A DNA stretch of 64,000 nt from an uncultured Kordia sp. (GTDB lineage Bacteria > Bacteroidota > Bacteroidia > Flavobacteriales > Flavobacteriaceae), in contig NZ_CANLEA010000010.1 in the NCBI RefSeq assembly GCF_947489565.1, positions 124,001 to 188,000 of the forward strand, written 5' to 3'. A program made the position numbers and the translations under genes. Below are positions 1 through 64,000 of the stretch, one piece after another (position 1 is the first letter of the stretch; the number at the start of each line of letters is the position of its first letter). Below the pieces are notes generated by a model. The model saw nothing but the letters and a program-made list of their open reading frames with translations. It was not told the DNA's origin and searched no databases.

Positions 1-359
1 GCTACTTGTAATACGGTAATTCCAGCTGCAACAGTAAAATATCCTATTAAAAAGACTGAAAATATTCTGTATTCAGCAGCAGGATAAAATAATAAACATC
101 CTACTGACATAATAGCTAAACCTAAAATGATTCCTTTTTTATAACCAATCCGAGATAAAATGATACTTGCTGGTATTGAAACAACGAAAAAAGCTATGAA
201 AAAGGCAGATTGCACTAACACCGTTTTAGCATATGTCATTTCAAACACATCTTTTAATCTTGGTACTAAACTATCGACCAATACGGTAATAAATCCCCAA
301 AGGAAGAATAAAGTCGTTAGAAATATAAAAGCACTTTTGTACGATTTGTTGGTTGACAT
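1..359 (-). CDS. Sugar MFS permease, FucP/GluP-like (partial, C-terminus outside window)
   Basis: Reading the minus strand from ATG at 359 gives an open frame to the window edge (about 119 residues). It starts MSTNKSYKSAF and continues with a membrane segment containing LFFLWGFITVLVDSLVP, then AFFIAFFVVSIPAS and RIGYKKGIILGLAIM. These are hallmarks of the fucose:H+ symporter / glucose-galactose transporter (FHS) branch of the major facilitator superfamily, which imports hexoses across the inner membrane. It precedes the glycosylasparaginase gene on the same strand with a gap of about 230 bases. In a glycoprotein-degrading locus it probably imports a released monosaccharide (mannose, GlcNAc or fucose); the substrate cannot be told from the sequence. 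The downstream end lies outside the window. Confidence 0.85.
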   Translation of the reverse strand, partial: MSTNKSYKSAFIFLTTLFFLWGFITVLVDSLVPRLKDVFEMTYAKTVLVQSAFFIAFFVVSIPASIILSRIGYKKGIILGLAIMSVGCLLFYPAAEYRIFSVFLIGYFTVAAGITVLQV

Positions 360-589
360 ATTTGGTGTGTTTTTGTTGTTAGTTTCTAGTTGTTGGTTGG
401 TTATTATGTGTTTACGATACTTTCTAAATCAAAATGTAAGCTATTAAACTATTCAATTTCGTTTTTGTTATTCGTTTTTTTGTGGATTTGTTAGTTTACT
501 TTTACATAACTTATCACTTTTCAATTCTTAACGAGCTATCAATTACGATACTTTTACATTTTAAATTTAGAGTTTTACATTTTAAGTTT

Positions 590-1603
590 CTACTTCGTTT
601 TATGATAAAAATCCGCTTTGTGATTTTTGTTTTCGTTGTTTTGATACGTGGTATAATTGAACCACTCATGGATGCAATACGCGCCCGTTTCTCCTTTTTT
701 GTTGACCGCAATATAACCTACTTGAAAATCCTTGTAATTTGGACTTTTCTTTATGACACGTTTTACTGCTTCTTCACAGGCTTCTTGTGGCGATTTTCCT
801 TGTCGCATCAGTTCTACAATAAGAAAACTTCCTACTGTTTTTAAAACCTCTTCTCCCATTCCTGTAGCGGTGGCACCTCCAATTTCATTATCTATAAACA
901 ATCCAGAACCTATAATGGCCGAATCTCCAACACGACCTTGCATCTTATAAGACAATCCGCTTGTGGTACACGCTCCAGAAATGTCTCCGTTTTTATCAAT
1001 CGCTAACATTCCAATGGTATCATGGTTTTCCACATTGATGATCGGTTTGTATTCCGATTTCACTTTCCATTCCTCCCATGCTTTTTTAGAAGCTTCTGTC
1101 AATAGATTTTCTGGTTCAAAACCACTTTCAATCGCAAATTGTTTTGCTCCATTTCCTGCCAACAATACATGTGGCGTATCTTCCATCACTTTTCGGGCAA
1201 CCGAAATTGGATGTTTTATATTTTCAATACACACAACAGCGCCATAATCTCCTTCTTTATTCATAATGCACGCATCCAACGTTACATTTCCATCTCTATC
1301 GGGCAAACCGCCTTTTCCCACAGATTGATTGTTTACATCTGCTTCTTCAATCATGACACCTTGCTCTACCGCATCTAAAGCCGATTTTCCTGCTTGCAAT
1401 ACTTCCCACGCCTTCGCTGTGGCATTCGGTACATTCCAAGTAGCAATCACCATTGGAATGACAGGTTTTGAATTCGTATTTACAGTCGTGCCGGCAACTT
1501 TTTCAGTTCCTTTTTTATCATCTGCACAAGCAGCCAATGTGGTTCCAACTGTTAAGCCTAAACCTGTTAAAGCAGCATTTTGAATAAACTTTCTTCTTTT
1601 CAT
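590..1603 (-). CDS. N4-(beta-N-acetylglucosaminyl)-L-asparaginase (glycosylasparaginase)
   Basis: 337 residues. This Ntn-hydrolase cleaves the amide between GlcNAc and asparagine once the protein chain has been degraded. The autoprocessing site is visible as NHDTIGM, with Asp195-Thr196; Thr196 would become the N-terminal nucleophile of the beta chain. The downstream GRVGDSAIIGSG and the glycine-rich ATGMGEE segment are also typical of the family. The N-terminus has a twin-arginine-like start (MKRRKF) followed by a hydrophobic stretch and a lipobox-like LAAC, so a Tat-exported lipoprotein is likely. Length and motifs match the Elizabethkingia enzyme type. It lies with GH92 on the minus strand beside other N-glycan genes, supporting glycoprotein catabolism. 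Classification is secure; the localisation is inferred. Confidence 0.93.
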   Translation of the reverse strand: MKRRKFIQNAALTGLGLTVGTTLAACADDKKGTEKVAGTTVNTNSKPVIPMVIATWNVPNATAKAWEVLQAGKSALDAVEQGVMIEEADVNNQSVGKGGLPDRDGNVTLDACIMNKEGDYGAVVCIENIKHPISVARKVMEDTPHVLLAGNGAKQFAIESGFEPENLLTEASKKAWEEWKVKSEYKPIINVENHDTIGMLAIDKNGDISGACTTSGLSYKMQGRVGDSAIIGSGLFIDNEIGGATATGMGEEVLKTVGSFLIVELMRQGKSPQEACEEAVKRVIKKSPNYKDFQVGYIAVNKKGETGAYCIHEWFNYTTYQNNENKNHKADFYHKTK

Positions 1604-1745
1604 CGTGTGTAATTTTAAACACTGCTTTTCACGATTTTCAAATTAAATGAATAAAATGTAAAACAGTCAATCGTATTTTTGCTTCTTTTGATACTATTTA
1701 ATTTGAGAACGGTATTTTCTAATTCATGAGCTCAAAAAACAGTAT

Positions 1746-1821
1746 TGTCACTTCGAGCGCAGTCGAGAAGTAATCTATACATATCTATTTTCAAAGAATC
1801 TCGACTGTGCTCGATTTGACA
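1746..1821. repeat. Imperfect inverted repeat, intergenic palindromic element
   Basis: Two 23-base arms (1746-1768 and 1799-1821) are inverted copies with about three mismatches and flank a 30-base spacer. The arms carry the CACTTCGAGNGCAGTCGAGA type motif that I recall as a dispersed intergenic repeat in flavobacterial genomes. Related fragments appear near 7137-7153 and 37032-37073. It sits between two same-strand genes (GH92 upstream, glycosylasparaginase downstream) and could form a transcript hairpin. Confidence 0.7.
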
Positions 1822-1851
1822 TCTTTTTATATTTTGCTTGCCGTTGAACTA

Positions 1852-4785
1852 TTATTTAACTTCAATTTCATCTACAAATAACCACGAACGTCCATCGTGT
1901 TTGTAACCCAAATGCCATTCAGGCAATACGCCTAATTTTTTGGCAACTATTTTTACATAACGCGCCTTTTTCGTGTTAAATGCAGCGCCTATTTTATGAA
2001 CATGTGGTTTTTCAGTAGGTCTTGGTTTTTCATGAACTAATTTTTGAACACTCGTAAACTTCTTTCCGTCTTTAGAAACCAAGAATTCAACTTCTGTTGG
2101 TAAAAAGATCCATGATTTTTGATCTTGTAAAAAGTTAAGATTTACATAATAGATATCTTTCACACTTCCTAAATCGACTGTCGCAATTAAATCTTTATCA
2201 AAATATCCTTGCCATGTTCCTGTACGAAAATCTTCGGTTCCTAAAATTCCATCAATCAATGCATTTTGTCCACCGGCATTATATTGATTGGCATATTCAG
2301 TTCCTAATTCAATCTTTAAATTTGGATCAATCTTGAAGAAATCTGTTGTAATTTCTACACTCTTTTTTCCATCTTTTTCTGCGTAAACTCTCAATTGTGA
2401 AGCTTCCGAAATAGTGAATGGTTTTGTATATTCTTGTACATTACTTTTATCCAATTGATAGTAGATTTTAGCATTCTTATCTACAGATTGCAATGTCACT
2501 TCTGTTTCTCCTTTAAACGCAATATCACCTTTCGCAATAAATGGTGGCGGCACAATTGTATGTTCCGTAATTTCCGTTACCGGAATATTCTCATCTTGAG
2601 TTCCCCAATCGGTTGCCGTATTTGTCATTTCAAACACTAAACTTCCGCCATTCATAATATCTTGATGATTGATGAATGTTTTGGAATGATTCTTTCCGTT
2701 CAATGTTGCCGATTTGATATATTTATTTTCTTTCGAAATATTATTCGCAATAATCGTAAACGTCTTTCCATTTTCCAAATTGATCGTAGCTTTATCAAAC
2801 AATGGCGTTCCAATAATATATTCGTTGTTTCCTGGTGTCACCGAGTAAAATCCTAAGCTACTCAACACATACCACGCGCTCATTTGTCCACAATCTTCAT
2901 TTCCAGAAACGCCGTCAGGTTCGTTTTTGTACAATGTTGTCAATATTTGATGTACGTATTCTTGTGTTTTTGCAGGTTTATTGATGAAGTTATACAAATA
3001 TGCCATATGATGACTCGGTTCGTTTCCATGTGCATATTGACCAATTAATCCTGTAATATCTGCTTGATTTCTTCCAGAAGTTTCTTGTTTTGCAGTGAAT
3101 AATTTGTCTAATTGTGCTTCTAACTTGTCTTTTCCTCCTAATAGTTCAATAAAGCCAGAAACATCTTGCGGCACATAAAAACTGTATTGCCAAGAGTTGG
3201 CTTCCGTATAATTAAAGTTTACTTCATACGGATCAAAAGGTGCAAACCATGTATTTCTAAAACGTCCACGCATAAATTGCGTTTCTGGATCAAATACATT
3301 CTTATAAAATTGTGCTCGTTTTATAAACGTTTCATACGCTTCCGTTTTTCCCATTGCTTTTGCCATTTCCGCAATCGTCCAATCGTCATATGCGTATTCT
3401 AAGGTTTTAGAAACCGATTCTGATTCTTTTTCAACAGGAATATAACCTAACTCTTTATAATAATCCAATCCTAATTTATCACGTGTAGCACTGTGCTTCA
3501 TCGCTTCAAAAGCTTTTTCTACATCATAATCGCGAATGCCTTTCATATATGCATCAGCAATCACAGGAACGGCGTGATATCCAATCATACAACCTGTATA
3601 ATTTGCCGATAAATCCCAAATTGGCATAATGCCGCCTGATTCATATTTCTTAATAAATGTCTTAATGAAATCATTCGTGCGATCTTGCTCAATAATTGTA
3701 TACAACGGATGTGCCGCGCGATACGTATCCCACAAAGAGAACACTGTATAATGTGTATGCTCTTTCGATTCGTGAATTTCCAAATCCATATCACGGTAAC
3801 GTCCGTCAACATCTTGATACAAGTTTGGTGCAATCATAGTGTGATATAATGACGTATAAAAATTGGTTTTATAATCTATATCATCACTTTCAATAACAAT
3901 TTTTCCCAATTGTTGTTCCCAAGTGTCTTGCGCTTTCTTTTTAATTGCTGCAAAGGACTTCTCTCCTATTTCTGTTTCCAGATTTTTCTTTGCGCCTTCT
4001 ACATCAACTGCTGAAATTCCAACTTTGATTATAATAGGTTCGTTATTTGGGTTTTTAAACCTTAAAGCAGATCGTCTAGCGCCTGGCATTCCTTGTTTTG
4101 GTGGCGATTGCAACATATCATCAAAAGGGTGCGATGTTTTTATCACATAAAACAACCGTTGATCTGATGCCCAAGCTTCCGAAAATCGGTAGCCTACAAT
4201 TTCCGTATCAGAAACTTTTTCAATTTTAGCATCCAATACTTTATCACGATGTATTAAATCTAACATCACAACTTGATTTTCTGCGGAAGGAAAGGTGTAT
4301 TTATGCATTCCGCTTCGTTCAGAAACAGTCAATTCCACATCAATATTTGTGCTATCTAAATGTACTTTATAGTATCCAGCTTCTGCCACTTCATTGTCAT
4401 GCGAAAAATGAGCGCGATAGCCTTTTTTTCCATCAGATCCATTATTGAAGTTTATTTCATTGGTTGGCATTAATAAAATATCTCCATAATCGGAAACTCC
4501 TGTTCCACTTAAATGTGTATGCGAAAAACCGTAAATGTATTCGTCTGAATAATGATAGCCCGAACAGCCATCCCAACCATCCAAACGTGTATCTGGACTG
4601 AGTTGCATCATCCCATACGGCATGGTCGCGCCAGGATAGGTATGTCCATGTCCGCCAGTTCCAATAAAAGGATTTACATAATGAATTAAGTCTTTATCTT
4701 TTTGAGCAATTTCTATTTTTTGGTCATTCGTACAGCTAAAAAATAGCGAAATGACAACAAAAATGGTAATGTGTTGAAGTTTCAT
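1852..4785 (-). CDS. GH92 alpha-mannosidase lipoprotein with C-terminal F5/8 domain
   Basis: 977 residues. GH92 enzymes are calcium-dependent exo-alpha-mannosidases that trim mannose from high-mannose N-glycans. The N-terminus is a lipoprotein signal with the lipobox FFSC. Family landmarks are VNPFIGTGGHGHTYPG and YGMMQLSPDTR near the start, and GNEDCGQMSAWY with SLGFYSVTPG near residues 630-660. After the catalytic part come a CHB_HEX_C-like beta domain (about 745-815) and a discoidin / F5/8-type sugar-binding domain to the end. The GH20 gene, divergent only 40 bases away, has the same two C-terminal domains, so the pair probably shares regulation and a binding strategy. Surface lipoprotein location is inferred. 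The exact linkage (alpha-1,2 or alpha-1,3) cannot be read from the sequence. Confidence 0.95.
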   Translation of the reverse strand: MKLQHITIFVVISLFFSCTNDQKIEIAQKDKDLIHYVNPFIGTGGHGHTYPGATMPYGMMQLSPDTRLDGWDGCSGYHYSDEYIYGFSHTHLSGTGVSDYGDILLMPTNEINFNNGSDGKKGYRAHFSHDNEVAEAGYYKVHLDSTNIDVELTVSERSGMHKYTFPSAENQVVMLDLIHRDKVLDAKIEKVSDTEIVGYRFSEAWASDQRLFYVIKTSHPFDDMLQSPPKQGMPGARRSALRFKNPNNEPIIIKVGISAVDVEGAKKNLETEIGEKSFAAIKKKAQDTWEQQLGKIVIESDDIDYKTNFYTSLYHTMIAPNLYQDVDGRYRDMDLEIHESKEHTHYTVFSLWDTYRAAHPLYTIIEQDRTNDFIKTFIKKYESGGIMPIWDLSANYTGCMIGYHAVPVIADAYMKGIRDYDVEKAFEAMKHSATRDKLGLDYYKELGYIPVEKESESVSKTLEYAYDDWTIAEMAKAMGKTEAYETFIKRAQFYKNVFDPETQFMRGRFRNTWFAPFDPYEVNFNYTEANSWQYSFYVPQDVSGFIELLGGKDKLEAQLDKLFTAKQETSGRNQADITGLIGQYAHGNEPSHHMAYLYNFINKPAKTQEYVHQILTTLYKNEPDGVSGNEDCGQMSAWYVLSSLGFYSVTPGNNEYIIGTPLFDKATINLENGKTFTIIANNISKENKYIKSATLNGKNHSKTFINHQDIMNGGSLVFEMTNTATDWGTQDENIPVTEITEHTIVPPPFIAKGDIAFKGETEVTLQSVDKNAKIYYQLDKSNVQEYTKPFTISEASQLRVYAEKDGKKSVEITTDFFKIDPNLKIELGTEYANQYNAGGQNALIDGILGTEDFRTGTWQGYFDKDLIATVDLGSVKDIYYVNLNFLQDQKSWIFLPTEVEFLVSKDGKKFTSVQKLVHEKPRPTEKPHVHKIGAAFNTKKARYVKIVAKKLGVLPEWHLGYKHDGRSWLFVDEIEVK

Positions 4786-4825
4786 TAAAATAGATTCGTA
4801 GATTTATGGCAACTAATATACTAAA

Positions 4826-7135
4826 ATGAGAAGCAATATTTTTTTCAAATTCATAATTTTCCTTTGTTTCATTGGTTGTTCAAAACCACAACCGAAACTA
4901 CAAGCACCCGAAAGACCGTATATTATACCAATGCCAAGTGATTATGGCTTAGAAAAAGGAACTTTTTTATTTAATGAAAATGTTTCATTTCATTCCGATT
5001 CAGAACTGACAACTGTTGCAAATTTTGCGAATGATTATTTTGAAGAGAAACTTGGATATAAACTCATTGCACATAGCAAACCTAGTGTAAATATCCTTTC
5101 ATTTGAGTTTGATTCAACTATTAAACATGATGAAGGATATGAATTGACTGTAGATTCAACAGCCATTAAAATAAAAGCAAAAACAACACAAGGTGCTTTT
5201 TATGGATTTCAAACGTTACGTCAATTTTTTCCACCAACTATAGAGAACAAAACATTTCCAAACAAAGAAATTCAACTACAAAATGCATTTGTAAAAGATG
5301 CGCCACGCTTTTCGTATCGCGGAATGCATTTGGATGTTTCACGTCATTTTTATTCCATAGATTTTATTAAAAAGTACATTGATCTGCTTTCACAGCTAAA
5401 AATGAATACTTTTCACTGGCATTTGACAGACGATCAAGGTTGGCGTATTGAAATTAAGCAATATCCAAAATTACAAGAAGTAGCCGCTTTTCGCGATGAA
5501 ACGTTGATTGGACATTATAACGATGCGCCGCAACAATTTGATGGTAAGAAATATGGCGGATTCTACACACAAGAAGAAGTCAAAGACATTGTAAATTATG
5601 CTTCCCAACGATTTGTAACGGTAATTCCTGAAATTGAAATGCCCGGACATTCACAAGCTGCCATTGCCGCTTATCCCAATTTAGGTTGTACAGGAGAAAA
5701 TGTAAAAGTTGCTACAAAATGGGGCGTTTTTGAAGATATTTATTGTCCGAAAGAAGAAACATTTACCTTTTTAGAAAATGTGTTGGATGAAGTGATGCCG
5801 CTTTTCCCTGGAAAATATATTCATATTGGTGGTGATGAAGCTCCAAAAACGCGTTGGAAAGCTTGTAAACACTGTCAGGAACTCATCAAGAAAGAAGATT
5901 TAAAAGACGAACATGGTTTGCAAAGTTACTTCATTGCTCGCATGGAAAAATATATTAATAGCAAAGGAAAACAGATTATTGGTTGGGACGAAATTTTGGA
6001 AGGCGGATTGGCTCCAAATGCAACTGTAATGTCTTGGCGTGGTGTAAATGGTGCTGTTGAAGCAGCAAAAGCTGGTCATAATGTGATCATGACACCAACA
6101 TCACACTGTTATTTTGATTACTATCAATCTGACAATTCCGATGAACCTTTGGCGATTGGAGGATATTTACCATTGAAAAAAGTGTATAATTTTAAGCCAA
6201 TTCCAAAAGAACTAAGTCCTGAAGAAGCAAAGCATGTACTTGGTGCGCAAGGAAATGTGTGGACGGAATATATTCCAACTTCCGAAAATGTAGAATATAT
6301 GGCATTTCCGAGATTGATTGCCATGGCGGAAGTCAACTGGTCAAATCCATACCGAAGAGATTATCAAGACTTTGCGTATCGCTTATCGCATTACCATAAA
6401 CGTTTGGATGCGATGAACATAAACTATGCAAATCACTTGTATGAAATTGAAGGTGAAGTTGCCAAACGTAATAATAAAATGGTGTTTGATTTACAAACCA
6501 TCATTAAAAACAAAACCATTCGTTATACTACCGACGAATCTTCTCCGACACTAACTTCTACAGCCTATGAAAGGTACATTCCGATTGAAACATCGACTGT
6601 GTTGAAAGCTGCGGTTTTTGATGACAAAGAGAAGTTAGGACGTGATTTTACGTTGACATTCAACAAACACAAAGCGGTTGGAGCCAACATTACGCTCGAT
6701 CCAGAACCATATAAAGCATACGCTGGAAGTGGAAAAGCAGGATTGATCAATGGAATTGCAGGAAGCGATACACGTTATGGCGATAAAGAATGGCTTGGTT
6801 TCTGGGGAAAAGATGTCACGATTACCATCGAATTTGAAAAGCCTACTAAAATTAGTTCCATTGCTACACGATTTTATAATGCGAACGGACAGTGGATTTA
6901 TGCGCCCACAGAAATCGGCATTAGTTATGTAAATGAAGAAGATGGCAGAACGTTGCATCAAATCAATCAAGTTAAAACTTCAGATAGCAAACTCATTTCA
7001 CATACATTCAAAATTGAAGAGATCACCACAAAGCATATCGAAATTTTTATTCCAAATTACGGAACCATTCCTGATGGAAAACAAGGCGCGGGCAACGAAG
7101 CATGGACGTTTTTGGATGAGATTGTGGTAAAGTAG
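4826..7135 (+). CDS. GH20 beta-N-acetylhexosaminidase lipoprotein
   Basis: 769 residues. It removes terminal beta-linked GlcNAc or GalNAc by substrate-assisted catalysis. The signal peptide ends in a lipobox (FIGCS). Domain order is: GH20b N-terminal domain (about 30-155), GH20 barrel (about 160-505) with FHWHLTDDQGWRIEIK and the catalytic pair Asp337-Glu338 in HIGGDEAPK, a CHB_HEX_C-like domain, then an F5/8-type C-terminal domain (about 620-769) ending in WTFLDEIVVK. It is divergent from the GH92 gene with only about 40 bases between starts, implying a shared control region. It fits stepwise trimming of complex N-glycans. A role in chitin oligomer breakdown is an alternative, but the neighbours favour glycoproteins. 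Confidence 0.95.
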   Translation: MRSNIFFKFIIFLCFIGCSKPQPKLQAPERPYIIPMPSDYGLEKGTFLFNENVSFHSDSELTTVANFANDYFEEKLGYKLIAHSKPSVNILSFEFDSTIKHDEGYELTVDSTAIKIKAKTTQGAFYGFQTLRQFFPPTIENKTFPNKEIQLQNAFVKDAPRFSYRGMHLDVSRHFYSIDFIKKYIDLLSQLKMNTFHWHLTDDQGWRIEIKQYPKLQEVAAFRDETLIGHYNDAPQQFDGKKYGGFYTQEEVKDIVNYASQRFVTVIPEIEMPGHSQAAIAAYPNLGCTGENVKVATKWGVFEDIYCPKEETFTFLENVLDEVMPLFPGKYIHIGGDEAPKTRWKACKHCQELIKKEDLKDEHGLQSYFIARMEKYINSKGKQIIGWDEILEGGLAPNATVMSWRGVNGAVEAAKAGHNVIMTPTSHCYFDYYQSDNSDEPLAIGGYLPLKKVYNFKPIPKELSPEEAKHVLGAQGNVWTEYIPTSENVEYMAFPRLIAMAEVNWSNPYRRDYQDFAYRLSHYHKRLDAMNINYANHLYEIEGEVAKRNNKMVFDLQTIIKNKTIRYTTDESSPTLTSTAYERYIPIETSTVLKAAVFDDKEKLGRDFTLTFNKHKAVGANITLDPEPYKAYAGSGKAGLINGIAGSDTRYGDKEWLGFWGKDVTITIEFEKPTKISSIATRFYNANGQWIYAPTEIGISYVNEEDGRTLHQINQVKTSDSKLISHTFKIEEITTKHIEIFIPNYGTIPDGKQGAGNEAWTFLDEIVVK

Positions 7136-7230
7136 ACTTCGACTCCGCTCAGCCTATTTAATTTAGTGCTTGATGTTTCAGTCTACGTAGTTTGATTTTT
7201 GGTGTTAGATTTATATAATAATTATAAAAT

Positions 7231-7653
7231 ATGACTATAGAATACTTTAATGAATTAGCAAAACAAACATTACTTATATGCTCGTTATTGAGTGGGTTTT
7301 CAATTGCAGTTGTAGCAAATTTATTGGTGTCAGATAAAAATGAGAGGCTCACAAATATCATTTTAAAAGCTGCCACCTTAGCCGCTGGTTGTTTCTTAGT
7401 ATCTGTATTTGCGATGGTGAATATTATAATGACCACAACTCCTGGTGGGTTTATAAAAAATGTTTCTATAGACGATTTTCAAGTGTCTAGAACCATTGGC
7501 TTGTTAACTTTTATGATTGGACTTTTTGCGTTATCCACTATGATTGCGTTATCTGGTTGGACGAAGTCTAAGAAAGTAGGAAGATTTACAACCATCATTG
7601 GAATATTGACTCTTATCCTAATTTTTATCACAATGACTCGATTTAGTCTCTGA
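7231..7653 (+). CDS. Hypothetical four-helix membrane protein
   Basis: 140 residues with about four hydrophobic segments: LICSLLSGFSIAVVANLL, LAAGCFLVSVFAMVNIIM, TIGLLTFMIGLFALSTMI and IIGILTLILIFIT. Short charged loops separate them (SDKNERL, TKSKKVGR). This indicates an inner-membrane protein with no soluble domain. I do not recognise the family. It opens a run of small plus-strand genes placed between the GH20 gene and the cutC operon. Spacing to the next gene is 37 bases, so co-transcription is possible. Confidence 0.7.
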   Translation: MTIEYFNELAKQTLLICSLLSGFSIAVVANLLVSDKNERLTNIILKAATLAAGCFLVSVFAMVNIIMTTTPGGFIKNVSIDDFQVSRTIGLLTFMIGLFALSTMIALSGWTKSKKVGRFTTIIGILTLILIFITMTRFSL

Positions 7654-7690
7654 TTTTAAAAAGTAAAAGCAACGAATCATATATCTCTCT

Positions 7691-8077
7691 ATGAAAAAAA
7701 TACTGATACTAATATTAACCCTATTACCATTTACATTACTTGGTCAACACTTGAAATGTTGTGAATCTACAAAAGAAGTGGAATCGCATTTGAGTGGAAT
7801 CTGGAAACTCAAATCGAATTCCAAACTTTTATTCGAATATACCTTTGAAAATGACAAAGGACATCTTACAGAAATGCAAGAATCTGATCAAAAAGGAGAA
7901 TACATCGTGCTAGATGATCATGCATTTGTAGAAGTTATTGCATATGAGCAAGGCTTTCAACTAAAGTATACAGGTTTATCTGGCAGTTCTACGGTGGAAT
8001 TAAAATACTTGAATTCTACTAGAATGATATTGGTAGCAGACTATAAAGAAGTTGAGTTTATCAAAGTATCCGAATAG
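7691..8077 (+). CDS. Exported small hypothetical protein, lipocalin-like
   Basis: 128 residues. A clear signal peptide (MKKILILILTLLPFTLLGQ) is followed by a Cys-Cys pair and a short beta-rich protein with SGIWKLKSNSK near the start. That start and the alternating strand pattern resemble the small lipocalin-like proteins common in Bacteroidota (GxW motif), but the similarity is weak. It probably acts outside the inner membrane. No catalytic residues are evident and the function is unknown. Confidence 0.65.
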   Translation: MKKILILILTLLPFTLLGQHLKCCESTKEVESHLSGIWKLKSNSKLLFEYTFENDKGHLTEMQESDQKGEYIVLDDHAFVEVIAYEQGFQLKYTGLSGSSTVELKYLNSTRMILVADYKEVEFIKVSE

Positions 8078-8161
8078 AAATGAAATTATAAAAAAATACT
8101 CAGAGACTACTGATTCTTAAGAGATCAATTAAAAAATTAAGTAAATACGTATCACAATTAA

Positions 8162-8995
8162 ATGAAAAATAAAATAATCCGATTTTTAATCGCTTTAGGG
8201 CTAATATCTTCTTGTGAATCTGGAGAAAAAACTAAAAAAGAAACGGAATCGCATAGTAATTCTAGAATAGAGTTTACCGATGATAAAGGGAATAAAATCT
8301 CAAAAGAAGAACTCGCAAATTCAACAGGAACTTTTAATTATGAAATTTACGGAATTGAAGGTGTTTCGGATGCCGCAAAATCCTTGCACAGACAAGCAAG
8401 GCAGCTTGGACAAACTGGCGATTATAAAAATGCTATTGAAAAATTAAATCAAGCAACAAAAGCAGCTCCAAATTGGCCGTATCCTCTTTATGATTTAGCA
8501 TATACCTATTTGCTTCAAGATGATCATGAAAATGCTTTAAAATATTATGAACTCACAGATAAAATAGCTCCCAAAGGATTTTACACCTCTAAAACGGCAT
8601 TGCATACACTACAACTTGAACATCAAGGAGCATTACAAAAAGGTTTGTATAAATCTTATTTAACACTTGAATGGATAGAGAATCCTGCCGAAAAGAAAGA
8701 GATGCTAAAACTTTTAGTGGACAAGTTTCCTTCTTTTGCTCCTGGTTGGAAAGACTATTCAAATTTCTTAGAAGGTAAAGAAAGACTGAATGCTATAGAA
8801 AAAGGACTTGAGCAAAACCCTGACTCTGAAACAAAAGGAATATTGCTGATTAACAAAGCACTTGTACTAAATGAGAAAGGGAATTTTAAAGAAGCATCTA
8901 CATTGTTAACAGATGTAATTTTTGACACGAATTCAACTTTTGGTAATATTGAAATGGCTAAATTTGTTTTAAATAATATATCAGAGAATAAATAG
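8162..8995 (+). CDS. TPR-repeat lipoprotein, unknown function
   Basis: 277 residues. The N-terminus (MKNKIIRFLIALGLISSCES) ends in a lipobox-like ISSC. Residues about 75-140 contain tetratricopeptide-like helices, such as ARQLGQTGDYKNAIEKLNQA and PLYDLAYTYLLQDDHENALK. More helical repeats follow near the C-terminus (LNEKGNFKEASTLLTDV). TPRs mediate protein-protein contacts, so this is likely a periplasm- or membrane-facing scaffold. It is followed 10 bases later by a 63-residue membrane protein, suggesting an operon. Confidence 0.75.
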   Translation: MKNKIIRFLIALGLISSCESGEKTKKETESHSNSRIEFTDDKGNKISKEELANSTGTFNYEIYGIEGVSDAAKSLHRQARQLGQTGDYKNAIEKLNQATKAAPNWPYPLYDLAYTYLLQDDHENALKYYELTDKIAPKGFYTSKTALHTLQLEHQGALQKGLYKSYLTLEWIENPAEKKEMLKLLVDKFPSFAPGWKDYSNFLEGKERLNAIEKGLEQNPDSETKGILLINKALVLNEKGNFKEASTLLTDVIFDTNSTFGNIEMAKFVLNNISENK

Positions 8996-9005
8996 CAACG
9001 TATAA

Positions 9006-9197
9006 ATGGAATTGTTTTTAGGAATTGGAAATATTACGATTGGAGTTATGATGACCTTAATTGGCTTTAAAGTTTACAATCCTTTTAAAGGCAAGAATCA
9101 GCCTGAAAAAGAAGAAGAATGGTACAGGAAGTTTGGAACATTTTTTAAAATTGGAGGAATCGCAGTTTTGATTTTTGGGATACTTAAGTTGATATGA
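9006..9197 (+). CDS. Small two-helix membrane protein
   Basis: 63 residues with two hydrophobic segments (LFLGIGNITIGVMMTLIGF and IGGIAVLIFGILKLI) separated by a charged cytoplasmic-type loop (KGKNQPEKEEEWYRKF). It starts 10 bases after the TPR lipoprotein gene, which argues for a genuine co-transcribed gene. Family and function are not recognised. Confidence 0.6.
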   Translation: MELFLGIGNITIGVMMTLIGFKVYNPFKGKNQPEKEEEWYRKFGTFFKIGGIAVLIFGILKLI

Positions 9198-9304
9198 GAT
9201 TCAGGAAAAGGAAAACCTTTGTTTTGGCTTTATACATACTCGAAAGTTTATTGCTTTCTACTGCTCTCATTGCCATATAATAAACCTTCGCTAAATTTTA
9301 AATA

Positions 9305-10042
9305 ATGGACGATAAGACTAAAAGAGAAATTGAGCTACATACAGCAGGCGCTACTGTAAGGCATAAAAGTCCTTTTCAGGAATTAGAATCCTATAAAAAT
9401 TCAGAAAAAATTGATCCAGAGTTTGTCAGTAAATGGGTCAAGCCTTTTTATATGAACCTAAATAGAGCTGATGAAGATTGGATTGACAACATTTCTAAGC
9501 TATCTCCAGAAATTAGCGATGCTGTAATATTAAGGAATTTGGGAGACTTCAATTGGAGAACGAGACAAACGGGATCTTTTTTCTCTTCTATAAAAAATAA
9601 AAAGGAATTTACCGATATCATTGGAACTCATTTATTAAAAAGTGAAGTATGCTATGCAGGTAGAGAATATGCCGTAACACTAAGCTATTTTAATACTAAG
9701 GATTCAATCATGTATTTGAACAAGTATTTGGATTATTACCTATTGCATCCTGAATTAGCTTTTGACCAATACACTGTTATTTCTGCTGTAAAATATTTAG
9801 ATGAACTCAACAATACAAACCTCATTGCTAATCATCTGGACTCTTGGAAAAGATTCTTAGAAAATGGAAAAAAATTACAGTACGAAAATCATGAATTATT
9901 GCTTAAATCCGATGCTATTCCAGAAGAAGCCAAATTAAAACTCTCAGAAATCACCTTTGATCAAAATATCGATTATAACATCAAAACCAATTTTATAGAA
10001 AAGAAAATTAACACCATAAAAGCAATCGTTAACAAAGTATAA
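9305..10042 (+). CDS. DUF6000-like protein
   Basis: 245 residues with no signal peptide, so probably cytoplasmic. The central region, with AVILRNLGDFNWRTRQTGS followed by helices such as YAVTLSYFNTKDSIMYL and DQYTVISAVKYLDEL, matches my recollection of the DUF6000 family, which has no known biochemical role. Members are often scattered singly in genomes and some occur near polymorphic-toxin immunity genes. It sits in the run of small hypothetical genes between the GH20 and cutC genes. The family name rests on memory, not a search. Confidence 0.6.
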   Translation: MDDKTKREIELHTAGATVRHKSPFQELESYKNSEKIDPEFVSKWVKPFYMNLNRADEDWIDNISKLSPEISDAVILRNLGDFNWRTRQTGSFFSSIKNKKEFTDIIGTHLLKSEVCYAGREYAVTLSYFNTKDSIMYLNKYLDYYLLHPELAFDQYTVISAVKYLDELNNTNLIANHLDSWKRFLENGKKLQYENHELLLKSDAIPEEAKLKLSEITFDQNIDYNIKTNFIEKKINTIKAIVNKV

Positions 10043-10166
10043 AACACATCATAACCGACACTTTATATCACACTAAAAAACTTCAAACCAATCATTGCTG
10101 AATTATTAAAAGAAGAAATAAAGTAAAAAGTATAACATATATTACCTTTGATTATCAACATAAAGA

Positions 10167-10865
10167 ATGAAAAAAATACTAATTACAATGACTCTTTGGA
10201 CTTCAATACTAGCTTTCTTCGGATGCAACTCAAATAACAATACATCTAAATCCAATACAGAAAATGGAAAAGTTGAGATGATGAATCCTAATGATATTTT
10301 GATGTCTATCTCTACTATCGAAAGCACGTTACCAGGAACAAATGAGCAACCCAAAGATTCCTTAGATTTAGAAATTCTTGAAGATGATTGGAGGCAATTT
10401 GAGTTTATCAATACTAAGTATAAAAATTCTATTGATAAAGAGATTGATTCCATAAACATGATCATTGAAAATGAATCTGTTGATCTTGGCGAAAATATGA
10501 CTGCGTTTAAGAACTTACATGTAAGAAAGTTAATTCCGAATCCCTTAGATGAAGGAATTGCAATAGAAGACTTAAAAAACGCATTCAGTTCATTCCAAAC
10601 AGGAAGTCTGTCTTTTGATCAATATGGAAGAGTCATTAATGGTATATACTTTGACATCTCAGGTTTTCATTTGTATGGTCTAACAAACAACTCTAAAGTC
10701 ACTGCGCTTGGATTTTACGGCTTATCTTCATGGGAAAACCTAGAAACATTTAAAAATGAAATGAAAGCCTTTATGGACAAGTATAATGTAGTTTTGGTGA
10801 ATTGGCGATCTATGATGGTGATTGATTCAAATGGAATAGACGACTATCTAAAACCTAATGAATAA
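10167..10865 (+). CDS. Hypothetical lipoprotein
   Basis: 232 residues. The signal peptide ends with FFGCNSN, a lipobox (Cys about residue 20). An Asn/Ser/Thr-rich linker follows, then a mostly helical middle (DSLDLEILEDDWRQFEF) and a more beta-like C-terminal part (GRVINGIYFDISGFHLYG). I do not recognise a family. It lies 41 bases upstream of another hypothetical gene on the same strand. Confidence 0.65.
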   Translation: MKKILITMTLWTSILAFFGCNSNNNTSKSNTENGKVEMMNPNDILMSISTIESTLPGTNEQPKDSLDLEILEDDWRQFEFINTKYKNSIDKEIDSINMIIENESVDLGENMTAFKNLHVRKLIPNPLDEGIAIEDLKNAFSSFQTGSLSFDQYGRVINGIYFDISGFHLYGLTNNSKVTALGFYGLSSWENLETFKNEMKAFMDKYNVVLVNWRSMMVIDSNGIDDYLKPNE

Positions 10866-10906
10866 GCGTTAATAAAGCTTTACACAGTAAATACAATCAA
10901 TTAACA

Positions 10907-11395
10907 ATGTGGGAAAAACGGAATATGTGGGCAATTGGCGGATTACGAGAAATAGGTTTTAAACCCAATTCCGATCTGTTAATGGTATTGTCCAGCCAAG
11001 GAAGAGGCGTATTTGATTGTATAAAAGATGAAAAAATAGCCAGAGATCATTTTGATTATTATGCAGAAAAATGGGATAGTGATTTGGGAATCGTTGAAGG
11101 AATCGGAATTCTGAAAAATGAAAACATCAAATGTGGAGGCTTTGAAGCGCCTGACATTCTAAAAAAAGAAACAGAAGATCATTGGATCATTGAGATCAAA
11201 AGTGAAATTCGTCCCAATTGGCAACAAAAAGAATTAAAAGCTGATGTCATGTATCTCCAAAATAGAAAAACAAAAGAAAGCATTGAAATAGCTGTTTTTC
11301 ATTATGGGATTGATAGAAGTTATGGATTTTCGGATACTGGAAATTCCTTTGTAGTCGGCACCGCTAGTGATATAACCATATGGAATAGAAAATGA
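10907..11395 (+). CDS. Hypothetical cytoplasmic protein
   Basis: 162 residues with no signal peptide or membrane segment. Notable segments are LLMVLSSQGRGVFDCIKDEK near residues 25-45 and HYGIDRSYGFSDTGNS near the C-terminus. The pattern of a short soluble protein of about 160 residues among unrelated small genes is reminiscent of immunity proteins of polymorphic toxins, but no family was recognised and no toxin lies alongside. Start choice is the first ATG of the frame (MWEKRNMW). Confidence 0.55.
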   Translation: MWEKRNMWAIGGLREIGFKPNSDLLMVLSSQGRGVFDCIKDEKIARDHFDYYAEKWDSDLGIVEGIGILKNENIKCGGFEAPDILKKETEDHWIIEIKSEIRPNWQQKELKADVMYLQNRKTKESIEIAVFHYGIDRSYGFSDTGNSFVVGTASDITIWNRK

Positions 11396-11694
11396 AACCA
11401 ACTTCCCTTTACTTAAGGAAGATTCTTCCTCATTGTGCATTTAGCTTCCCCTAACGAAATCAATCCTATGCACTTTTCTGTTTGCTGTTATAAAACATCC
11501 AAAGAATCGTTTATAAGCGCCTCTTTTTTGAATAAAAACAAGCATTTTAAATACAGATATAACTTCAACAATTTTAAAATCATATCAACAATTGAAAGAT
11601 TAAGCAAAGCAGAAAACATTTTTAAATGATATATTTGGAAAAGAACTTAAAGTTGAATTCAATATTTAAAACTAAACCTTCATAATTTCAAAGT

Positions 11695-12420
11695 ATGCTC
11701 TTAGAAATCTGTGCAAACTCTTATCAATCTGCCATGAATGCTGCAACAGCTGGTGCGCAACGTATTGAATTGTGTTCAGAATTGGCCGTTGGTGGTATTA
11801 CGCCTTCCTTTGGATTGCTTAAAAAAGTAATGGCAGACCTCAACATTCCTGTGCATGTACTTATTCGTCCTAGAAGTGGCGATTTTACCTATTCGGATGA
11901 AGAATTTGAAATGATGAAGACGAATATTCAATTGTGTAAAGAATTGGGTTGTGCAGGCATTGTATCTGGTATTTTGAAAAAAGATTTTACAATTGACACA
12001 GAACGAACCCAAGAATTAATTGAACATTCAAAACCAATGACTTTTACATTTCATCGCGGTTTTGATTGGACGCCAAATCCGAAAGAAGCAATTATAGCGC
12101 TCGCAAATTTAGGTGTCGATCGTGTATTGACTTCCGGACAAGCCTCTAATGCAGCTAAAGGAATTGTATTGCTTCAAGAATTACAACAAATGGTTAAAAA
12201 TCGTTTGATTGTGATGCCTGGAGGCGGAATTAATCCTGAAAATGCTTCTCTTTTTAAAGAAGCTCGTTTTCAAGAAATTCACTGTTCTGCAACGAATTTA
12301 CACGAATCTATCCATCCGCCAAAAATTAGCATGAACAGTCAAAAGTTTTTAAGTGATACACATTTGGCGACTTCAGATACAGAAAAAATTAAACAAATAG
12401 TAGCGCGTATTCATTCATGA
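11695..12420 (+). CDS. cutC: CutC family protein
   Basis: 241 residues, full length for the family. Motifs include LEICANS at the N-terminus, RIELCSELAVGGITPS, HVLIRPRSGDFTYS, FHRGFDW, LTSGQA and VMPGGGIN. They form the TIM-barrel-like fold of CutC, historically linked to copper homeostasis in E. coli though its activity is unproven. Its stop codon overlaps the start of the PNGase F-like gene (shared ATGA, 12417-12420), so translation is probably coupled to a glycan-degradation operon. That context suggests a role in glycan or sugar metabolism here rather than copper handling; this is inference. Confidence 0.9.
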   Translation: MLLEICANSYQSAMNAATAGAQRIELCSELAVGGITPSFGLLKKVMADLNIPVHVLIRPRSGDFTYSDEEFEMMKTNIQLCKELGCAGIVSGILKKDFTIDTERTQELIEHSKPMTFTFHRGFDWTPNPKEAIIALANLGVDRVLTSGQASNAAKGIVLLQELQQMVKNRLIVMPGGGINPENASLFKEARFQEIHCSATNLHESIHPPKISMNSQKFLSDTHLATSDTEKIKQIVARIHS

Positions 12421-13637
12421 AAAACATTCTAAAAATAAGTCTCTTTAGTATCATCTTTTTGATCGCTTGTGCGGAAAAGAAAACGGAAATAAAATTAGAA
12501 GCCATCGGTGATACTTCTATACATGTTTTTGAAAATGAAAATTTACATTTCAACATGGCTTTCAAAGAAAATATAACGGAAGACGAGAACGGAATGTTAC
12601 GATTGGATGCCGGTCGTGTATTGGTAAAAAAAGTAAAACTTCCTAAGTACCAACTACAACCTGAAGTTACAGTACATCTGAAACTGACCTCAAATGGCGA
12701 TCCTTGGGACAAATCGGGTTCAATGTTTATCATTCCGAAAACTTCAAACCTTACGCTAATTGATTTTGAAACTGGAAAATTCGATCTCAAAACAATAAAA
12801 CAAACTTATCCTGTCATCACAAGCTATCAAAAAGACAGCATTTTACATGAACCAAACGTAGAACTTTTACGTTTTATGACACCTTTTGGTGTAGGTCATT
12901 TTACCAACGATGAACGCGTAAAAGCCAGAAAACCTGTGTACATTCCGAAATGGGAAGACGAAGTTAACTGGTCACAAAATATAACACACTTATTGCCTTT
13001 ATTGGAAGATGAAGTGTATGTAGGTATTTATATTGACACATGGACTAAAGAAGGCTATAACATCACCGCAACACTTGATTTTAAAGAAAGTACAATTCCG
13101 AATCATACAAAAAAACAGCAAACCGTCATTCCGTTGGTAAATACTTCAAAGTATGCTTCTGGTCAGAAATTATATGATGAATTTTCGCGTTCTGATGTAA
13201 ATGTTGAATTTGAAATGCCAGCTACCTTCAACAATGCAAAACTGTATTATATTACCACAGGTCATGGCGGACATTCGGGCGGAGATGAATTTGTAAAAAA
13301 AGAAAATAAAATCTCGCTTGACGGAAACACTCTCAAATCCTTTATTCCTTGGCGTGATGATTGTGCGAGTTTCAGACGTTTCAATCCAACTTCGGCAACT
13401 TGGAAAGCCAATCAGTTTTATGACGATGTAGATGATTGCGAAAAAATTGCTTCTTCCGATTTATCACGCTCCAATTGGTGTCCAGGAAGCGACATTCAAC
13501 CCGAAATAATTCCACTAAAAAATATCTCACAAGGAAAACATACAATCACAATCTCAATTCCAGAAGCTCAAGAAGCCAAGCAAGGCGAAGATAATTATTG
13601 GATGGTTTCTGCTTATATCGTATATGACAATGAATAA
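12417..13637 (+). CDS. PNGase F-like peptide-N-glycosidase lipoprotein
   Basis: 406 residues. PNGase F removes whole N-glycans by hydrolysing the asparagine amide. The lipoprotein signal ends LIACAEK. Two eight-stranded domains are expected (about 40-215 and 220-405). From memory of the Elizabethkingia PNGase F sequence, the essential Asp60 corresponds to Asp98 in DPWDKSG, Glu206 to Glu291 in GGDEFVKK, and NWCPGSDI matches its GWCPG motif. The position of Glu118 (ETW in PNGase F) is Asp207 (DTW) here, a conservative change. Four-base overlap with cutC and 14-base overlap with the GH2 gene show a tight operon. Activity on glycoproteins is likely; amidase specificity (core fucose tolerance) cannot be read. 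Confidence 0.82.
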   Translation: MKNILKISLFSIIFLIACAEKKTEIKLEAIGDTSIHVFENENLHFNMAFKENITEDENGMLRLDAGRVLVKKVKLPKYQLQPEVTVHLKLTSNGDPWDKSGSMFIIPKTSNLTLIDFETGKFDLKTIKQTYPVITSYQKDSILHEPNVELLRFMTPFGVGHFTNDERVKARKPVYIPKWEDEVNWSQNITHLLPLLEDEVYVGIYIDTWTKEGYNITATLDFKESTIPNHTKKQQTVIPLVNTSKYASGQKLYDEFSRSDVNVEFEMPATFNNAKLYYITTGHGGHSGGDEFVKKENKISLDGNTLKSFIPWRDDCASFRRFNPTSATWKANQFYDDVDDCEKIASSDLSRSNWCPGSDIQPEIIPLKNISQGKHTITISIPEAQEAKQGEDNYWMVSAYIVYDNE

Positions 13638-16101
13638 ATTTTTCTCACTCTTACTCGTACTTCTACTCATTAGTTGTGCTAAAGACGATCGACCAACAAT
13701 TACAAATATTCACCAAAACTGGGAATTTAAACAGAAAACCGATACGACTTGGAATACGGCCAGTGTTCCGGGAAATATCTATTCAGATTTGTTGACACAT
13801 GACAAAATTCCAGATCCGTTTTTTGGTTCTAATGAATTGAATGTACAATGGGTTCCAACGAAAGATTGGGAATATCAAACGACATTCAATCTTGACGAAA
13901 AAACATTGCAAAAATCAAATATTGAGTTGACTTTTGAAGGTTTGGATACGTACGCGAGTATTTACCTCAACGATTCATTGATTGGGAAAACCGACAATGC
14001 ATTCCGAACATGGAAATTCGACATTAAAAATCTAGCGAAAGCTGACAACTCTTTACGTATTGGATTCCAAAGCACCAGCATTCATGAAGAAAAAGAAACG
14101 GAAAAACTCGATTATTTATTAAATCCAGGCATCCGTGTTTTTACCAGAAAAGCACAATTTCAATACGGTTGGGATTGGGGACCAATTGTTAATACGGCTG
14201 GGATTTGGAAACCTATTAAAATTACGTCGTGGAACAATATGAAATTGGATGATGTGTATTTTAAACAAGAAGCATTGACAGATTCACTCGCTTCTGTAAG
14301 TGTTGAATATACCATTTCCTCAGAAGAAGATGTGGATAATGCTTCTTTCGAAATTAACTATGGAGAAACAACACATACAGCCAAAACGCCTATTTACAAA
14401 GGAACACATACGTATGCGACACGACTTCGCATTAAAAACCCGAAACGTTGGTGGACGTTTAATTTAGGCGAACCACATTTATATGAATTTGAAGTCACGC
14501 TGAAACAAGGAAATGATATCAAAGGAAAAGAAACTGCCAAAGTTGGTTTGCGAACCATTAAATTAATTCGCAATAAAGACAAAGCAGGCGAAACCTTTTA
14601 TTTTGAATTAAATGGCGTTCCAGTGTTTATGAAAGGTGCCAATTACATTCCGCAACACAGCATGCAAGACAAAGTAACGGATGCGCATTATGAAAAGTTA
14701 CTGAACGATACTAAAGACGCCAATATGAACATGTTGCGCGTTTGGGGCGGCGGAATTTATGAGAACGATATTTTTTACGAATTGTGTGATGAAAAAGGAA
14801 TCTTAGTCTGGCAAGATTTTATGTTCGCTTGCGCGATGTATCCTGGAGACAAAGCCTTTTTAGACAATGTAGAACAAGAAGCCATTGATCAAGTGAAGCG
14901 TTTGCGAAAATATGCTTCGGTAGGACTTTGGTGTGGAAACAATGAAAATAACGAAGCTTGGCATAATTGGGGCTGGCAAACCGATAAAACAGAAGCTCAG
15001 AAAAAAGAAGTTTGGGATAGTTATGTCACCGTATTTAACCGAATTCTTCCAGAAACCGTTGCCAAATACAATCCGTCGATTTCGTATTGGGAAAGTTCAC
15101 CGAGTTACGGACGTAGAGATGCAAGATCCTTTACAGAAGGTGATAATCACGATTGGGCTGTTTGGCATGGCGGCGTGCCATTTGAACGTTTTGAAGAAAA
15201 AATACCGCGTTTTATGAGTGAATTCGGGTTTCAGTCCTTTCCGTCGTATGAAGCCATTCGCTTTTTTACAGGCGAGGACAGTATCAGTATCAATCACGAT
15301 AGCTATATCACACATCAGAAGCATCCGAGAGGTTTCAAGTTGATTCGTGAATATATGGGGCGCGATTATCCTGTTCCGACTTCGGGAGATGATTATGTAT
15401 ACATGAGTCAATTGACACAAGCCAAAGGAATTACTATGGGAATGGAAGCAGAACGCCGTGCCATGCCATATTGTATGGGAAGTTTATACTGGCAATTGAA
15501 CGATTGTTGGCCTGTAGTTTCGTGGTCGAGCATTGATTTTATGGGGAATTGGAAAGCCTTGCATTACAAAGCCAAAAAGTCTTTTGAAGATGTATTGATT
15601 TCCTCTGTTGTAAAAGATGATATCATCAAAACATATATTGTTTCTGATAAATTGGAAGCGTTGGAAGGAAAATTAAACCTCAGCTTTTTAGATTTTGAAG
15701 GAAATAAACTTCACGAAATCTCAAAAGACATAAAACTGCCTGCTAATACGAGTCTGTTAGTTGCTGAAACGCCTGTTTCTGATATCACAGCAGATACAAA
15801 TACATATGTAATGAAAGGAACTTTTAAAGAAGCTACCGACCTATTTTATGTGGCTAGACCAAAAGATTTAAAATTACCTGCAGAAGATATTACCACAAAA
15901 GTCACCAAAACAGAAGGCGGATTTACCATAGAAGTTTCTGCAAAAACCTTACAAAAGGATGTATTTTTCTATACAAAAGTCAAAGGTCATTTTTCAGACA
16001 ATTTCTTTGATGTATTGCCAAATGAAACGGTTACGATTACGTTTACCACTGAAGTGGACAATATTGATGACTTAGCGTTTAAGACTTTAAATGGTATTTG
16101 A
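13624..16101 (+). CDS. GH2 beta-mannosidase lipoprotein
   Basis: 825 residues. The signal peptide carries a lipobox (LLISCAK). Domain order is the GH2 sugar-binding N-domain (about 25-195, with WEYQTTFNL and GLDTYASIYLN), an Ig-like domain, and the GH2 barrel with the acid/base Glu in LWCGNNENNEAW and the nucleophile Glu in MSEFGFQSFPS. The FQYGWDWGP motif is characteristic of beta-mannosidases in the GH2 family. It would cleave the Man-beta-1,4-GlcNAc core bond of N-glycans. It overlaps the PNGase F-like gene by 14 bases, and its stop codon overlaps the possible TTG start of the following kinase gene. Confidence 0.93.
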   Translation: MTMNKFFSLLLVLLLISCAKDDRPTITNIHQNWEFKQKTDTTWNTASVPGNIYSDLLTHDKIPDPFFGSNELNVQWVPTKDWEYQTTFNLDEKTLQKSNIELTFEGLDTYASIYLNDSLIGKTDNAFRTWKFDIKNLAKADNSLRIGFQSTSIHEEKETEKLDYLLNPGIRVFTRKAQFQYGWDWGPIVNTAGIWKPIKITSWNNMKLDDVYFKQEALTDSLASVSVEYTISSEEDVDNASFEINYGETTHTAKTPIYKGTHTYATRLRIKNPKRWWTFNLGEPHLYEFEVTLKQGNDIKGKETAKVGLRTIKLIRNKDKAGETFYFELNGVPVFMKGANYIPQHSMQDKVTDAHYEKLLNDTKDANMNMLRVWGGGIYENDIFYELCDEKGILVWQDFMFACAMYPGDKAFLDNVEQEAIDQVKRLRKYASVGLWCGNNENNEAWHNWGWQTDKTEAQKKEVWDSYVTVFNRILPETVAKYNPSISYWESSPSYGRRDARSFTEGDNHDWAVWHGGVPFERFEEKIPRFMSEFGFQSFPSYEAIRFFTGEDSISINHDSYITHQKHPRGFKLIREYMGRDYPVPTSGDDYVYMSQLTQAKGITMGMEAERRAMPYCMGSLYWQLNDCWPVVSWSSIDFMGNWKALHYKAKKSFEDVLISSVVKDDIIKTYIVSDKLEALEGKLNLSFLDFEGNKLHEISKDIKLPANTSLLVAETPVSDITADTNTYVMKGTFKEATDLFYVARPKDLKLPAEDITTKVTKTEGGFTIEVSAKTLQKDVFFYTKVKGHFSDNFFDVLPNETVTITFTTEVDNIDDLAFKTLNGI

Positions 16102-18137
16102 TAAAAAACTATAGAAAGCGTTCTGTTTTTGGTATTTTAGTACTTCTAAAAATTCAACAATTGAACGCTTTATACAAACTCCTCGTATTCTTATTTCTTT
16201 TCTTAAGCTTTTCCACTAGTTTTTCACAAGAATCTTCCGCAATTCATGATAGTATTGTTTCTTGGATTGAAAATGCTAAGGATAAAAAGTTCTCTTTGGA
16301 AGAGAGAAAAGCTTTTAACAAAAAAGCAAATATAACTGCTGATTTTACTAAAAATGACTCATTAAAAAGCAAATATTATTTTAAAATAAATTATAACAAT
16401 TTTTTACTTAATGACACATCTGCTTTTAAAATTTCATATAAGAAATCTTTGAATCTTGCAATTAAATTAAACGATTCAATTATAATAGCAAATTGTTATT
16501 GGGATAAAGGAGCTTTAGCTAGAAAAAATAACCAAAAAGACAGTGCTTATATATATTATAATAAAGCACAGAAAATTTTAACAAAATATCCAGAGAAAAA
16601 AATATCTGCCGCAAGAATACTTCTCTTCATGGCAAAAATTCAAAAAGATGTTAAAGATTACACGGGCAGTGAACTTAATACTATAAAAGCGATAAAAATC
16701 TTTAAATCTTTAAATGACTATAAAAGGCTCTATAGTAGTTATAATAATCTTGGAGTTATTTTCAAACATCTTAAACAATATGAAAAAGCTCTTGAATATC
16801 ATAATATTGCATTAAAATATTTAGATACAAACAATTCTACTCATACTTCTTTCAGTCTTAACAACATAGGTTTAATTTACAAATATCAAGAAAATTATAA
16901 GTTGGCAATAAATAATTTTAAAAAAGCTCTAAATATAGATAGTCTTTACTATATAAAGCCTAAACAATATGCTACTGTTCTCGACAATCTAACATACACT
17001 AAATTCTTATCAAACGATACCATTAATATAAAAAAAGATTTATATAAGTCATTAAATATAAGAGATAGTTTAAATGATTACAGCGGTATCATTATTAATA
17101 AAATTCATTTAGCCGAATATTATTTTAAAAAAAACAATTTTGAAAAAAGTTATAAATACTTAATAGAGGCTAATAAATTAGCTATTGAAAAAAAGATTCC
17201 TGAAAATTTACTAATTACTTATGATTTACTAGCTAAAGCAGATCCAAAAAACAGCACAAAATACCTAAGGCGTTATATAGAAATTAGTGATAGTACTTTA
17301 TTAGAAGAACGACGCATGCGTGATAAATTTACACGTATTGAGTATGAAACTGAGGAAATAGAACAAGAAAAACTAGCTGTGGAAAAAGATAATAAATCTT
17401 TAAAACTTACAATTTTTATAGTTTGTATGTTGGGTATACTTGTTATCTATTTAGGACTGATTTTGTATCAAAAAACCTCATTAAAAAACAAATACGAAAA
17501 AGTCGTCTTACAACAACAATTACTACGCTCGCAGATGAATCCGCATTTTTTGTTTAATACACTGAATACGATTTTACATACGAATGATACGAAGCCTGAA
17601 AAGACGAAACAATATGTGTTGAAATTGTCGCAGTTGCTAAGAACTACCTTAGAGAATTCACGAGAAGAATTTGTGCCTTTACAGGATGAAATTGAAGCGA
17701 TAGATCATTATTTAAATCTGCAATCCAATTTTTCAGAGAAGTTTGATTTTAAAGTTTCTATTGCAGACGAATTAGAAACCGAATTTACCTATGTTCCGCC
17801 AATGTTGATTCAGCCTTTTGTAGAAAACGCCATTATTCACGGAATTACAAATTCTAAAATCAGAGGCTTGGTAGCTTTAGATTTTCAACAACACGGAGAA
17901 TTGATCTCTTGTACGATTACAGACAACGGAATTGGATATTCTAAAAGTCCGCAAGAAGAAAGGAACCATTTAAAAACGCATAAATCTATTTCGGGAGACA
18001 TTGTCAAAGAACGTTTGGTGATTTACAACAAGCAAAACAAAAGCAATGCTTCTTTAAAAATTGAAGATATATTTGATGAAAATAAAAATGATGTAGGAAC
18101 CAAAGTGATTCTAAATTTACCTTCATACGAAATCTAA
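16098..18137 (+). CDS. TPR sensor histidine kinase, LytS/YehU class (orphan)
   Basis: 679 residues from TTG at 16098; a better start may be TTG at 16161, which would put a signal peptide (NALYKLLVFLFLFLSFSTSF) at the N-terminus. No ATG is available near the start. TPR repeats (about 90-400) form the sensor region, including YNNLGVIFKHLKQYEKALEY and SLNNIGLIYKYQENYKLA. A coiled coil, one membrane helix (LGILVIYLGLILYQ) and a His_kinase domain follow with QMNPHFLFNTLN (phospho-His483 on the first numbering), then an ATPase domain with PFVENAIIHG. Such kinases normally pair with a LytTR response regulator, but none lies beside it. The gene abuts the beta-mannosidase and precedes a six-paralogue array. 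Confidence 0.88.
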   Translation: MIKNYRKRSVFGILVLLKIQQLNALYKLLVFLFLFLSFSTSFSQESSAIHDSIVSWIENAKDKKFSLEERKAFNKKANITADFTKNDSLKSKYYFKINYNNFLLNDTSAFKISYKKSLNLAIKLNDSIIIANCYWDKGALARKNNQKDSAYIYYNKAQKILTKYPEKKISAARILLFMAKIQKDVKDYTGSELNTIKAIKIFKSLNDYKRLYSSYNNLGVIFKHLKQYEKALEYHNIALKYLDTNNSTHTSFSLNNIGLIYKYQENYKLAINNFKKALNIDSLYYIKPKQYATVLDNLTYTKFLSNDTINIKKDLYKSLNIRDSLNDYSGIIINKIHLAEYYFKKNNFEKSYKYLIEANKLAIEKKIPENLLITYDLLAKADPKNSTKYLRRYIEISDSTLLEERRMRDKFTRIEYETEEIEQEKLAVEKDNKSLKLTIFIVCMLGILVIYLGLILYQKTSLKNKYEKVVLQQQLLRSQMNPHFLFNTLNTILHTNDTKPEKTKQYVLKLSQLLRTTLENSREEFVPLQDEIEAIDHYLNLQSNFSEKFDFKVSIADELETEFTYVPPMLIQPFVENAIIHGITNSKIRGLVALDFQQHGELISCTITDNGIGYSKSPQEERNHLKTHKSISGDIVKERLVIYNKQNKSNASLKIEDIFDENKNDVGTKVILNLPSYEI

Positions 18138-18180
18138 AATCACGATTAAAACTGTATTTTAGCAGCGTAAATCATTCCAT

Positions 18181-18648
18181 ATGAAAAATAGAATTGTCAT
18201 ACTAACATTCCTTTGTGCGCTTGCATTTTCCAGTTTTAAAGTTGGAGACGCGACAGAAAAATTTGGGAAACAGTTTTTTAAATTATTAAAAGCGTCTCCT
18301 AAAGCGTCAGAAGCAGACATAAAAACACAGTTTATTTCATTGCAAGAGTTAAGGACATTTCCTAAAACAGAATTGGCAGAACTTTCACAAGAACAATTCA
18401 ATGGATTTATCCAGGAAAACATTGATAACTTGAAAGAAAGTCTTAAAGATTTTGGTATTGTATGCAACGAAATTAAATATGTAAAAACAGAAATACAGTC
18501 AGCAAAAGAAAAAGATATTGATATAAAAAAGATTGACATTTATTTTGAACATGGAGTTCGTTATTTTGTTTTAAAATTGATTACAATTCCATATCAAAAT
18601 CAACTTAAATTAGTATATATCATGCCTATTACATATGCCGAAGAATAA
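18181..18648 (+). CDS. Paralogue array member 1, exported protein of unknown function
   Basis: 155 residues with a signal peptide (MKNRIVILTFLCALAFSSF) and no lipobox. It is the most diverged member of six tandem homologues, recognised by shared features: a first helix after the signal (EKFGKQFFKLLKASPKAS), the [IL]SLQELR segment, and the final beta segment with an FEH.VRYFVLKL-like pattern. It starts 43 bases after the kinase stop. The next ORF could begin at 18635 inside its end, but its lipoprotein signal points to 18662. No known family was recognised. Confidence 0.75.
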   Translation: MKNRIVILTFLCALAFSSFKVGDATEKFGKQFFKLLKASPKASEADIKTQFISLQELRTFPKTELAELSQEQFNGFIQENIDNLKESLKDFGIVCNEIKYVKTEIQSAKEKDIDIKKIDIYFEHGVRYFVLKLITIPYQNQLKLVYIMPITYAEE

Positions 18649-18661
18649 ATTCGTTTTATTA

Positions 18662-19165
18662 ATGAAAAAGTCTATCTACATTACTATTCTCACTTTTATT
18701 TCTATACTGTATACATCGTGTACTACGCAATCCAAACCCGAAGGTTTTGCCGTACAACAAACTTTTAGGTTATTACAGCAAATGGATAGTTTGTCTCCAA
18801 ATGAATTTAATAGTTATTTTATTTCCTTGGATGAATTGCGTGAGATTGCCAAAGATACTTCGGTGAGTAAGACTTTTAGAAACGCCATTACAAATGTTTC
18901 TAAAGAAGTTCATTACAAGAGATTACAGCAATCTTACGAAATGATTAAAGAATCGGGAAAACGCTTTGAAATCGACTGGAAAGACATCACATTCAGAGAA
19001 TATCCATTTGTAATGCGCGATGAAGATGGCATTACCTTCCAAGATGGTTTTGTCGCTTTTGATTATAAAGAAAAAAAGTTTGTGACCAAGATTGTTTCTA
19101 TCAAGTATAAAGACAAACAACGACTTTTTAATTTATCAAACATAGAACCTGTGCGTAAGCAATAG
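18662..19165 (+). CDS. Paralogue array member 2, lipoprotein of unknown function
   Basis: 167 residues from ATG 18662, chosen because MKKSIYITILTFISILYTSC is a complete lipoprotein signal; an upstream in-frame ATG at 18635 would add nine residues and overlap member 1. The array pattern is FRLLQQMDSLSPNEFNSYF, then ISLDELREIAK, then IDWKDITFREYPFVMRDED and a closing beta strand (FDYKEKKFVTKIVSI). The family is unrecognised; a cell-envelope location is likely. Confidence 0.75.
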   Translation: MKKSIYITILTFISILYTSCTTQSKPEGFAVQQTFRLLQQMDSLSPNEFNSYFISLDELREIAKDTSVSKTFRNAITNVSKEVHYKRLQQSYEMIKESGKRFEIDWKDITFREYPFVMRDEDGITFQDGFVAFDYKEKKFVTKIVSIKYKDKQRLFNLSNIEPVRKQ

Positions 19166-19251
19166 TGTGTTCTTAGGATTCTAAAAATAAATCAACACTA
19201 TACTTCGTTAATTTTTCTATCTTTAAGAAAATAACGAATAATAACTTTCCG

Positions 19252-19764
19252 ATGAAAAAATTACAATTCATTTTAACCGTTCTAGTAACGTCTATTCTAT
19301 TCGTTTCCTGTAGCAAACATAAAGGCACAGCCAACGCCGAAGACCTAGGGAAATATGTATTTGGCATTTTAAAAGATTTTGACAACATCACGAAAGACGA
19401 TTATATTAATTCACTCCTTACTGTTGAAGAAGTAAAAGCATTTGGAAAACGAAACGCCGAAACTTTAAGTACTAGAACAAAGGAACAAATTGATAGACTT
19501 GAAGAAGGACGTTATAATTTACGTATGGGCAAAGATTATAACCGTACAAAAGAAAGAGCCCAAAAAGCGGACATTTCGTGGAGTGCTATTAAATATGACA
19601 ATTATGAATTTAAAGAAGATGATGAAGACGGAATTAAAACTTCTCGTGGAAAGCTGACATTTAAACATGATGGCAAAACCTACAGAGTTTCCATTATTTC
19701 CGCATTTTTAGAAGGAACTCATACGTTGATTCGAATTTACAAACTCAATCAAGAAAAAGAATAA
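19252..19764 (+). CDS. Paralogue array member 3, lipoprotein of unknown function
   Basis: 170 residues. The lipoprotein signal ends SILFVSCSKH. Family landmarks are ADAEDLGKY-like helix (EDLGKYVFGILKDFDN), SLLTVEEVKAFG, then ISWSAIKYDNYEFKED and LTFKHDGKTYRVSI. It resembles member 4 most closely over the whole length. The 86-base gap upstream is the largest in the front half of the array and may hold a promoter. No catalytic residue pattern is evident. Confidence 0.78.
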   Translation: MKKLQFILTVLVTSILFVSCSKHKGTANAEDLGKYVFGILKDFDNITKDDYINSLLTVEEVKAFGKRNAETLSTRTKEQIDRLEEGRYNLRMGKDYNRTKERAQKADISWSAIKYDNYEFKEDDEDGIKTSRGKLTFKHDGKTYRVSIISAFLEGTHTLIRIYKLNQEKE

Positions 19765-19801
19765 TTACACAATTTCAAATAATACTAAAGATTACCTTAC
19801 C

Positions 19802-20311
19802 ATGAAAAAATTACAATTCATCGTGCTTGCAATTATTGCTACTACTTTTTTTATTTCTTGCCAAGATTCAAAACATATTTCAAATGCAGATGATCTAGGT
19901 AAATATGCATTTGACATTTTGAAAAAGTTTGAAAATTCTTCAAAAGAAGATTATGTCAATAGTTTGCTAACTCTTGAAGAGTTTAAATCGTTTGCAAAAA
20001 AGAATGGAGATTCCATGCAACAAGTTGTAAAAGAAAGTATTGAGAAGTTGGATAAGAAAACCTACGAATCCGGATTGCTTAGACAATACACGCTACTAAA
20101 AGATAAAGCAAAGGAATTGAATATTTCATGGAACGCCATTGAATATGGCGATTTTACCTATGAGGAACGAACAGATGATGGTATGACTGGAATTCGTGGC
20201 CAATTGACTTTTACTCATAATGGTACTCAATATGAAGTAAGCACTTCTGCCCTATTGACTGATAATGTATACGTTCCTGTGATTATTAATCAATTAAACG
20301 AGAAAAATTAA
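19802..20311 (+). CDS. Paralogue array member 4, lipoprotein of unknown function
   Basis: 169 residues. The signal ends TTFFISCQDS (lipobox Cys). Core motifs are DDLGKYAFDILKKFENSS, SLLTLEEFKSFAKK, NISWNAIEYGDFTYEER and LTFTHNGTQYEVST. These define the family best and are shared with members 3, 5 and 6. The gene starts MKKLQFI, identical to the start of member 3, consistent with recent duplication. Function unknown. Confidence 0.78.
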   Translation: MKKLQFIVLAIIATTFFISCQDSKHISNADDLGKYAFDILKKFENSSKEDYVNSLLTLEEFKSFAKKNGDSMQQVVKESIEKLDKKTYESGLLRQYTLLKDKAKELNISWNAIEYGDFTYEERTDDGMTGIRGQLTFTHNGTQYEVSTSALLTDNVYVPVIINQLNEKN

Positions 20312-20329
20312 ACCTAAAAATAAGACTTC

Positions 20330-20845
20330 ATGAAAAAAATAACATTCCTTTTAGTTGTTTTCTTAACAGCTACTTTTTCAGTGTATTCTCAAGATTCTAA
20401 AGGTGTTACCAATCCAGATGATGTTGGCAAACGTGCTTTAGATATTTTGAAAAAATTTGAAAATACTTCAGAAATTGAATTCAGAAATAGCATGATGACT
20501 ATTGAAGAAGTCAAAGAATTTGTGAATAAACAAGAAGACTCTGCTATGGGCAGAATGAAAGAGGATATCAATAAAATGGATATCGCAGAGTATCAAAAAA
20601 GAGTGGCAAAAGTCTATAATGATTTAAAAGAAAAAACAAAAGAATTTAATATTGTATGGAAAGATATTGAATATGTTGATTTCACTTACGAAGTGAGAAA
20701 TAAAAGAGGTTTGAAAGGAGTTGAAGGTGAAGTATTTTTTAAATACAAAGAAACCGAATATAAAGTAAAAACGGATGCTGTAAAGAATGGCGATGTGTAT
20801 ATGCCCGTTATTGTGAGAAGTTTACGAAAGAAAGACGATGATTAA
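20330..20845 (+). CDS. Paralogue array member 5, exported protein of unknown function
   Basis: 171 residues, 18 bases after member 4. The signal peptide (MKKITFLLVVFLTATFSVYS) has a serine where members 3 and 4 have the lipobox cysteine, so it is predicted to be soluble and periplasmic or secreted. Family motifs are DDVGKRALDILKKFENTS, MMTIEEVKEFVN, FNIVWKDIEYVDFTYEVR and VFFKYKETEYKVKT. The C-terminus ends in a basic-acidic tail (RKKDDD). Confidence 0.78.
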   Translation: MKKITFLLVVFLTATFSVYSQDSKGVTNPDDVGKRALDILKKFENTSEIEFRNSMMTIEEVKEFVNKQEDSAMGRMKEDINKMDIAEYQKRVAKVYNDLKEKTKEFNIVWKDIEYVDFTYEVRNKRGLKGVEGEVFFKYKETEYKVKTDAVKNGDVYMPVIVRSLRKKDDD

Positions 20846-20949
20846 TTTTCAACCGTTTTGAAGTCGCTAGTAAAGCAAAAATTTTGCATGTATTCTACAA
20901 TGTAATAAAACGAGAAGAATACATGCATTCACATAAAAAATACATTTTC

Positions 20950-21465
20950 ATGAAAAAAATAGCATTCCTTTTCATCATTTTTTTAACAACCACTTTTTCA
21001 GCGTATTGTCAAGACACTAAGAGTGATTTCAACGCGAATGAACTTGGTAAAGAGGCATTTAATATTTTAAAAGAGTTAGATAAATCTTCTGAAAAAGATT
21101 TTATAAATAAGCTATACTCTCTCCAAGAAATTAAAGCATTTATAAATAAAAAACTAGATACTGTACCAAGTGAAATAAGAGAGAACATCAATCAGATGAC
21201 TACTGAAGAGTATCACAAAAAAGTTATTGACGAATTTAACGATCTAAAAAAAGTAGGAAAGCAGTATTCCATTGATTGGAATTCTATTGAATATTCAGAT
21301 TTTACCTATGAAAAAAGAGAAGAGTCAGGTTTAAAAGGATTGCGTGGTGAATTAGTTTTTAAAAGTCAAAACGAAGCATATATTGTAGATGTTGAAGCTA
21401 TATTGGTAGAAGATATCTATGAAATCATGATTGTTACAATTCTAGTTAAAAAAGGTAATCATTAG
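20950..21465 (+). CDS. Paralogue array member 6, exported protein of unknown function
   Basis: 171 residues from ATG 20950, where a signal peptide (MKKIAFLFIIFLTTTFSAYC) begins; the upstream in-frame start at 20884 would add a charged 22-residue extension unlike any sibling. The cysteine at the expected site follows Ala-Tyr, so lipidation is doubtful. Family motifs are NELGKEAFNILKELDKSS, LYSLQEIKAFIN, YSIDWNSIEYSDFTYEKR and GLRGELVF. Its stop overlaps the convergent LOG-family gene by four bases. Confidence 0.77.
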   Translation: MKKIAFLFIIFLTTTFSAYCQDTKSDFNANELGKEAFNILKELDKSSEKDFINKLYSLQEIKAFINKKLDTVPSEIRENINQMTTEEYHKKVIDEFNDLKKVGKQYSIDWNSIEYSDFTYEKREESGLKGLRGELVFKSQNEAYIVDVEAILVEDIYEIMIVTILVKKGNH

Positions 21466-22034
21466 TTTTTCAACCATTTTGGAGTTGCCAATGGAACAAA
21501 ATTCTTCATACGCTCCAACAATGTTGAAACATCGCTTTCAATGATAAGCATGTCGAAGTTTTTTTCTTTTAACAATTCTTTCTGCATCATGGTTTTCATC
21601 AAGGCAATAAGTTCGTCGTAATAACCATTGCTGTTTAAAATTGCAACAGGATGTGGTATTTGTGCCAATTGTAACGCTGTCATTACTTCAAACAATTCTT
21701 CCATCGTTCCAAATCCGCCCGGAAGCGCAATAAAACCTTCGGAAAGTTCAATCATTTTCATTTTACGTTCCACCATGGTTTGTGTCGTATGCAGTTCCGT
21801 GAGATTGGTATGTGCAATTTCTTTATGTTTTAAAAACTCAGGAATTACACCAATTACTTCGCCTCCATTATCCAAAGTAGCATCTGCCACAGTTCCCATA
21901 ATTCCAATCTTTGCACCTCCGTACACGACTGTAATATTTTCCTTTGCTAATACTTTTCCTAATTCAATAGCATCTGAAACGATTTTTGGATCGTTTCCGA
22001 GACTGCTTCCACAATAAATGGCTATACTTTTCAT
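21462..22034 (-). CDS. LOG family protein (TIGR00730 type)
   Basis: 190 residues, Rossmann-like fold. The motif PGGFGTMEELFEV is the signature of the LOG / lysine-decarboxylase-like family; plant and some bacterial members are cytokinin riboside 5'-monophosphate phosphoribohydrolases. The N-terminal IAIYCGSSLGNDP and VVYGGAKIGIMG fit the nucleotide-binding part. The bacterial role is probably nucleotide-monophosphate hydrolysis. It is convergent with the paralogue array, and a 9-base tandem repeat lies just upstream of its start. Confidence 0.88.
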   Translation of the reverse strand: MKSIAIYCGSSLGNDPKIVSDAIELGKVLAKENITVVYGGAKIGIMGTVADATLDNGGEVIGVIPEFLKHKEIAHTNLTELHTTQTMVERKMKMIELSEGFIALPGGFGTMEELFEVMTALQLAQIPHPVAILNSNGYYDELIALMKTMMQKELLKEKNFDMLIIESDVSTLLERMKNFVPLATPKWLKN

Positions 22035-22040
22035 TTTCTA

Positions 22041-22085
22041 GACTTGTTAGACTTGTTAGACTTGTTAGACTTGTTAGACTTGTTA
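22041..22085. repeat. Tandem repeat, 9-base unit GACTTGTTA x5
   Basis: Five perfect copies of GACTTGTTA in a row, directly upstream (on the minus strand) of the LOG-family gene. Copy number could change by slipped-strand replication and alter promoter spacing. Confidence 0.9.
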
Positions 22086-22105
22086 GAAACTACAAAATAT
22101 GTAAC

Positions 22106-22187
22106 GTCATTGCGAAAGTTTTGAAAAAACTTGTGGCAATCTGTTTGTATAGAAACAGATTACTTCATCAAACTTCCTCGTAATGAC
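22106..22187. repeat. Nested palindromic intergenic repeat
   Basis: The outer arms (22106-22115 and 22178-22187) form a 10-base inverted repeat with one mismatch, of the GTCATTGCGA type I recall as a widespread flavobacterial intergenic repeat. Inside is a perfect 9-base inverted repeat (22138-22146 and 22153-22161) with a six-base loop. It sits between the LOG and prmC genes, both minus strand. Confidence 0.75.
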
Positions 22188-22208
22188 ATTTACATTTAAT
22201 TAAATTTT

Positions 22209-23078
22209 TCAAAAAACATCCGCTTTCAGCATTCGGTCCACACCAAAAATATCTTTTCGCAGTTCTATATTTTGAAATTGCTTTTCTGCTAACAAATCAA
22301 TCATTTCCTTTCCTAAATATTGATTGATCTCAAAATACAAACTACCATTAGGTTTTAAATGCTTCATCGCAAGATTGGCAATTTTATCATAAAAAACCAA
22401 CGGATTGTTATCTTCTACAAACAATGCGGAATCTGGTTCGTATTCCAATACATTTTTTCGCATTTCTGCTTTCTCTAAATTGCGCACATACGGCGGATTG
22501 GACACAATGAACTCAAACGATATTTCTTCGTCAAATACTTCTAAAGTATCTAAAGCCAATACATCAGCTTGCATGAATTCGATAGAAACATTGTGAGTGT
22601 CTGCATTTTTTTGAGCAACTTGTAATGCTTCCGCAGAAATATCTATGGCAAAAATTCTAGCAGTAGGAAGTTCCTTTTTCAAAGCAATCGGAATACAGCC
22701 ACTTCCGGTACCAATATCCAAAATACAAAGGTTTTTAGTATTAGTATTTTTCGCCTTTTCTAAGATAAACGCTACCAATTCTTCAGTTTCTGGTCGTGGA
22801 ATCAATGTGTGTTCGTTTACCATAAATTCCAATCCAAAAAAATGAGCTTTTCCCAAAATATGCTGAATGGGTTTTTCTAGTTTCAATTCGCTCAACGCTG
22901 AAAACATTGGAGTTTCCTGTTCTTTGGTGATGGTAAACTCCGGATTGAGTACCAAGGCAAATCGTTCCAAATCAAAATACGCTTCTGTCAGCATAAAAAA
23001 GAAACTATCCACTTCGTTTTTTCCGTAGATTTCATCCAATTCTTTGTGAAATATGTCTTGTATATCTTTTACTCGCAA
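22209..23078 (-). CDS. prmC: Peptide chain release factor N5-glutamine methyltransferase PrmC
   Basis: 289 residues. It methylates the GGQ glutamine of release factors. The SAM-binding segment is CILDIGTGSGCIPIALKKE, and the catalytic NPPY motif is present (FIVSNPPYVRN). An N-terminal helical domain precedes it, with HTLIPRPETEELV, typical of PrmC rather than other N6 methyltransferases. Length matches the family. It is divergent from no gene; the neighbour on the minus strand is a GNAT gene. Confidence 0.93.
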   Translation of the reverse strand: MRVKDIQDIFHKELDEIYGKNEVDSFFFMLTEAYFDLERFALVLNPEFTITKEQETPMFSALSELKLEKPIQHILGKAHFFGLEFMVNEHTLIPRPETEELVAFILEKAKNTNTKNLCILDIGTGSGCIPIALKKELPTARIFAIDISAEALQVAQKNADTHNVSIEFMQADVLALDTLEVFDEEISFEFIVSNPPYVRNLEKAEMRKNVLEYEPDSALFVEDNNPLVFYDKIANLAMKHLKPNGSLYFEINQYLGKEMIDLLAEKQFQNIELRKDIFGVDRMLKADVF

Positions 23079-23214
23079 TGGGTTTTGGGTTTAATCTCTT
23101 TATTATATTTTTTCTGTCAAAAGTTTAACCATTAAACTTATATATAACTAAACTCTTTTTTTATGCTAAATATTAAATTATAAATTGACTATGAAATAAT
23201 TCTAATACCAAAAA

Positions 23215-23235
23215 CCTAACACCTAACACCTAATA
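23215..23235. repeat. Short tandem repeat CCTAACA x3
   Basis: Three 7-base copies (the last ends in TA instead of CA) between prmC and the GNAT gene. It resembles the other short tandem repeats in this window (22041 and 46732). Confidence 0.75.
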
Positions 23236-23242
23236 TTCTACA

Positions 23243-23719
23243 TTATAACTCTTTCATCATCCAAACATCACAGGAATAATGTCCCGTACAACCTAAAGGT
23301 TTGTCTAAGTGTTTGAAACCGAAAAGTTCATAAATGTGAATGGCCGCTTTGAATTTTGGCGATGATTCTAAATAACATTCCGTATATCCAAACTCTTTAG
23401 CAGCTTCCAAACATTTGGCAAGCAACTTTTTTCCATAGCCTTTTCCCCTAGTTTTGGCGAAAAAATACATTTTTTGGAATTCACATACATTGTTTTCATT
23501 ATCACGCAATTCCTTAATTCCTGCGCCACCAAGCACTTCTCCATCTTCTTCAATCACATAATATACTTCGCGTTCTCCTTGATACGCATCAAACATAGCA
23601 TCGGTTTCTGGATCTTCGTAGGCTGTACCTACTTTTGGCATGCCGAATTCAGGAATCACTGATCGAATACACGCTGCCATCGCTGGATTGTCTTCTGGTT
23701 GTATTTTTCTAATGATCAT
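23243..23719 (-). CDS. GNAT family N-acetyltransferase
   Basis: 158 residues from ATG 23719 (MIIRKIQPEDNPAM), chosen over 23761 because the extra 14 residues are charged and lie before the first beta strand of the fold. The acetyl-CoA pyrophosphate-binding loop is visible in FFAKTRGKGYGKKLLAKCL. The substrate is unknown. The protein is 172 residues if the upstream start is used. Cytoplasmic. Confidence 0.87.
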   Translation of the reverse strand: MIIRKIQPEDNPAMAACIRSVIPEFGMPKVGTAYEDPETDAMFDAYQGEREVYYVIEEDGEVLGGAGIKELRDNENNVCEFQKMYFFAKTRGKGYGKKLLAKCLEAAKEFGYTECYLESSPKFKAAIHIYELFGFKHLDKPLGCTGHYSCDVWMMKEL

Positions 23720-23810
23720 TCTTTGGATTTTGGTAACGTTATTTTTTAATTTAAAATTCAAAACTTAGCATTCAGGTACTTTGGATCTTCTCAATACTCA
23801 ATACTAATAA

Positions 23811-24383
23811 CTATTTCACAACAATATCATATTTGGTAAGCAAACCGTGAATTTCCTTACGGGAAAACTTCGCTTTTTTTAATTGATTCTGTGTCGGATC
23901 AATGGTATAATTACGCGCCGTTGTAAAATCTGCTTTTTCCAAATTCGTTTGCTCAAAAATCGCTGCTTTTAAATCGCAATCATCAAATACTACACGTTCC
24001 AAATTGGTTTCGGTAAAATCTACTTTTTGTAAGTTGCATCCGTTAAATTCCGTTTGTTTGATTGCCAATCCTGCAAAAGATGCCAATTCCAAATTACAGG
24101 CTTTAAAATTTACAGAAAACATAAAATCATTACAAATACTAAAATCTACGCCCAATAATTTACAATTCACAAAATCAATTTCATTAAGCGAAGTACTTTT
24201 CACCTTAGCATTCGTGAGATCGCAAGTATCAAAAGTACATTCCAAAAACGTCATCACAGCCAAATCTACATTTTCAAACTTACAGTTGACAAACGTACAA
24301 TTGTCATATTCGCCTTTCGGGAAAACTTGCTGTGTATAATCAATTTGTGTGAAAGTTTGATCTTGATAGAATTCTTGACTCAT
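23811..24383 (-). CDS. Pentapeptide-repeat protein
   Basis: 190 residues. Repeats of the A(D/N)LXX class run through most of the chain (for example FENVDLAVMTFLECTFDTCD and NLERVVFDDCDLKAAIFEQ), predicting a right-handed quadrilateral beta helix. Many Cys residues occupy the middle. Some homologues protect DNA gyrase, for example Qnr-type proteins, but most have no assigned role. No other motif helps. Confidence 0.88.
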   Translation of the reverse strand: MSQEFYQDQTFTQIDYTQQVFPKGEYDNCTFVNCKFENVDLAVMTFLECTFDTCDLTNAKVKSTSLNEIDFVNCKLLGVDFSICNDFMFSVNFKACNLELASFAGLAIKQTEFNGCNLQKVDFTETNLERVVFDDCDLKAAIFEQTNLEKADFTTARNYTIDPTQNQLKKAKFSRKEIHGLLTKYDIVVK

Positions 24384-24608
24384 TTTATATCCGCTTCAAA
24401 TAGAAATTGTGTAGTTTTGCGATGCTGTGAAGATACTAAATTTGGTCGTTAGTTTTTAGTTGTTTGTTGATGGTTTATTATCAAATTTCATAGAACATTA
24501 TTTTGGGTAGTTTTTGCAAAAAAATGTATCAAGAAATGTCGACATACAAAAACACACTAATTTTATAGTTTCTTTACATGTACATAGTATACTGATATCA
24601 TTTATAAC

Positions 24609-25070
24609 ATGAAAAAACTCCTCGTCATTCCTTTAATACTGTTACTTGTAAGTTGTAGCGTTCGCGAAAAACCTTTGTTTGTAAAAGTGGACAATATGAA
24701 AGTTTTGTCTTCTAGTTTACAAAACATTGTATTGTCGGCAGATGCATATTTTATCAATCAGAATGATATTGGTGGAAGTTTAGAAAGTAAAAATATTGAT
24801 GTCATTATCAACAATGTAAAAGTGGCGCATATGAGTTCGGAAATGTTTGAAGTGCCTGCTGGCGAAGAATTTACCATTCCACTAAAAGTGATCATTCCCA
24901 CTAAAAAAGTATTAGGCAGCAACGAAAATGGAGTTTTGGGCGGTATTTTAAATGGCATTGTTAATAAAAAGATAGAAGTACAATACAAAGGCATTATTAC
25001 GTATCATAAACTCGGTTTTTCGTATGATTATGAAGTAGATACCACACAAGAAATAAAAATTAAAATCTAG
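24609..25070 (+). CDS. LEA14-like (LEA type 2) lipoprotein
   Basis: 153 residues. The lipobox is LLLVSCSV. The body is a beta-rich fold with SLQNIVLSADAYFINQND and EVPAGEEFTIPLKV, typical of WHy / LEA type 2 domain proteins in Bacteroidota. Such proteins are linked to stress tolerance and envelope roles, but no function is proven. Its stop overlaps the GTG start of ribD, so it heads the operon. Confidence 0.8.
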   Translation: MKKLLVIPLILLLVSCSVREKPLFVKVDNMKVLSSSLQNIVLSADAYFINQNDIGGSLESKNIDVIINNVKVAHMSSEMFEVPAGEEFTIPLKVIIPTKKVLGSNENGVLGGILNGIVNKKIEVQYKGIITYHKLGFSYDYEVDTTQEIKIKI

Positions 25071-26116
25071 TGTCAAAAACACACGAAATATACATGAAAC
25101 GCTGTTTGCAGTTGGCTAAAAATGGGCTGACTGCTGCCATGCCGAATCCTTCTGTGGGCGCGGTAATTGTACACAATAATGTCATTATTGGCGAAGGTTA
25201 TACCAGTGCGTATGGCGGAAATCATGCAGAAGTCAATGCTGTACACTCCGTAAAAGATAAATCTTTATTAAAAGAAGCTACCATTTATGTTTCGCTTGAA
25301 CCGTGTAGTCATTTTGGAAAAACGCCGCCATGTAGCGATTTAATTATCAAACATCAAATTCCGAAAGTTGTCATTGGTACGATTGATCCGTTTGCAAAAG
25401 TGGCAGGAAGAGGCATCCAAAAGTTAAAAGATGCGGGTTGCGAAGTCATTTTAGAGGTTTTGAAAGATGAATGCATCGCTTCTAACAAACGATTTTTTAC
25501 TTTTCATCAACACAAACGTCCGTATATCATTTTAAAATGGGCAGAAACGCAAGATGGTTTTATTGATAAGATCAGAAATGAAAACGATCCTGTGCAACCC
25601 AATTGGATTACGAATAAATTTGCTCGTCAATTAGTTCATAAATGGCGAAGTGAAGAAGCTGCTATTTTGGTGGGAACAAATACTGCTATTACTGACAATC
25701 CGAAGTTAAATACACGCGATTGGCATGGAAAAAGTCCTGTACGAATTGTGTTAGATAAATCGCTTCGAATTCCACAGCATTACAGTTTGTTTGATCAATC
25801 TGTAAAAACCATTGTATTGACAGAACAGGAGAAAATTTCTTCTGAAAATCTCATCTTTGAGAAGATTGATTTTTCTCAAAACCTAGCACAGCAAATCTGT
25901 GAAATTCTATATCATCATAATTTGCAATCTGTGATTATTGAAGGTGGCAAGCAAACTTTACAAACATTTATTGATGCTAATTTGTGGGATGAAGCACGTG
26001 TTTTTACAGGAAGTATTTCGTTTACAGATGGAATTCGAAGACCAAATCTAAAAGGAAAATTACAATCAGAAATCCTCATTTCAGACAATTTATTACAAAC
26101 TTATATCAATGATTAA
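25070..26116 (+). CDS. ribD: Bifunctional riboflavin biosynthesis protein RibD
   Basis: 348 residues, GTG start at 25070 overlapping the previous stop. The deaminase half has zinc ligands in GGNHAEVNAV and PCSHFGKTPPCSD; the reductase half starts near residue 150 with FILK/ RPYIILKWAETQDGF and IEGGKQTLQ. It converts diaminohydroxy-ribosylaminopyrimidine phosphate to the ribitylamino compound in riboflavin synthesis. It overlaps the following HAD gene by eight bases. Confidence 0.95.
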   Translation: MSKTHEIYMKRCLQLAKNGLTAAMPNPSVGAVIVHNNVIIGEGYTSAYGGNHAEVNAVHSVKDKSLLKEATIYVSLEPCSHFGKTPPCSDLIIKHQIPKVVIGTIDPFAKVAGRGIQKLKDAGCEVILEVLKDECIASNKRFFTFHQHKRPYIILKWAETQDGFIDKIRNENDPVQPNWITNKFARQLVHKWRSEEAAILVGTNTAITDNPKLNTRDWHGKSPVRIVLDKSLRIPQHYSLFDQSVKTIVLTEQEKISSENLIFEKIDFSQNLAQQICEILYHHNLQSVIIEGGKQTLQTFIDANLWDEARVFTGSISFTDGIRRPNLKGKLQSEILISDNLLQTYIND

Positions 26117-26723
26117 AAATATAATTTTCGATTACGGCGATATCTTTATCAATCTTGACAAACCTGCCACACAACGTGAGTTGAACAGGTTAGGTATTGA
26201 CGATTTTACACCTGAAATGGTTTCAAAAAATCAAGCCTATGAAAAAGGATTGATCACCACAGACGAATTCGTGAGTTTTTATCATAAAGAATTCCCACAT
26301 ACTACAAGAGAAGCTTTAATTGACGCTTGGAATGCCATTCTGCTCGATTTCCCAAAACATCGTTTAGCGTTTATCAAACAATTGGCAAAAGACAACAAGT
26401 ATCGACTCTTTATATTGAGTAACACCAACGATTTACATATTTCGTGGATTCAGGAAGATTGGGGAATGGAATTGTATACGGAGTTCAAAAACTGTTTTGA
26501 GCAATTTTACTTATCACATGAAATTCATTTCCGCAAGCCAGATGTCGATATTTACGAGTTTGTGCTGAATGAAAATAAGTTAAAACCCGAAGAAACGATC
26601 TTTATTGATGATACTGCCGAAAACACCGAATCTGCTGCAACACTCGGAATTCATGTTTGGAACTTAATACCTGGCAAAGAAGACGTTGTAGACTTATTTA
26701 CACATAAAAAATCACTATTTTGA
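26109..26723 (+). CDS. HAD family hydrolase, YihX-like
   Basis: 204 residues. The nucleophile is Asp8 in IIFDYGDIF, followed by LFILSNTND (motif II) and KPDVDIYEF with FIDDTAENTESA (motif IV). The layout resembles YihX-type phosphatases acting on sugar phosphates, but the substrate is not determined. It overlaps ribD by 8 bases and the EamA gene by 4, so the three are probably one transcript. A link to riboflavin pathway dephosphorylation (the 5-amino-6-ribitylamino step needs a phosphatase) is an attractive inference. Confidence 0.87.
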   Translation: MIKNIIFDYGDIFINLDKPATQRELNRLGIDDFTPEMVSKNQAYEKGLITTDEFVSFYHKEFPHTTREALIDAWNAILLDFPKHRLAFIKQLAKDNKYRLFILSNTNDLHISWIQEDWGMELYTEFKNCFEQFYLSHEIHFRKPDVDIYEFVLNENKLKPEETIFIDDTAENTESAATLGIHVWNLIPGKEDVVDLFTHKKSLF

Positions 26724-27595
26724 TTTACCTCATCCTAAGTATATTTATTTCCAGTTCTTTATTTGTCATCTTCAAACTATTTGACAAATTTCAAGTCAAC
26801 ACCTTTCAAGCCATTGTTGTCAATTATATTACGGCTTTTTGTTGCGGATTTTTCTTTTATGGAAATGGAATCACGCTTACAGAAATGACCGAACGTTCAT
26901 GGATGACTGGCGCCATTATTTTAGGAGTTCTTTTTATTGCTGTTTTTATTTTGATGGCACTCACAGCGCAACGCAATGGACTTTCTGTAGCTTCTGTTGC
27001 TGGAAAAATGTCCGTCGTAGTTCCGGTGATTTTTGCAGTGATTGTATATAAAGAACACTTAAGTTTATTGAAAATTGCTGGAATCATTTTAGCTTTACTC
27101 GCTGTGTATTTAACAACCGTAAAAAATGATGGTGGCGGCTTAGATCGCAAAAAATTATTATTTCCTTTACTATTATTTTTAGGTTCTGGAATTATTGATA
27201 CTTCCATCAAATACATAGAAACTAACTATGTTGCTAAAGGTGAAACTGCCATTTTTTCTGCAGGAATTTTTGGTTGTGCATTTCTTGCTGGAATCATCAT
27301 TTTAATCATCAGACGTGATTTTAAAATTACTGGAAAAACCATTCTTGGGGGAATTGCGCTTGGAATTCCAAACTTCTACTCTATTGTATTTTTATTAAAA
27401 GCTTTACGTCCAGAAAATATTGGCGATAGTTCTACAGTATATCCAATCAATAATGTGGCAATTGTAATGTTATCCACTATATTTGGAATTATCTTGTTTA
27501 AAGAAAAACTAATTATTAAAAACTGGATTGGAATTGCCATTGCGATTGTAAGCATTGTAATGATTGCAATTTCAGCACAATCTATTAATGCCTAA
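26720..27595 (+). CDS. EamA/DMT-family transporter
   Basis: 291 residues, TTG start at 26720 overlapping the HAD gene stop. About ten membrane helices are apparent, arranged as two EamA repeats (the first with VASVAGKMSVVVPVIFAVIV, the second with NNVAIVMLSTIFGIILFKE). This is the drug/metabolite exporter superfamily; the substrate is unknown. Confidence 0.85.
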   Translation: MIYLILSIFISSSLFVIFKLFDKFQVNTFQAIVVNYITAFCCGFFFYGNGITLTEMTERSWMTGAIILGVLFIAVFILMALTAQRNGLSVASVAGKMSVVVPVIFAVIVYKEHLSLLKIAGIILALLAVYLTTVKNDGGGLDRKKLLFPLLLFLGSGIIDTSIKYIETNYVAKGETAIFSAGIFGCAFLAGIIILIIRRDFKITGKTILGGIALGIPNFYSIVFLLKALRPENIGDSSTVYPINNVAIVMLSTIFGIILFKEKLIIKNWIGIAIAIVSIVMIAISAQSINA

Positions 27596-27598
27596 CTA

Positions 27599-28213
27599 TT
27601 GGAAATAAAAGATACATACAAAACGATTGATGTTCCTTCGGAAGAAGCTTTGTTTAAAGATCGAAATAGCAAGTTCTTTGGCTACGCATTTCCGGTTTCC
27701 AATGAAGATGATATTAAGAAACATTTAGAAGCGTTGAAAAAAAGTCACCATTCAGCACGACATTGGTGTTATGCATGGCAATTGGGAAAAAGTGAACCGT
27801 TTCGTTTTCGTGCCAATGACGATGGCGAACCTTCCAATAGTGCTGGTATGCCGATTTATGGGCAAATTCAATCTTTTGACGTCACGAATATATTAATTGT
27901 AGTAGTTCGGTATTTTGGCGGTACTAAGTTAGGTGTTGGAGGATTGATCAACGCGTATCGTACAGGCGCACAAATGGCCTTAGAAGCAGCTGATATCAAA
28001 GAAAAGACCATCAATATTGACTACTTGCTCATTTTCGATTACAAAAACATGAACAAAGTCATGCGTGTGGTAAAAGAGCGAAACCTAAACATTATTGCGC
28101 AAAAATTGGAAATGGATTGTCGCATTACCATTTCTGTTCGTCAGAAAGATGCTGCACAGATTTTTGAGTTGTTTACCAATTTATATGAGATTGAGATTAA
28201 GGAAGTGGAATAA
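27599..28213 (+). CDS. YigZ/IMPACT family protein
   Basis: 204 residues, TTG start (MEIKDTYKTI). The IMPACT N-domain has ARHWCYAW, DDGEPSNSAGMPI and VVRYFGGTKLGVGGL, which define the family. A ferredoxin-like C-domain follows. Homologues bind nucleic acids or influence translation; the precise role is open. It starts three bases after the EamA stop. A hairpin follows at 28212-28249, which serves the convergent peptide gene and possibly this one. Confidence 0.9.
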   Translation: MEIKDTYKTIDVPSEEALFKDRNSKFFGYAFPVSNEDDIKKHLEALKKSHHSARHWCYAWQLGKSEPFRFRANDDGEPSNSAGMPIYGQIQSFDVTNILIVVVRYFGGTKLGVGGLINAYRTGAQMALEAADIKEKTINIDYLLIFDYKNMNKVMRVVKERNLNIIAQKLEMDCRITISVRQKDAAQIFELFTNLYEIEIKEVE

Positions 28214-28249
28214 AAAAAGACGATGAAGGTTTTAAATCATTCATCATCT
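28212..28249 (-). terminator. Rho-independent terminator for the double-glycine peptide gene
   Basis: On the minus strand a 10-base stem (28240-28249 with 28218-28227, one G-U pair), a 12-base loop and then a run of seven T (28218-28212). It lies 10 bases beyond the peptide stop codon and overlaps the end of the convergent yigZ-like gene. Confidence 0.75.
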
Positions 28250-28258
28250 TTATCAAAC

Positions 28259-28399
28259 TTAGCGGATCAAGCCGTTTAAATCGTCTACTATTGTATTTCC
28301 AACAGGTATAACTTCGCTTCCTCCATATACTTTAGCCGCATTATCTACAGTCAATACTTGCATGTGTTTTACACTTTGTAAGTTTTCAATACTTTTCAT
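28259..28399 (-). CDS. Short peptide with double-glycine leader (bacteriocin/signalling-like)
   Basis: 46 residues, not previously in a longer frame. The sequence starts MKSIENLQSVKHMQVLTV and the putative leader ends in a Gly-Gly (residues 26-27, KVYGG). Relative to the cleavage site the leader shows Leu at -12, Thr at -11, Ala at -7, Val at -4 and Gly at -2 and -1, agreeing with the double-glycine leader pattern for C39-peptidase ABC exporters. The remaining 19-residue core (SEVIPVGN...) has no Cys, so no disulfide or lanthionine. A clear terminator follows. No exporter lies in the window. It could be a bacteriocin, a signalling peptide, or one of the many such small proteins in flavobacteria. 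Confidence 0.6.
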   Translation of the reverse strand: MKSIENLQSVKHMQVLTVDNAAKVYGGSEVIPVGNTIVDDLNGLIR

Positions 28400-28439
28400 G
28401 ATATCTTATTTAAAATTAATAGTACTTCAAGATACTTCT

Positions 28440-29336
28440 TTATTTTAAATTTCGCTTTGGCAACCAACCATATACATAGTAGTTCTTGTATTTTGGCTTA
28501 GTACTAATTTCACTAGATGTTTTAAATTTCACAAAACAGAATACTTCGCCGGTTTCATCTTTTTGCTCTTCAAAAACATAGCAACGTGTACCTTCTTTTA
28601 CGATAGATATTGCTTTGTTCCCTTCATAAAAATCTGTATAATCATTATTCTTAAGGTTGATATTCGTAGGCTTACTAGGTTTTATAGTAGCATACACCTT
28701 CTCTGTAACTGTTACTATATCTTTCTCTTTCGAATTCTCTGGAAATTGAGTTTGCATAAAGAATTTGTATTTACTTTCCAATGAAACACAAAATCGAGGA
28801 TCATTTACCTCTCCATAACTATATTTATAACGTTCATGCGAACCATTCATTGGAACATAGCAATCTGTAGCATTGTTGAATTCATAATTTCTAAGCCAAT
28901 AACTGGCTTCGTTACAACACGGAAATTCTATCATTTGAAAACTTTTCAATTGATGATTTTCTACATTAATTTTTGTGAAATTCCCAAGCAATTTAATTAC
29001 AGGACGCAATGAATCTTTTTCGTTTATATAAATGGCTGCAACAGTTTTTTCAATTCCGTCTGCTTCTTTATTATTATAAATAATGTCTAACAAACCATCT
29101 GCATTCAAATCTAATACATGATAATTTGAGAATTCACCTGAGACAGATATAGCTGGAGTATATAAATTCAGATATTTTGAATCCGCACACTTCTTTAATA
29201 AGTCTAACTTTTCAGTATCAGAAATCGTTGCTTCTATTTTTGAAAAATCATAATATTCATATTTTTTTGGTGGAAAATTTTGTCCAAACATACTCCATGA
29301 AAACAAAAAGGCTACAACTAGAATTATTTTATTCAT
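28440..29336 (-). CDS. Exported hypothetical protein with possible SH3-like tail
   Basis: 298 residues. The signal peptide (MNKIILVVAFLFSWSMFG) is clear. The middle has a Cys pair (FPCCNEASYWLRNYEF) and a repeated beta pattern. The C-terminal part from about 220 (IVTVTEKVYATIKPSKP, then IVKEGTRCYVFEEQKD and FCFVKFKT) looks like an SH3-type domain of the kind found in bacterial envelope proteins. No specific family was recognised. It follows the antitoxin-like gene on the same strand. Confidence 0.6.
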   Translation of the reverse strand: MNKIILVVAFLFSWSMFGQNFPPKKYEYYDFSKIEATISDTEKLDLLKKCADSKYLNLYTPAISVSGEFSNYHVLDLNADGLLDIIYNNKEADGIEKTVAAIYINEKDSLRPVIKLLGNFTKINVENHQLKSFQMIEFPCCNEASYWLRNYEFNNATDCYVPMNGSHERYKYSYGEVNDPRFCVSLESKYKFFMQTQFPENSKEKDIVTVTEKVYATIKPSKPTNINLKNNDYTDFYEGNKAISIVKEGTRCYVFEEQKDETGEVFCFVKFKTSSEISTKPKYKNYYVYGWLPKRNLK

Positions 29337-29383
29337 ACTGATACTTACTCTAATTTATTTTGATTTAATAATAAAGTCTAAAA

Positions 29384-29935
29384 TCACTTCTTGTTTTCTC
29401 CATACTTTACAATGGGCTCGCTTACATAAACCTCTTGCTCTAATTTTGGTTTCCATTCTTGTTGCGTAGACATGGTATTGCACAACTTTTCATGAAAGTA
29501 CACTTGATACCAAATTTCTTTTTGAAACTCGCAAACATCTTTATAAATACGTTCAGAATGAATCATCAATTTTAAAATGAAGTCGTCTTGTGGCGGACGA
29601 TGATTGTTGATAATTTGACTCAATTTTACGGGAGTTGTACCAATATCTTTTGCAAAGACAGTACGTTTAGAATAAATGATATCTACATAAGATTGTAAAA
29701 ACTCCGAGAAAAAATAGTGTTGCTCATATACAGGTTGCTTGATAAACTCCTCCATTTTAAACTTTAATTGCATGAGTTTGGCACGAATAACTTGATCTTT
29801 TGACATGTTTATCATGCGTTCCAAACGTGCTTCCATCAAAGCAGTAGCTTCCGATTGATAGGCTGTTTTGGATGGATATCTACTATCGACACCAAACTCT
29901 GGATCTGTATTTGAATTTCTATATGCTTTAGTCAT
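29384..29935 (-). CDS. HTH protein, putative antitoxin of GNAT/HTH pair
   Basis: 183 residues from ATG 29935; an upstream TTG at 29941 is also in frame. The C-terminal half contains an XRE/HigA-like helix-turn-helix, seen as FAKDIGTTPVKLSQIINNH. The N-terminal half is helical and charged (ARLERMINMSKDQVIRAKL). It overlaps the preceding acetyltransferase-like gene by 8 bases (ATGACTAA), implying translational coupling. Together they resemble toxin-antitoxin operons with the toxin first, as in higBA. The function is inferred. Confidence 0.6.
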   Translation of the reverse strand: MTKAYRNSNTDPEFGVDSRYPSKTAYQSEATALMEARLERMINMSKDQVIRAKLMQLKFKMEEFIKQPVYEQHYFFSEFLQSYVDIIYSKRTVFAKDIGTTPVKLSQIINNHRPPQDDFILKLMIHSERIYKDVCEFQKEIWYQVYFHEKLCNTMSTQQEWKPKLEQEVYVSEPIVKYGENKK

Positions 29936-30395
29936 GATCAAATCGGTTTATTAAATTTAAAATTTCTGGAACCTCAATACTTAATGTGAGTCCTGTAGCA
30001 ATCATATGGTACTTCTCCATATAATGTTTGGCGATTTCTGTTTTAGGACGAAGGGAAACACAAGCCAATTCAGCATATTCAGAGATCGCTATTTTTGCTG
30101 CATGTGCTAATAAGTTTCCTGCAATGTTCGCAAATTCTTTATGTTTTCCTTGGTTTTCAACAGAAACTGTAAGCAATCGTACATGCACTCGCCATTCAGT
30201 AGGTATTCTTTGCAGTGAAATAAGTCCTAAGATATCATTAGAGTTTATAAGATGTAATTTATAGACTTCAAAGATGTTTTCTTTTTTCCAATCAAAGAAA
30301 TAACGTTTTTTGGTTATTGTTTTATAATCATTGGTATTGACAGGTGTTATAACAATATGATGTTTTTCTCCTGTGGAAGTTTTAACAATGACCAT
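29928..30395 (-). CDS. Acetyltransferase-like protein, putative toxin of GNAT/HTH pair
   Basis: 155 residues with no signal peptide. The beta strands LGLISLQRIP and WRVHVRLLTVSVENQGK followed by a long helix (NIAGNLLAHAAKIAISE) and YMEKYHMIATG match a GNAT fold, although the acetyl-CoA loop is weak. Such compact acetyltransferases paired with HTH genes can be toxins that modify tRNA. It precedes and overlaps the HTH gene. It could also be a housekeeping GNAT with a regulator. Confidence 0.55.
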   Translation of the reverse strand: MVIVKTSTGEKHHIVITPVNTNDYKTITKKRYFFDWKKENIFEVYKLHLINSNDILGLISLQRIPTEWRVHVRLLTVSVENQGKHKEFANIAGNLLAHAAKIAISEYAELACVSLRPKTEIAKHYMEKYHMIATGLTLSIEVPEILNLINRFDHD

Positions 30396-30536
30396 GTTAT
30401 AAATTTACGAATTTATTTCCAGTTTTTGTAAAGATACTAAATAATGTTTACAAATTTGTAAACACACAATAAATTGAAGATACGTTTTTAAATAATGTTT
30501 CTAAGAGATTTAATTTATATTTAAAATGACCATTTT

Positions 30537-30950
30537 TTATTCGTTGAAGTCGATCGTCGATAATTTTTCGATCAAATGCGCAGGACATTTCATTGGCCTT
30601 TTGGTTTTCATATTAATGAATGCTAAAACTGTGTTTCCTTGTGTAATAATTTCCTTACTTTCATTCAAAATCTCGTAGTCGAATTCTATCTTAACAGACG
30701 GCAATTTTTTAAGTGTTGTTTTTACCGTTAATACATCGTCATAAAAAGCAGATTTTTTATAATTGATCTGAATAGATATTACGGGAAGCATCACACCCAT
30801 TTCTTCCATCTCTCGGTATGAAATGCCTAAGGCACGTAACCACTCAGTCCGCCCCATTTCTATGAATTGCACATAGTTACCATGATATACTACGCCCATT
30901 TGATCAGTTTCTGCGTAGCGAATTCTTGTTTTTATTTCGTGATTTCTCAA
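30537..30950 (-). CDS. Acyl-CoA thioesterase, 4HBT hot-dog fold
   Basis: 137 residues. The motif AETDQMGVVYHGNYVQF near the start carries the Asp typical of the 4-hydroxybenzoyl-CoA thioesterase class, and GRTEWLRALG follows. It resembles YbgC-type thioesterases, which hydrolyse acyl-CoA or acyl-ACP. It reads divergently from dnaA with a 203-base gap. The substrate is not known. Confidence 0.92.
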   Translation of the reverse strand: MRNHEIKTRIRYAETDQMGVVYHGNYVQFIEMGRTEWLRALGISYREMEEMGVMLPVISIQINYKKSAFYDDVLTVKTTLKKLPSVKIEFDYEILNESKEIITQGNTVLAFINMKTKRPMKCPAHLIEKLSTIDFNE

Positions 30951-31153
30951 AGTATTTTTTATATATTAAATAATGTTAACGAATTGTAAAGAAATTGTTT
31001 CCAAGCATGCGAAAAAAATTTAAGAAATTCAATAGCGTTCAAGTTTTTTTTTTACTTTTTTTTTCACATATTTGTTCACGCTAAAAAATAAAGGAGAAAA
31101 CCCCGAATTTTCTTTTTTTCCGAACCTAAGAATAACTATTTTAACGACAATAA

Positions 31154-32581
31154 ATGAGTGTAACTGCGCAATCAGTATGGGATAACTGTCTGTCTTTCAT
31201 AAAGGACAACATTCAGCCACAAGCATATAAGACTTGGTTTGAGCCTATAAAGCCTGTAAAGTTAACAAATAAAGCGCTAAGCATTCAAGTTCCTAGTAAG
31301 TTTTTTTACGAATGGCTCGAAGAGCATTATGTGAAGTTATTAAAGGTAGCTTTGGTAAAAGAATTAGGAAATACTGCTCGTTTAGTGTATATCATTAAAA
31401 TGGAAAATACATATGGCAACAAAAAGCCATTTACAGAAAAAATTCCAAGTGCCAATCGTAGTAATGTGAAAGCACAAGAAATTGATGTCCCTATCAAAAA
31501 TAAAAGTCCCGAACTGAAAAACCCTTTTATCATTCCTGGTATCAGAAATGTAAAGATTGAATCACAGTTAAATCCAAATTATAATTTCGACAATTTCCTA
31601 GAAGGTGACTCCAATCGCCTAGCACGTTCTGCTGGAATGGCAGTAGCTAACAAGCCTGGAGGAACATCTTTTAATCCACTCTTAATTTTTGGTGGTGTTG
31701 GTTTAGGAAAAACACATATTGCACATGCTATTGGTGTTGAAATTAAAGATAAATATCCTGAGAAAACAGTATTGTACATTTCTGCTGAGAAATTTACACA
31801 ACAATATATAGAGTCTGTAAAGAAAAATACACGTAACGATTTTATACACTTTTACCAGTTAATTGATGTATTGATTATTGACGACGTACAATTCTTTTCT
31901 GGTAAATCTGGAACGCAAGATGTATTTTTCCACATCTTCAACCACTTACACCAAAATGGAAAGCAAGTAATTCTAACATCAGACAAAGCTCCTGTAGACA
32001 TGCAAGATATTGAGCAACGCTTATTATCTCGTTTTAAATGGGGACTTTCTGCAGAATTGCAAACTCCAGACTTTGAAACACGTGTTTCTATTGTGAAGAA
32101 TAAGTTATATCGTGATGGTGTTGAAATGCCAGATGATATTATAGAATATGTTGCTAAAAATATCAAATCGAATGTTCGTGAACTCGAAGGTGCTATCATT
32201 TCTTTGATTGCTCAATCATCTTTCAATAAAAAAGAAGTTACAATTGAGTTAGCAAAACAAGTCGTTGAAAAATTCGTTAAGAATACCAAACGTGAAGTTT
32301 CTATCGATTATATCCAAAAAGTAGTTTCAGATTATTTCCAAATGGATGTATCTACACTACAATCAAAAACACGTAAGCGTCATATCGTGCAAGCGAGACA
32401 GTTAGCTATGTTTTTTGCAAAGAAATTCACCAAAGCTTCTTTGGCAAGTATTGGTTCACAAATTGGAAAACGCGATCACGCAACGGTACTACACGCTTGC
32501 AAAACTGTTGATAACTTATCATCTACAGACAAGCAATTTAGAAAGTACGTTGAAGATTTAACAAAGAAACTTTCGCTGTAA
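31154..32581 (+). CDS. dnaA: Chromosomal replication initiator DnaA
   Basis: 475 residues. Domain I (about 1-80) starts SVWDNCLSFIKDNIQPQAYK. The AAA+ domain has Walker A GGVGLGKTH (about 178-186) and Walker B VLIIDDVQFF. The C-terminal DNA-binding domain has the DnaA signature KRDHATVLHACKTV. No obvious cluster of TTATCCACA boxes is visible in the 200 bases upstream, so the origin may be elsewhere. The phosphatase gene follows 10 bases later. Confidence 0.97.
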   Translation: MSVTAQSVWDNCLSFIKDNIQPQAYKTWFEPIKPVKLTNKALSIQVPSKFFYEWLEEHYVKLLKVALVKELGNTARLVYIIKMENTYGNKKPFTEKIPSANRSNVKAQEIDVPIKNKSPELKNPFIIPGIRNVKIESQLNPNYNFDNFLEGDSNRLARSAGMAVANKPGGTSFNPLLIFGGVGLGKTHIAHAIGVEIKDKYPEKTVLYISAEKFTQQYIESVKKNTRNDFIHFYQLIDVLIIDDVQFFSGKSGTQDVFFHIFNHLHQNGKQVILTSDKAPVDMQDIEQRLLSRFKWGLSAELQTPDFETRVSIVKNKLYRDGVEMPDDIIEYVAKNIKSNVRELEGAIISLIAQSSFNKKEVTIELAKQVVEKFVKNTKREVSIDYIQKVVSDYFQMDVSTLQSKTRKRHIVQARQLAMFFAKKFTKASLASIGSQIGKRDHATVLHACKTVDNLSSTDKQFRKYVEDLTKKLSL

Positions 32582-32591
32582 AATCCATCTC

Positions 32592-33047
32592 ATGAAGACT
32601 AAAATTTTAATGGTTTGCTTAGGAAATATTTGTCGATCTCCTTTAGCGGAAGGAATTTTAGCATCCAAACTCGATCCAACAAAGTTTTTAGTCGACTCTG
32701 CTGGAACTGCTGGTTATCATGCTGGAGAACTTCCTGATAGACGCTCAATTGCCACAGCACGACAACATGGATTTGATATTAGCTATCAACGATCAAGAAA
32801 GTTTGTTAGAAACGATTTTCAAACGTTTGATTATATCTTTGCTATGGATCAATCGAATTACAATAACATTCTCTCTTTGGCAGAAACAGAAGCTGATCGT
32901 AAGAAAGTCCATATGATTTTAAATCAAATCTCTCCAAACTCAAACGCAGAAGTTCCTGATCCGTATTATGGCGGCGATCAAGGCTTTGAAAATGTCTACC
33001 AAATGCTTGACGAGGCTTGCTCTATTTTTGCTGAGAAAATTTCCTAG
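32592..33047 (+). CDS. Low-molecular-weight protein-tyrosine-phosphatase
   Basis: 151 residues. The P-loop VCLGNICRSPLAEG (C[X]5R) sits at the N-terminus and the general acid is in VPDPYYGG near the C-terminus. Removes phosphate from tyrosine residues (or serves arsenate-like chemistry in related proteins). It lies directly behind dnaA. Its 3' end is the source of a short remnant upstream of the second sugar dehydrogenase copy (see findings). Confidence 0.93.
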   Translation: MKTKILMVCLGNICRSPLAEGILASKLDPTKFLVDSAGTAGYHAGELPDRRSIATARQHGFDISYQRSRKFVRNDFQTFDYIFAMDQSNYNNILSLAETEADRKKVHMILNQISPNSNAEVPDPYYGGDQGFENVYQMLDEACSIFAEKIS

Positions 33048-33208
33048 TCAATTCATTCCCAAAAATGTATGTGTTATTTTTTTGTATCTTACTACAAAAA
33101 AATTAGCAACCTACTTTGTTATGAATACATCTTCGCCTTGGTTAATCCTAACCAAACACACCTTTTTTTAGGCTACGTATATCTTGACAAGGTTAAAAAA
33201 CAACCAAA

Positions 33209-34603
33209 ATGAAAAGAAAATTACACCTAGTATTAGCAATACTATTTCCTTTAGTATTGTGCGCACAAGGAGTTGCGCTACAGCCATTTGCAAATGGTTT
33301 TTCAAGACCTGTTGACATTAAACACGCAAACGATTCACGATTATTTATTGTGGAACAAGACGGTGTCATTAAAATTTTAGACGATCAAGGAAATACAAAC
33401 GCAACACCTTTTTTAGATATTGATGCGCGTGTCCGTTCTACCGGAAACGAACAAGGTTTACTTGGCTTGGCTTTCGATCCAAATTATGCAACCAACAATC
33501 GTTTTTATGTAAATTATATCAATAACAGTGGAGATACGGTTATCGCGAGATTCACAACCTCAGCAAATCCAGATATTGCCGATGATACTTCCGAAGAAAT
33601 TTTACTCACCGTTTCACAACCATATACCAATCATAATGGTGGCTCGTTAGCTTTTGGAACTGACGGTTATTTATACATTGCTTTGGGCGATGGCGGAAGT
33701 GGTGGCGATCCAGATAATTATGCGCAAAATTTACAATCGCATTTAGGAAAGATTCTACGAATTGACGTCAGTGGCACGACCGGATACACGAACCCTGCCA
33801 CCAATCCGTTTGTAGGAAATCCCGCAGGATTGGATGAAATTTGGTCGTACGGACTCAGAAATCCGTGGAAAATATCGTTTGATAGTGACAATGGCGAATT
33901 ATGGATTGGCGACGTAGGACAGAACAATCGTGAAGAAATTAACAATGTTCCAATTGTAGCTGCTGGTTATAATTTTGGATGGAAATGTTACGAAGGAAAT
34001 GCTACGTTTGATACTACTGGTTGTCCAGCTGCAGCCACAACAACCTTTCCTGTTGCTGAATATAATTATGGCGGAAGTCCTTTTCGTTGTTCTATTACTG
34101 GTGGATATATTTACAGAGGAAGCATGTATCCAAACATACAAGGATGGTACGTTTTTGCGGATTACTGCAGCAATGAACTTGGTTTGTTAGAACCTGCATT
34201 AGGCAATACATGGAATATGTTTTGGACTAACTCAGGGTTTTCTCCAAATATTTCTACATTTGGTGAAGACATGAACAAAGAATTATATGCTGCTGGCTTG
34301 TCTAATGGAGTTATTTACCAAGTATACGATCCAACTTTAAGTGTTCCTGAAAATTCACTTGCAACCAACTATCAGCTGTATCCAAATCCTGCGAAAAACT
34401 ATTTTCAGATTAGCAACCAAAATGAAGCTTCACAACTTACAAAAGTTGTCATGTATTCGTTTAGCGGAAAATTGATTTCCACAACAAGCATCACGACTGA
34501 AAATCAAAAAATTACCACAGATCAACTTACAAATAGCATTTATATAGTGCAACTAATTTCTAATAATGGCGCAATTTCCTATCATAAATTAGTCAAAAAT
34601 TAA
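33209..34603 (+). CDS. PQQ-type sugar dehydrogenase-like protein with T9SS tail, copy 1
   Basis: 464 residues. A signal peptide (MKRKLHLVLAILFPLVLCAQ) precedes a six-bladed GSDH (glucose/sorbosone dehydrogenase, PF07995-type) propeller with LLGLAFDPNYATNNRFY, NHNGGSLAFGTDGYLYIALG and EIWSYGLRNPWKISFD. The NH.GG motif matches the active-site region of soluble PQQ dehydrogenases. The C-terminal segment from about 385 (YQLYPNPAKNYFQIS ... LVKN) is a type IX secretion type-A sorting domain, so it is exported and attached or released at the cell surface. The substrate is unknown. Confidence 0.9.
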   Translation: MKRKLHLVLAILFPLVLCAQGVALQPFANGFSRPVDIKHANDSRLFIVEQDGVIKILDDQGNTNATPFLDIDARVRSTGNEQGLLGLAFDPNYATNNRFYVNYINNSGDTVIARFTTSANPDIADDTSEEILLTVSQPYTNHNGGSLAFGTDGYLYIALGDGGSGGDPDNYAQNLQSHLGKILRIDVSGTTGYTNPATNPFVGNPAGLDEIWSYGLRNPWKISFDSDNGELWIGDVGQNNREEINNVPIVAAGYNFGWKCYEGNATFDTTGCPAAATTTFPVAEYNYGGSPFRCSITGGYIYRGSMYPNIQGWYVFADYCSNELGLLEPALGNTWNMFWTNSGFSPNISTFGEDMNKELYAAGLSNGVIYQVYDPTLSVPENSLATNYQLYPNPAKNYFQISNQNEASQLTKVVMYSFSGKLISTTSITTENQKITTDQLTNSIYIVQLISNNGAISYHKLVKN

Positions 34604-34801
34604 TTTTATCTGTAAACAAACTCTAAATCTCAATCTCAAAATTTGCAACCTATACAATAGTAGCGAATAAGATTTTAGGAAGTATATAGATACAAGACAA
34701 AGCAAGTATTATTTTTACTGAGAAAATTTCGCTGAAATTAACTCTAAAATAGTATTTGCTTTTTTTTCGTACCTTCTGTAAGAAAAAACAACTTACTTCC
34801 C

Positions 34802-36178
34802 ATGAAAAACAAAAGTCAGCTATTCATAGCACTGCTATTCCCTATTTTATTATTTGCTCAAGATGTATCACTACAATCATTTGCAATAGGGTTTAATAAA
34901 CCATTAGACATAAAACACGCCAATGATTCTCGATTATTTATTGTAGAACAAGATGGAATTATTAAAATTTTAAAATCAGATGGACTTACAAATTCTACAC
35001 CTTTTTTAGATATTGATGACAAAGTTATTACAGGTTTAGGTGAGGTAGGATTACTAGGCTTGGCATTCGATCCAAATTACGCAACCAATAATAGATTTTA
35101 TGTAAACTACATCAATAATAATTTAGATACGGTGATTTCAAGATTTACAACTTCTGCAAATCCTGACATTGCTGATGATACCTCTGAAGAAATTCTACTC
35201 ACAATTCCTCAACCTGTAAGCATTCATAATGGTGGCTCGTTAGCATTTGGCAACGATGGTTTTTTATACATTGCATTAGGCGATGGCGGGATTCCTAACA
35301 ACTCACAAAATTTACAATCTCATTTAGGCAAAATTCTACGTATTGATGTGAGTGGCGCAACATCATATACAATTCCTGCAACAAATCCGTATGTTGGAGA
35401 TCCGGCAGGTTTGGATGAAATTTGGTCGTATGGACTTAGAAATCCTTGGAAAATAACATTTGACAGCGACAATGGCGAATTATGGATTGCTGATGTTGGA
35501 AATTTTATCAAAGAAGAAATTAATAATGTCCCTATTATAGATGCTGGATATAATTTTGGATGGAACTGCTACGAAGGTACTAGTATGGTTAACAATTCTA
35601 ACTGCCCAGCAATGGCTACAGTTACATTTCCCGTTAGCGAATATAGTCCTGGCGGAAATCCTTTTAAATGCGCTATTACCGGTGGTTATCGCTACAGAGG
35701 TTCTATGTATCCAGATTTTGAAGGATTATACTTTTTTGCGGATTATTGCACCAGTGAAATTGGAACATTAACACCTTCTGGCAGCTCATGGAATATGACT
35801 TTTAATGGTCCGTTCTCTGGAGATATTGCAACTTTTGGTGAAGATGTGAACAAAGAATTGTACGCAGCAGGTTTGTCCAACGGAATTATTTATAAGATAA
35901 TTGACACTACTTTAGGCGTGGAAGAAAATTCACTAGAAAATAACTATACATTGTATCCAAATCCTGCAAACGATTATTTTCAGATTAGCAATCAAAATAC
36001 AGCTTCACAACTCACTGAAGTAAAGATGTATTCATTTAGCGGAAAATTAATTTCCACCACTGCAATCACTACTGAAAATCAAAAAATTACCACAGATCGA
36101 CTTACAAATGGAATTTATATTGCGCAACTAATTTCAAACAATGGTGGCGTTTCATATCATAAATTAGTTAAAAATTAG
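34802..36178 (+). CDS. PQQ-type sugar dehydrogenase-like protein with T9SS tail, copy 2
   Basis: 458 residues, a close paralogue of the preceding gene over its full length (same VEQDGIIKIL, LLGLAFDPNYATNNRFY, GGSLAFGNDGFLYIALG and the same sorting tail GKLISTTAITTENQK). It has a signal peptide (MKNKSQLFIALLFPILLFAQ). Differences cluster in the middle (a shorter GGIPNNSQNLQ loop versus GGSGGDPDNYAQ). The neighbouring flanks show this is a tandem duplication. Possibly divergent substrate use. Confidence 0.9.
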   Translation: MKNKSQLFIALLFPILLFAQDVSLQSFAIGFNKPLDIKHANDSRLFIVEQDGIIKILKSDGLTNSTPFLDIDDKVITGLGEVGLLGLAFDPNYATNNRFYVNYINNNLDTVISRFTTSANPDIADDTSEEILLTIPQPVSIHNGGSLAFGNDGFLYIALGDGGIPNNSQNLQSHLGKILRIDVSGATSYTIPATNPYVGDPAGLDEIWSYGLRNPWKITFDSDNGELWIADVGNFIKEEINNVPIIDAGYNFGWNCYEGTSMVNNSNCPAMATVTFPVSEYSPGGNPFKCAITGGYRYRGSMYPDFEGLYFFADYCTSEIGTLTPSGSSWNMTFNGPFSGDIATFGEDVNKELYAAGLSNGIIYKIIDTTLGVEENSLENNYTLYPNPANDYFQISNQNTASQLTEVKMYSFSGKLISTTAITTENQKITTDRLTNGIYIAQLISNNGGVSYHKLVKN

Positions 36179-36205
36179 TTTTATTTGTAATCAAACTCCA
36201 AATCT

Positions 36206-36919
36206 ATGCAAGCATCGAACGGAATTTTATATTTAATTCCAACCACTTTAGGAGATAACGAACCTTTAGAAGTATTGCCGTTATCTGTAAAGAAAGTCAT
36301 TGAAGCCACCAATCATTTTATTGTTGAAAATGAAAAAACTGCGCGCCGATTTATTAAAAAGATCACGCCAAAAAAAGTACAGCCTTTATTGGAACTGTAT
36401 GTATTAAACAAATACACACAAGATCAAGAATTGCCCGCATTTTTAGAAGCTATTTTTCAAGGAAAAAATGTAGGATTGCTTTCAGAAGCTGGCTGTCCTG
36501 GTGTTGCAGATCCTGGTTCGGAGATTGTAAAGATTGCTCATGAAAAAGGAATTCGTGTGGTTCCACTCGTTGGTCCATCTTCCATATTAATGGCGATGAT
36601 GGCATCTGGTATGAACGGGCAAAATTTTGCATTTAACGGATATTTACCTATTGATAAAGATGAACGTAAACGCGCGATTAAACAATTAGAAAAACGTGCT
36701 GGTGATTTACAACAATCGCAAGCATTTATAGAAACTCCGTATCGAAATGATAAATTGTTAGCCGATTTAATCGCTACACTTTCTGGAAATACACGTTTGT
36801 GCGTTGCTTGCGATATTACACTTGCTACAGAATACATTCGCACTTTGACGATCAATGAATGGAAAAAGACTTCGGTGAATTTACACAAGCGACCAACGAT
36901 GTTTATTTTGGATAAGTAG
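36206..36919 (+). CDS. Tetrapyrrole-methylase-fold SAM methyltransferase (RsmI-like)
   Basis: 237 residues, shorter than E. coli RsmI (about 286). It has GILYLIPTTLGDNEPLEVL at the start and SEAGCPGVADPGSEIVKIA, which matches the RsmI active region, and LVGPSSILMAMMASG. RsmI 2'-O-methylates C1402 of 16S rRNA; this short version is common in flavobacteria and its target is less certain. A 47-base copy of its 3' end lies about 360 bases downstream. Confidence 0.88.
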   Translation: MQASNGILYLIPTTLGDNEPLEVLPLSVKKVIEATNHFIVENEKTARRFIKKITPKKVQPLLELYVLNKYTQDQELPAFLEAIFQGKNVGLLSEAGCPGVADPGSEIVKIAHEKGIRVVPLVGPSSILMAMMASGMNGQNFAFNGYLPIDKDERKRAIKQLEKRAGDLQQSQAFIETPYRNDKLLADLIATLSGNTRLCVACDITLATEYIRTLTINEWKKTSVNLHKRPTMFILDK

Positions 36920-36933
36920 ATTTTTAGAACGCT
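36887..36933. repeat. Duplicated segment, copy A (3' end of RsmI-like gene)
   Basis: A 47-base segment spanning the end and stop of the RsmI-like gene, repeated at 37251-37297 with only a few differences (for example the ends GATAAGTAG and GATAAATAG). Confidence 0.85.
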
Positions 36934-37250
36934 GCGCTTTTAGATTTTTGGACGCGCGCTGCGCTTTTGTTTATTTGTTTTTCTGTTGATTTGTTATTCG
37001 AAAATACTTTTACAGTTAAAATTTTCTAAACGTCACTTCGAGTGATTTTTGATAGAAAATTGTATCGAGAAGTACTACGATCCGAGTTGTAGTTTCCATA
37101 CTGAGCCTATTGACTTGCATATCTAAACTAAATTGTTAAACTTTTAAATAACCATATTCCTTAGAGCATAGTTTTAATCACCAATATGATCTTGAGAAAG
37201 TTTCGAGAATTTTTTAAGTTCTTTCTGGTAAACATTTTCAACTGAACTAA

Positions 37251-37297
37251 AAGCGATCTACCATGTTTATTTTGGATAAATAGATTTTTAGAACGCT
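37251..37297. repeat. Duplicated segment, copy B (RsmI-gene 3' end)
   Basis: Second copy of the segment at 36887-36933, now in non-coding DNA. See copy A. Confidence 0.85.
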
Positions 37298-37453
37298 AAC
37301 GCTTTTAGAACGCTTTGCTGTTAGACCGCTAACGCTTTTAGATTTTTGGTATTACTTTAGGATTTTGATTCTTAGATGATACAGCACATCAAAATTTAAC
37401 TTAAAATTATGAAATACACTACATTCGGTTTTTACTAAAATGTATGTAAAATA

Positions 37454-37487
37454 AAAAACCTCAGCATGTTTCCATACTGAGGTTTTT
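37454..37487 (-). terminator. Rho-independent terminator (bidirectional-looking)
   Basis: An AAAAACCTCAG / CTGAGGTTTTT stem with a 12-base loop; T-runs on both strands. It sits 40 bases past the stop of the minus-strand transglycosylase-like gene. Confidence 0.85.
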
Positions 37488-37526
37488 ATATATAATGTTA
37501 ACCAAATTTGAGTACAACCAACTAAA

Positions 37527-38165
37527 CTATACTCTTGCTTTCTTGTTAGCTTTGATTGATGAAACATCATATCCAGCAAATCGCTTCATATAATATTTCA
37601 CAGTCGTACCATACGCGTCAGAAAACCCATGTTGTCCTCCGCTTCTTAAATACTTCTTTACGCTTCCTGGTCCAGCTAAATGTGCCGCAGCCAAAATTCC
37701 TGACTCTGTCACAATTACACCGTTGATTCTTTTACCAACTGAGCGTTTAATGTCTCTTCTAAGAATCCACTTATTCCTTGAGGCGTTGGCTTCAAAGGCT
37801 TTCTCTTGTAGTTTTGGATCTTTTAAGAATGCTTGCGGATTATAAATTCCGATAAGTTCTAATGTTCCTTTTCCAAACTGGTACTTTCCGAGATAACCTA
37901 AGGTATTTACCACAAAGTAATTTCCCTGAGATTCTTTAAATGCTACTGCTTCTTTAAAGCCCAAATATCTTTGTCCTGTAAACGGAATTGGTGCTTCCTC
38001 GAAGTAGTCGTCATCTATGGGGTTTACTGTATACAGCTCAGATGACGTTTTATGATTTTCAATATTATTTTTAAGAACGTTGGCTTCTTTTGACGAAGTG
38101 AAACCGAAACTTACAAATGTTAAAATAGCTATTAAAATTGAGAATTTTATTGCTCTTTTTCCCAT
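37527..38165 (-). CDS. Lytic-transglycosylase-like exported protein
   Basis: 212 residues. A hydrophobic N-terminus (KFSILIAILTFVSFGFT) suggests export. The segment GFKEAVAFKESQGNYFVVNTLGYLGKYQFG contains the Glu-Ser pair typical of goose-lysozyme-like transglycosylases (E in KESQG), and QFGKGTLELIG follows. Bacteroidota homologues are often annotated as peptidoglycan-binding LysM proteins. It probably cleaves peptidoglycan; it is the first in a minus-strand run (stop 108 bases before the DUF2279 gene). Confidence 0.7.
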   Translation of the reverse strand: MGKRAIKFSILIAILTFVSFGFTSSKEANVLKNNIENHKTSSELYTVNPIDDDYFEEAPIPFTGQRYLGFKEAVAFKESQGNYFVVNTLGYLGKYQFGKGTLELIGIYNPQAFLKDPKLQEKAFEANASRNKWILRRDIKRSVGKRINGVIVTESGILAAAHLAGPGSVKKYLRSGGQHGFSDAYGTTVKYYMKRFAGYDVSSIKANKKARV

Positions 38166-38273
38166 AAAAATTGATTTCTTTAAGACTTACTAATCCGAGA
38201 ATTAAGCTTAAAATTTCAGCGTGCAAATATACGACACTTTTTATTAAAACCAAATATATTCGTTAAAGTTGTG

Positions 38274-39182
38274 TTAAAAGTAGATTGAATGGAACTTAAC
38301 TTTTCCTAAACTATTGATTTCCAATGTTGGAGCAGGAATTTTAATAAAATTAATAACGTCAAAAAGACTATTAAGAAACTTCGATTTTGTCTTTATTTTT
38401 GTTAAATCAATGTCAATACTGAAATAAAACTGACGAAAACGTTTGATTTCTGGAAAAATTTCACGCTGTGTCTCTATAGTTCCAGCCACTAAACCATCGG
38501 CTCCGTAGCCAAAAGCAACATTGAACCATTTTGGGATTTTACTTTGTTTGAAAAACGAATGCACATTTGCACTCAACCAATAGGTTTGTCCGTTGTAGTC
38601 TTTAAGTGTTTCTTCTAGAAAACCATCACCCAATTTATTTGGACGTAATTCCGCAAAACGTGTTCGATGAAAAGAATACTTCAATTTGATACGTTGTTCG
38701 TTCCACAATAACTCTTGTCCGACGTATAAGCCTGTTCCGAGTCCATTTGCGAGCACATCTCCCCAAGAAGCTCCCCATTCAGCAGAATATCCATCCATGA
38801 CTTCTACAGCAGTTAAAAAGCCAAATCCGAGCGTTGCTCCAAAAATCAATTGATTCTTTTTAGAAACTCCACTCCATCTAAGCACCTCAGCTCCAATGTT
38901 TCCCACATAATACGAGGTAAATACATGACCTGCTTTGTCCATCTGTAACCATTCATTGTTATCATTTATAAACTTAAAAGAAGAGCGTGGAAAATCTGCA
39001 TACCAAATTCTGTCCAAACCAATTAATGTAGCTGTTGCCAACGAAGCTTCTGTAATGGCTACAAAATTACGTCGTGGTTTGTGCAAGCTATCTGAAGCTA
39101 CCCAAAAATTAGGTGGCGTCAATTGCGCACTCGCAGTATTTGCGATACAGAGTATGAAGAGGAATCGTAAAAGTAGTTTCAT
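38274..39182 (-). CDS. DUF2279 family protein
   Basis: 302 residues with a signal peptide ending SAQ. The segment MDKAGHVFTSYYVGNIGAE and GFGFLTAVEVMDGYSAEWG with ASWGDVLANGLG matches the DUF2279 family of predicted periplasmic/outer-membrane proteins, possibly beta-barrel-like. The function is unknown. It begins three bases after the end of the MltG-like gene, so the two share a transcript. Confidence 0.8.
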   Translation of the reverse strand: MKLLLRFLFILCIANTASAQLTPPNFWVASDSLHKPRRNFVAITEASLATATLIGLDRIWYADFPRSSFKFINDNNEWLQMDKAGHVFTSYYVGNIGAEVLRWSGVSKKNQLIFGATLGFGFLTAVEVMDGYSAEWGASWGDVLANGLGTGLYVGQELLWNEQRIKLKYSFHRTRFAELRPNKLGDGFLEETLKDYNGQTYWLSANVHSFFKQSKIPKWFNVAFGYGADGLVAGTIETQREIFPEIKRFRQFYFSIDIDLTKIKTKSKFLNSLFDVINFIKIPAPTLEINSLGKVKFHSIYF

Positions 39183-39185
39183 CTA

Positions 39186-39761
39186 CTATTGTTGCGTTTG
39201 TTTTTGACTGTTTTTAACCATATAGTCTCTAAAAGCTTCCGCAGTTGTGCTCCATGGCATTTTGTACGTACCAGGCTTGTAAATGGCGCTGTCTTTCAGT
39301 TTTTTTTCTTGAATCAGTTTTTTTAAAAACATTGTATTCTCCATGACAGAAGTTAACTGTTTCTCTGTTGCTTCAATATATGTAGAAACCTCTGCTGCAA
39401 TTTCCTGAGATTTATTCGTATTTGGAATGATTACATCTACCAGAATACCTTTGTTTAAAAGTGTTTTTACAAGATCATTACTATTCATTCCTTTTCGGAT
39501 GATGTACTTCCCTCCTTTTACACGTTTTTTATATCCTAGTTTTTTTGCCAAGGTTTCAAACGCTTCCATATCATTTAACAAAGGTTCTAATTCCCCTTTT
39601 ACATATTTAAAATCGGCATCTGATGGAATATAAATATATGCTACTTCGTTATTGAAAGCTGTAATCGGTTTGAATATCGTTTGAGAGATGTTATACATGA
39701 TATAGCAACCACCAAGGATTCCCAGAATCAAAATTCCAATCAATATTTTACGTATGTACAT
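39186..39761 (-). CDS. MltG homologue truncated before the catalytic domain
   Basis: 191 residues. The start (MYIRKILIGILILGILGG, one TM helix) and the N-terminal LysM-like region (AYIYIPSDADFKYVKGEL, VKGGKYIIRKGMNSNDLV) match endolytic transglycosylase MltG, normally about 345 residues. The protein ends shortly after PGTYKMPWSTTAEAFRDYM, just before the domain that would carry the catalytic Glu. The next gene starts three bases downstream, so no remnant of the missing half is present. It may be a non-enzymatic paralogue or a recent truncation. Gene order (dapF, GNAT, this gene) is what I expect for mltG in flavobacteria. Confidence 0.7.
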   Translation of the reverse strand: MYIRKILIGILILGILGGCYIMYNISQTIFKPITAFNNEVAYIYIPSDADFKYVKGELEPLLNDMEAFETLAKKLGYKKRVKGGKYIIRKGMNSNDLVKTLLNKGILVDVIIPNTNKSQEIAAEVSTYIEATEKQLTSVMENTMFLKKLIQEKKLKDSAIYKPGTYKMPWSTTAEAFRDYMVKNSQKQTQQ

Positions 39762-40283
39762 TTAGTCGAGTTTTTGATATAGGAGTTCACTTTTAAATTC
39801 GCCATTGACAAATGTCCAATCTTTTTTGATGCCTGCTTGTTGAAAACCTAAACTTTCAAACAGCTTGATACTTGCTTCATTATCTTCCACGATGTTTGCA
39901 TAAAGCTGATGTACATGCAAATGTTTGAAAGCATATTTACAGACCAATTGCAAGGCTTCTTTTCCGTATCCTTTGTATCTGAATTCTTTTTTTGCAATTA
40001 ATAATCCGACACCGACACGTCTATTTTTCGGATCGAACTCAAAAAGATCAATTAAACCAATGTTTTCCTTTTTGTTGCTCACCATCACCAAACGCAATTG
40101 TTTTGCTTCATAGATATCTTGATGTGCATTTTCTAGATATTGCTTGATTAAAAATCGTGAATATGGCGTTTGTGTAGCACTGATTTCCCAGATAGTTTCA
40201 TCATTTTCTATTTCGTAGATAAAATCTAAATCCTCAGGTTCTAGTGCGCGTAGGTATAATTTTTCACCAGTAAGTGTTAGCAT
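39762..40283 (-). CDS. GNAT family N-acetyltransferase, RimJ/RimL-like
   Basis: 173 residues. The motif EDLDFIYEIENDETIWEIS and LIAKKEFRYKGYGKEALQL (acetyl-CoA loop with GYGKEA) is typical of ribosomal-protein or small-molecule acetyltransferases of the RimJ type. It overlaps the dapF stop by 7 bases and adjoins the MltG-like gene with no gap. Substrate unknown. Confidence 0.9.
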   Translation of the reverse strand: MLTLTGEKLYLRALEPEDLDFIYEIENDETIWEISATQTPYSRFLIKQYLENAHQDIYEAKQLRLVMVSNKKENIGLIDLFEFDPKNRRVGVGLLIAKKEFRYKGYGKEALQLVCKYAFKHLHVHQLYANIVEDNEASIKLFESLGFQQAGIKKDWTFVNGEFKSELLYQKLD

Positions 40284-41056
40284 GAAATTTCTCCTTTAAA
40301 TACTTGTGTTGCTTTTCCTTTTAAAAAGATATTTTTATATGAGTTTGTATCATATTCATACGATACTTTTAATGTACCACCTTCAACCTGTAATACAACT
40401 TCGTTTGCGGTAGTTTCTTGTAAATGATGCATTGCCAAAGCTACTGCAGTCACTCCAGTTCCGCAAGAGAGCGTTTCATCTTCCACACCTCTTTCATAGG
40501 TACGAACTCTAAATTCAGCATCTGAAATCTTCTTGACAAAATTCACATTGGACCCTTCTTCAAAATAGGGTGCTCCATAACGAATTTCAGCGCCTTCTTT
40601 TTTGATATCAAATTTTTCAATTCCTTCCTTAAATGTGACATGATGTGGCGAACCTGTATCCAAAAACACATAACCTTCATGATCTTCAATTGTAGCGACA
40701 TCTTGCATTTGCAAATGTACCATATCGCCATCAATCGTTGCATAATGTTTTCCATCAATTGCTATAAATGTAGTTTCTTGCTGAATGACTCCGAGAAAAT
40801 TAGCGAAAGCTACCATACATCGTCCACCATTTCCACACATAGAACTTTCGTTTCCATCTGAATTATAGTACACCATTTTAAAGTCACAATCCGCATCATT
40901 TTCCAAAAGGATCAAACCGTCGGCGCCAATGCCAAATTTTCGGTCACACAAATGGTGTACAAGTTTGGTATCATTTTTGGGAAAGATATCTTGTCGATTA
41001 TCGATCAAGACGAAATCATTTCCAGTTCCTTGATATTTATAAAAAGATAGTGTCAT
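40277..41056 (-). CDS. dapF: Diaminopimelate epimerase
   Basis: 259 residues. The two catalytic cysteines are visible in SSMCGNGGRCMV and ETLSCGTGVTA. It converts LL- to meso-diaminopimelate for lysine and peptidoglycan synthesis. The N-terminal YQGTGNDFVLIDN motif is also typical. It heads a minus-strand run (GNAT, MltG-like, DUF2279). Confidence 0.97.
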   Translation of the reverse strand: MTLSFYKYQGTGNDFVLIDNRQDIFPKNDTKLVHHLCDRKFGIGADGLILLENDADCDFKMVYYNSDGNESSMCGNGGRCMVAFANFLGVIQQETTFIAIDGKHYATIDGDMVHLQMQDVATIEDHEGYVFLDTGSPHHVTFKEGIEKFDIKKEGAEIRYGAPYFEEGSNVNFVKKISDAEFRVRTYERGVEDETLSCGTGVTAVALAMHHLQETTANEVVLQVEGGTLKVSYEYDTNSYKNIFLKGKATQVFKGEISC

Positions 41057-41328
41057 TTATTGCATTTGATGGCAACAAAAGTACAAAATAAAAGATAGGA
41101 AATTGTAAAGGAATGGGGTTAGAAAATCACAATTTTATAAGAATCCGTTTGAATCCGATAAAGTGTAAATCATATTCCTTTTAAGTTCATTTTAACAGAC
41201 TTATTAAAATTGAGTTAAAGTGTCGTTAAAGTTAAAATACAGCTACAATAAATATGTAATTTTAAGTGTTAAAAGAAGACAAAGACATTAGAATTATTCA
41301 TAAATATTAACAAATTAAATAACTAAAT

Positions 41329-42747
41329 ATGAAAAAATTTGCAAGTTTACTATTGGTTTCTGTTTTAGGAGGCGTTATTAGTATTGGAGCTTATAAATTT
41401 TTTTCAGAATCCCCTGAAAAAGTTGAACAAGCTTCAGTTTTTGAACAAACATCATACATTCCTACAAATTTTGTAAACAATCCGACAACGGAAAAGACTA
41501 CTACAAATGCTGCCAATGCAGGTATCGATTTTACGGTAGCAGCTGAAAAGACGGTGAATGCAGTTGTGCACGTTAAGAATAAAGTGACCAGAGTTGCCCC
41601 AAGAAGCATTTGGGACTTATATAATGGTACAGGAAGACCTGAAACTCAAATTGGAACTGGTTCTGGAGTAATTATTACGCCTGACGGACATATTGTTACC
41701 AACAATCACGTGATTAAAGGTTCTAACGAAATTCAAGTTACCTTAAATGATAATAAAAATTATGTCGCTACTGTAATAGGAACAGATCCTAATATGGATA
41801 TTGCCTTATTAAAGATTGAAGCTGAAGAAGAGTTACCTTATATATCTTTCGGAAATTCAGACAATGCCAAAATTGGCGAATGGGTTTTAGCCGTTGGAAA
41901 TCCTTTTAATTTAACTTCTACGGTTACTGCGGGAATTATTAGCGCTAAAGGAAGAGATTTAAACGAAGGTGATAATTTAAGTCAATCATTTATTCAAACA
42001 GATGCTGCTGTAAATCCGGGGAATTCTGGAGGAGCATTGGTAAATACGAATGGTGAATTGATTGGAATTAATACAGCTATTACCTCACAAACAGGTTCAT
42101 ACATTGGATATTCATTTGCGGTTCCAAGTAATATTGCTCAAAAAATTGTAGCTGATTTATTAGAATTTGGCGATGTACAAAAAGGATTGCTAGGCGTTTC
42201 TGGTGGTTCATTAAATTCAGTGGTTGCAGAAAGAATTGGCACTACAGAAACAGAAGGTTTTTATGTTGGAAAGGTATTTGCGGAATCTGGAGCAGAAAAA
42301 GCAGGAATTCAAGAAGGTGATGTTATTAAGAAATTAGATGAAGTAAAAGTTTCGAGCTTTGCTGATTTGTCAGGCTATTTAAGCTCAAAGCGTCCTGGAG
42401 ATATTGTGAATGTTACAGTTTTACGAAATAGCGATTACGAAACAATGCCTGTTACTTTAACAAAGGAAGAAGAAGCAACTTCTGTAAAGTTAATGAACAT
42501 GCGCTTAGAGAATTTAGACGAAGAAAATGATTTGGGCTACGGTTTAAAAGTTACAGATAATAGCAACAAACAATTATCTCAAGAACTTGGTATTACGCCA
42601 GGATATATCTTGGTGGAAGTCAACGGAAAAAAAGTACAATCTGTGCAAGGTTTGAAGAATTTTCTCGACAAATATGGTGAGGATCAAGTTCGCATCTTAG
42701 CATTCTTAAATCCGAAAGGACAATACGAGCGTTTTATCTTTCGATAA
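41329..42747 (+). CDS. Do/DegP-like serine protease with PDZ domains
   Basis: 472 residues. A membrane/signal segment at the N-terminus is followed by the trypsin-like domain with His127 (TNNHVIKG), Asp157 (NMDIALL) and Ser233 (PGNSGGALV). Two PDZ domains follow (about 275-375 and 385-472). Such proteases degrade or refold damaged envelope proteins. A terminator hairpin at 42774-42809 lies just after. Gene name (degP/degQ) cannot be fixed. Confidence 0.95.
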   Translation: MKKFASLLLVSVLGGVISIGAYKFFSESPEKVEQASVFEQTSYIPTNFVNNPTTEKTTTNAANAGIDFTVAAEKTVNAVVHVKNKVTRVAPRSIWDLYNGTGRPETQIGTGSGVIITPDGHIVTNNHVIKGSNEIQVTLNDNKNYVATVIGTDPNMDIALLKIEAEEELPYISFGNSDNAKIGEWVLAVGNPFNLTSTVTAGIISAKGRDLNEGDNLSQSFIQTDAAVNPGNSGGALVNTNGELIGINTAITSQTGSYIGYSFAVPSNIAQKIVADLLEFGDVQKGLLGVSGGSLNSVVAERIGTTETEGFYVGKVFAESGAEKAGIQEGDVIKKLDEVKVSSFADLSGYLSSKRPGDIVNVTVLRNSDYETMPVTLTKEEEATSVKLMNMRLENLDEENDLGYGLKVTDNSNKQLSQELGITPGYILVEVNGKKVQSVQGLKNFLDKYGEDQVRILAFLNPKGQYERFIFR

Positions 42748-42773
42748 AAAAGTGCCATCTCTATATATAGTTG

Positions 42774-42809
42774 AAAAGCGAGACACCTATAAAGTGCCTC
42801 GCTTTTTTT
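42774..42809 (+). terminator. Rho-independent terminator after the serine protease
   Basis: AAAAGCGAG stem paired with CTCGCTTTT, extended by CAC/GTG around a small loop, and a T-run. Located 27 bases past the stop. Confidence 0.85.
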
Positions 42810-42868
42810 ATTTTATTACATTCGTTTTGTAATGAATTATTTCTTTTAAACAACTGTATTCAAACTGT

Positions 42869-43483
42869 TTATTCATTTTTCAACTCTCCAATTAGGTAAG
42901 TATCACCAGAATCAAACCCAGCTCCGAAATTTAATTTTTCTCTTTCTTTAATTACATTAAGTAGTCCGAACTTTTTGCTTTTATAGGTTAAGAATTGACT
43001 CTTCAACTCTTTCATCGCCTGACTTACAAGCAAATTCAAAATTCCATTGAATACCAAAACTTCGTAATTCCCTGTCAATCCGTTCTGTATTTTGATAGCA
43101 TCAATTTTTTCAAAATCATCGAGTAATAAATAACGTCTGTTGGGTAAATATTCGGGATCGCAAGCCCAATCAACATCTTCACTAGGCAAAAGACTAGAAC
43201 CAGCTATATAAACAGCTGTTTTACTTTGTCCATTATCTACATCAGGAAAAGATACTTCGGAAAGCCCAAAGTAAATTGATTTTATCCCTATCGGAATAGG
43301 CTCTTTTTCTAAAACCTCAACAAGCCAACCTTTAAACTTTTCCAATAGTCCATTAATATTTATTTCAACGATTGGTAAATTATTGACTGACAATAATTTT
43401 TCAATTTGCTCATAACCAGTTAGCAAATCAGTCTTTTTTCTTATTTGACTATTTAATAAATCGTCTATTTCGCTCCAATCCAT
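42869..43483 (-). CDS. Hypothetical soluble protein
   Basis: 204 residues with no signal peptide or membrane segment. The N-terminus (MDWSEIDDLLNSQIRKKTD) is helical, followed by a beta-rich middle (SEVSFPDVDNGQSKTAVYI) and a Cys-bearing segment near residue 125 (EDVDWACDPEYLPNRRYLL). No family is recognised; SMI1/KNR4-type immunity proteins come to mind because of the acidic helices, but no characteristic motif is present. It is convergent with the Do-like protease and divergent from gapdh. Confidence 0.5.
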   Translation of the reverse strand: MDWSEIDDLLNSQIRKKTDLLTGYEQIEKLLSVNNLPIVEININGLLEKFKGWLVEVLEKEPIPIGIKSIYFGLSEVSFPDVDNGQSKTAVYIAGSSLLPSEDVDWACDPEYLPNRRYLLLDDFEKIDAIKIQNGLTGNYEVLVFNGILNLLVSQAMKELKSQFLTYKSKKFGLLNVIKEREKLNFGAGFDSGDTYLIGELKNE

Positions 43484-43709
43484 TTAGCTTTTCTATATAT
43501 TCTAGATTTAATCATTGTTAAAACTATAGGAATCACATGTAAAATCAAAGTAGCCGTTAAAATTTTAATGTATGAAATCAAGTATTTATAAATAGTTTAC
43601 TTTCAATTTCTTTCAAGAATTTAGAGATTTAGTGTAGATCAAAAAATCTTTACTCAAAAACATACTAAAAAAACTTTTTTATTTATTTACGAAAACGTTT
43701 GAAATTGTA

Positions 43710-43717
43710 TACTTTTG
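43710..43717 (+). promoter_or_regulatory. Candidate -7 promoter motif upstream of the GAPDH gene
   Basis: TACTTTTG fits the TAnnTTTG -7 motif of Bacteroidota sigma factors. No convincing TTTG -33 motif is at the right distance. The start codon is 38 bases downstream. Confidence 0.4.
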
Positions 43718-43754
43718 CGCAAAATTGTAAACACAACTACACAAACGTAAGACT

Positions 43755-45203
43755 ATGAGTTTTAATGAAATTTACGAAAAGGAACTCACTTTTCAAGCAG
43801 ATAGAAGACGTGCTACTGTTGAATTTATAAAGAATGTAAGCGATTTATGGTACGATAAATCCATTGAGCTTGTTCTTTTTAGAAATCAACTAATTGACAG
43901 AAATGTTAGTGAAATTTTAAATCTTCACGAATATGCAGGTCAATTTGTACAAAAACCTATCTCAATTTTTGATACTGTAGAAATTGCACAAGCAATAGCT
44001 AAGATTGATTTACCGCCATCTAAAATTGATATCGGGAAATTAACGTATGAGTATCACTTAGAAGACAATCAGTATGCAAATGCAACTTCGTTTGTAGTTG
44101 ATAAGTTGAAAGACGCTAAAAAATCTTCTGAAATTACACCAAAAGATGTTGTTTTATATGGTTTTGGTCGTATTGGACGTTTATTGGCAAGAGAATTAAT
44201 GACACGTACTGGACGTGGAAACCAATTGCGTTTACGTGCTATTGTAACACGTGGTAAAGTTGATGCTACGGTACTAGAGAAAAGAGCTTCTTTGTTGCGT
44301 AACGACTCTGTTCACGGAGAATTCCCTGGAACGGTTGGTATTGATGTTGAAAATTCAGCATTAATCATTAATGGAACTACGGTTCATATTATTTCTGCAA
44401 ACGGACCAGAAGAAATAGATTATACAAGCTACGGAATTAAAGATGCTTTAATTATTGATAATACAGGTGCTTTTAGAGATAAAGAAGCGTTGGAAAGACA
44501 CTTAGTTCCTAATGGTGCAGAGAAAGTATTATTAACGGCTCCTGGAAAAGGTGTTCCAAATATTGTATATGGAGTAAATCATAAAGAGCACAATCCTGAT
44601 GAAGTAAAAGTTTGGTCTGCTGCTTCTTGTACCACAAATGCAATTACACCAGTTTTAAAAGTAATTGAAGATTCTTTTGGATTGAGTCACGGACACTTAG
44701 AAACAATTCACGCATATACCAACGATCAGAATTTGGTAGATAATATGCACAAAAAATACCGTCGTGGTAGAGCTGCAGCTTTAAACATGGTAATTACAGA
44801 AACAGGTGCTGGAAAAGCAGTTTCTAAAGCATTGCCATCATTGGAAGGGAAATTGACTTCAAATGCAATTCGTGTTCCTGTACCAAACGGATCTTTAGCA
44901 ATTTTGAACTTAGAAGTTGAAAATGCTACTTCTTTAGAAGGTGTAAATACTATTTTAAAGAAATATGCTTTAGAAGGTGACTTGGTAGAGCAAATCAAAT
45001 ATGAATTAAGTGACGAATTGGTTTCTTCTGACATTGTAGGTTCTTCGGCGCCATCAATTTTTGATAGCAAAGCAACCATCGTTCGTGAAGGTGGAAAAAA
45101 CATCATTTTATATGTTTGGTATGATAATGAGTATGGATATTCTCACCAAGTAATGCGCTTAGCAAAATATATTTCGAAAGTAAGACGTTTTACATATTAC
45201 TAG
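43755..45203 (+). CDS. Glyceraldehyde-3-phosphate dehydrogenase, long form
   Basis: 482 residues, about 130 longer than the usual 335; the extra N-terminal 130 residues are of the Bacteroidota long-GAPDH kind. The Rossmann part starts near VVLYGFGRIGRLLARELM, the catalytic Cys is Cys292 in AASCTTNAITP, and HTIHAYTND and GRAAALNM follow. It oxidises glyceraldehyde-3-phosphate in glycolysis or runs in gluconeogenesis with NADP. A terminator hairpin at 45225-45256 follows. Confidence 0.95.
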   Translation: MSFNEIYEKELTFQADRRRATVEFIKNVSDLWYDKSIELVLFRNQLIDRNVSEILNLHEYAGQFVQKPISIFDTVEIAQAIAKIDLPPSKIDIGKLTYEYHLEDNQYANATSFVVDKLKDAKKSSEITPKDVVLYGFGRIGRLLARELMTRTGRGNQLRLRAIVTRGKVDATVLEKRASLLRNDSVHGEFPGTVGIDVENSALIINGTTVHIISANGPEEIDYTSYGIKDALIIDNTGAFRDKEALERHLVPNGAEKVLLTAPGKGVPNIVYGVNHKEHNPDEVKVWSAASCTTNAITPVLKVIEDSFGLSHGHLETIHAYTNDQNLVDNMHKKYRRGRAAALNMVITETGAGKAVSKALPSLEGKLTSNAIRVPVPNGSLAILNLEVENATSLEGVNTILKKYALEGDLVEQIKYELSDELVSSDIVGSSAPSIFDSKATIVREGGKNIILYVWYDNEYGYSHQVMRLAKYISKVRRFTYY

Positions 45204-45224
45204 TAGAAGACACTATATAATATA

Positions 45225-45256
45225 AAAAAGAGTCTCTATTATGGGACTCTTTTTTT
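45225..45256 (+). terminator. Rho-independent terminator after GAPDH
   Basis: AAAAAGAGTC paired with GACTCTTTTT (10-base stem, 10-base loop) with a T-run at 45250-45256, 22 bases past the stop codon. Confidence 0.9.
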
Positions 45257-45434
45257 ATACCTAAATAGCCTAGAAATACATTCAGAAGGCAATTTTAAGA
45301 AATATACAGAATTATAGAGATGATCTTAGAAGCATTTTAAATCTTAATTATCGAGTAAATCTCTTTAAAATTCATACAATAAATAAAAATATCTTCGTTT
45401 ATTTGTCAACTCTTATTTTAAACATGAAAAGACG

Positions 45435-46034
45435 ATGAAAGTGAAACACCTATTCCCAGTACTTACGTTATGTTTCTCGCTTTTTGCTAATGCACAAAAC
45501 GTAGCAAAAAATGCAAATTTGCCATTAAAAGAAGGCCCAATTAAAGAACAATTTGAGTTCATTCTTAAAAATTCTAATAAGTTTAAGAATTATAAAGTCG
45601 TAAAACGCGTTTGGATTGAGCAGTTACAAAGAAATGTAGCCGATTCTATCAATGCCATTCAAAAAGACTTAGCTACAGAAATAACCAAAGTAGCGACACA
45701 AAAAACGGAGATTGAAACCTTAAAGGCAGATTTAGCAACTACGAATCAAAACATAAAAGATTTAAATACCGAAAAAGACAGCATCTCATTGCTTGGTTTA
45801 CAATTGAGCAAAAGCAATTACCAATCCTTAATGTGGGGAATTATTGGAGTATTAGCAATTTTATGGTTGTTTTTCACCTACAAATTCAAAGCTAGTAATA
45901 CTATTACGAAAGAAGCAAACGCTAAATTAGCGGAAACTGAACACGAATTTGAAGAACACCGCAAACGTGCTTTGGAACGTGAACAACAAGTTCGTAGAAA
46001 GCTTCAGGATGAAATTAACAAGAATAAAAACTAA
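45435..46034 (+). CDS. Conserved exported coiled-coil membrane protein upstream of trmD
   Basis: 199 residues. The signal peptide ends LFANAQ. Then follow a helical part, a coiled coil ([20 protein letters not shown]), a transmembrane helix at about 132-150 ([17 protein letters not shown]) and a charged C-terminal coiled coil ([19 protein letters not shown]). The gene ends 11 bases before trmD, suggesting a shared transcript. Homologues in flavobacteria are sometimes mislabelled as tRNA methyltransferase from their neighbour. The function is unknown; an envelope or divisome scaffold is possible. Confidence 0.8.
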
Positions 46035-46045
46035 TTTTCTCAACC

Positions 46046-46723
46046 ATGCGTATTGACATCATTTCTGTAGTTCCTGATTTAATGAAAAGTCCTTTTGAAG
46101 CTTCAATCTTGAAAAGAGCTATTGATAAAGGTATTGTAGAAATACATTTTCACAACTTGCGCGATTATGCTACGGATAATTACAAATCTATTGATGATTA
46201 TCAGTTTGGTGGCGGCGCAGGAATGGTGATGATGGTCGGTCCGATAGATCGTTGTTTGTCTGACTTAAAATCGCAACGTGATTATGACGAAGTGATTTAC
46301 ATGACTCCAGATGGCAAAACGCTGAATCAAGGAATGGCGAATGAACTTTCATTAAAAGGAAACATTATTATTCTTTGCGGACATTATAAAGGTGTAGATC
46401 AACGTGTGCGCGATCATTTTATTACAAGAGAAATTTCTATTGGCGATTATGTACTTTCTGGAGGAGAATTGGGCGCGGCTGTATTGTGTGATTCTATCAT
46501 CAGATTAATTCCGGGTGTATTAGGAAATGAAACTTCTGCCTTGACCGATTCGTTTCAAGACAATTTACTAGCGCCTCCTGTATACACAAGACCGGCTAAG
46601 TATAACGATTGGGAAGTTCCGGAAGTCTTATTATCTGGAAACTTTCCAAAAATAGAAGCTTGGCGCGAAGAACAAGCGTATGAGCGTACGAAGAACTTAC
46701 GACCTGATTTGTTGGATGAATAG
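46046..46723 (+). CDS. trmD: tRNA (guanine-N1)-methyltransferase TrmD
   Basis: 225 residues. The motifs [32 protein letters not shown] and GEYVLSGGE-like [15 protein letters not shown] are the SPOUT-fold TrmD signatures. It methylates G37 of tRNA. Neighbours (rplS next) match the classical trmD-rplS order. A 7-base tandem repeat begins eight bases after the stop. Confidence 0.97.
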
Positions 46724-46731
46724 ATTGACTT

Positions 46732-46780
46732 GGGTCTTGGGTCTTGGGTCTTGGGTCTTGGGTCTTGGGTCTTGGGTCTT
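46732..46780. repeat. Tandem repeat, 7-base unit GGGTCTT x7
   Basis: Seven perfect copies between trmD and rplS. It lies upstream of the rplS promoter. Confidence 0.93.
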
Positions 46781-46839
46781 GGAAAATATATTTTTCAATT
46801 TAAAATTTAGCATTCAACATTTATAATTTCAAAAAAACA

Positions 46840-46869
46840 TTTGACATTCAAAAAAAATACTTATTTTTG
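46840..46869 (+). promoter_or_regulatory. Bacteroidota-type promoter of rplS
   Basis: A TTTG -33 motif at 46840-46843 and a TATTTTTG (TAnnTTTG) -7 motif at 46862-46869 are 18 bases apart, matching the flavobacterial sigma consensus. Transcription would start about six bases further on, leaving a leader of about 65 bases before rplS. Confidence 0.75.
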
Positions 46870-46942
46870 CACTCAATTTTGGATCAACCTCTGGCGATGG
46901 ACGCGAATGTTGGTTTGAATCAATTTCTATAAAAAGTTTAAA
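46870..46942 (+). promoter_or_regulatory. 5' leader of rplS, possible L19 autoregulatory element
   Basis: The 73-base leader contains CTCTGGCGATGGACGCGAATG, a GC-richer stretch in AT-rich surroundings that could fold. An L19 leader motif has been proposed in flavobacteria, as I recall, but I cannot verify a match. Confidence 0.35.
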
Positions 46943-47296
46943 ATGGAAGCTTTAATTAAATTTGTACAAGACGAATTTGTAACAAGAAAAGAATTTCCTG
47001 AATTCGCAGCAGGAGATACTATCACAGTTTATTATGAAATCCGAGAAGGAGAAAAAACACGTACACAGTTCTTTAGAGGAGTTGTAATTCAACGTAGAGG
47101 TTCTGGTTCTTCTGAAACATTTACGATCAGAAAAATGTCTGGAACAGTTGGAGTTGAACGTATTTTCCCTGTAAATTTACCAGCACTTCAAAGAATTGAA
47201 GTTAACAAAAGAGGTAAAGTACGTAGAGCACGTATCTTCTACTTTAGAGGTCTTACTGGTAAGAAAGCTAGAATTAAAGAGAGAAGATTCAAATAA
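46943..47296 (+). CDS. rplS: 50S ribosomal protein L19
   Basis: 117 residues. FAAGDTITVYYEIREGEKTR and TIRKMSGTVGVERIFPV are L19 signatures, and the C-terminus is Arg/Lys-rich (KKARIKERRFK). Located at the 30S-50S interface. It has its own promoter despite following trmD. The terminator is at 47318-47349. Confidence 0.97.
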   Translation: MEALIKFVQDEFVTRKEFPEFAAGDTITVYYEIREGEKTRTQFFRGVVIQRRGSGSSETFTIRKMSGTVGVERIFPVNLPALQRIEVNKRGKVRRARIFYFRGLTGKKARIKERRFK

Positions 47297-47317
47297 AATC
47301 TCTCAAAAATATACCTT

Positions 47318-47349
47318 AAAAAAGTCTTGCAAATTTGCAGGACTTTTTT
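47318..47349 (+). terminator. Rho-independent terminator after rplS
   Basis: AAAAAAGTC paired with GACTTTTTT, the inner TTGCAAATTTGCA arms extending the stem. 22 bases past the stop. Confidence 0.88.
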
Positions 47350-47464
47350 CGTTATAAACAATTGTTAATAACCTCGGTTTATATCTTGTTGATTTCTAAT
47401 TTGTTATATTTCTTGCTTTTTCAAAAACTTATACTACATTTATAAAAGAATTAACAAAGAAACA

Positions 47465-47880
47465 ATGCAAATTGACTTTTTGTGAATTCTAAAGAACGTT
47501 CTAACCGTTGTTATTTTAATAGGTTTTCTGGAAATAATTTTTTGGGTACAAACAATTATCAAAGAAAATGGAATTCCATTTCTAGTATAGCTTGCTATAA
47601 CGGACTCAAGGAATTACGCCGAAATTTATTGGTATTGCTAAGATGCGAATAAAGTGTTATATGATCCTACCTTCTGCAAAGAACTAAAAATCATGTAAAA
47701 GGACAAATCACGAAAGTCGATCTGTACAAGTAGGTATATTAAAAAACAGCAGAAATAAGTTTCAAATAGGTAAAATGCCAATAACGACGAAGCTTATTTC
47801 AAAAACTGAAGTGTTGTGTTACATAATGAATTAGCTGAGAAATTAGCGACACATTTGCTAAAACACATTTCAAGAAAGCC
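47465..47880 (+). pseudogene. Decayed gene encoding a former membrane-anchored protein
   Basis: From ATG 47465 one frame reads MQIDFL, stop, ILKNVLTVVILIGFLEIIFWV, then GIPFLV, stop, LAITDSRNYAEIYWY and DANKVLYDPTFCKELKI. Protein-like composition with a membrane helix continues through at least four stop codons. Later pieces (KGQITKVDLYK and NELAEKLATHLLKHI) lie in shifted or the same frame, indicating frameshifts. The intact ancestor was probably about 130 residues with an N-terminal membrane anchor. I do not recognise the family. Confidence 0.5.
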
Positions 47881-47985
47881 ATGTCAAGGTAAGAAATTAC
47901 AATGATATGGCTTTTGTATTTATTAAATATACATTAACTTCTCATACTAGGTTAGTTATCATTACCTAAATATCCCATCATTTTG

Positions 47986-47993
47986 TATATTTG
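47986..47993 (+). promoter_or_regulatory. Candidate -7 promoter motif upstream of icd
   Basis: TATATTTG matches TAnnTTTG exactly. No clear TTTG -33 box is present at the expected 17-19 bases upstream. The IDH start codon is 53 bases downstream. Confidence 0.45.
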
Positions 47994-48003
47994 CCTTTCG
48001 TAA

Positions 48004-50274
<2,271 letters not shown>

Positions 50275-50293
50275 TTAAAGAATCATATAAAAT

Positions 50294-50330
50294 AAAAAAG
50301 CTCCTTATCGTATGATGAGGAGCTTTTTTT
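50294..50330 (+). terminator. Rho-independent terminator after icd
   Basis: AAAAAGCTCCT and AGGAGCTTTTT form the stem; seven T follow. 20 bases past the stop codon. Confidence 0.9.
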
Positions 50331-50387
50331 ATGTAGCATGTCTTCTAGTTTTAGATCTGCAGTAATTTTATTTTCTAAACTAATTAT

Positions 50388-50417
50388 AAAGGCCACCTCA
50401 AATTGAGATGGCCTTTT
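50388..50417 (-). terminator. Hairpin between icd and the giant repeat gene
   Basis: AAAGGCCA-C-CTCA with TGAG-A-TGGCCTTT is a strong stem. The T-run is short on both strands, so the direction is uncertain; it may terminate the convergent giant repeat gene, whose stop is 120 bases away. Confidence 0.5.
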
Positions 50418-50456
50418 GGGTAATTAGTCGCCAAGATTATCGAATTACCCCTTTTT
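50418..50456 (+). terminator. Second hairpin with T-run in the icd/giant-gene gap
   Basis: GGGTAATT (50418-50425) pairs perfectly with AATTACCC (50443-50450) and is followed by TTTTT at 50452-50456. No plus-strand gene lies immediately upstream after icd's own terminator, so it could end a small transcript or serve the opposite strand. Confidence 0.5.
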
Positions 50457-50540
50457 AACCTTACTAAATTATGTATGATTAGGCTTAATCAATTTCTGAT
50501 GTAGTAGGCATTTTTTATTTTATAAATTCTATTCTGAAAA

Positions 50541-53500
50541 TCAATTTAGTGATGACGGTAATTGTTCTTGTATTTGATACGTACTAAAGTTTAAAAAGTT
50601 TCCTGGATGTGCTAATACATTTTGTAAGATAAATGGAGTATCTGGAGCTACTCCGCTGTATTGCGCATTTCCATTCATGTTGACATCATTTACATTATAT
50701 CCTACTACAGCATAGGTTGGGAAATTTAAAAAGTTTCCAGGATCGTTTAATATCACTGATAATATAGCAGGTGTATCTGGATTCGTTCCTGAGTATTGTA
50801 TGATCGCATCTCCATTTACATTTCCTGCCCACATTGCATTTGCTCCGCTCGGTATCCCAAAATTTGTTTGTGCATTAGATCCAAAAGTACTGGCGGCAGG
50901 ATTGGTAAAATCTATAAATGTTACTGAACTGCGTAATGCAATTGCCGCATTGCTCATAACACCTAAGTGATTGCGGTGTCTTATTACAATATAGTAATTA
51001 CCTGAGGCTATATTAAAAGCTACTGGTGAAGTTCCATCCAGATCTGTAATATCTCCATCTCGTTGTAGTAATGCTGATTTTCCAGCTACGACTAGATCAA
51101 TATTTGCTTCACTTCTTACTTCTACCCATACCCAATCTACAATGGCATCGACTCCAGTTGTATTAAATACAGCAGCATCGACTGTCGCAGTATCAGCATA
51201 TGGAGATGTTGTAGGAATGATTCCTGCTACACGTAAATCGTCACGCATGAGCATTTCTTCTCCTACATTAGGATTTAATGCAGCTCCTTGTAAAAATACG
51301 CTTGGACGTACAGTGACAGCTCCAAGAAGCTCAGAACTTAATATGACATCATTTCCATCTCCTTGATCATAGTATATATACCAAATACTTCCATTACTAG
51401 AAATTGAAGCTCCATTTGGCAAACCATTGAATGTTCCATTAACTGGATCTGTGCCATCATTATCTATTATGATCAGTGTGTTTGCGTTTTCAGGTGAAAA
51501 ATTCGTTTCATCATCCAATTCTAATGTAGTATTTGATATGATTACTGCACCATTTACTTGTACCTGATCATAATCGGTTCCTGCAGTATCAAAGCCACCT
51601 ACTTGTATTTTTAACGTATCATCAGATCCCATGATAAAGTTTCCATCAATTTTTACTTGCCCTGAAGATTCTCCTGGACTCAGAATTCCATTAAAGGTTG
51701 TATTAGCAGCACTAATTGTTGACATTACTGGAACTCCATTGCTTGTATTGATAGCTCCTGTATTTGCAGTAATATTCACATCTCCACCAGTTTGCACCTG
51801 TATATTTGTAGACACTAATCGTATAGCTTGCGTATTTGCATTTGAACTCGTTCCTTGCAAAGAAATATTTCCTGTATTGCTTTCTATTCTGGAAGATTCT
51901 CCCAAATTTATACCTCGGTAATCAGCATTTCCATTATCTATACCGTTTCCAGTAACCGTAATATTTCCTGTATCTGTTGTTACACGACTATCATCTCGCA
52001 TCCAGAAACCATTTATTGGAGTATCTGTAAAAGCATTTACATATATGGTTCCATCCATAAGAATAGTACCAGAACCTATAGCTTCTACACGTCCGTTTTG
52101 CATATATATTCCTCCCGAATTACTCCCTGGAAGTGCTTCTGTTCCTGCAATCATAGATATATTTCCGCCGTTTGACTGAATGATTCCTGCTATGGTAGTT
52201 GTACTTTTGGTAAACGTAGTAATTGATCCAGTAGTAATGATACTTCCTGTACTATCTACAGTAAGTTTCCCTGAGTTTATGTTTATATTACCATTCGTAA
52301 TATTTGTTGCATTGGTATCAAATCGAACATCGTCATCTTCTGTTGCATTGATCGTTAAATCTGCATCAAATCCAGTAGCAAAACCTTGCATAACCATTGT
52401 ATTATCTCCCGAACCTATATTGCTTATTGTTAAAGAATTTAGTGGATTTTTGTAATCTATTGTAGTAGATTCAAAGACATCCATTTGATTCGCTAAAGTT
52501 CCTCCACTTCTTAGTACGATATAATCATCCAAATCTAAATGGAAATTTTTATCATTGGTTTCTAAATTATCCGTAAGTGTCTGAGTTAATTCTTCATACG
52601 TTATCGTACTATTTCCAGGAATATCAATTGCTCCTCTGTGAGTCCCTGTTAACGTATGTACCATGTTAGCATAGGTATTTGCTCCCGATAGCGCTAATCC
52701 ATTATTTTCAGTTCCTCCATCATAGTGAATTTCATCTGTAAAATTACCTCCATTTAGGTTTATGCTTAAATGATCATCACCAAACTGAGTATTAATATCT
52801 ATGACTCCGGTCACTGCATCTATAGGGATTAACACATCATTATTATCTTGAATTACTCCTGGTCCTGCAATTATAGGCTTTACAGCGTCGCTCATACGAT
52901 AATTTACTCCTTCCACAATAATTGTGAGATTATCATTTAAAGAATAAGGATCTAAAAAGACAAGATTCCCTGAACCATCTATGCGTATATTTGGTGGCGT
53001 TGTACTTAATAAAACATCATTGGTGCCAGCTAGATTGTAATAAATATACCAAGTTTTTGCATTTCCAGCAATGGCAGATCCGTTAGGCAATCCATTGAAT
53101 GTTCCAACAATCGGATCATCTGCATCATTATTAATTATGATTAGATTTTCTGGACTCGAAAAACTACCTGAACTATCTACTAAATTCAGTGCCACGCCAT
53201 TTAGATTTACCGCTCCATTTACTTGTACTTGATCGTACTCAGTTCCCGGATTGTCAAAACCACTTACCTCAATTTCCAATGTATCATCGGATGTCATTGT
53301 AAGATTTCCGTCTATAATTAAATGTCCTGGTGATTGTCCTGGTGCTAATTTTCCATTAATAATTGTATTCGTACCTGTCAATTGTGCTTGTAAGGCTACT
53401 CCATTTGGTGTATTGATTTCACCTGTATTCCCTGTCATTGTAATGACTCCTCCAGATTGAATTTGCGCATTTGAAGAAATTATATCTATTGACGGATCAT

Positions 53501-56500
53501 TGGCAGTTGGACTTGTTCCTGTAAGGGAAATATTTCCTGTACCTGTGGTGTTTATTGTTCCATCTAGAATGATTCCAATTTGATCAGATCCATCAGTATC
53601 TGTAGCTGTTCCAGTGATTGCTACATCTCCATTTTCAGCGCTAATCGTAGTGTTCATTTGAATTTCAACACCGTAATTTGAATTTACTCCTTCGCCACCT
53701 GTTCCTTGAATTGTGATGGTTCCAGTTCCCATTGTTTCAATATAGGTACCGTCAAACATTAAAATTCCTTTATTATCATCTCCTATACTATTCCCAGCTG
53801 TACCAACAATATTGATGTTTCCAGAATTACTTTGAATGTTTGTTCCAATGGACATATTAATTCCTCTATTAGAATTACTCCCTATAGTAGCTCCTATTCC
53901 TATTAAGTTAATATCTCCTGTATCTGTTAAGATATCTGTTCCAAATAATGTCATTCCACTTGTAAAAGTAAAGGGGCTATCAAGAAAAGCCGTACCAGCA
54001 ATCGTAATAGTTCCGGCTCCTATAGTTTGAATTGTAGCATTAAAAATTTCTATGCCTGCAAAGTTGGAATTAATAGGTTGTGTTCCTCCGTTAAGCGTAA
54101 TATTTTGTCCTCCAGAAGATATAATATCTCCTTGATCTACATATAAAGTGTTTAGACTTGTTAGTGAAATTGAACCTGCTGTAGATACGTCTGTTCTCAC
54201 TAAAACAACTCTCGCTACTGCGATAAGATCTCCCGTTCCTAGATCAATCGGATTCGTTGTATTAAATCCAAACCTTACAATGTCTTGCAATCTATTAATG
54301 GTCAAATCTGCAGTAAATCCAGTAGCAAATCCGTTGATGAATACAAATCCTTCGCCTGCACCTGATCCGTTTATAACTAGGGTATTATTAGGATTTACAT
54401 ATCCTATTGTTACAAGTCCATCTACTGTTACCTGATTTCCTAGACTGCCTGTAGGTTCAAATTGTATACTATTACTGGAATTTAGTGTAAAAGCTCGTTC
54501 GTCAGCAGTTATATTATCTTCAATTGTTTCTGTTGATGCTGTGTATGTAATGACATTGTTCCCTGTAATTGCTACCGTTCCTGCTCCATTGCTATTTACT
54601 GTATGTGTGATGGTATCTAGTGTTGCATTTGATGATATTGCGATTCCATCTGTATCATCTCCACCATCAAAATTGATATCTTTTGTAAAAAGACCTCCAT
54701 TCATATTAATATTCAACTGATCATTTCCATTTCCTGTATTGATATTGATCGCTCCTGCCACAGAAGCAATTGAAACCAACACATCATCACCATCTTGTAC
54801 TGCTCCTTGTCCTGCCATAACAGGATTGTTTGCATCACTCAAACGATAATTAGCACCGTCAATCACAATGGTTATATCATTATTTTCAGCCGCTATTCCT
54901 GTAAATACCATGTTTCCTGCATCTACAAATACATTTGGGGCTACTTCTGATCTCAAAACTACATCATTACCATCACCTCGGTTATAAAATATATTCCAGT
55001 TTTTCCCATTGTTTCCTGTTATTGTGGCTCCTTCAGACAATCCATTAAATGTTCCAACGATTGGATCGGTTCCATCATTATCAATAATGGTCAATGCAAT
55101 TACGTCTTGGGGGAAATCTCCACTTTGATCTACAAAATTGAAGTTTGCATTATTTAAATTTACCGATCCAATTACTTGTACTTGATCATAATCAGTTCCT
55201 ACATTATTAAAATCGTTTACTTCTATTTCTAAAGTATCATCTGATGCCATGGTTAAATTTCCATTGATGATGAGTTGCCCAGGAGATTGTCCCGGTGCTA
55301 ATTCCCCATTAATGATCGTATTGATTCCACTTAATTGTGCTTGCGAAGCTATTCCATTAGAAGTATTAATTTCACCTGTATTCCCAGTCATTGTGATTAT
55401 TCCTCCTGATTGAATTTGGGCATTCTCAGCAATTATATCTATTGCTGGATTATTGGCTGTTGCGCCAGTTCCCGTAAGGGAAATATTTCCTGTGCCGGAA
55501 GTATTTATTGCTCCGTTCATTAGTATTCCAATTTGATCAATCCCATCAGTATCTATAGCTGTTCCTGTGATTGAAATATCTCCATTTTCAGCATTGATCG
55601 TAGTATTCATCTGAATTTCAACACCGTAATTCGAGTTTAATCCTGCACCTCCTGTTCCTTCAATCGTGATTGTTCCAGCTCCCATTGTTTGAATATTGGT
55701 ACCATCAAACATAAAAATTCCTTTATTGGCATTTCCTAGGCTACTCCCTGCTGTACCAACAATATTGATGTTTCCAGAGTTACTTTGGATGTTTGTCGTA
55801 TTGAATATGTTTATTCCAATATTAGAATGATTGGCTATCCCAGCTCCAAATCCCATTATACCAATATCTCCTGTATCTGTTAAGAAATTTGCTTCAAATA
55901 GTGTCATTCCACTTTGGACAGCGAAGGGATTACTAATAGAAGCTGTTCCAACAAGCGTAATGGTTCCTGCTCCTGTAGTTTGTACTGTGGATTGAAAAAT
56001 TTCCAAGCCTGTAAAAGTGGTACCATTAGTAGGTTGTGTTCCTCCAATAAGACTAATATTTTGTCCTCCAGTAGCTATAATATTTCCTCCTTCTACATAT
56101 AAACTGTCTAGACTTACTAATGAAATTAAACCTGCTGTCGATATATTTGTTCTTACCAAAACGACTTTTGATACTACTGTAAGATTTCCAGCTCCTAGAT
56201 CAATCGGATTCGTAGTATTAAAACCAAATCTCACAATATCTTGCGATCTATTAATTGTCAAATCTGCTGTAAATCCAGCAGCAAATCCGTTGATTGCTAA
56301 GAATCCTTGACCTGTACCAGATCCGTTTATAGTTAACGTACTATTGGGATTTGTATACGCTATTGTTACAAGTCCATTTAGTGTTACTTGATTCCCTAAA
56401 CTACCAGTAGGTTCAAATACTATATCATTATTGGAGTTTACTGTAAAAATTCGATCGTCAATAGTTAGATTGTCTTCGACTGTTTCTGTTGATGCTGTAT

Positions 56501-58874
56501 ACGAAATCGTATTGTTTCCCGTAATTGCTATCGTTCCTGCTCCACTGTTATCTACTGTATGTGTGATCGTATCTAGTGTTGTATTTGATGTTACTGCGAT
56601 TCCATCTGTATCATTTCCGCCATCAAAATTGATAGCTGTCGTAAAAAGACCTCCATTCAAATCGATATTTAGCTTATCATTTCCGTTTCCTGTATTGATA
56701 TTGATTGCTCCAGTAACAGAAGCAATTGAAACCAATACATCATTTCCGTCTTGTATTGCTCCTTGTCCTGCTATCAATGGCTTGCTTGCGTCATTCAAAC
56801 GATAATTAGCTCCGTCAATCACGATAGTTAAATCATCATTTTCAGCCGCTATTCCTGTAAATACCATATTTCCTTCATCTACAAATACATTTGGGTTTGC
56901 CAATCCTGAACTCAATACGACATCATTACCATCTCCTTGATTGTAGAATATGCTCCAATTTTTTCCATTGTTACCATTTATAGTAGCTCCTTGCGGCAAT
57001 CCGTTAAATGTTCCAACGATTGGATCGGTTCCGTCATTATCAATAATTGTTAATGCAACTACTTCTTGAGGAAAATCTCCACTTTGATCTGTCAAATTGA
57101 ACGTTGCATTCGTTAAGTTTACAGCACCATTTACTTTTAACTGATCATATTCAGTCCCAAAATTGGTAAAATTATCCACTCCTATTTCCAAAACATCACT
57201 GGAATCCATAACCAGATTACTGTTCATTATCACTTGACCTAAAGATTGTCCAGGTGCTAAAACACCGTTAATGATGGTGTTATTTGTATTAAATTGTGAT
57301 TGTGTAGCAACTCCATTTGGTGTATTTATATATCCAGTATTCGCTGTTAGATGTATACCATTATTGGCTGACAGACTTGCATTTGTTGATGATATGTTTA
57401 TTGCTGAAGCTGTAGCTACATTACTTGTTCCTTGCAGCAGTATACTTCCAGAACCTATAGCCTGAATAGCGCCTTTTATATCAATTCCTAAATATCCTGT
57501 ACCAGTAATATCTACATTTCCAGCGGTATTGGTTCTAATATTTCCCGATATCATGGAAACACCAATATTAGAAGTATTTCCTGTATTTCTTCCCGTTCCA
57601 TTGATGGTAATCTGTCCGGCAAGGCTTTGAATATTTGTAGAATTTCCCATACGAACACCATTAAAATTTGCCAATCCATTATCAACACCACTTCCCGTAA
57701 TGGTAACATCGCCAAATTCAGTAATAATACTACTACCTTCCATATTGAAACCATTTAATGAAGCCTGATTGATTATATTTCTAGCTGCGTATGTGGTTGC
57801 TATAATGTTGATATCTTGCGTTCCTGAAGTTTGAATTTGAGCAGCATTCATATACAATCCGCCAACATCCGTATTTATTCCATCAATTGCCGGCACCACT
57901 GTTCCTGCATTCATAGTCACACTTCCTCCAACTGCCCTTAACGCGGCTGATTCTATAGTAGTTGTATTTGTACTTGTGGTTGTAATGGATCTTGCGGTAA
58001 CATCTTTTGAGAAATGAATGTTATGGCTGGTTAGATTGAGATTACCATTCCCTAAGTCAATTGAATTGTTTGGAAAACGAATTTCATCAACACCATCACT
58101 ATTCACAATCAAATCAGCATTAGAACTTATTGATAATCCTCTAACTTCTAAAATATCATCGCCGAAACCTGTTAAGTTGATCGTTAAAGAGTTCGTTGGA
58201 TTGGTAAAATCGACCATTTCTGCCAGACTGGAATTAATACGATTTGTAGAAGAAGTAGCGCCAGGTTCTAACGTAATTGTCTCAACACTTCCTTGATTTC
58301 CAGTAAATGTGAACACTCTATCACTGGCATTTAAATTATCGGTTATTGGTTCAAGACCTTTATAATGTATCGTACTATTTCCTGTAACATTAATGAATCC
58401 GTCATGAGCATTGATAAATGTATGTGTAACGGTATCGTAATTTTGATTTTCGTTACCTAAAAGTATCATATCATCTCCTGTAGAAGTATTTTGATTTCCT
58501 CCATTATAAATGATTGGAATCTTAATATTTCCATTGGAAAGATTGACCGTAAATGTGTCGTCTCCGTTTTCTGTGTTTATTAGAATTTTTCCCGTAATTA
58601 AATGCATTGGCACTAATACAGCGTTTCCATCTTGTTTAATTTTATTTCCTGCTGCCAATGTTATAGCTGCGTTGCTAAGACGATAGTTTGCCCCTTCTAT
58701 GACAATACTTATATCATCGTCGACACCAATAGTATCTGTATATATTAGATTTCCTTGCTCATCTATTTTTACAGGATTTTTACTTTGTATAGTTTCAGAA
58801 TCATTAGCAATACTCACATTACTAAAAAATATACAGGATAGATACAGAAGACTGTATGGAAAAAAAGTTTTCAT
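50541..58874 (-). CDS. Giant modular surface protein (2777 residues), beta-helix/cadherin-like repeats
   Basis: The signal peptide (MKTFFPYSLLYLSCIFFSN) is followed by four long modules starting near residues 33, 660, 1315 and 1960. Each begins with a GN[ML]VF and ITIVIDGANYRLSDA-type segment, continues with NINTGNGND repeats and TITHTV, then G-rich beta-helix strands (INTSGTGNISLTGTG), and ends with APGQSPGQ and VDQSGDFP segments. The C-terminal region from about 2520 (MRDDLRVAGIIPTTSPY ... VIRHRNHLGVMSN) is a domain I recognise from many flavobacterial surface proteins, and it ends WAGNVNGD and QEQLPSSLN. Predicted right-handed beta-helix adhesin or matrix protein; secretion may be through T9SS. 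Its ligand is unknown. Confidence 0.85.
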   Translation of the reverse strand: MKTFFPYSLLYLSCIFFSNVSIANDSETIQSKNPVKIDEQGNLIYTDTIGVDDDISIVIEGANYRLSNAAITLAAGNKIKQDGNAVLVPMHLITGKILINTENGDDTFTVNLSNGNIKIPIIYNGGNQNTSTGDDMILLGNENQNYDTVTHTFINAHDGFINVTGNSTIHYKGLEPITDNLNASDRVFTFTGNQGSVETITLEPGATSSTNRINSSLAEMVDFTNPTNSLTINLTGFGDDILEVRGLSISSNADLIVNSDGVDEIRFPNNSIDLGNGNLNLTSHNIHFSKDVTARSITTTSTNTTTIESAALRAVGGSVTMNAGTVVPAIDGINTDVGGLYMNAAQIQTSGTQDINIIATTYAARNIINQASLNGFNMEGSSIITEFGDVTITGSGVDNGLANFNGVRMGNSTNIQSLAGQITINGTGRNTGNTSNIGVSMISGNIRTNTAGNVDITGTGYLGIDIKGAIQAIGSGSILLQGTSNVATASAINISSTNASLSANNGIHLTANTGYINTPNGVATQSQFNTNNTIINGVLAPGQSLGQVIMNSNLVMDSSDVLEIGVDNFTNFGTEYDQLKVNGAVNLTNATFNLTDQSGDFPQEVVALTIIDNDGTDPIVGTFNGLPQGATINGNNGKNWSIFYNQGDGNDVVLSSGLANPNVFVDEGNMVFTGIAAENDDLTIVIDGANYRLNDASKPLIAGQGAIQDGNDVLVSIASVTGAININTGNGNDKLNIDLNGGLFTTAINFDGGNDTDGIAVTSNTTLDTITHTVDNSGAGTIAITGNNTISYTASTETVEDNLTIDDRIFTVNSNNDIVFEPTGSLGNQVTLNGLVTIAYTNPNSTLTINGSGTGQGFLAINGFAAGFTADLTINRSQDIVRFGFNTTNPIDLGAGNLTVVSKVVLVRTNISTAGLISLVSLDSLYVEGGNIIATGGQNISLIGGTQPTNGTTFTGLEIFQSTVQTTGAGTITLVGTASISNPFAVQSGMTLFEANFLTDTGDIGIMGFGAGIANHSNIGINIFNTTNIQSNSGNINIVGTAGSSLGNANKGIFMFDGTNIQTMGAGTITIEGTGGAGLNSNYGVEIQMNTTINAENGDISITGTAIDTDGIDQIGILMNGAINTSGTGNISLTGTGATANNPAIDIIAENAQIQSGGIITMTGNTGEINTSNGIASQAQLSGINTIINGELAPGQSPGQLIINGNLTMASDDTLEIEVNDFNNVGTDYDQVQVIGSVNLNNANFNFVDQSGDFPQDVIALTIIDNDGTDPIVGTFNGLSEGATITGNNGKNWNIFYNRGDGNDVVLRSEVAPNVFVDAGNMVFTGIAAENNDITIVIDGANYRLSDANNPVMAGQGAVQDGDDVLVSIASVAGAININTGNGNDQLNINMNGGLFTKDINFDGGDDTDGIAISSNATLDTITHTVNSNGAGTVAITGNNVITYTASTETIEDNITADERAFTLNSSNSIQFEPTGSLGNQVTVDGLVTIGYVNPNNTLVINGSGAGEGFVFINGFATGFTADLTINRLQDIVRFGFNTTNPIDLGTGDLIAVARVVLVRTDVSTAGSISLTSLNTLYVDQGDIISSGGQNITLNGGTQPINSNFAGIEIFNATIQTIGAGTITIAGTAFLDSPFTFTSGMTLFGTDILTDTGDINLIGIGATIGSNSNRGINMSIGTNIQSNSGNINIVGTAGNSIGDDNKGILMFDGTYIETMGTGTITIQGTGGEGVNSNYGVEIQMNTTISAENGDVAITGTATDTDGSDQIGIILDGTINTTGTGNISLTGTSPTANDPSIDIISSNAQIQSGGVITMTGNTGEINTPNGVALQAQLTGTNTIINGKLAPGQSPGHLIIDGNLTMTSDDTLEIEVSGFDNPGTEYDQVQVNGAVNLNGVALNLVDSSGSFSSPENLIIINNDADDPIVGTFNGLPNGSAIAGNAKTWYIYYNLAGTNDVLLSTTPPNIRIDGSGNLVFLDPYSLNDNLTIIVEGVNYRMSDAVKPIIAGPGVIQDNNDVLIPIDAVTGVIDINTQFGDDHLSINLNGGNFTDEIHYDGGTENNGLALSGANTYANMVHTLTGTHRGAIDIPGNSTITYEELTQTLTDNLETNDKNFHLDLDDYIVLRSGGTLANQMDVFESTTIDYKNPLNSLTISNIGSGDNTMVMQGFATGFDADLTINATEDDDVRFDTNATNITNGNININSGKLTVDSTGSIITTGSITTFTKSTTTIAGIIQSNGGNISMIAGTEALPGSNSGGIYMQNGRVEAIGSGTILMDGTIYVNAFTDTPINGFWMRDDSRVTTDTGNITVTGNGIDNGNADYRGINLGESSRIESNTGNISLQGTSSNANTQAIRLVSTNIQVQTGGDVNITANTGAINTSNGVPVMSTISAANTTFNGILSPGESSGQVKIDGNFIMGSDDTLKIQVGGFDTAGTDYDQVQVNGAVIISNTTLELDDETNFSPENANTLIIIDNDGTDPVNGTFNGLPNGASISSNGSIWYIYYDQGDGNDVILSSELLGAVTVRPSVFLQGAALNPNVGEEMLMRDDLRVAGIIPTTSPYADTATVDAAVFNTTGVDAIVDWVWVEVRSEANIDLVVAGKSALLQRDGDITDLDGTSPVAFNIASGNYYIVIRHRNHLGVMSNAAIALRSSVTFIDFTNPAASTFGSNAQTNFGIPSGANAMWAGNVNGDAIIQYSGTNPDTPAILSVILNDPGNFLNFPTYAVVGYNVNDVNMNGNAQYSGVAPDTPFILQNVLAHPGNFLNFSTYQIQEQLPSSLN
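53000..56895 (-). repeat. Two adjacent long direct repeats inside the giant gene
   Basis: Modules 2 (about 54945-56895) and 3 (about 53000-54944) are direct copies with a period of about 1.95 kb and strong identity at DNA level, for example ACAAATACATTTGGG near both 56880 and 54935. The modules could exchange by homologous recombination. Confidence 0.75.
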
Positions 58875-58888
58875 GGAAAGCGGTAGTG

Positions 58889-59032
58889 TTAGTTTTTAGA
58901 TTGATCTTTTACTAGTTCTTTTTTTAATTGATCTAATGCGTTCAATCGATCTTTTAGGTGTTCATTTTTCTCTTGAATGATCTTTACCCGATCTTTCATA
59001 AAGAGGTTATTGATGAATCGCCATATAGACAT
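58889..59032 (-). CDS. 47-residue basic/acidic coiled-coil protein upstream of the giant gene
   Basis: Minus-strand ATG at 59032 gives MSIWRFINNLFMKDRVKII..., with a hydrophobic first turn and a charged helix (IIQEKNEHLKDRLNALDQL). The stop is 14 bases before the giant gene's ATG, so the two would be co-transcribed. Small and unrecognised; a cofactor, anchor or regulatory leader peptide is possible, or chance. Heptad-like spacing of Leu/Ile supports a coiled coil. Confidence 0.5.
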   Translation of the reverse strand: MSIWRFINNLFMKDRVKIIQEKNEHLKDRLNALDQLKKELVKDQSKN

Positions 59033-59203
59033 TTAATTGCATTTAGAATTTTGATATCCAAAACTATTTATAAACGCTTGAGAAGAAGATAAAATCGTAT
59101 GCACAAATCATGCACAAGGATAAAAACCTCATGTACAACTCATGTACAATTGAAAAAATAAATATTATAAAAAACTTATTTTCAGATACTTATAAAAATA
59201 TAT

Positions 59204-60961
59204 TTATAATTTTCTAAGAAGTGCATTTAAATCTTCTTCAGGAGAGAGATTTAGCTTTTTTCTGAGTCTCGATCGGCTACGATACACCGATTCCAATGCT
59301 ACATTTTGAAGAATTGCAATTTCATTGTTATCAATATTCAGTCGAATTAATGAACAAAGTTTGACTTCTGTTTTGGTCAAAGTTGGATATTTTTCATGTA
59401 GTTTCTCATAAAAAGCAGTATTTAAAACATCTACTTTATTTTGAAAATCGATTGCAGAATTGTCCACAATCTCTCTATCTAAAATTGCTTTCTCTAACGC
59501 TTTAAAATTAGCATCTTCTTTTACAGAGCTAGATTTCTTTATTTTTTTGATATGTTTTAATAGTTCTTCTCGCCATTTATGGTTTCGAGAGATATTCAAT
59601 GCAAAATCTGAAATGTCCTTTTGTTTATAGTCAATTTCATTCTGTAACATTTTATTTTTAAGCTCACCAAGTTTGACCTGTTCTCTCCTTTTTCGTAATA
59701 AGAAAATAATGATTGCGATAATAATCCCAAATATAGTAGCGATGATTGTAGTGACTTTCCAAAATTTTGTGGAAGCTTCTTCTAAGATTTGTGATTCTTT
59801 AATTTTTTGTATTTCTGTAAACCGAATACTATCAATAACCTTTTGCTGTTCATAAGCATACTTAGCTTCCAATTCGGCAAATTCTTTGACACTTTTTATA
59901 TTCATGTCTTTTATCTGCTGACGTTTATATCCGCGATAGTAAGCAAAAGCACGTTCATGGTTTCCAAGATCAGTATAAGCATTACTGAGCGATAAACATC
60001 GGTTTGCTATATGACCTTCAAGCCCTATTTCAATTAACAAATCAAGTGATTTTTTATAATAAAGAACTGCTTTTTCAGGTTGTTTTAATTTTCGATATGC
60101 ATACCCTAGGTTTTTATAAACCTTTTCTAAACTTATATTGTCATTATTTTCCTTACAAATTTTGCTATTCTCTTTTGAATATGAGATAGCAGTTTGGTAG
60201 TCTTTTTTTATACGTGCGTATCTTGAGAATCTAAAAATTGCAGAGGATTTACCTTTTGAATAGCCTATAGAATCTGCATATTTCAAGGCTTTTTCAGCAT
60301 ATACTTTCCCTTTCTCATGTTGATTATGGGATAAATAATAAGCACTTAAAGCACTTAAATCATTTACATGCTCCTTTGCATTTTTATATTTTTTAGAAGC
60401 ATCAAAAGCCTTATTATAAAATTGGTATCCTTTAACAGTATCCTTTTTATGAAGATACAGTCTTCCCAGAGATCGATAGGTAGTTGACAATGTATATGTT
60501 TCTCCTATACTTTCTTTAATCTTTAGACTTTCTTGTAAAACCTTTAAACTTGAAACAAACTCCGTATCTACTCTATAATAATGCCCTAGTTGATCTAACA
60601 TTAAAGCCTTCTTAAGCAAAAAATAGTTTTTATTTTCAGCTTTTAGCAAATCGCTACTGTCAATAATAGCAATAGCATTTTCAAAATTAGCAATAGATTT
60701 TTGCGGTTTTATTCTTAACTTTTCAAAGCCAGTTTTATACAGTTTTTCAACTTCAACACTATCCTTTTGAGCATTAGATATAATTGTAAAAAAACATAAT
60801 ATGAAAAAGCAAATATGAAATTTGCACACGCTCAGTCTGAGCCATCTAGCGATAGAATTATTTAAAATCAATGGAAGGTAGTTTTCTATTCTTCTCAAAG
60901 ATAGGTAAATTAAAAGAGTAGAATTATGTATAAAAAGAAAAATAATTTTAAAATATTTCAT
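59204..60961 (-). CDS. TPR-LuxR transcriptional regulator (membrane)
   Basis: 585 residues from ATG 60961; a GTG within LSVCKFHICFFILCFFTII would give a neater signal-type start, so the true start is unsure. TPR repeats fill about 60-370 (YRSLGRLYLHKKDTVKGYQF, VYKNLGYAYRKLKQPEKAV). A coiled coil and membrane helix (TIIATIFGIIIAIIIFLL) follow, then a cytosolic C-terminal LuxR-type HTH (LTKTEVKLCSLIRLNIDNNE and ALESVYRSRSRLRKKL). This TPR plus HTH architecture is common in flavobacterial one-component regulators. It lies upstream of the giant gene on the same strand (171-base gap) and may regulate it. Confidence 0.85.
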   Translation of the reverse strand: MKYFKIIFLFIHNSTLLIYLSLRRIENYLPLILNNSIARWLRLSVCKFHICFFILCFFTIISNAQKDSVEVEKLYKTGFEKLRIKPQKSIANFENAIAIIDSSDLLKAENKNYFLLKKALMLDQLGHYYRVDTEFVSSLKVLQESLKIKESIGETYTLSTTYRSLGRLYLHKKDTVKGYQFYNKAFDASKKYKNAKEHVNDLSALSAYYLSHNQHEKGKVYAEKALKYADSIGYSKGKSSAIFRFSRYARIKKDYQTAISYSKENSKICKENNDNISLEKVYKNLGYAYRKLKQPEKAVLYYKKSLDLLIEIGLEGHIANRCLSLSNAYTDLGNHERAFAYYRGYKRQQIKDMNIKSVKEFAELEAKYAYEQQKVIDSIRFTEIQKIKESQILEEASTKFWKVTTIIATIFGIIIAIIIFLLRKRREQVKLGELKNKMLQNEIDYKQKDISDFALNISRNHKWREELLKHIKKIKKSSSVKEDANFKALEKAILDREIVDNSAIDFQNKVDVLNTAFYEKLHEKYPTLTKTEVKLCSLIRLNIDNNEIAILQNVALESVYRSRSRLRKKLNLSPEEDLNALLRKL

Positions 60962-60972
60962 TAAAAATTTAT

Positions 60973-61012
60973 GAGGGCGTTCCCGTAAACGGTCGTGCTA
61001 TACGCTTTTCCT
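60973..61012. repeat. GC-rich intergenic motif, flavobacterial-type repeat
   Basis: GGGCGTTCCC-GTAAAC-GGTCGTGCTATACGC stands out by GC content from its surroundings. I recall similar GGGCGTTxCC...GGTCGGGCTATCCGC repeats in flavobacteria. It contains a small CCG/CGG hairpin. Confidence 0.5.
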
Positions 61013-61136
61013 TTGAAAACTCTAAAATTATATCTGACTGACTTTTAGTTGTTTAATATTTGAAGAGTTGATTACGGACAGTGCAATCGTATTCGTTTGT
61101 GTATTCTTATTTTATTGATTAATACTTTTCAAAAAT

Positions 61137-61392
61137 ATGGATAAATTCTTAATCAGACTATTTTTTGTGAACCAAACAAAAAAAGATTGTATTAAAAATG
61201 TATTGAATAAAGTTCTAGAATTACAACTTGACCCAAGTGATTTTGAGTATAAAGAAGTTAATTATCCAGATGGATCATCACAACAGAATGTAATTTATTG
61301 TTGATACAGATGATTACCCAACTATAGATATTTTTATTTTTAATTACGTCTGGCGGTATTGTGTAAGGCTCACCATAGAAAATCAACTATGA
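61137..61392 (+). pseudogene. Short gene split by a frameshift
   Basis: From ATG 61137 a 55-codon frame reads MDKFLIRLFFVNQTKKDC and ends at TGA 61302-61304. In the next frame the sequence continues as a protein-like stretch (DTDDYPTIDIFIFN ... ENQL) to TGA at 61390-61392. Removing one T near 61299-61302 joins the two into about 85 residues. Either a decayed gene or a sequencing error in a real one. No family is recognised. Confidence 0.5.
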
Positions 61393-61450
61393 TTTCCCGC
61401 CGTAACCGAAAGATCGTAAATTGAATATTATAATTAATCCTTTTTTTGAA

Positions 61451-62011
61451 TTAGTTTTTACCTACTTTAGTCTCAGAAAACCTTCTTAGATAAACAGTTT
61501 CTACTATTCCCTTAGCTTCTCCATTCATAAATTTTACTTGAAGAACCAATTCGTCATTATTAATTTTTTTTACGGTAGCCAATTCTAAAGACGTAAACTC
61601 CATATTTTCTGCCTTACGTGACATAGTATTCATATTTTCATCCCAAGACCATGTACCAGTTTCTCTCCAAGCTGGGAAGCGAATTTTTGGATTTGAATAA
61701 ACTATTTCGTGACTAAAGGTGCCATCATGATTAAATTGAGTAATAATAGCGAGTTCACCATTTTGTATTTGCTCTTTTACTTTCCGTTGAGTTTCAATTG
61801 ATTTTTTTATTGTTTCTTTTACATTTGGTGCGAAACCAATCGAATCATCAAGTGTTAATATAACTTCAACTTGATGCCAACGTCCGTGAAATTTTGAAGA
61901 ATCAACCGACAATATATTATTATTGGTCAGAGATTCATTTTCCACAAATGATTGAGCATTCAAACTCAAATTTATGGTTAAGATTATGATTAATGTATAG
62001 ATATAATTCAA
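61451..62011 (-). CDS. Exported lipocalin-like hypothetical protein
   Basis: 186 residues. The signal peptide (MNYIYTLIIILTINLSLNAQ) is followed by a beta-rich body with FHGRWHQVEVILTLD at the start of the mature domain and GTWSWDENMNT later. The GRW...GTW pattern resembles small lipocalin-like proteins of Bacteroidota. It is not clearly related in sequence to the 7691 gene. Binding partner unknown. Confidence 0.65.
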   Translation of the reverse strand: MNYIYTLIIILTINLSLNAQSFVENESLTNNNILSVDSSKFHGRWHQVEVILTLDDSIGFAPNVKETIKKSIETQRKVKEQIQNGELAIITQFNHDGTFSHEIVYSNPKIRFPAWRETGTWSWDENMNTMSRKAENMEFTSLELATVKKINNDELVLQVKFMNGEAKGIVETVYLRRFSETKVGKN

Positions 62012-62268
62012 TTTGCTTATTGTTTTTTAAATTAATACCAACGATTTGGTTATGAATAATAGTTTAGCCTTTTATAAAACTAAAATCTAAATCGGTCACC
62101 AAATTGATGGCGACCGATTTTCACTTTAAGAGTTTCTTAAAATTTCTGCTAACAATATATTTTCTATTTGATGAAAATTACCAAAAAGTAAAAATCTAGA
62201 AGGTATTTCCATAATAATAAATATTTATCAGATATTTATAACAATCTTAAAAGTATTTATTATTGAGA

Positions 62269-63009
62269 TCATCCAGCATAACCAATGAGCCCTTCTAATA
62301 CATAAGAACCATTAGCTTCATTAGGATTTTGTGTATATAAGTATTTCCCGGTAGATACATTTCTTTTACGATAAATGGGAATATTATAATTGACTCCATT
62401 ATAATAGGTAGGAGTGCCACATAAATATCCTGCAATACCCCATTGAAACCATGGGTTACTTGCACAACTTTGTTGCATACCCCAACATTTCCAACTCCTA
62501 TTGATTAAATCTCCCAATTCGCAAGGATTGGTTGTAAGTAATTTAGCTCCATAATTATTACTATACTGATAGCTATAAAAAAATACCCTTATCGCATTCG
62601 GATAATTTTTTAAAGGTGCCCTCCATGTATGTTCTAAGTGAATATCAGAAACCATTCCATTAGTATTGATTTGAGCTAACAAAAAATGTGCCCCATACCT
62701 TGAATCGTAAAACCTGCTTATATAACCATCTACTGCCATAACGTCACAAGTATAGGTGTAGTTAGTATCATAGCATGGTGTAGGGCAAACTTGCTTTTCG
62801 CTTGCTATTGGTATTTCATTGTCACTATAGTTTTCTGGGGAATCCCATCCCATTTCGTCTAAATATTCCTGAGTCCAAATAGAAGTAGTGAATTTGTTTT
62901 CTGTGATAGAATCTTCTTCGGTAGTTTGACTTTCTTCTTTGTTACAACTAAAAAAAAAACTAATAATTAGAAGTCCAAAGAAAATAGAAAAAAAGTTTGT
63001 TGTTTTCAT
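62269..63009 (-). CDS. Lipoprotein with DUF5648-like C-terminus
   Basis: 246 residues. The lipobox is SFFFSCNK. The C-terminal segment (IPIYRKRNVSTGKYLYTQNPNE followed by LEGLIGYAG) resembles the repeats of DUF5648-type proteins, where the motif precedes EGxxGY. The middle has several Cys (VCPTPCYDTNY, KCWGMQQSC) suggesting disulfides. Exported to the envelope surface; function unknown. Confidence 0.6.
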   Translation of the reverse strand: MKTTNFFSIFFGLLIISFFFSCNKEESQTTEEDSITENKFTTSIWTQEYLDEMGWDSPENYSDNEIPIASEKQVCPTPCYDTNYTYTCDVMAVDGYISRFYDSRYGAHFLLAQINTNGMVSDIHLEHTWRAPLKNYPNAIRVFFYSYQYSNNYGAKLLTTNPCELGDLINRSWKCWGMQQSCASNPWFQWGIAGYLCGTPTYYNGVNYNIPIYRKRNVSTGKYLYTQNPNEANGSYVLEGLIGYAG

Positions 63010-63342
63010 GTTAAATTATTTTTTGGTTACAATCAAAGTAAAGAAGAAAAAAGCTTTTTTTTTAGACGGTAACGAACAAAACTGAAACTATATTTAACAT
63101 ATATTTAGCACCATTTTATTATTTGATAAATCAAAAAATGTAAAAATTATTGAAGGTAAAACCAGCATAAGATTTTAGAAGGTAATCCTTTGGATCATTT
63201 ATATAATACCAATTCTAGATATTTGTTTTGTTCTATAAATAATGTAGAAGATAAAGTACTACGATACTACCTTTTACTCTATAGAAACTAAAAGAAATTG
63301 AGAAGTGGTCACAAATAAAGAAAGTTAATTTAACCACTATTT
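63010..63342. other. Non-coding gap, no feature recognised
   Basis: 333 bases of AT-rich sequence between the DUF5648-like lipoprotein gene and the TetR gene. No hairpin, RNA or convincing promoter was seen. Confidence 0.6.
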
Positions 63343-63888
63343 TTATTTACTTAAGCTATTAAACATCGATTTTAAGTTTGTCAAATAATCTCTTAACCAT
63401 TTCTTATGAATAGTATTTGGATTTATTTGTAAAAAGAAATTATCCAAAGAGAATCCTAGTGTCTTTTTTGCTAGTATTAATGAAGTGTTGAATTCCATCT
63501 CTTTATTCCATACCTCTACAAAAACATCTTCAATAATACTTGTCGTTTTTTGTATACATTTTTTAAATAGAGGATTCTCACTATGTATTTTTAATTGCTT
63601 GTGAAATAACAAATCAATTTTTATAGTTACGAGATATTCTATCAATTCTGGATTGATATTTTTACATTTACTTTCTTCAACAGCAATTATTTTAACTCTT
63701 TCAATGTGGTATTCACAAAGCCTATTGATGAAAATTTCAAGATCAACAAAGTGATGATAAAATGACGATTTACTTTTTCCAACGGTCTTTGCTAATTTTT
63801 CTACAGTCAAATTATGAAATCCAACTAAAGCAACCATTTTATAGCCTTCTGTTAGCCAAGGGAATGTCTTTTTTTTATTTTCCTCCAT
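63343..63888 (-). CDS. TetR/AcrR family transcriptional regulator
   Basis: 181 residues. The N-terminal HTH is in LTVEKLAKTVGKSKSSFYHHF, and the all-helical C-terminal ligand domain follows. It probably represses a nearby operon in response to a small molecule. No efflux or metabolic target lies in the visible window; the gene may regulate itself or genes beyond the right edge. Confidence 0.9.
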   Translation of the reverse strand: MEENKKKTFPWLTEGYKMVALVGFHNLTVEKLAKTVGKSKSSFYHHFVDLEIFINRLCEYHIERVKIIAVEESKCKNINPELIEYLVTIKIDLLFHKQLKIHSENPLFKKCIQKTTSIIEDVFVEVWNKEMEFNTSLILAKKTLGFSLDNFFLQINPNTIHKKWLRDYLTNLKSMFNSLSK

Positions 63889-64000
63889 TATTTTTTTGGA
63901 ATTCCTCTAATATTATTTTAAAACACAGTTATCTTAAAAAAAATAGTACCTAACTGAAAATAAGCTTCTTTAGTTGCCTGTTTTTATACTTTATTAAAGT

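Follow-up and report, generated by a model that had tools for sequence, protein, structure and literature searches.

Six consecutive genes of an uncultured Kordia sp. encode small exported proteins and follow directly on a gene for a LytS-like kinase, which raises the question of what these proteins are, what they might do, and whether the kinase has any part in it. The genes lie in a 64,000-nucleotide stretch of DNA (hereafter, the window) and were described in an initial annotation as a tandem array of one unrecognised family, possibly reflecting an arms race or niche adaptation. The features of the locus, with the array genes numbered m1 to m6, are as follows (identifiers beginning with G denote genomes used for comparison).

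11695..12420, plus strand: CutC-family gene, upstream of the beta-mannosidase gene at 10/10 loci
12417..13637, plus strand: peptide-N-glycosidase F (PNGase F) gene, present at the locus in 4/10 (window, G008, G009 and G010)
13624..16101, plus strand: GH2 beta-mannosidase-type gene, on the left in 10/10 genus loci with upstream sequence
16098..18137, plus strand: TPR and His_kinase (LytS-like) gene, between the beta-mannosidase gene and the array; not a family member
18181..18648, plus strand: m1, 155 aa, the most diverged member
18662..19165, plus strand: m2, predicted lipoprotein (C20); start moved from 18635
19252..19764, plus strand: m3, predicted lipoprotein (C20); orthologues in G008 (63%) and G007
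19802..20311, plus strand: m4, predicted lipoprotein (C20); orthologue in G008 (67%)
20330..20845, plus strand: m5, exported, without a lipobox Cys (SVYS-Q); orthologue in G008 (58%)
20846..20889, no strand assigned: decayed LOG tail, a degraded duplicate of the LOG-like gene's 3' end that lies in the m5-m6 spacer immediately behind the m5 stop
20950..21465, plus strand: m6, exported; its Cys 20 has atypical surroundings (AYC-Q); start moved from 20884
21462..22034, minus strand: LOG-like (Lysine_decarbox/SLOG) gene, right-hand neighbour in 11/11 genus genomes

Comparison of the six products confirmed that the consecutive plus-strand ORFs at 18181-21465 form one exported family (the start codons of m2 and m6 were reassigned via comparison with relatives). 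Profiles built from the mature parts of the other five recovered each member significantly, and not just in pairs: m1 at E 4.4e-12, m2 at 2.2e-23, m3 at 2.2e-37, m4 at 3.1e-46, m5 at 5.7e-44 and m6 at 1.4e-38. Among 374 decoy ORFs, the top match in the six runs lay between E 2.0e-4 and 0.041; in five of them it came from a single L066 protein of 943 residues, included among the decoys because an earlier profile had matched it. A profile from 34 homologues outside the window, themselves gathered with profiles grown from the six, found all six at E <= 1.8e-14, with the best decoy at 0.38. The annotated closeness of m3 to m6 was also observed (28-44% pairwise identity), as was the greater divergence of m1 and m2. 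Pairwise, m1 reached E < 1e-3 only against m2 and m6, so its membership needs the profile. The common segments agree with the initial annotation, save that m1 has C in place of the W of WxxIxY. There was no significant seventh copy in the genome, the next profile match having an E of 0.62.

The working family set consisted of the mature parts of 40 members. The family was found in all 11 Kordia genomes searched, in arrays of one to six genes, and outside Kordia it is rare and single-copy. Four of the eight non-genus genomes (G083/L062, G057/L063, G397/L065 and G181/L066) were dropped before counting because their matches rested on a full-length profile. Against those four the 40-member mature profile gave a best E of 1.3, the other three proteins not being reported; the L066 protein nonetheless reached E 2.0e-4 to 3.2e-3 with the five-member mature profiles. 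The G245 match (E 3e-9 in profile searches) is held doubtful since it was not recovered among the ORFs called in this analysis, and a single-copy match in G641 (E 8e-16), found late, was left out of the 40.

That the family is unrecognised holds for the profile libraries but not for its predicted fold, which is a known one (NTF2-like). No convincing match was found among those listed when the 40 members were compared with Pfam, NCBIfam and the PDB sequences. DUF3887 (PF13026) and DUF4878 (PF12870) were absent for the six full-length proteins among Pfam matches up to E 1, and for the 40 mature members they were absent from the best 25 of the 36 Pfam families at E <= 0.1, the remaining 11 ranking below single-member matches at E 0.05. 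One NTF2-like sequence match, NTF2_SigF, was obtained for 1/40 members (E 0.025). Full-length m3 and m4 matched the NCBIfam entries PG1828, BamK, BamM, BamJ and Riean_0653 (E 0.0065-0.12); these matches were gone at E <= 0.1 when mature parts were used and are therefore ascribed to the signal peptide. The best PDB sequence match, NrdR (E 0.078), covered a short helical stretch only. Literature searches on Kordia and on NTF2-like/cystatin-like or tandem lipoproteins listed no account of the array.

AlphaFold2 models of m4 (pLDDT 93.1, pTM 0.85) and m1 (pLDDT 90.9, pTM 0.83) both consist of helices and a four-strand meander, with the elements in the same order. Compared with PDB structures, the models resemble NTF2-like/cystatin-like domains; the family is predicted, from the models, to have helices on a curved antiparallel sheet. 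Foldseek gave no PDB match at E <= 0.001. VIA-align, which re-ranks the Foldseek list only and warns that a Z under 8 may represent merely a common arrangement, placed 79 of 1000 chains at Z >= 8 for m1 and 4 of 1000 for m4. For both models the top match was the cystatin-like protein RUMGNA_02398 (PDB 4qan), covering 137 of 148 residues of m4 (4qan_A, Z 11.0, 3.4 Å) and 131 of 135 of m1 (4qan_B, Z 10.7), although its chain is 385 residues long, of which 50-220 are aligned, and identity is 10-11%. Other matches of m4 were 4hyz_A of DUF3887 (Z 8.9, 2.6 Å, 103 residues) and the DUF4878 representative 3k7c_A (Z 8.2, 3.8 Å, 106 residues); those of m1 included 4r1k_A (Z 10.2), 4hyz_A (9.6), 3k7c_A (8.4) and NTF2 itself (about 9). 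By Foldseek E-value the best match (0.038, spanning 78-88 columns) was DUF4783 (4q53, 4orl) of Bacteroides, from the same phylum, but coverage was partial, TM was about 0.3, and there was no sequence match among those listed.

DUF3887 (4HYZ) and DUF4878 (3K7C), of the NTF2-like superfamily, are likewise small exported or lipid-anchored domains of helices and a curved sheet with 4-5 strands. They are described as carrying a signal peptide or a lipobox while lacking conserved polar residues that would hint at catalysis, and a non-catalytic extracytoplasmic ligand-binding role is proposed for them (PMC3924330). Similarly, the columns conserved in at least 90% of the 40 Kordia-family sequences hold L, I, W, G and F only, with no polar residues suggesting catalysis. 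The Kordia family differs in its longer mature part (about 145 residues against about 100), which includes additional N-terminal helices, and in forming a tandem array in one genus; structural alignments show 11-13% identity, and neither domain is among the Pfam matches listed.

By a position rule only, a Cys is present at the lipobox position in 32/40 members, including m2, m3, m4 and m6 (the last in its odd context). The rule fails for m5 and m1, the latter having an N-terminal signal and no clear lipobox. The surface-export signal of lipoproteins (LES) is given as acidic residues just after the Cys (PMC5080379). At least two acidic residues at +2 to +6 were found in 1 of the 32 lipobox members and in none of the array's six, by a simple rule and with the caveat that Kordia's own signal may differ. 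From their sequences, the members are predicted to be mostly periplasm-facing lipoproteins.

Comparison of synteny with relatives revealed that the array slot, between the beta-mannosidase gene and the LOG-like gene, is kept across the genus while copy number varies. An m2 orthologue is present in 9/11 Kordia genomes (window included) and is the first array gene in eight of the nine. Four of these nine loci (window, G005, G007 and G008) have an extra gene between the beta-mannosidase gene and m2; no orthologue of m1 was recognised at the other loci examined. At the other end, m6 closes the array and shares 4 nt with the LOG-like gene. The beta-mannosidase gene is a constant neighbour, but within a single genus, and the linkage may have been inherited just once; non-Kordia homologues adjoin other genes, e.g., S9 peptidase and FeoB genes in G229 and DUF6122 in G251. 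The Bacteroidota -7 motif, TAnnTTTG, occurs twice on the plus strand of 11500-21500, at 11630 (65 nt before cutC) and at 18068 (inside the kinase gene), and is absent from the array spacers. Scans for sigma-70-type sequences (39 found vs 31.2 expected) and terminators (4 vs 2.1) yielded nothing useful.

In trees of the family, a window-only clade of m3 to m6 is rejected (p-AU 3e-10; the tree for clade tests omits five long-branch rows, m1 among them) because m3, m4 and m5 have collinear G008 orthologues. The trees neither establish nor reject a recent origin of m6 from m5: a single clade of m5, m6 and the G008 m5 has a p-AU of 0.149, and the free tree places m6 beside a G010 gene (support 89/79; 96/80 in the 40-row tree). 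The decayed LOG tail in the m5-m6 spacer matches 21467-21509 at 33 of 43 aligned bases, with one gap, and is evidence of change at the LOG end of the array.

The explanation that we favor, to which we give about an even chance, is that these are Kordia-centred NTF2-like exported proteins, mostly lipoproteins, that were tandem-amplified in a fixed slot, are non-catalytic and ligand-binding, and evolve by birth and death. The lipid would hold each protein at the inner side of the envelope, with m5, and perhaps m1 and m6, being free. The cone of helices and curved sheet in the models may form a cavity or groove that takes up a ligand without catalysis. Conservation of the core would keep the fold while other residues vary between paralogues, which together would recognise several ligands or partners. 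Candidate ligands are glycoprotein fragments released by the PNGase F and beta-mannosidase encoded nearby, a glycan link that we infer from synteny inside one genus. Segmental duplication and deletion would add and remove array genes, and may have done so at least once at the LOG end.

There is a small chance that the proteins are instead immunity lipoproteins that neutralise toxins delivered to the periplasm by competitors, with turnover tracking the toxins met. Such a role would suit the copy-number differences, the divergence among paralogues lined up in one fixed slot and the exported products without strongly conserved polar residues. Array members also change faster than their surroundings (dN 0.15-0.28 vs 0.04-0.13 in nine neighbours), and an effector-immunity chain, 4hz9_B, is among the structural matches (Z 6.3, tied with dozens of unrelated rows). 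However, orthologue dN/dS is 0.07-0.21 (four pairs; NG86 values, as YN00 returned none for some of the comparisons). The orthologues are thus under purifying selection, and the suggested arms race finds no gene-wide support, although high dS leaves room for a few fast sites. In addition, m2 is retained in most of the species, and no effector-like gene was recognised among the neighbours scanned, though orphan immunity genes would still fit. Searches of phage, plasmid and viral contigs returned no relative of the family, and viral predicted structures gave nothing at E <= 0.001; among the best 25 of 41 PHROGs families, the top match (E 1.4e-4, 1/40 members) has no function. PADLOC matches were scattered across 14 families (e.g., Cas11e in 6/40 members, best E 2.9e-5, and BrxC in 2/40, best E 2.2e-6) and are read as probable helix or composition noise.

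We consider it equally unlikely that the proteins are cystatin-like inhibitors, or folding helpers, of envelope or secreted hydrolases such as peptidases and glycosidases. Cystatin-like rows do occur among the structural matches, the constant neighbour is a beta-mannosidase gene, and peptidase genes are found nearby, with an M57/M10-like metallopeptidase gene within the slot of K. periserrulae and the S9 gene beside the G229 homologue. Operon-linked regulation of hydrolases has also been proposed for related domains (PMC3924330). Yet the partner varies between loci, and NTF2-like rows are more numerous than true cystatins among the structural matches listed.

Slightly less probable again is a stronger version of birth and death, in which the locus would be a generator of diversity in receptors or immunity proteins: a genus-specific, fast-turning NTF2-like lipoprotein repertoire with a different ligand or toxin per variant and m2 as the fixed founder, linked to the breakdown of glycoproteins, where duplications at the LOG end drag a LOG tail along and recombination between tail copies can undo them.

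The kinase was termed an orphan, and locally this holds, as none of the genome's 63 LytTR matches lies in the window; its supposed connection to the array fared less well. It is very improbable that the lipoproteins present ligands to the TPR-containing N-terminal part of the kinase as a sensor array since, although the kinase gene ends at 18137, only 43 nt before m1 on the same strand, it occupies the slot in 1/10 readable Kordia loci (the window), nine others with a readable GH2-to-array interval keep arrays without it, and its nearest relatives are located elsewhere (38-43% identity over the first 480 residues). The kinase is a local passenger.

Overall, this Kordia-centred family, mostly of predicted lipoproteins that may bind ligands, would extend the NTF2-like exported proteins, for most of which no ligand is known, by an uncatalogued family. 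The Kordia loci, otherwise collinear, form a natural series of one to six copies in which the role of copy number is genetically testable, and the decayed LOG tail represents one route by which such a bacterial tandem array changes.

Six open reading frames (m1 to m6) between 18181 and 21465 of the forward strand encode exported proteins of 155–171 residues each, where the starts of m2 and m6 were shifted to 18662 and 20950, respectively, on comparison with relatives. The array and its neighbours in the window are as follows:

12417–13637, peptide-N-glycosidase F (PNGase F) gene, found between cutC and the GH2 gene in 4 of 10 Kordia loci
13624–16101, + strand, GH2 beta-mannosidase-type gene
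16098–18137, + strand, TPR and LytS-like histidine kinase gene
18181–18648, + strand, m1
18662–19165, + strand, m2
19252–19764, + strand, m3
19802–20311, + strand, m4
20330–20845, + strand, m5
20950–21465, + strand, m6
21462–22034, − strand, LOG-like gene

Pairwise BLAST linked m2 through m6 with one another, with m1 joined at E < 1e-3 to m2 and m6 only. Profile tests, run on sequences with signal peptides removed, revealed one homologous set, as each member was recovered by a profile built from the remaining five, m1 most weakly (E 4.4e-12), with the strongest of 374 decoys at E 2.0e-4. A second profile, built from 34 relatives not encoded in the window, likewise recovered all six, again with m1 the weakest (E 1.8e-14) and the strongest decoy at 0.38, and the six-sequence profile searched against the whole genome returned the six array proteins, the next match being at E 0.62. 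Since the profiles join all six and not merely pairs, the initial annotation's observation of six consecutive paralogues stands. Its view that the family is unrecognised was also borne out at the sequence level: searches of Pfam, NCBIfam, PHROGs, PADLOC and PDB sequences with 40 family members gave nothing convincing among the matches listed, nor did full-length m1 to m6 against Pfam and NCBIfam. PADLOC returned scattered matches in 14 families (best E 2.2e-6), from models without a curated cut-off. Judged by sequence, the family has no entry in these libraries.

An AlphaFold2 model of m4, built with 23 homologues from the window and named Kordia loci, had a mean pLDDT of 93.1 and a pTM of 0.85, and consisted of five helices, the last of 21 residues, followed by a meander of four 12-residue strands. 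The most diverged member, m1, had the same order of elements with a shorter last strand (pLDDT 90.9, pTM 0.83). With Foldseek alone, no PDB structure matched at E ≤ 0.001 and the top rows were DUF4783 and cystatin-like proteins. When VIA-align was applied to the 1000 chains of Foldseek's list, the cystatin-like 4qan ranked first for m4 (Z 11.0, 137 residues), followed by the DUF3887 structure 4hyz (Z 8.9) and 3k7c (Z 8.2), with numerous NTF2-like chains at Z < 8 (Z ≥ 8 in 4/1000 chains). For m1 the order was 4qan (10.7), 4r1k (10.2) and 4hyz (9.6), with NTF2 itself at ~9 (Z ≥ 8 in 79/1000). We read these models as suggesting an NTF2-like (cystatin-like) fold.

Eberhardt et al. (PMC3924330) describe DUF3887 and DUF4878 as NTF2-like domains, exported or lipid-anchored, without conserved polar residues hinting at catalysis, and propose ligand binding for both. 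The array family gave no Pfam profile match to either among the matches listed, and shows a comparable signature, with only L, I, W, G and F in the columns conserved in at least 90% of members. Under a position rule, a lipobox-type Cys is present in 32 of the 40 members and missing from m1, m5, the m5-like proteins of three Kordia genomes (G006, G008 and G010) and three members from other genera. Because at least two acidic residues at +2 to +6 occur in 1 of these 32, export to the cell surface through the kind of signal described in PMC5080379 is not predicted; most members should, judging from sequence, face the periplasm. The most likely reading, held with middling confidence, is that the array encodes a non-catalytic, ligand-binding periplasmic lipoprotein family. 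A reasonable first guess, prompted by the beta-mannosidase neighbourhood, is that m2 would bind products from glycoprotein breakdown; that linkage is seen within one genus only and passengers interrupt it in several species. Immunity is a live, if rather improbable, reading of the array proteins, and hydrolase inhibition is live and equally doubtful.

The slot itself is stable across the genus, with cutC preceding GH2 in 10/10 loci, GH2 upstream of the array in all 10 loci with sequence there, and the LOG-like gene downstream in 11/11. The adjoining PNGase F and beta-mannosidase genes form a small N-glycan degradation cluster, and a DUF6000 protein (9305–10042; Pfam E 1.6e-39) is encoded upstream of cutC. 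The interval between GH2 and m2 holds other genes in 4/9 loci with m2: the kinase and m1 in the window, in K. periserrulae (G005) a gene for a metallopeptidase, and in both G007 and G008 a membrane protein of 183/184 residues. The G009 array has a similar membrane protein within it. These proteins gave no convincing Pfam match and were not seen at the window's array. The passengers mapped at other loci are:

L051:6799–8193, K. periserrulae, metallopeptidase (M57/M10-like) gene, in the place of the window's kinase
L053:8778–9329, L054:8211–8765 and L055:9702–10241, three Kordia species, similar membrane proteins of 179–184 residues, in or beside the array

Since this interval gains and loses genes, the kinase counts as one passenger among several; it is locally an orphan as first described, with no LytTR gene in the window, but the comparison of synteny did not uphold its link to the array, and a functional tie is unlikely. 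Its family is large, with 15 matches at E ≤ 1e-30 in the kinase's own genome, which has 63 LytTR-domain matches.

Besides an m2 group (nine species) and the group with m3 to m6, the tree contained another made up of six sequences drawn from five species. Members m3 to m6 fall together as first noted; a window-only m3–m6 clade was rejected (p-AU 3e-10); G008 has collinear orthologues of m2, m3, m4 and m5. In the m5–m6 spacer, the 44 nt straight after the m5 stop are similar to the LOG-like gene's 3' end (33/43 aligned bases match, one gap), a score reached by 0/1000 shuffles against the last 150 bases, 1/500 against 200 and 3/1000 against the whole gene. When the window is aligned with G008, the sequence at the end of m5 runs on into the G008 LOG gene's tail without losing register, apart from two one-base gaps, and one further LOG fragment (21 bases, in G009; 0/1000 shuffles) was found among 23 spacers. 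The simplest reading of this alignment is that m5 was formerly next to LOG and that m6 was probably inserted between them by a duplication carrying a LOG tail; the repeated tail could also lead to the loss of m6 again. A late-copy test of m6 gave p-AU 0.149, deciding neither young nor old.

Against G008, m2 to m5 had dN of 0.15–0.28 and dN/dS of 0.07–0.21, and nine neighbour genes (some presumably GNAT, pentapeptide, LEA-like and RibD) had 0.04–0.13 and 0.04–0.16, with dN/dS values rough as dS was high (0.7–2.2). Array members evolve faster than these neighbours, yet under constraint. The m5–m6 pair reached dN/dS of 0.49, which is not unexpected in the aftermath of duplication. Elsewhere in the window, a 475-residue ORF (31154–32581) has counterparts of 99–100% identity in other Kordia species (locus L050, 99.8% over 435 residues; L068, 99.4%), and genes near it there are ~52–95% identical only.

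The family was found in 11/11 Kordia genomes searched, the named loci being from K. periserrulae, K. algicida, K. zhangzhouensis, K. aestuariivivens and two without species names. By ORF maps, array size is six in the window, five in G006, four in G008, three in G002, G003, G007 and G010, two in G001, G005 and G009, and one in G004 (at a contig edge). An extra copy lies away from the array in each of G006 and G009, that of G009 near a recG gene. Outside Kordia the family is rare and single-copy. The 40-member profile matched 8/397 genomes of the bacterial family (three Kordia, including the window's), 5/395 of the order and 2/385 of the phylum, every match inside that same family, in overlapping samples that each count the window's genome and in searches scoring only ~10 candidates per genome, so that some may have been missed. 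Phages and plasmids searched with m4 yielded no match, nor did viral contigs searched with m2 orthologues. In genome G641 (L102:1–9000), the single-copy homologue is surrounded by several small ORFs whose N-termini look like export signals and which may form an island of such genes. Overall, the array is real, uncatalogued and evolutionarily lively, with a fold of a known kind and familiar gene-family behaviour.
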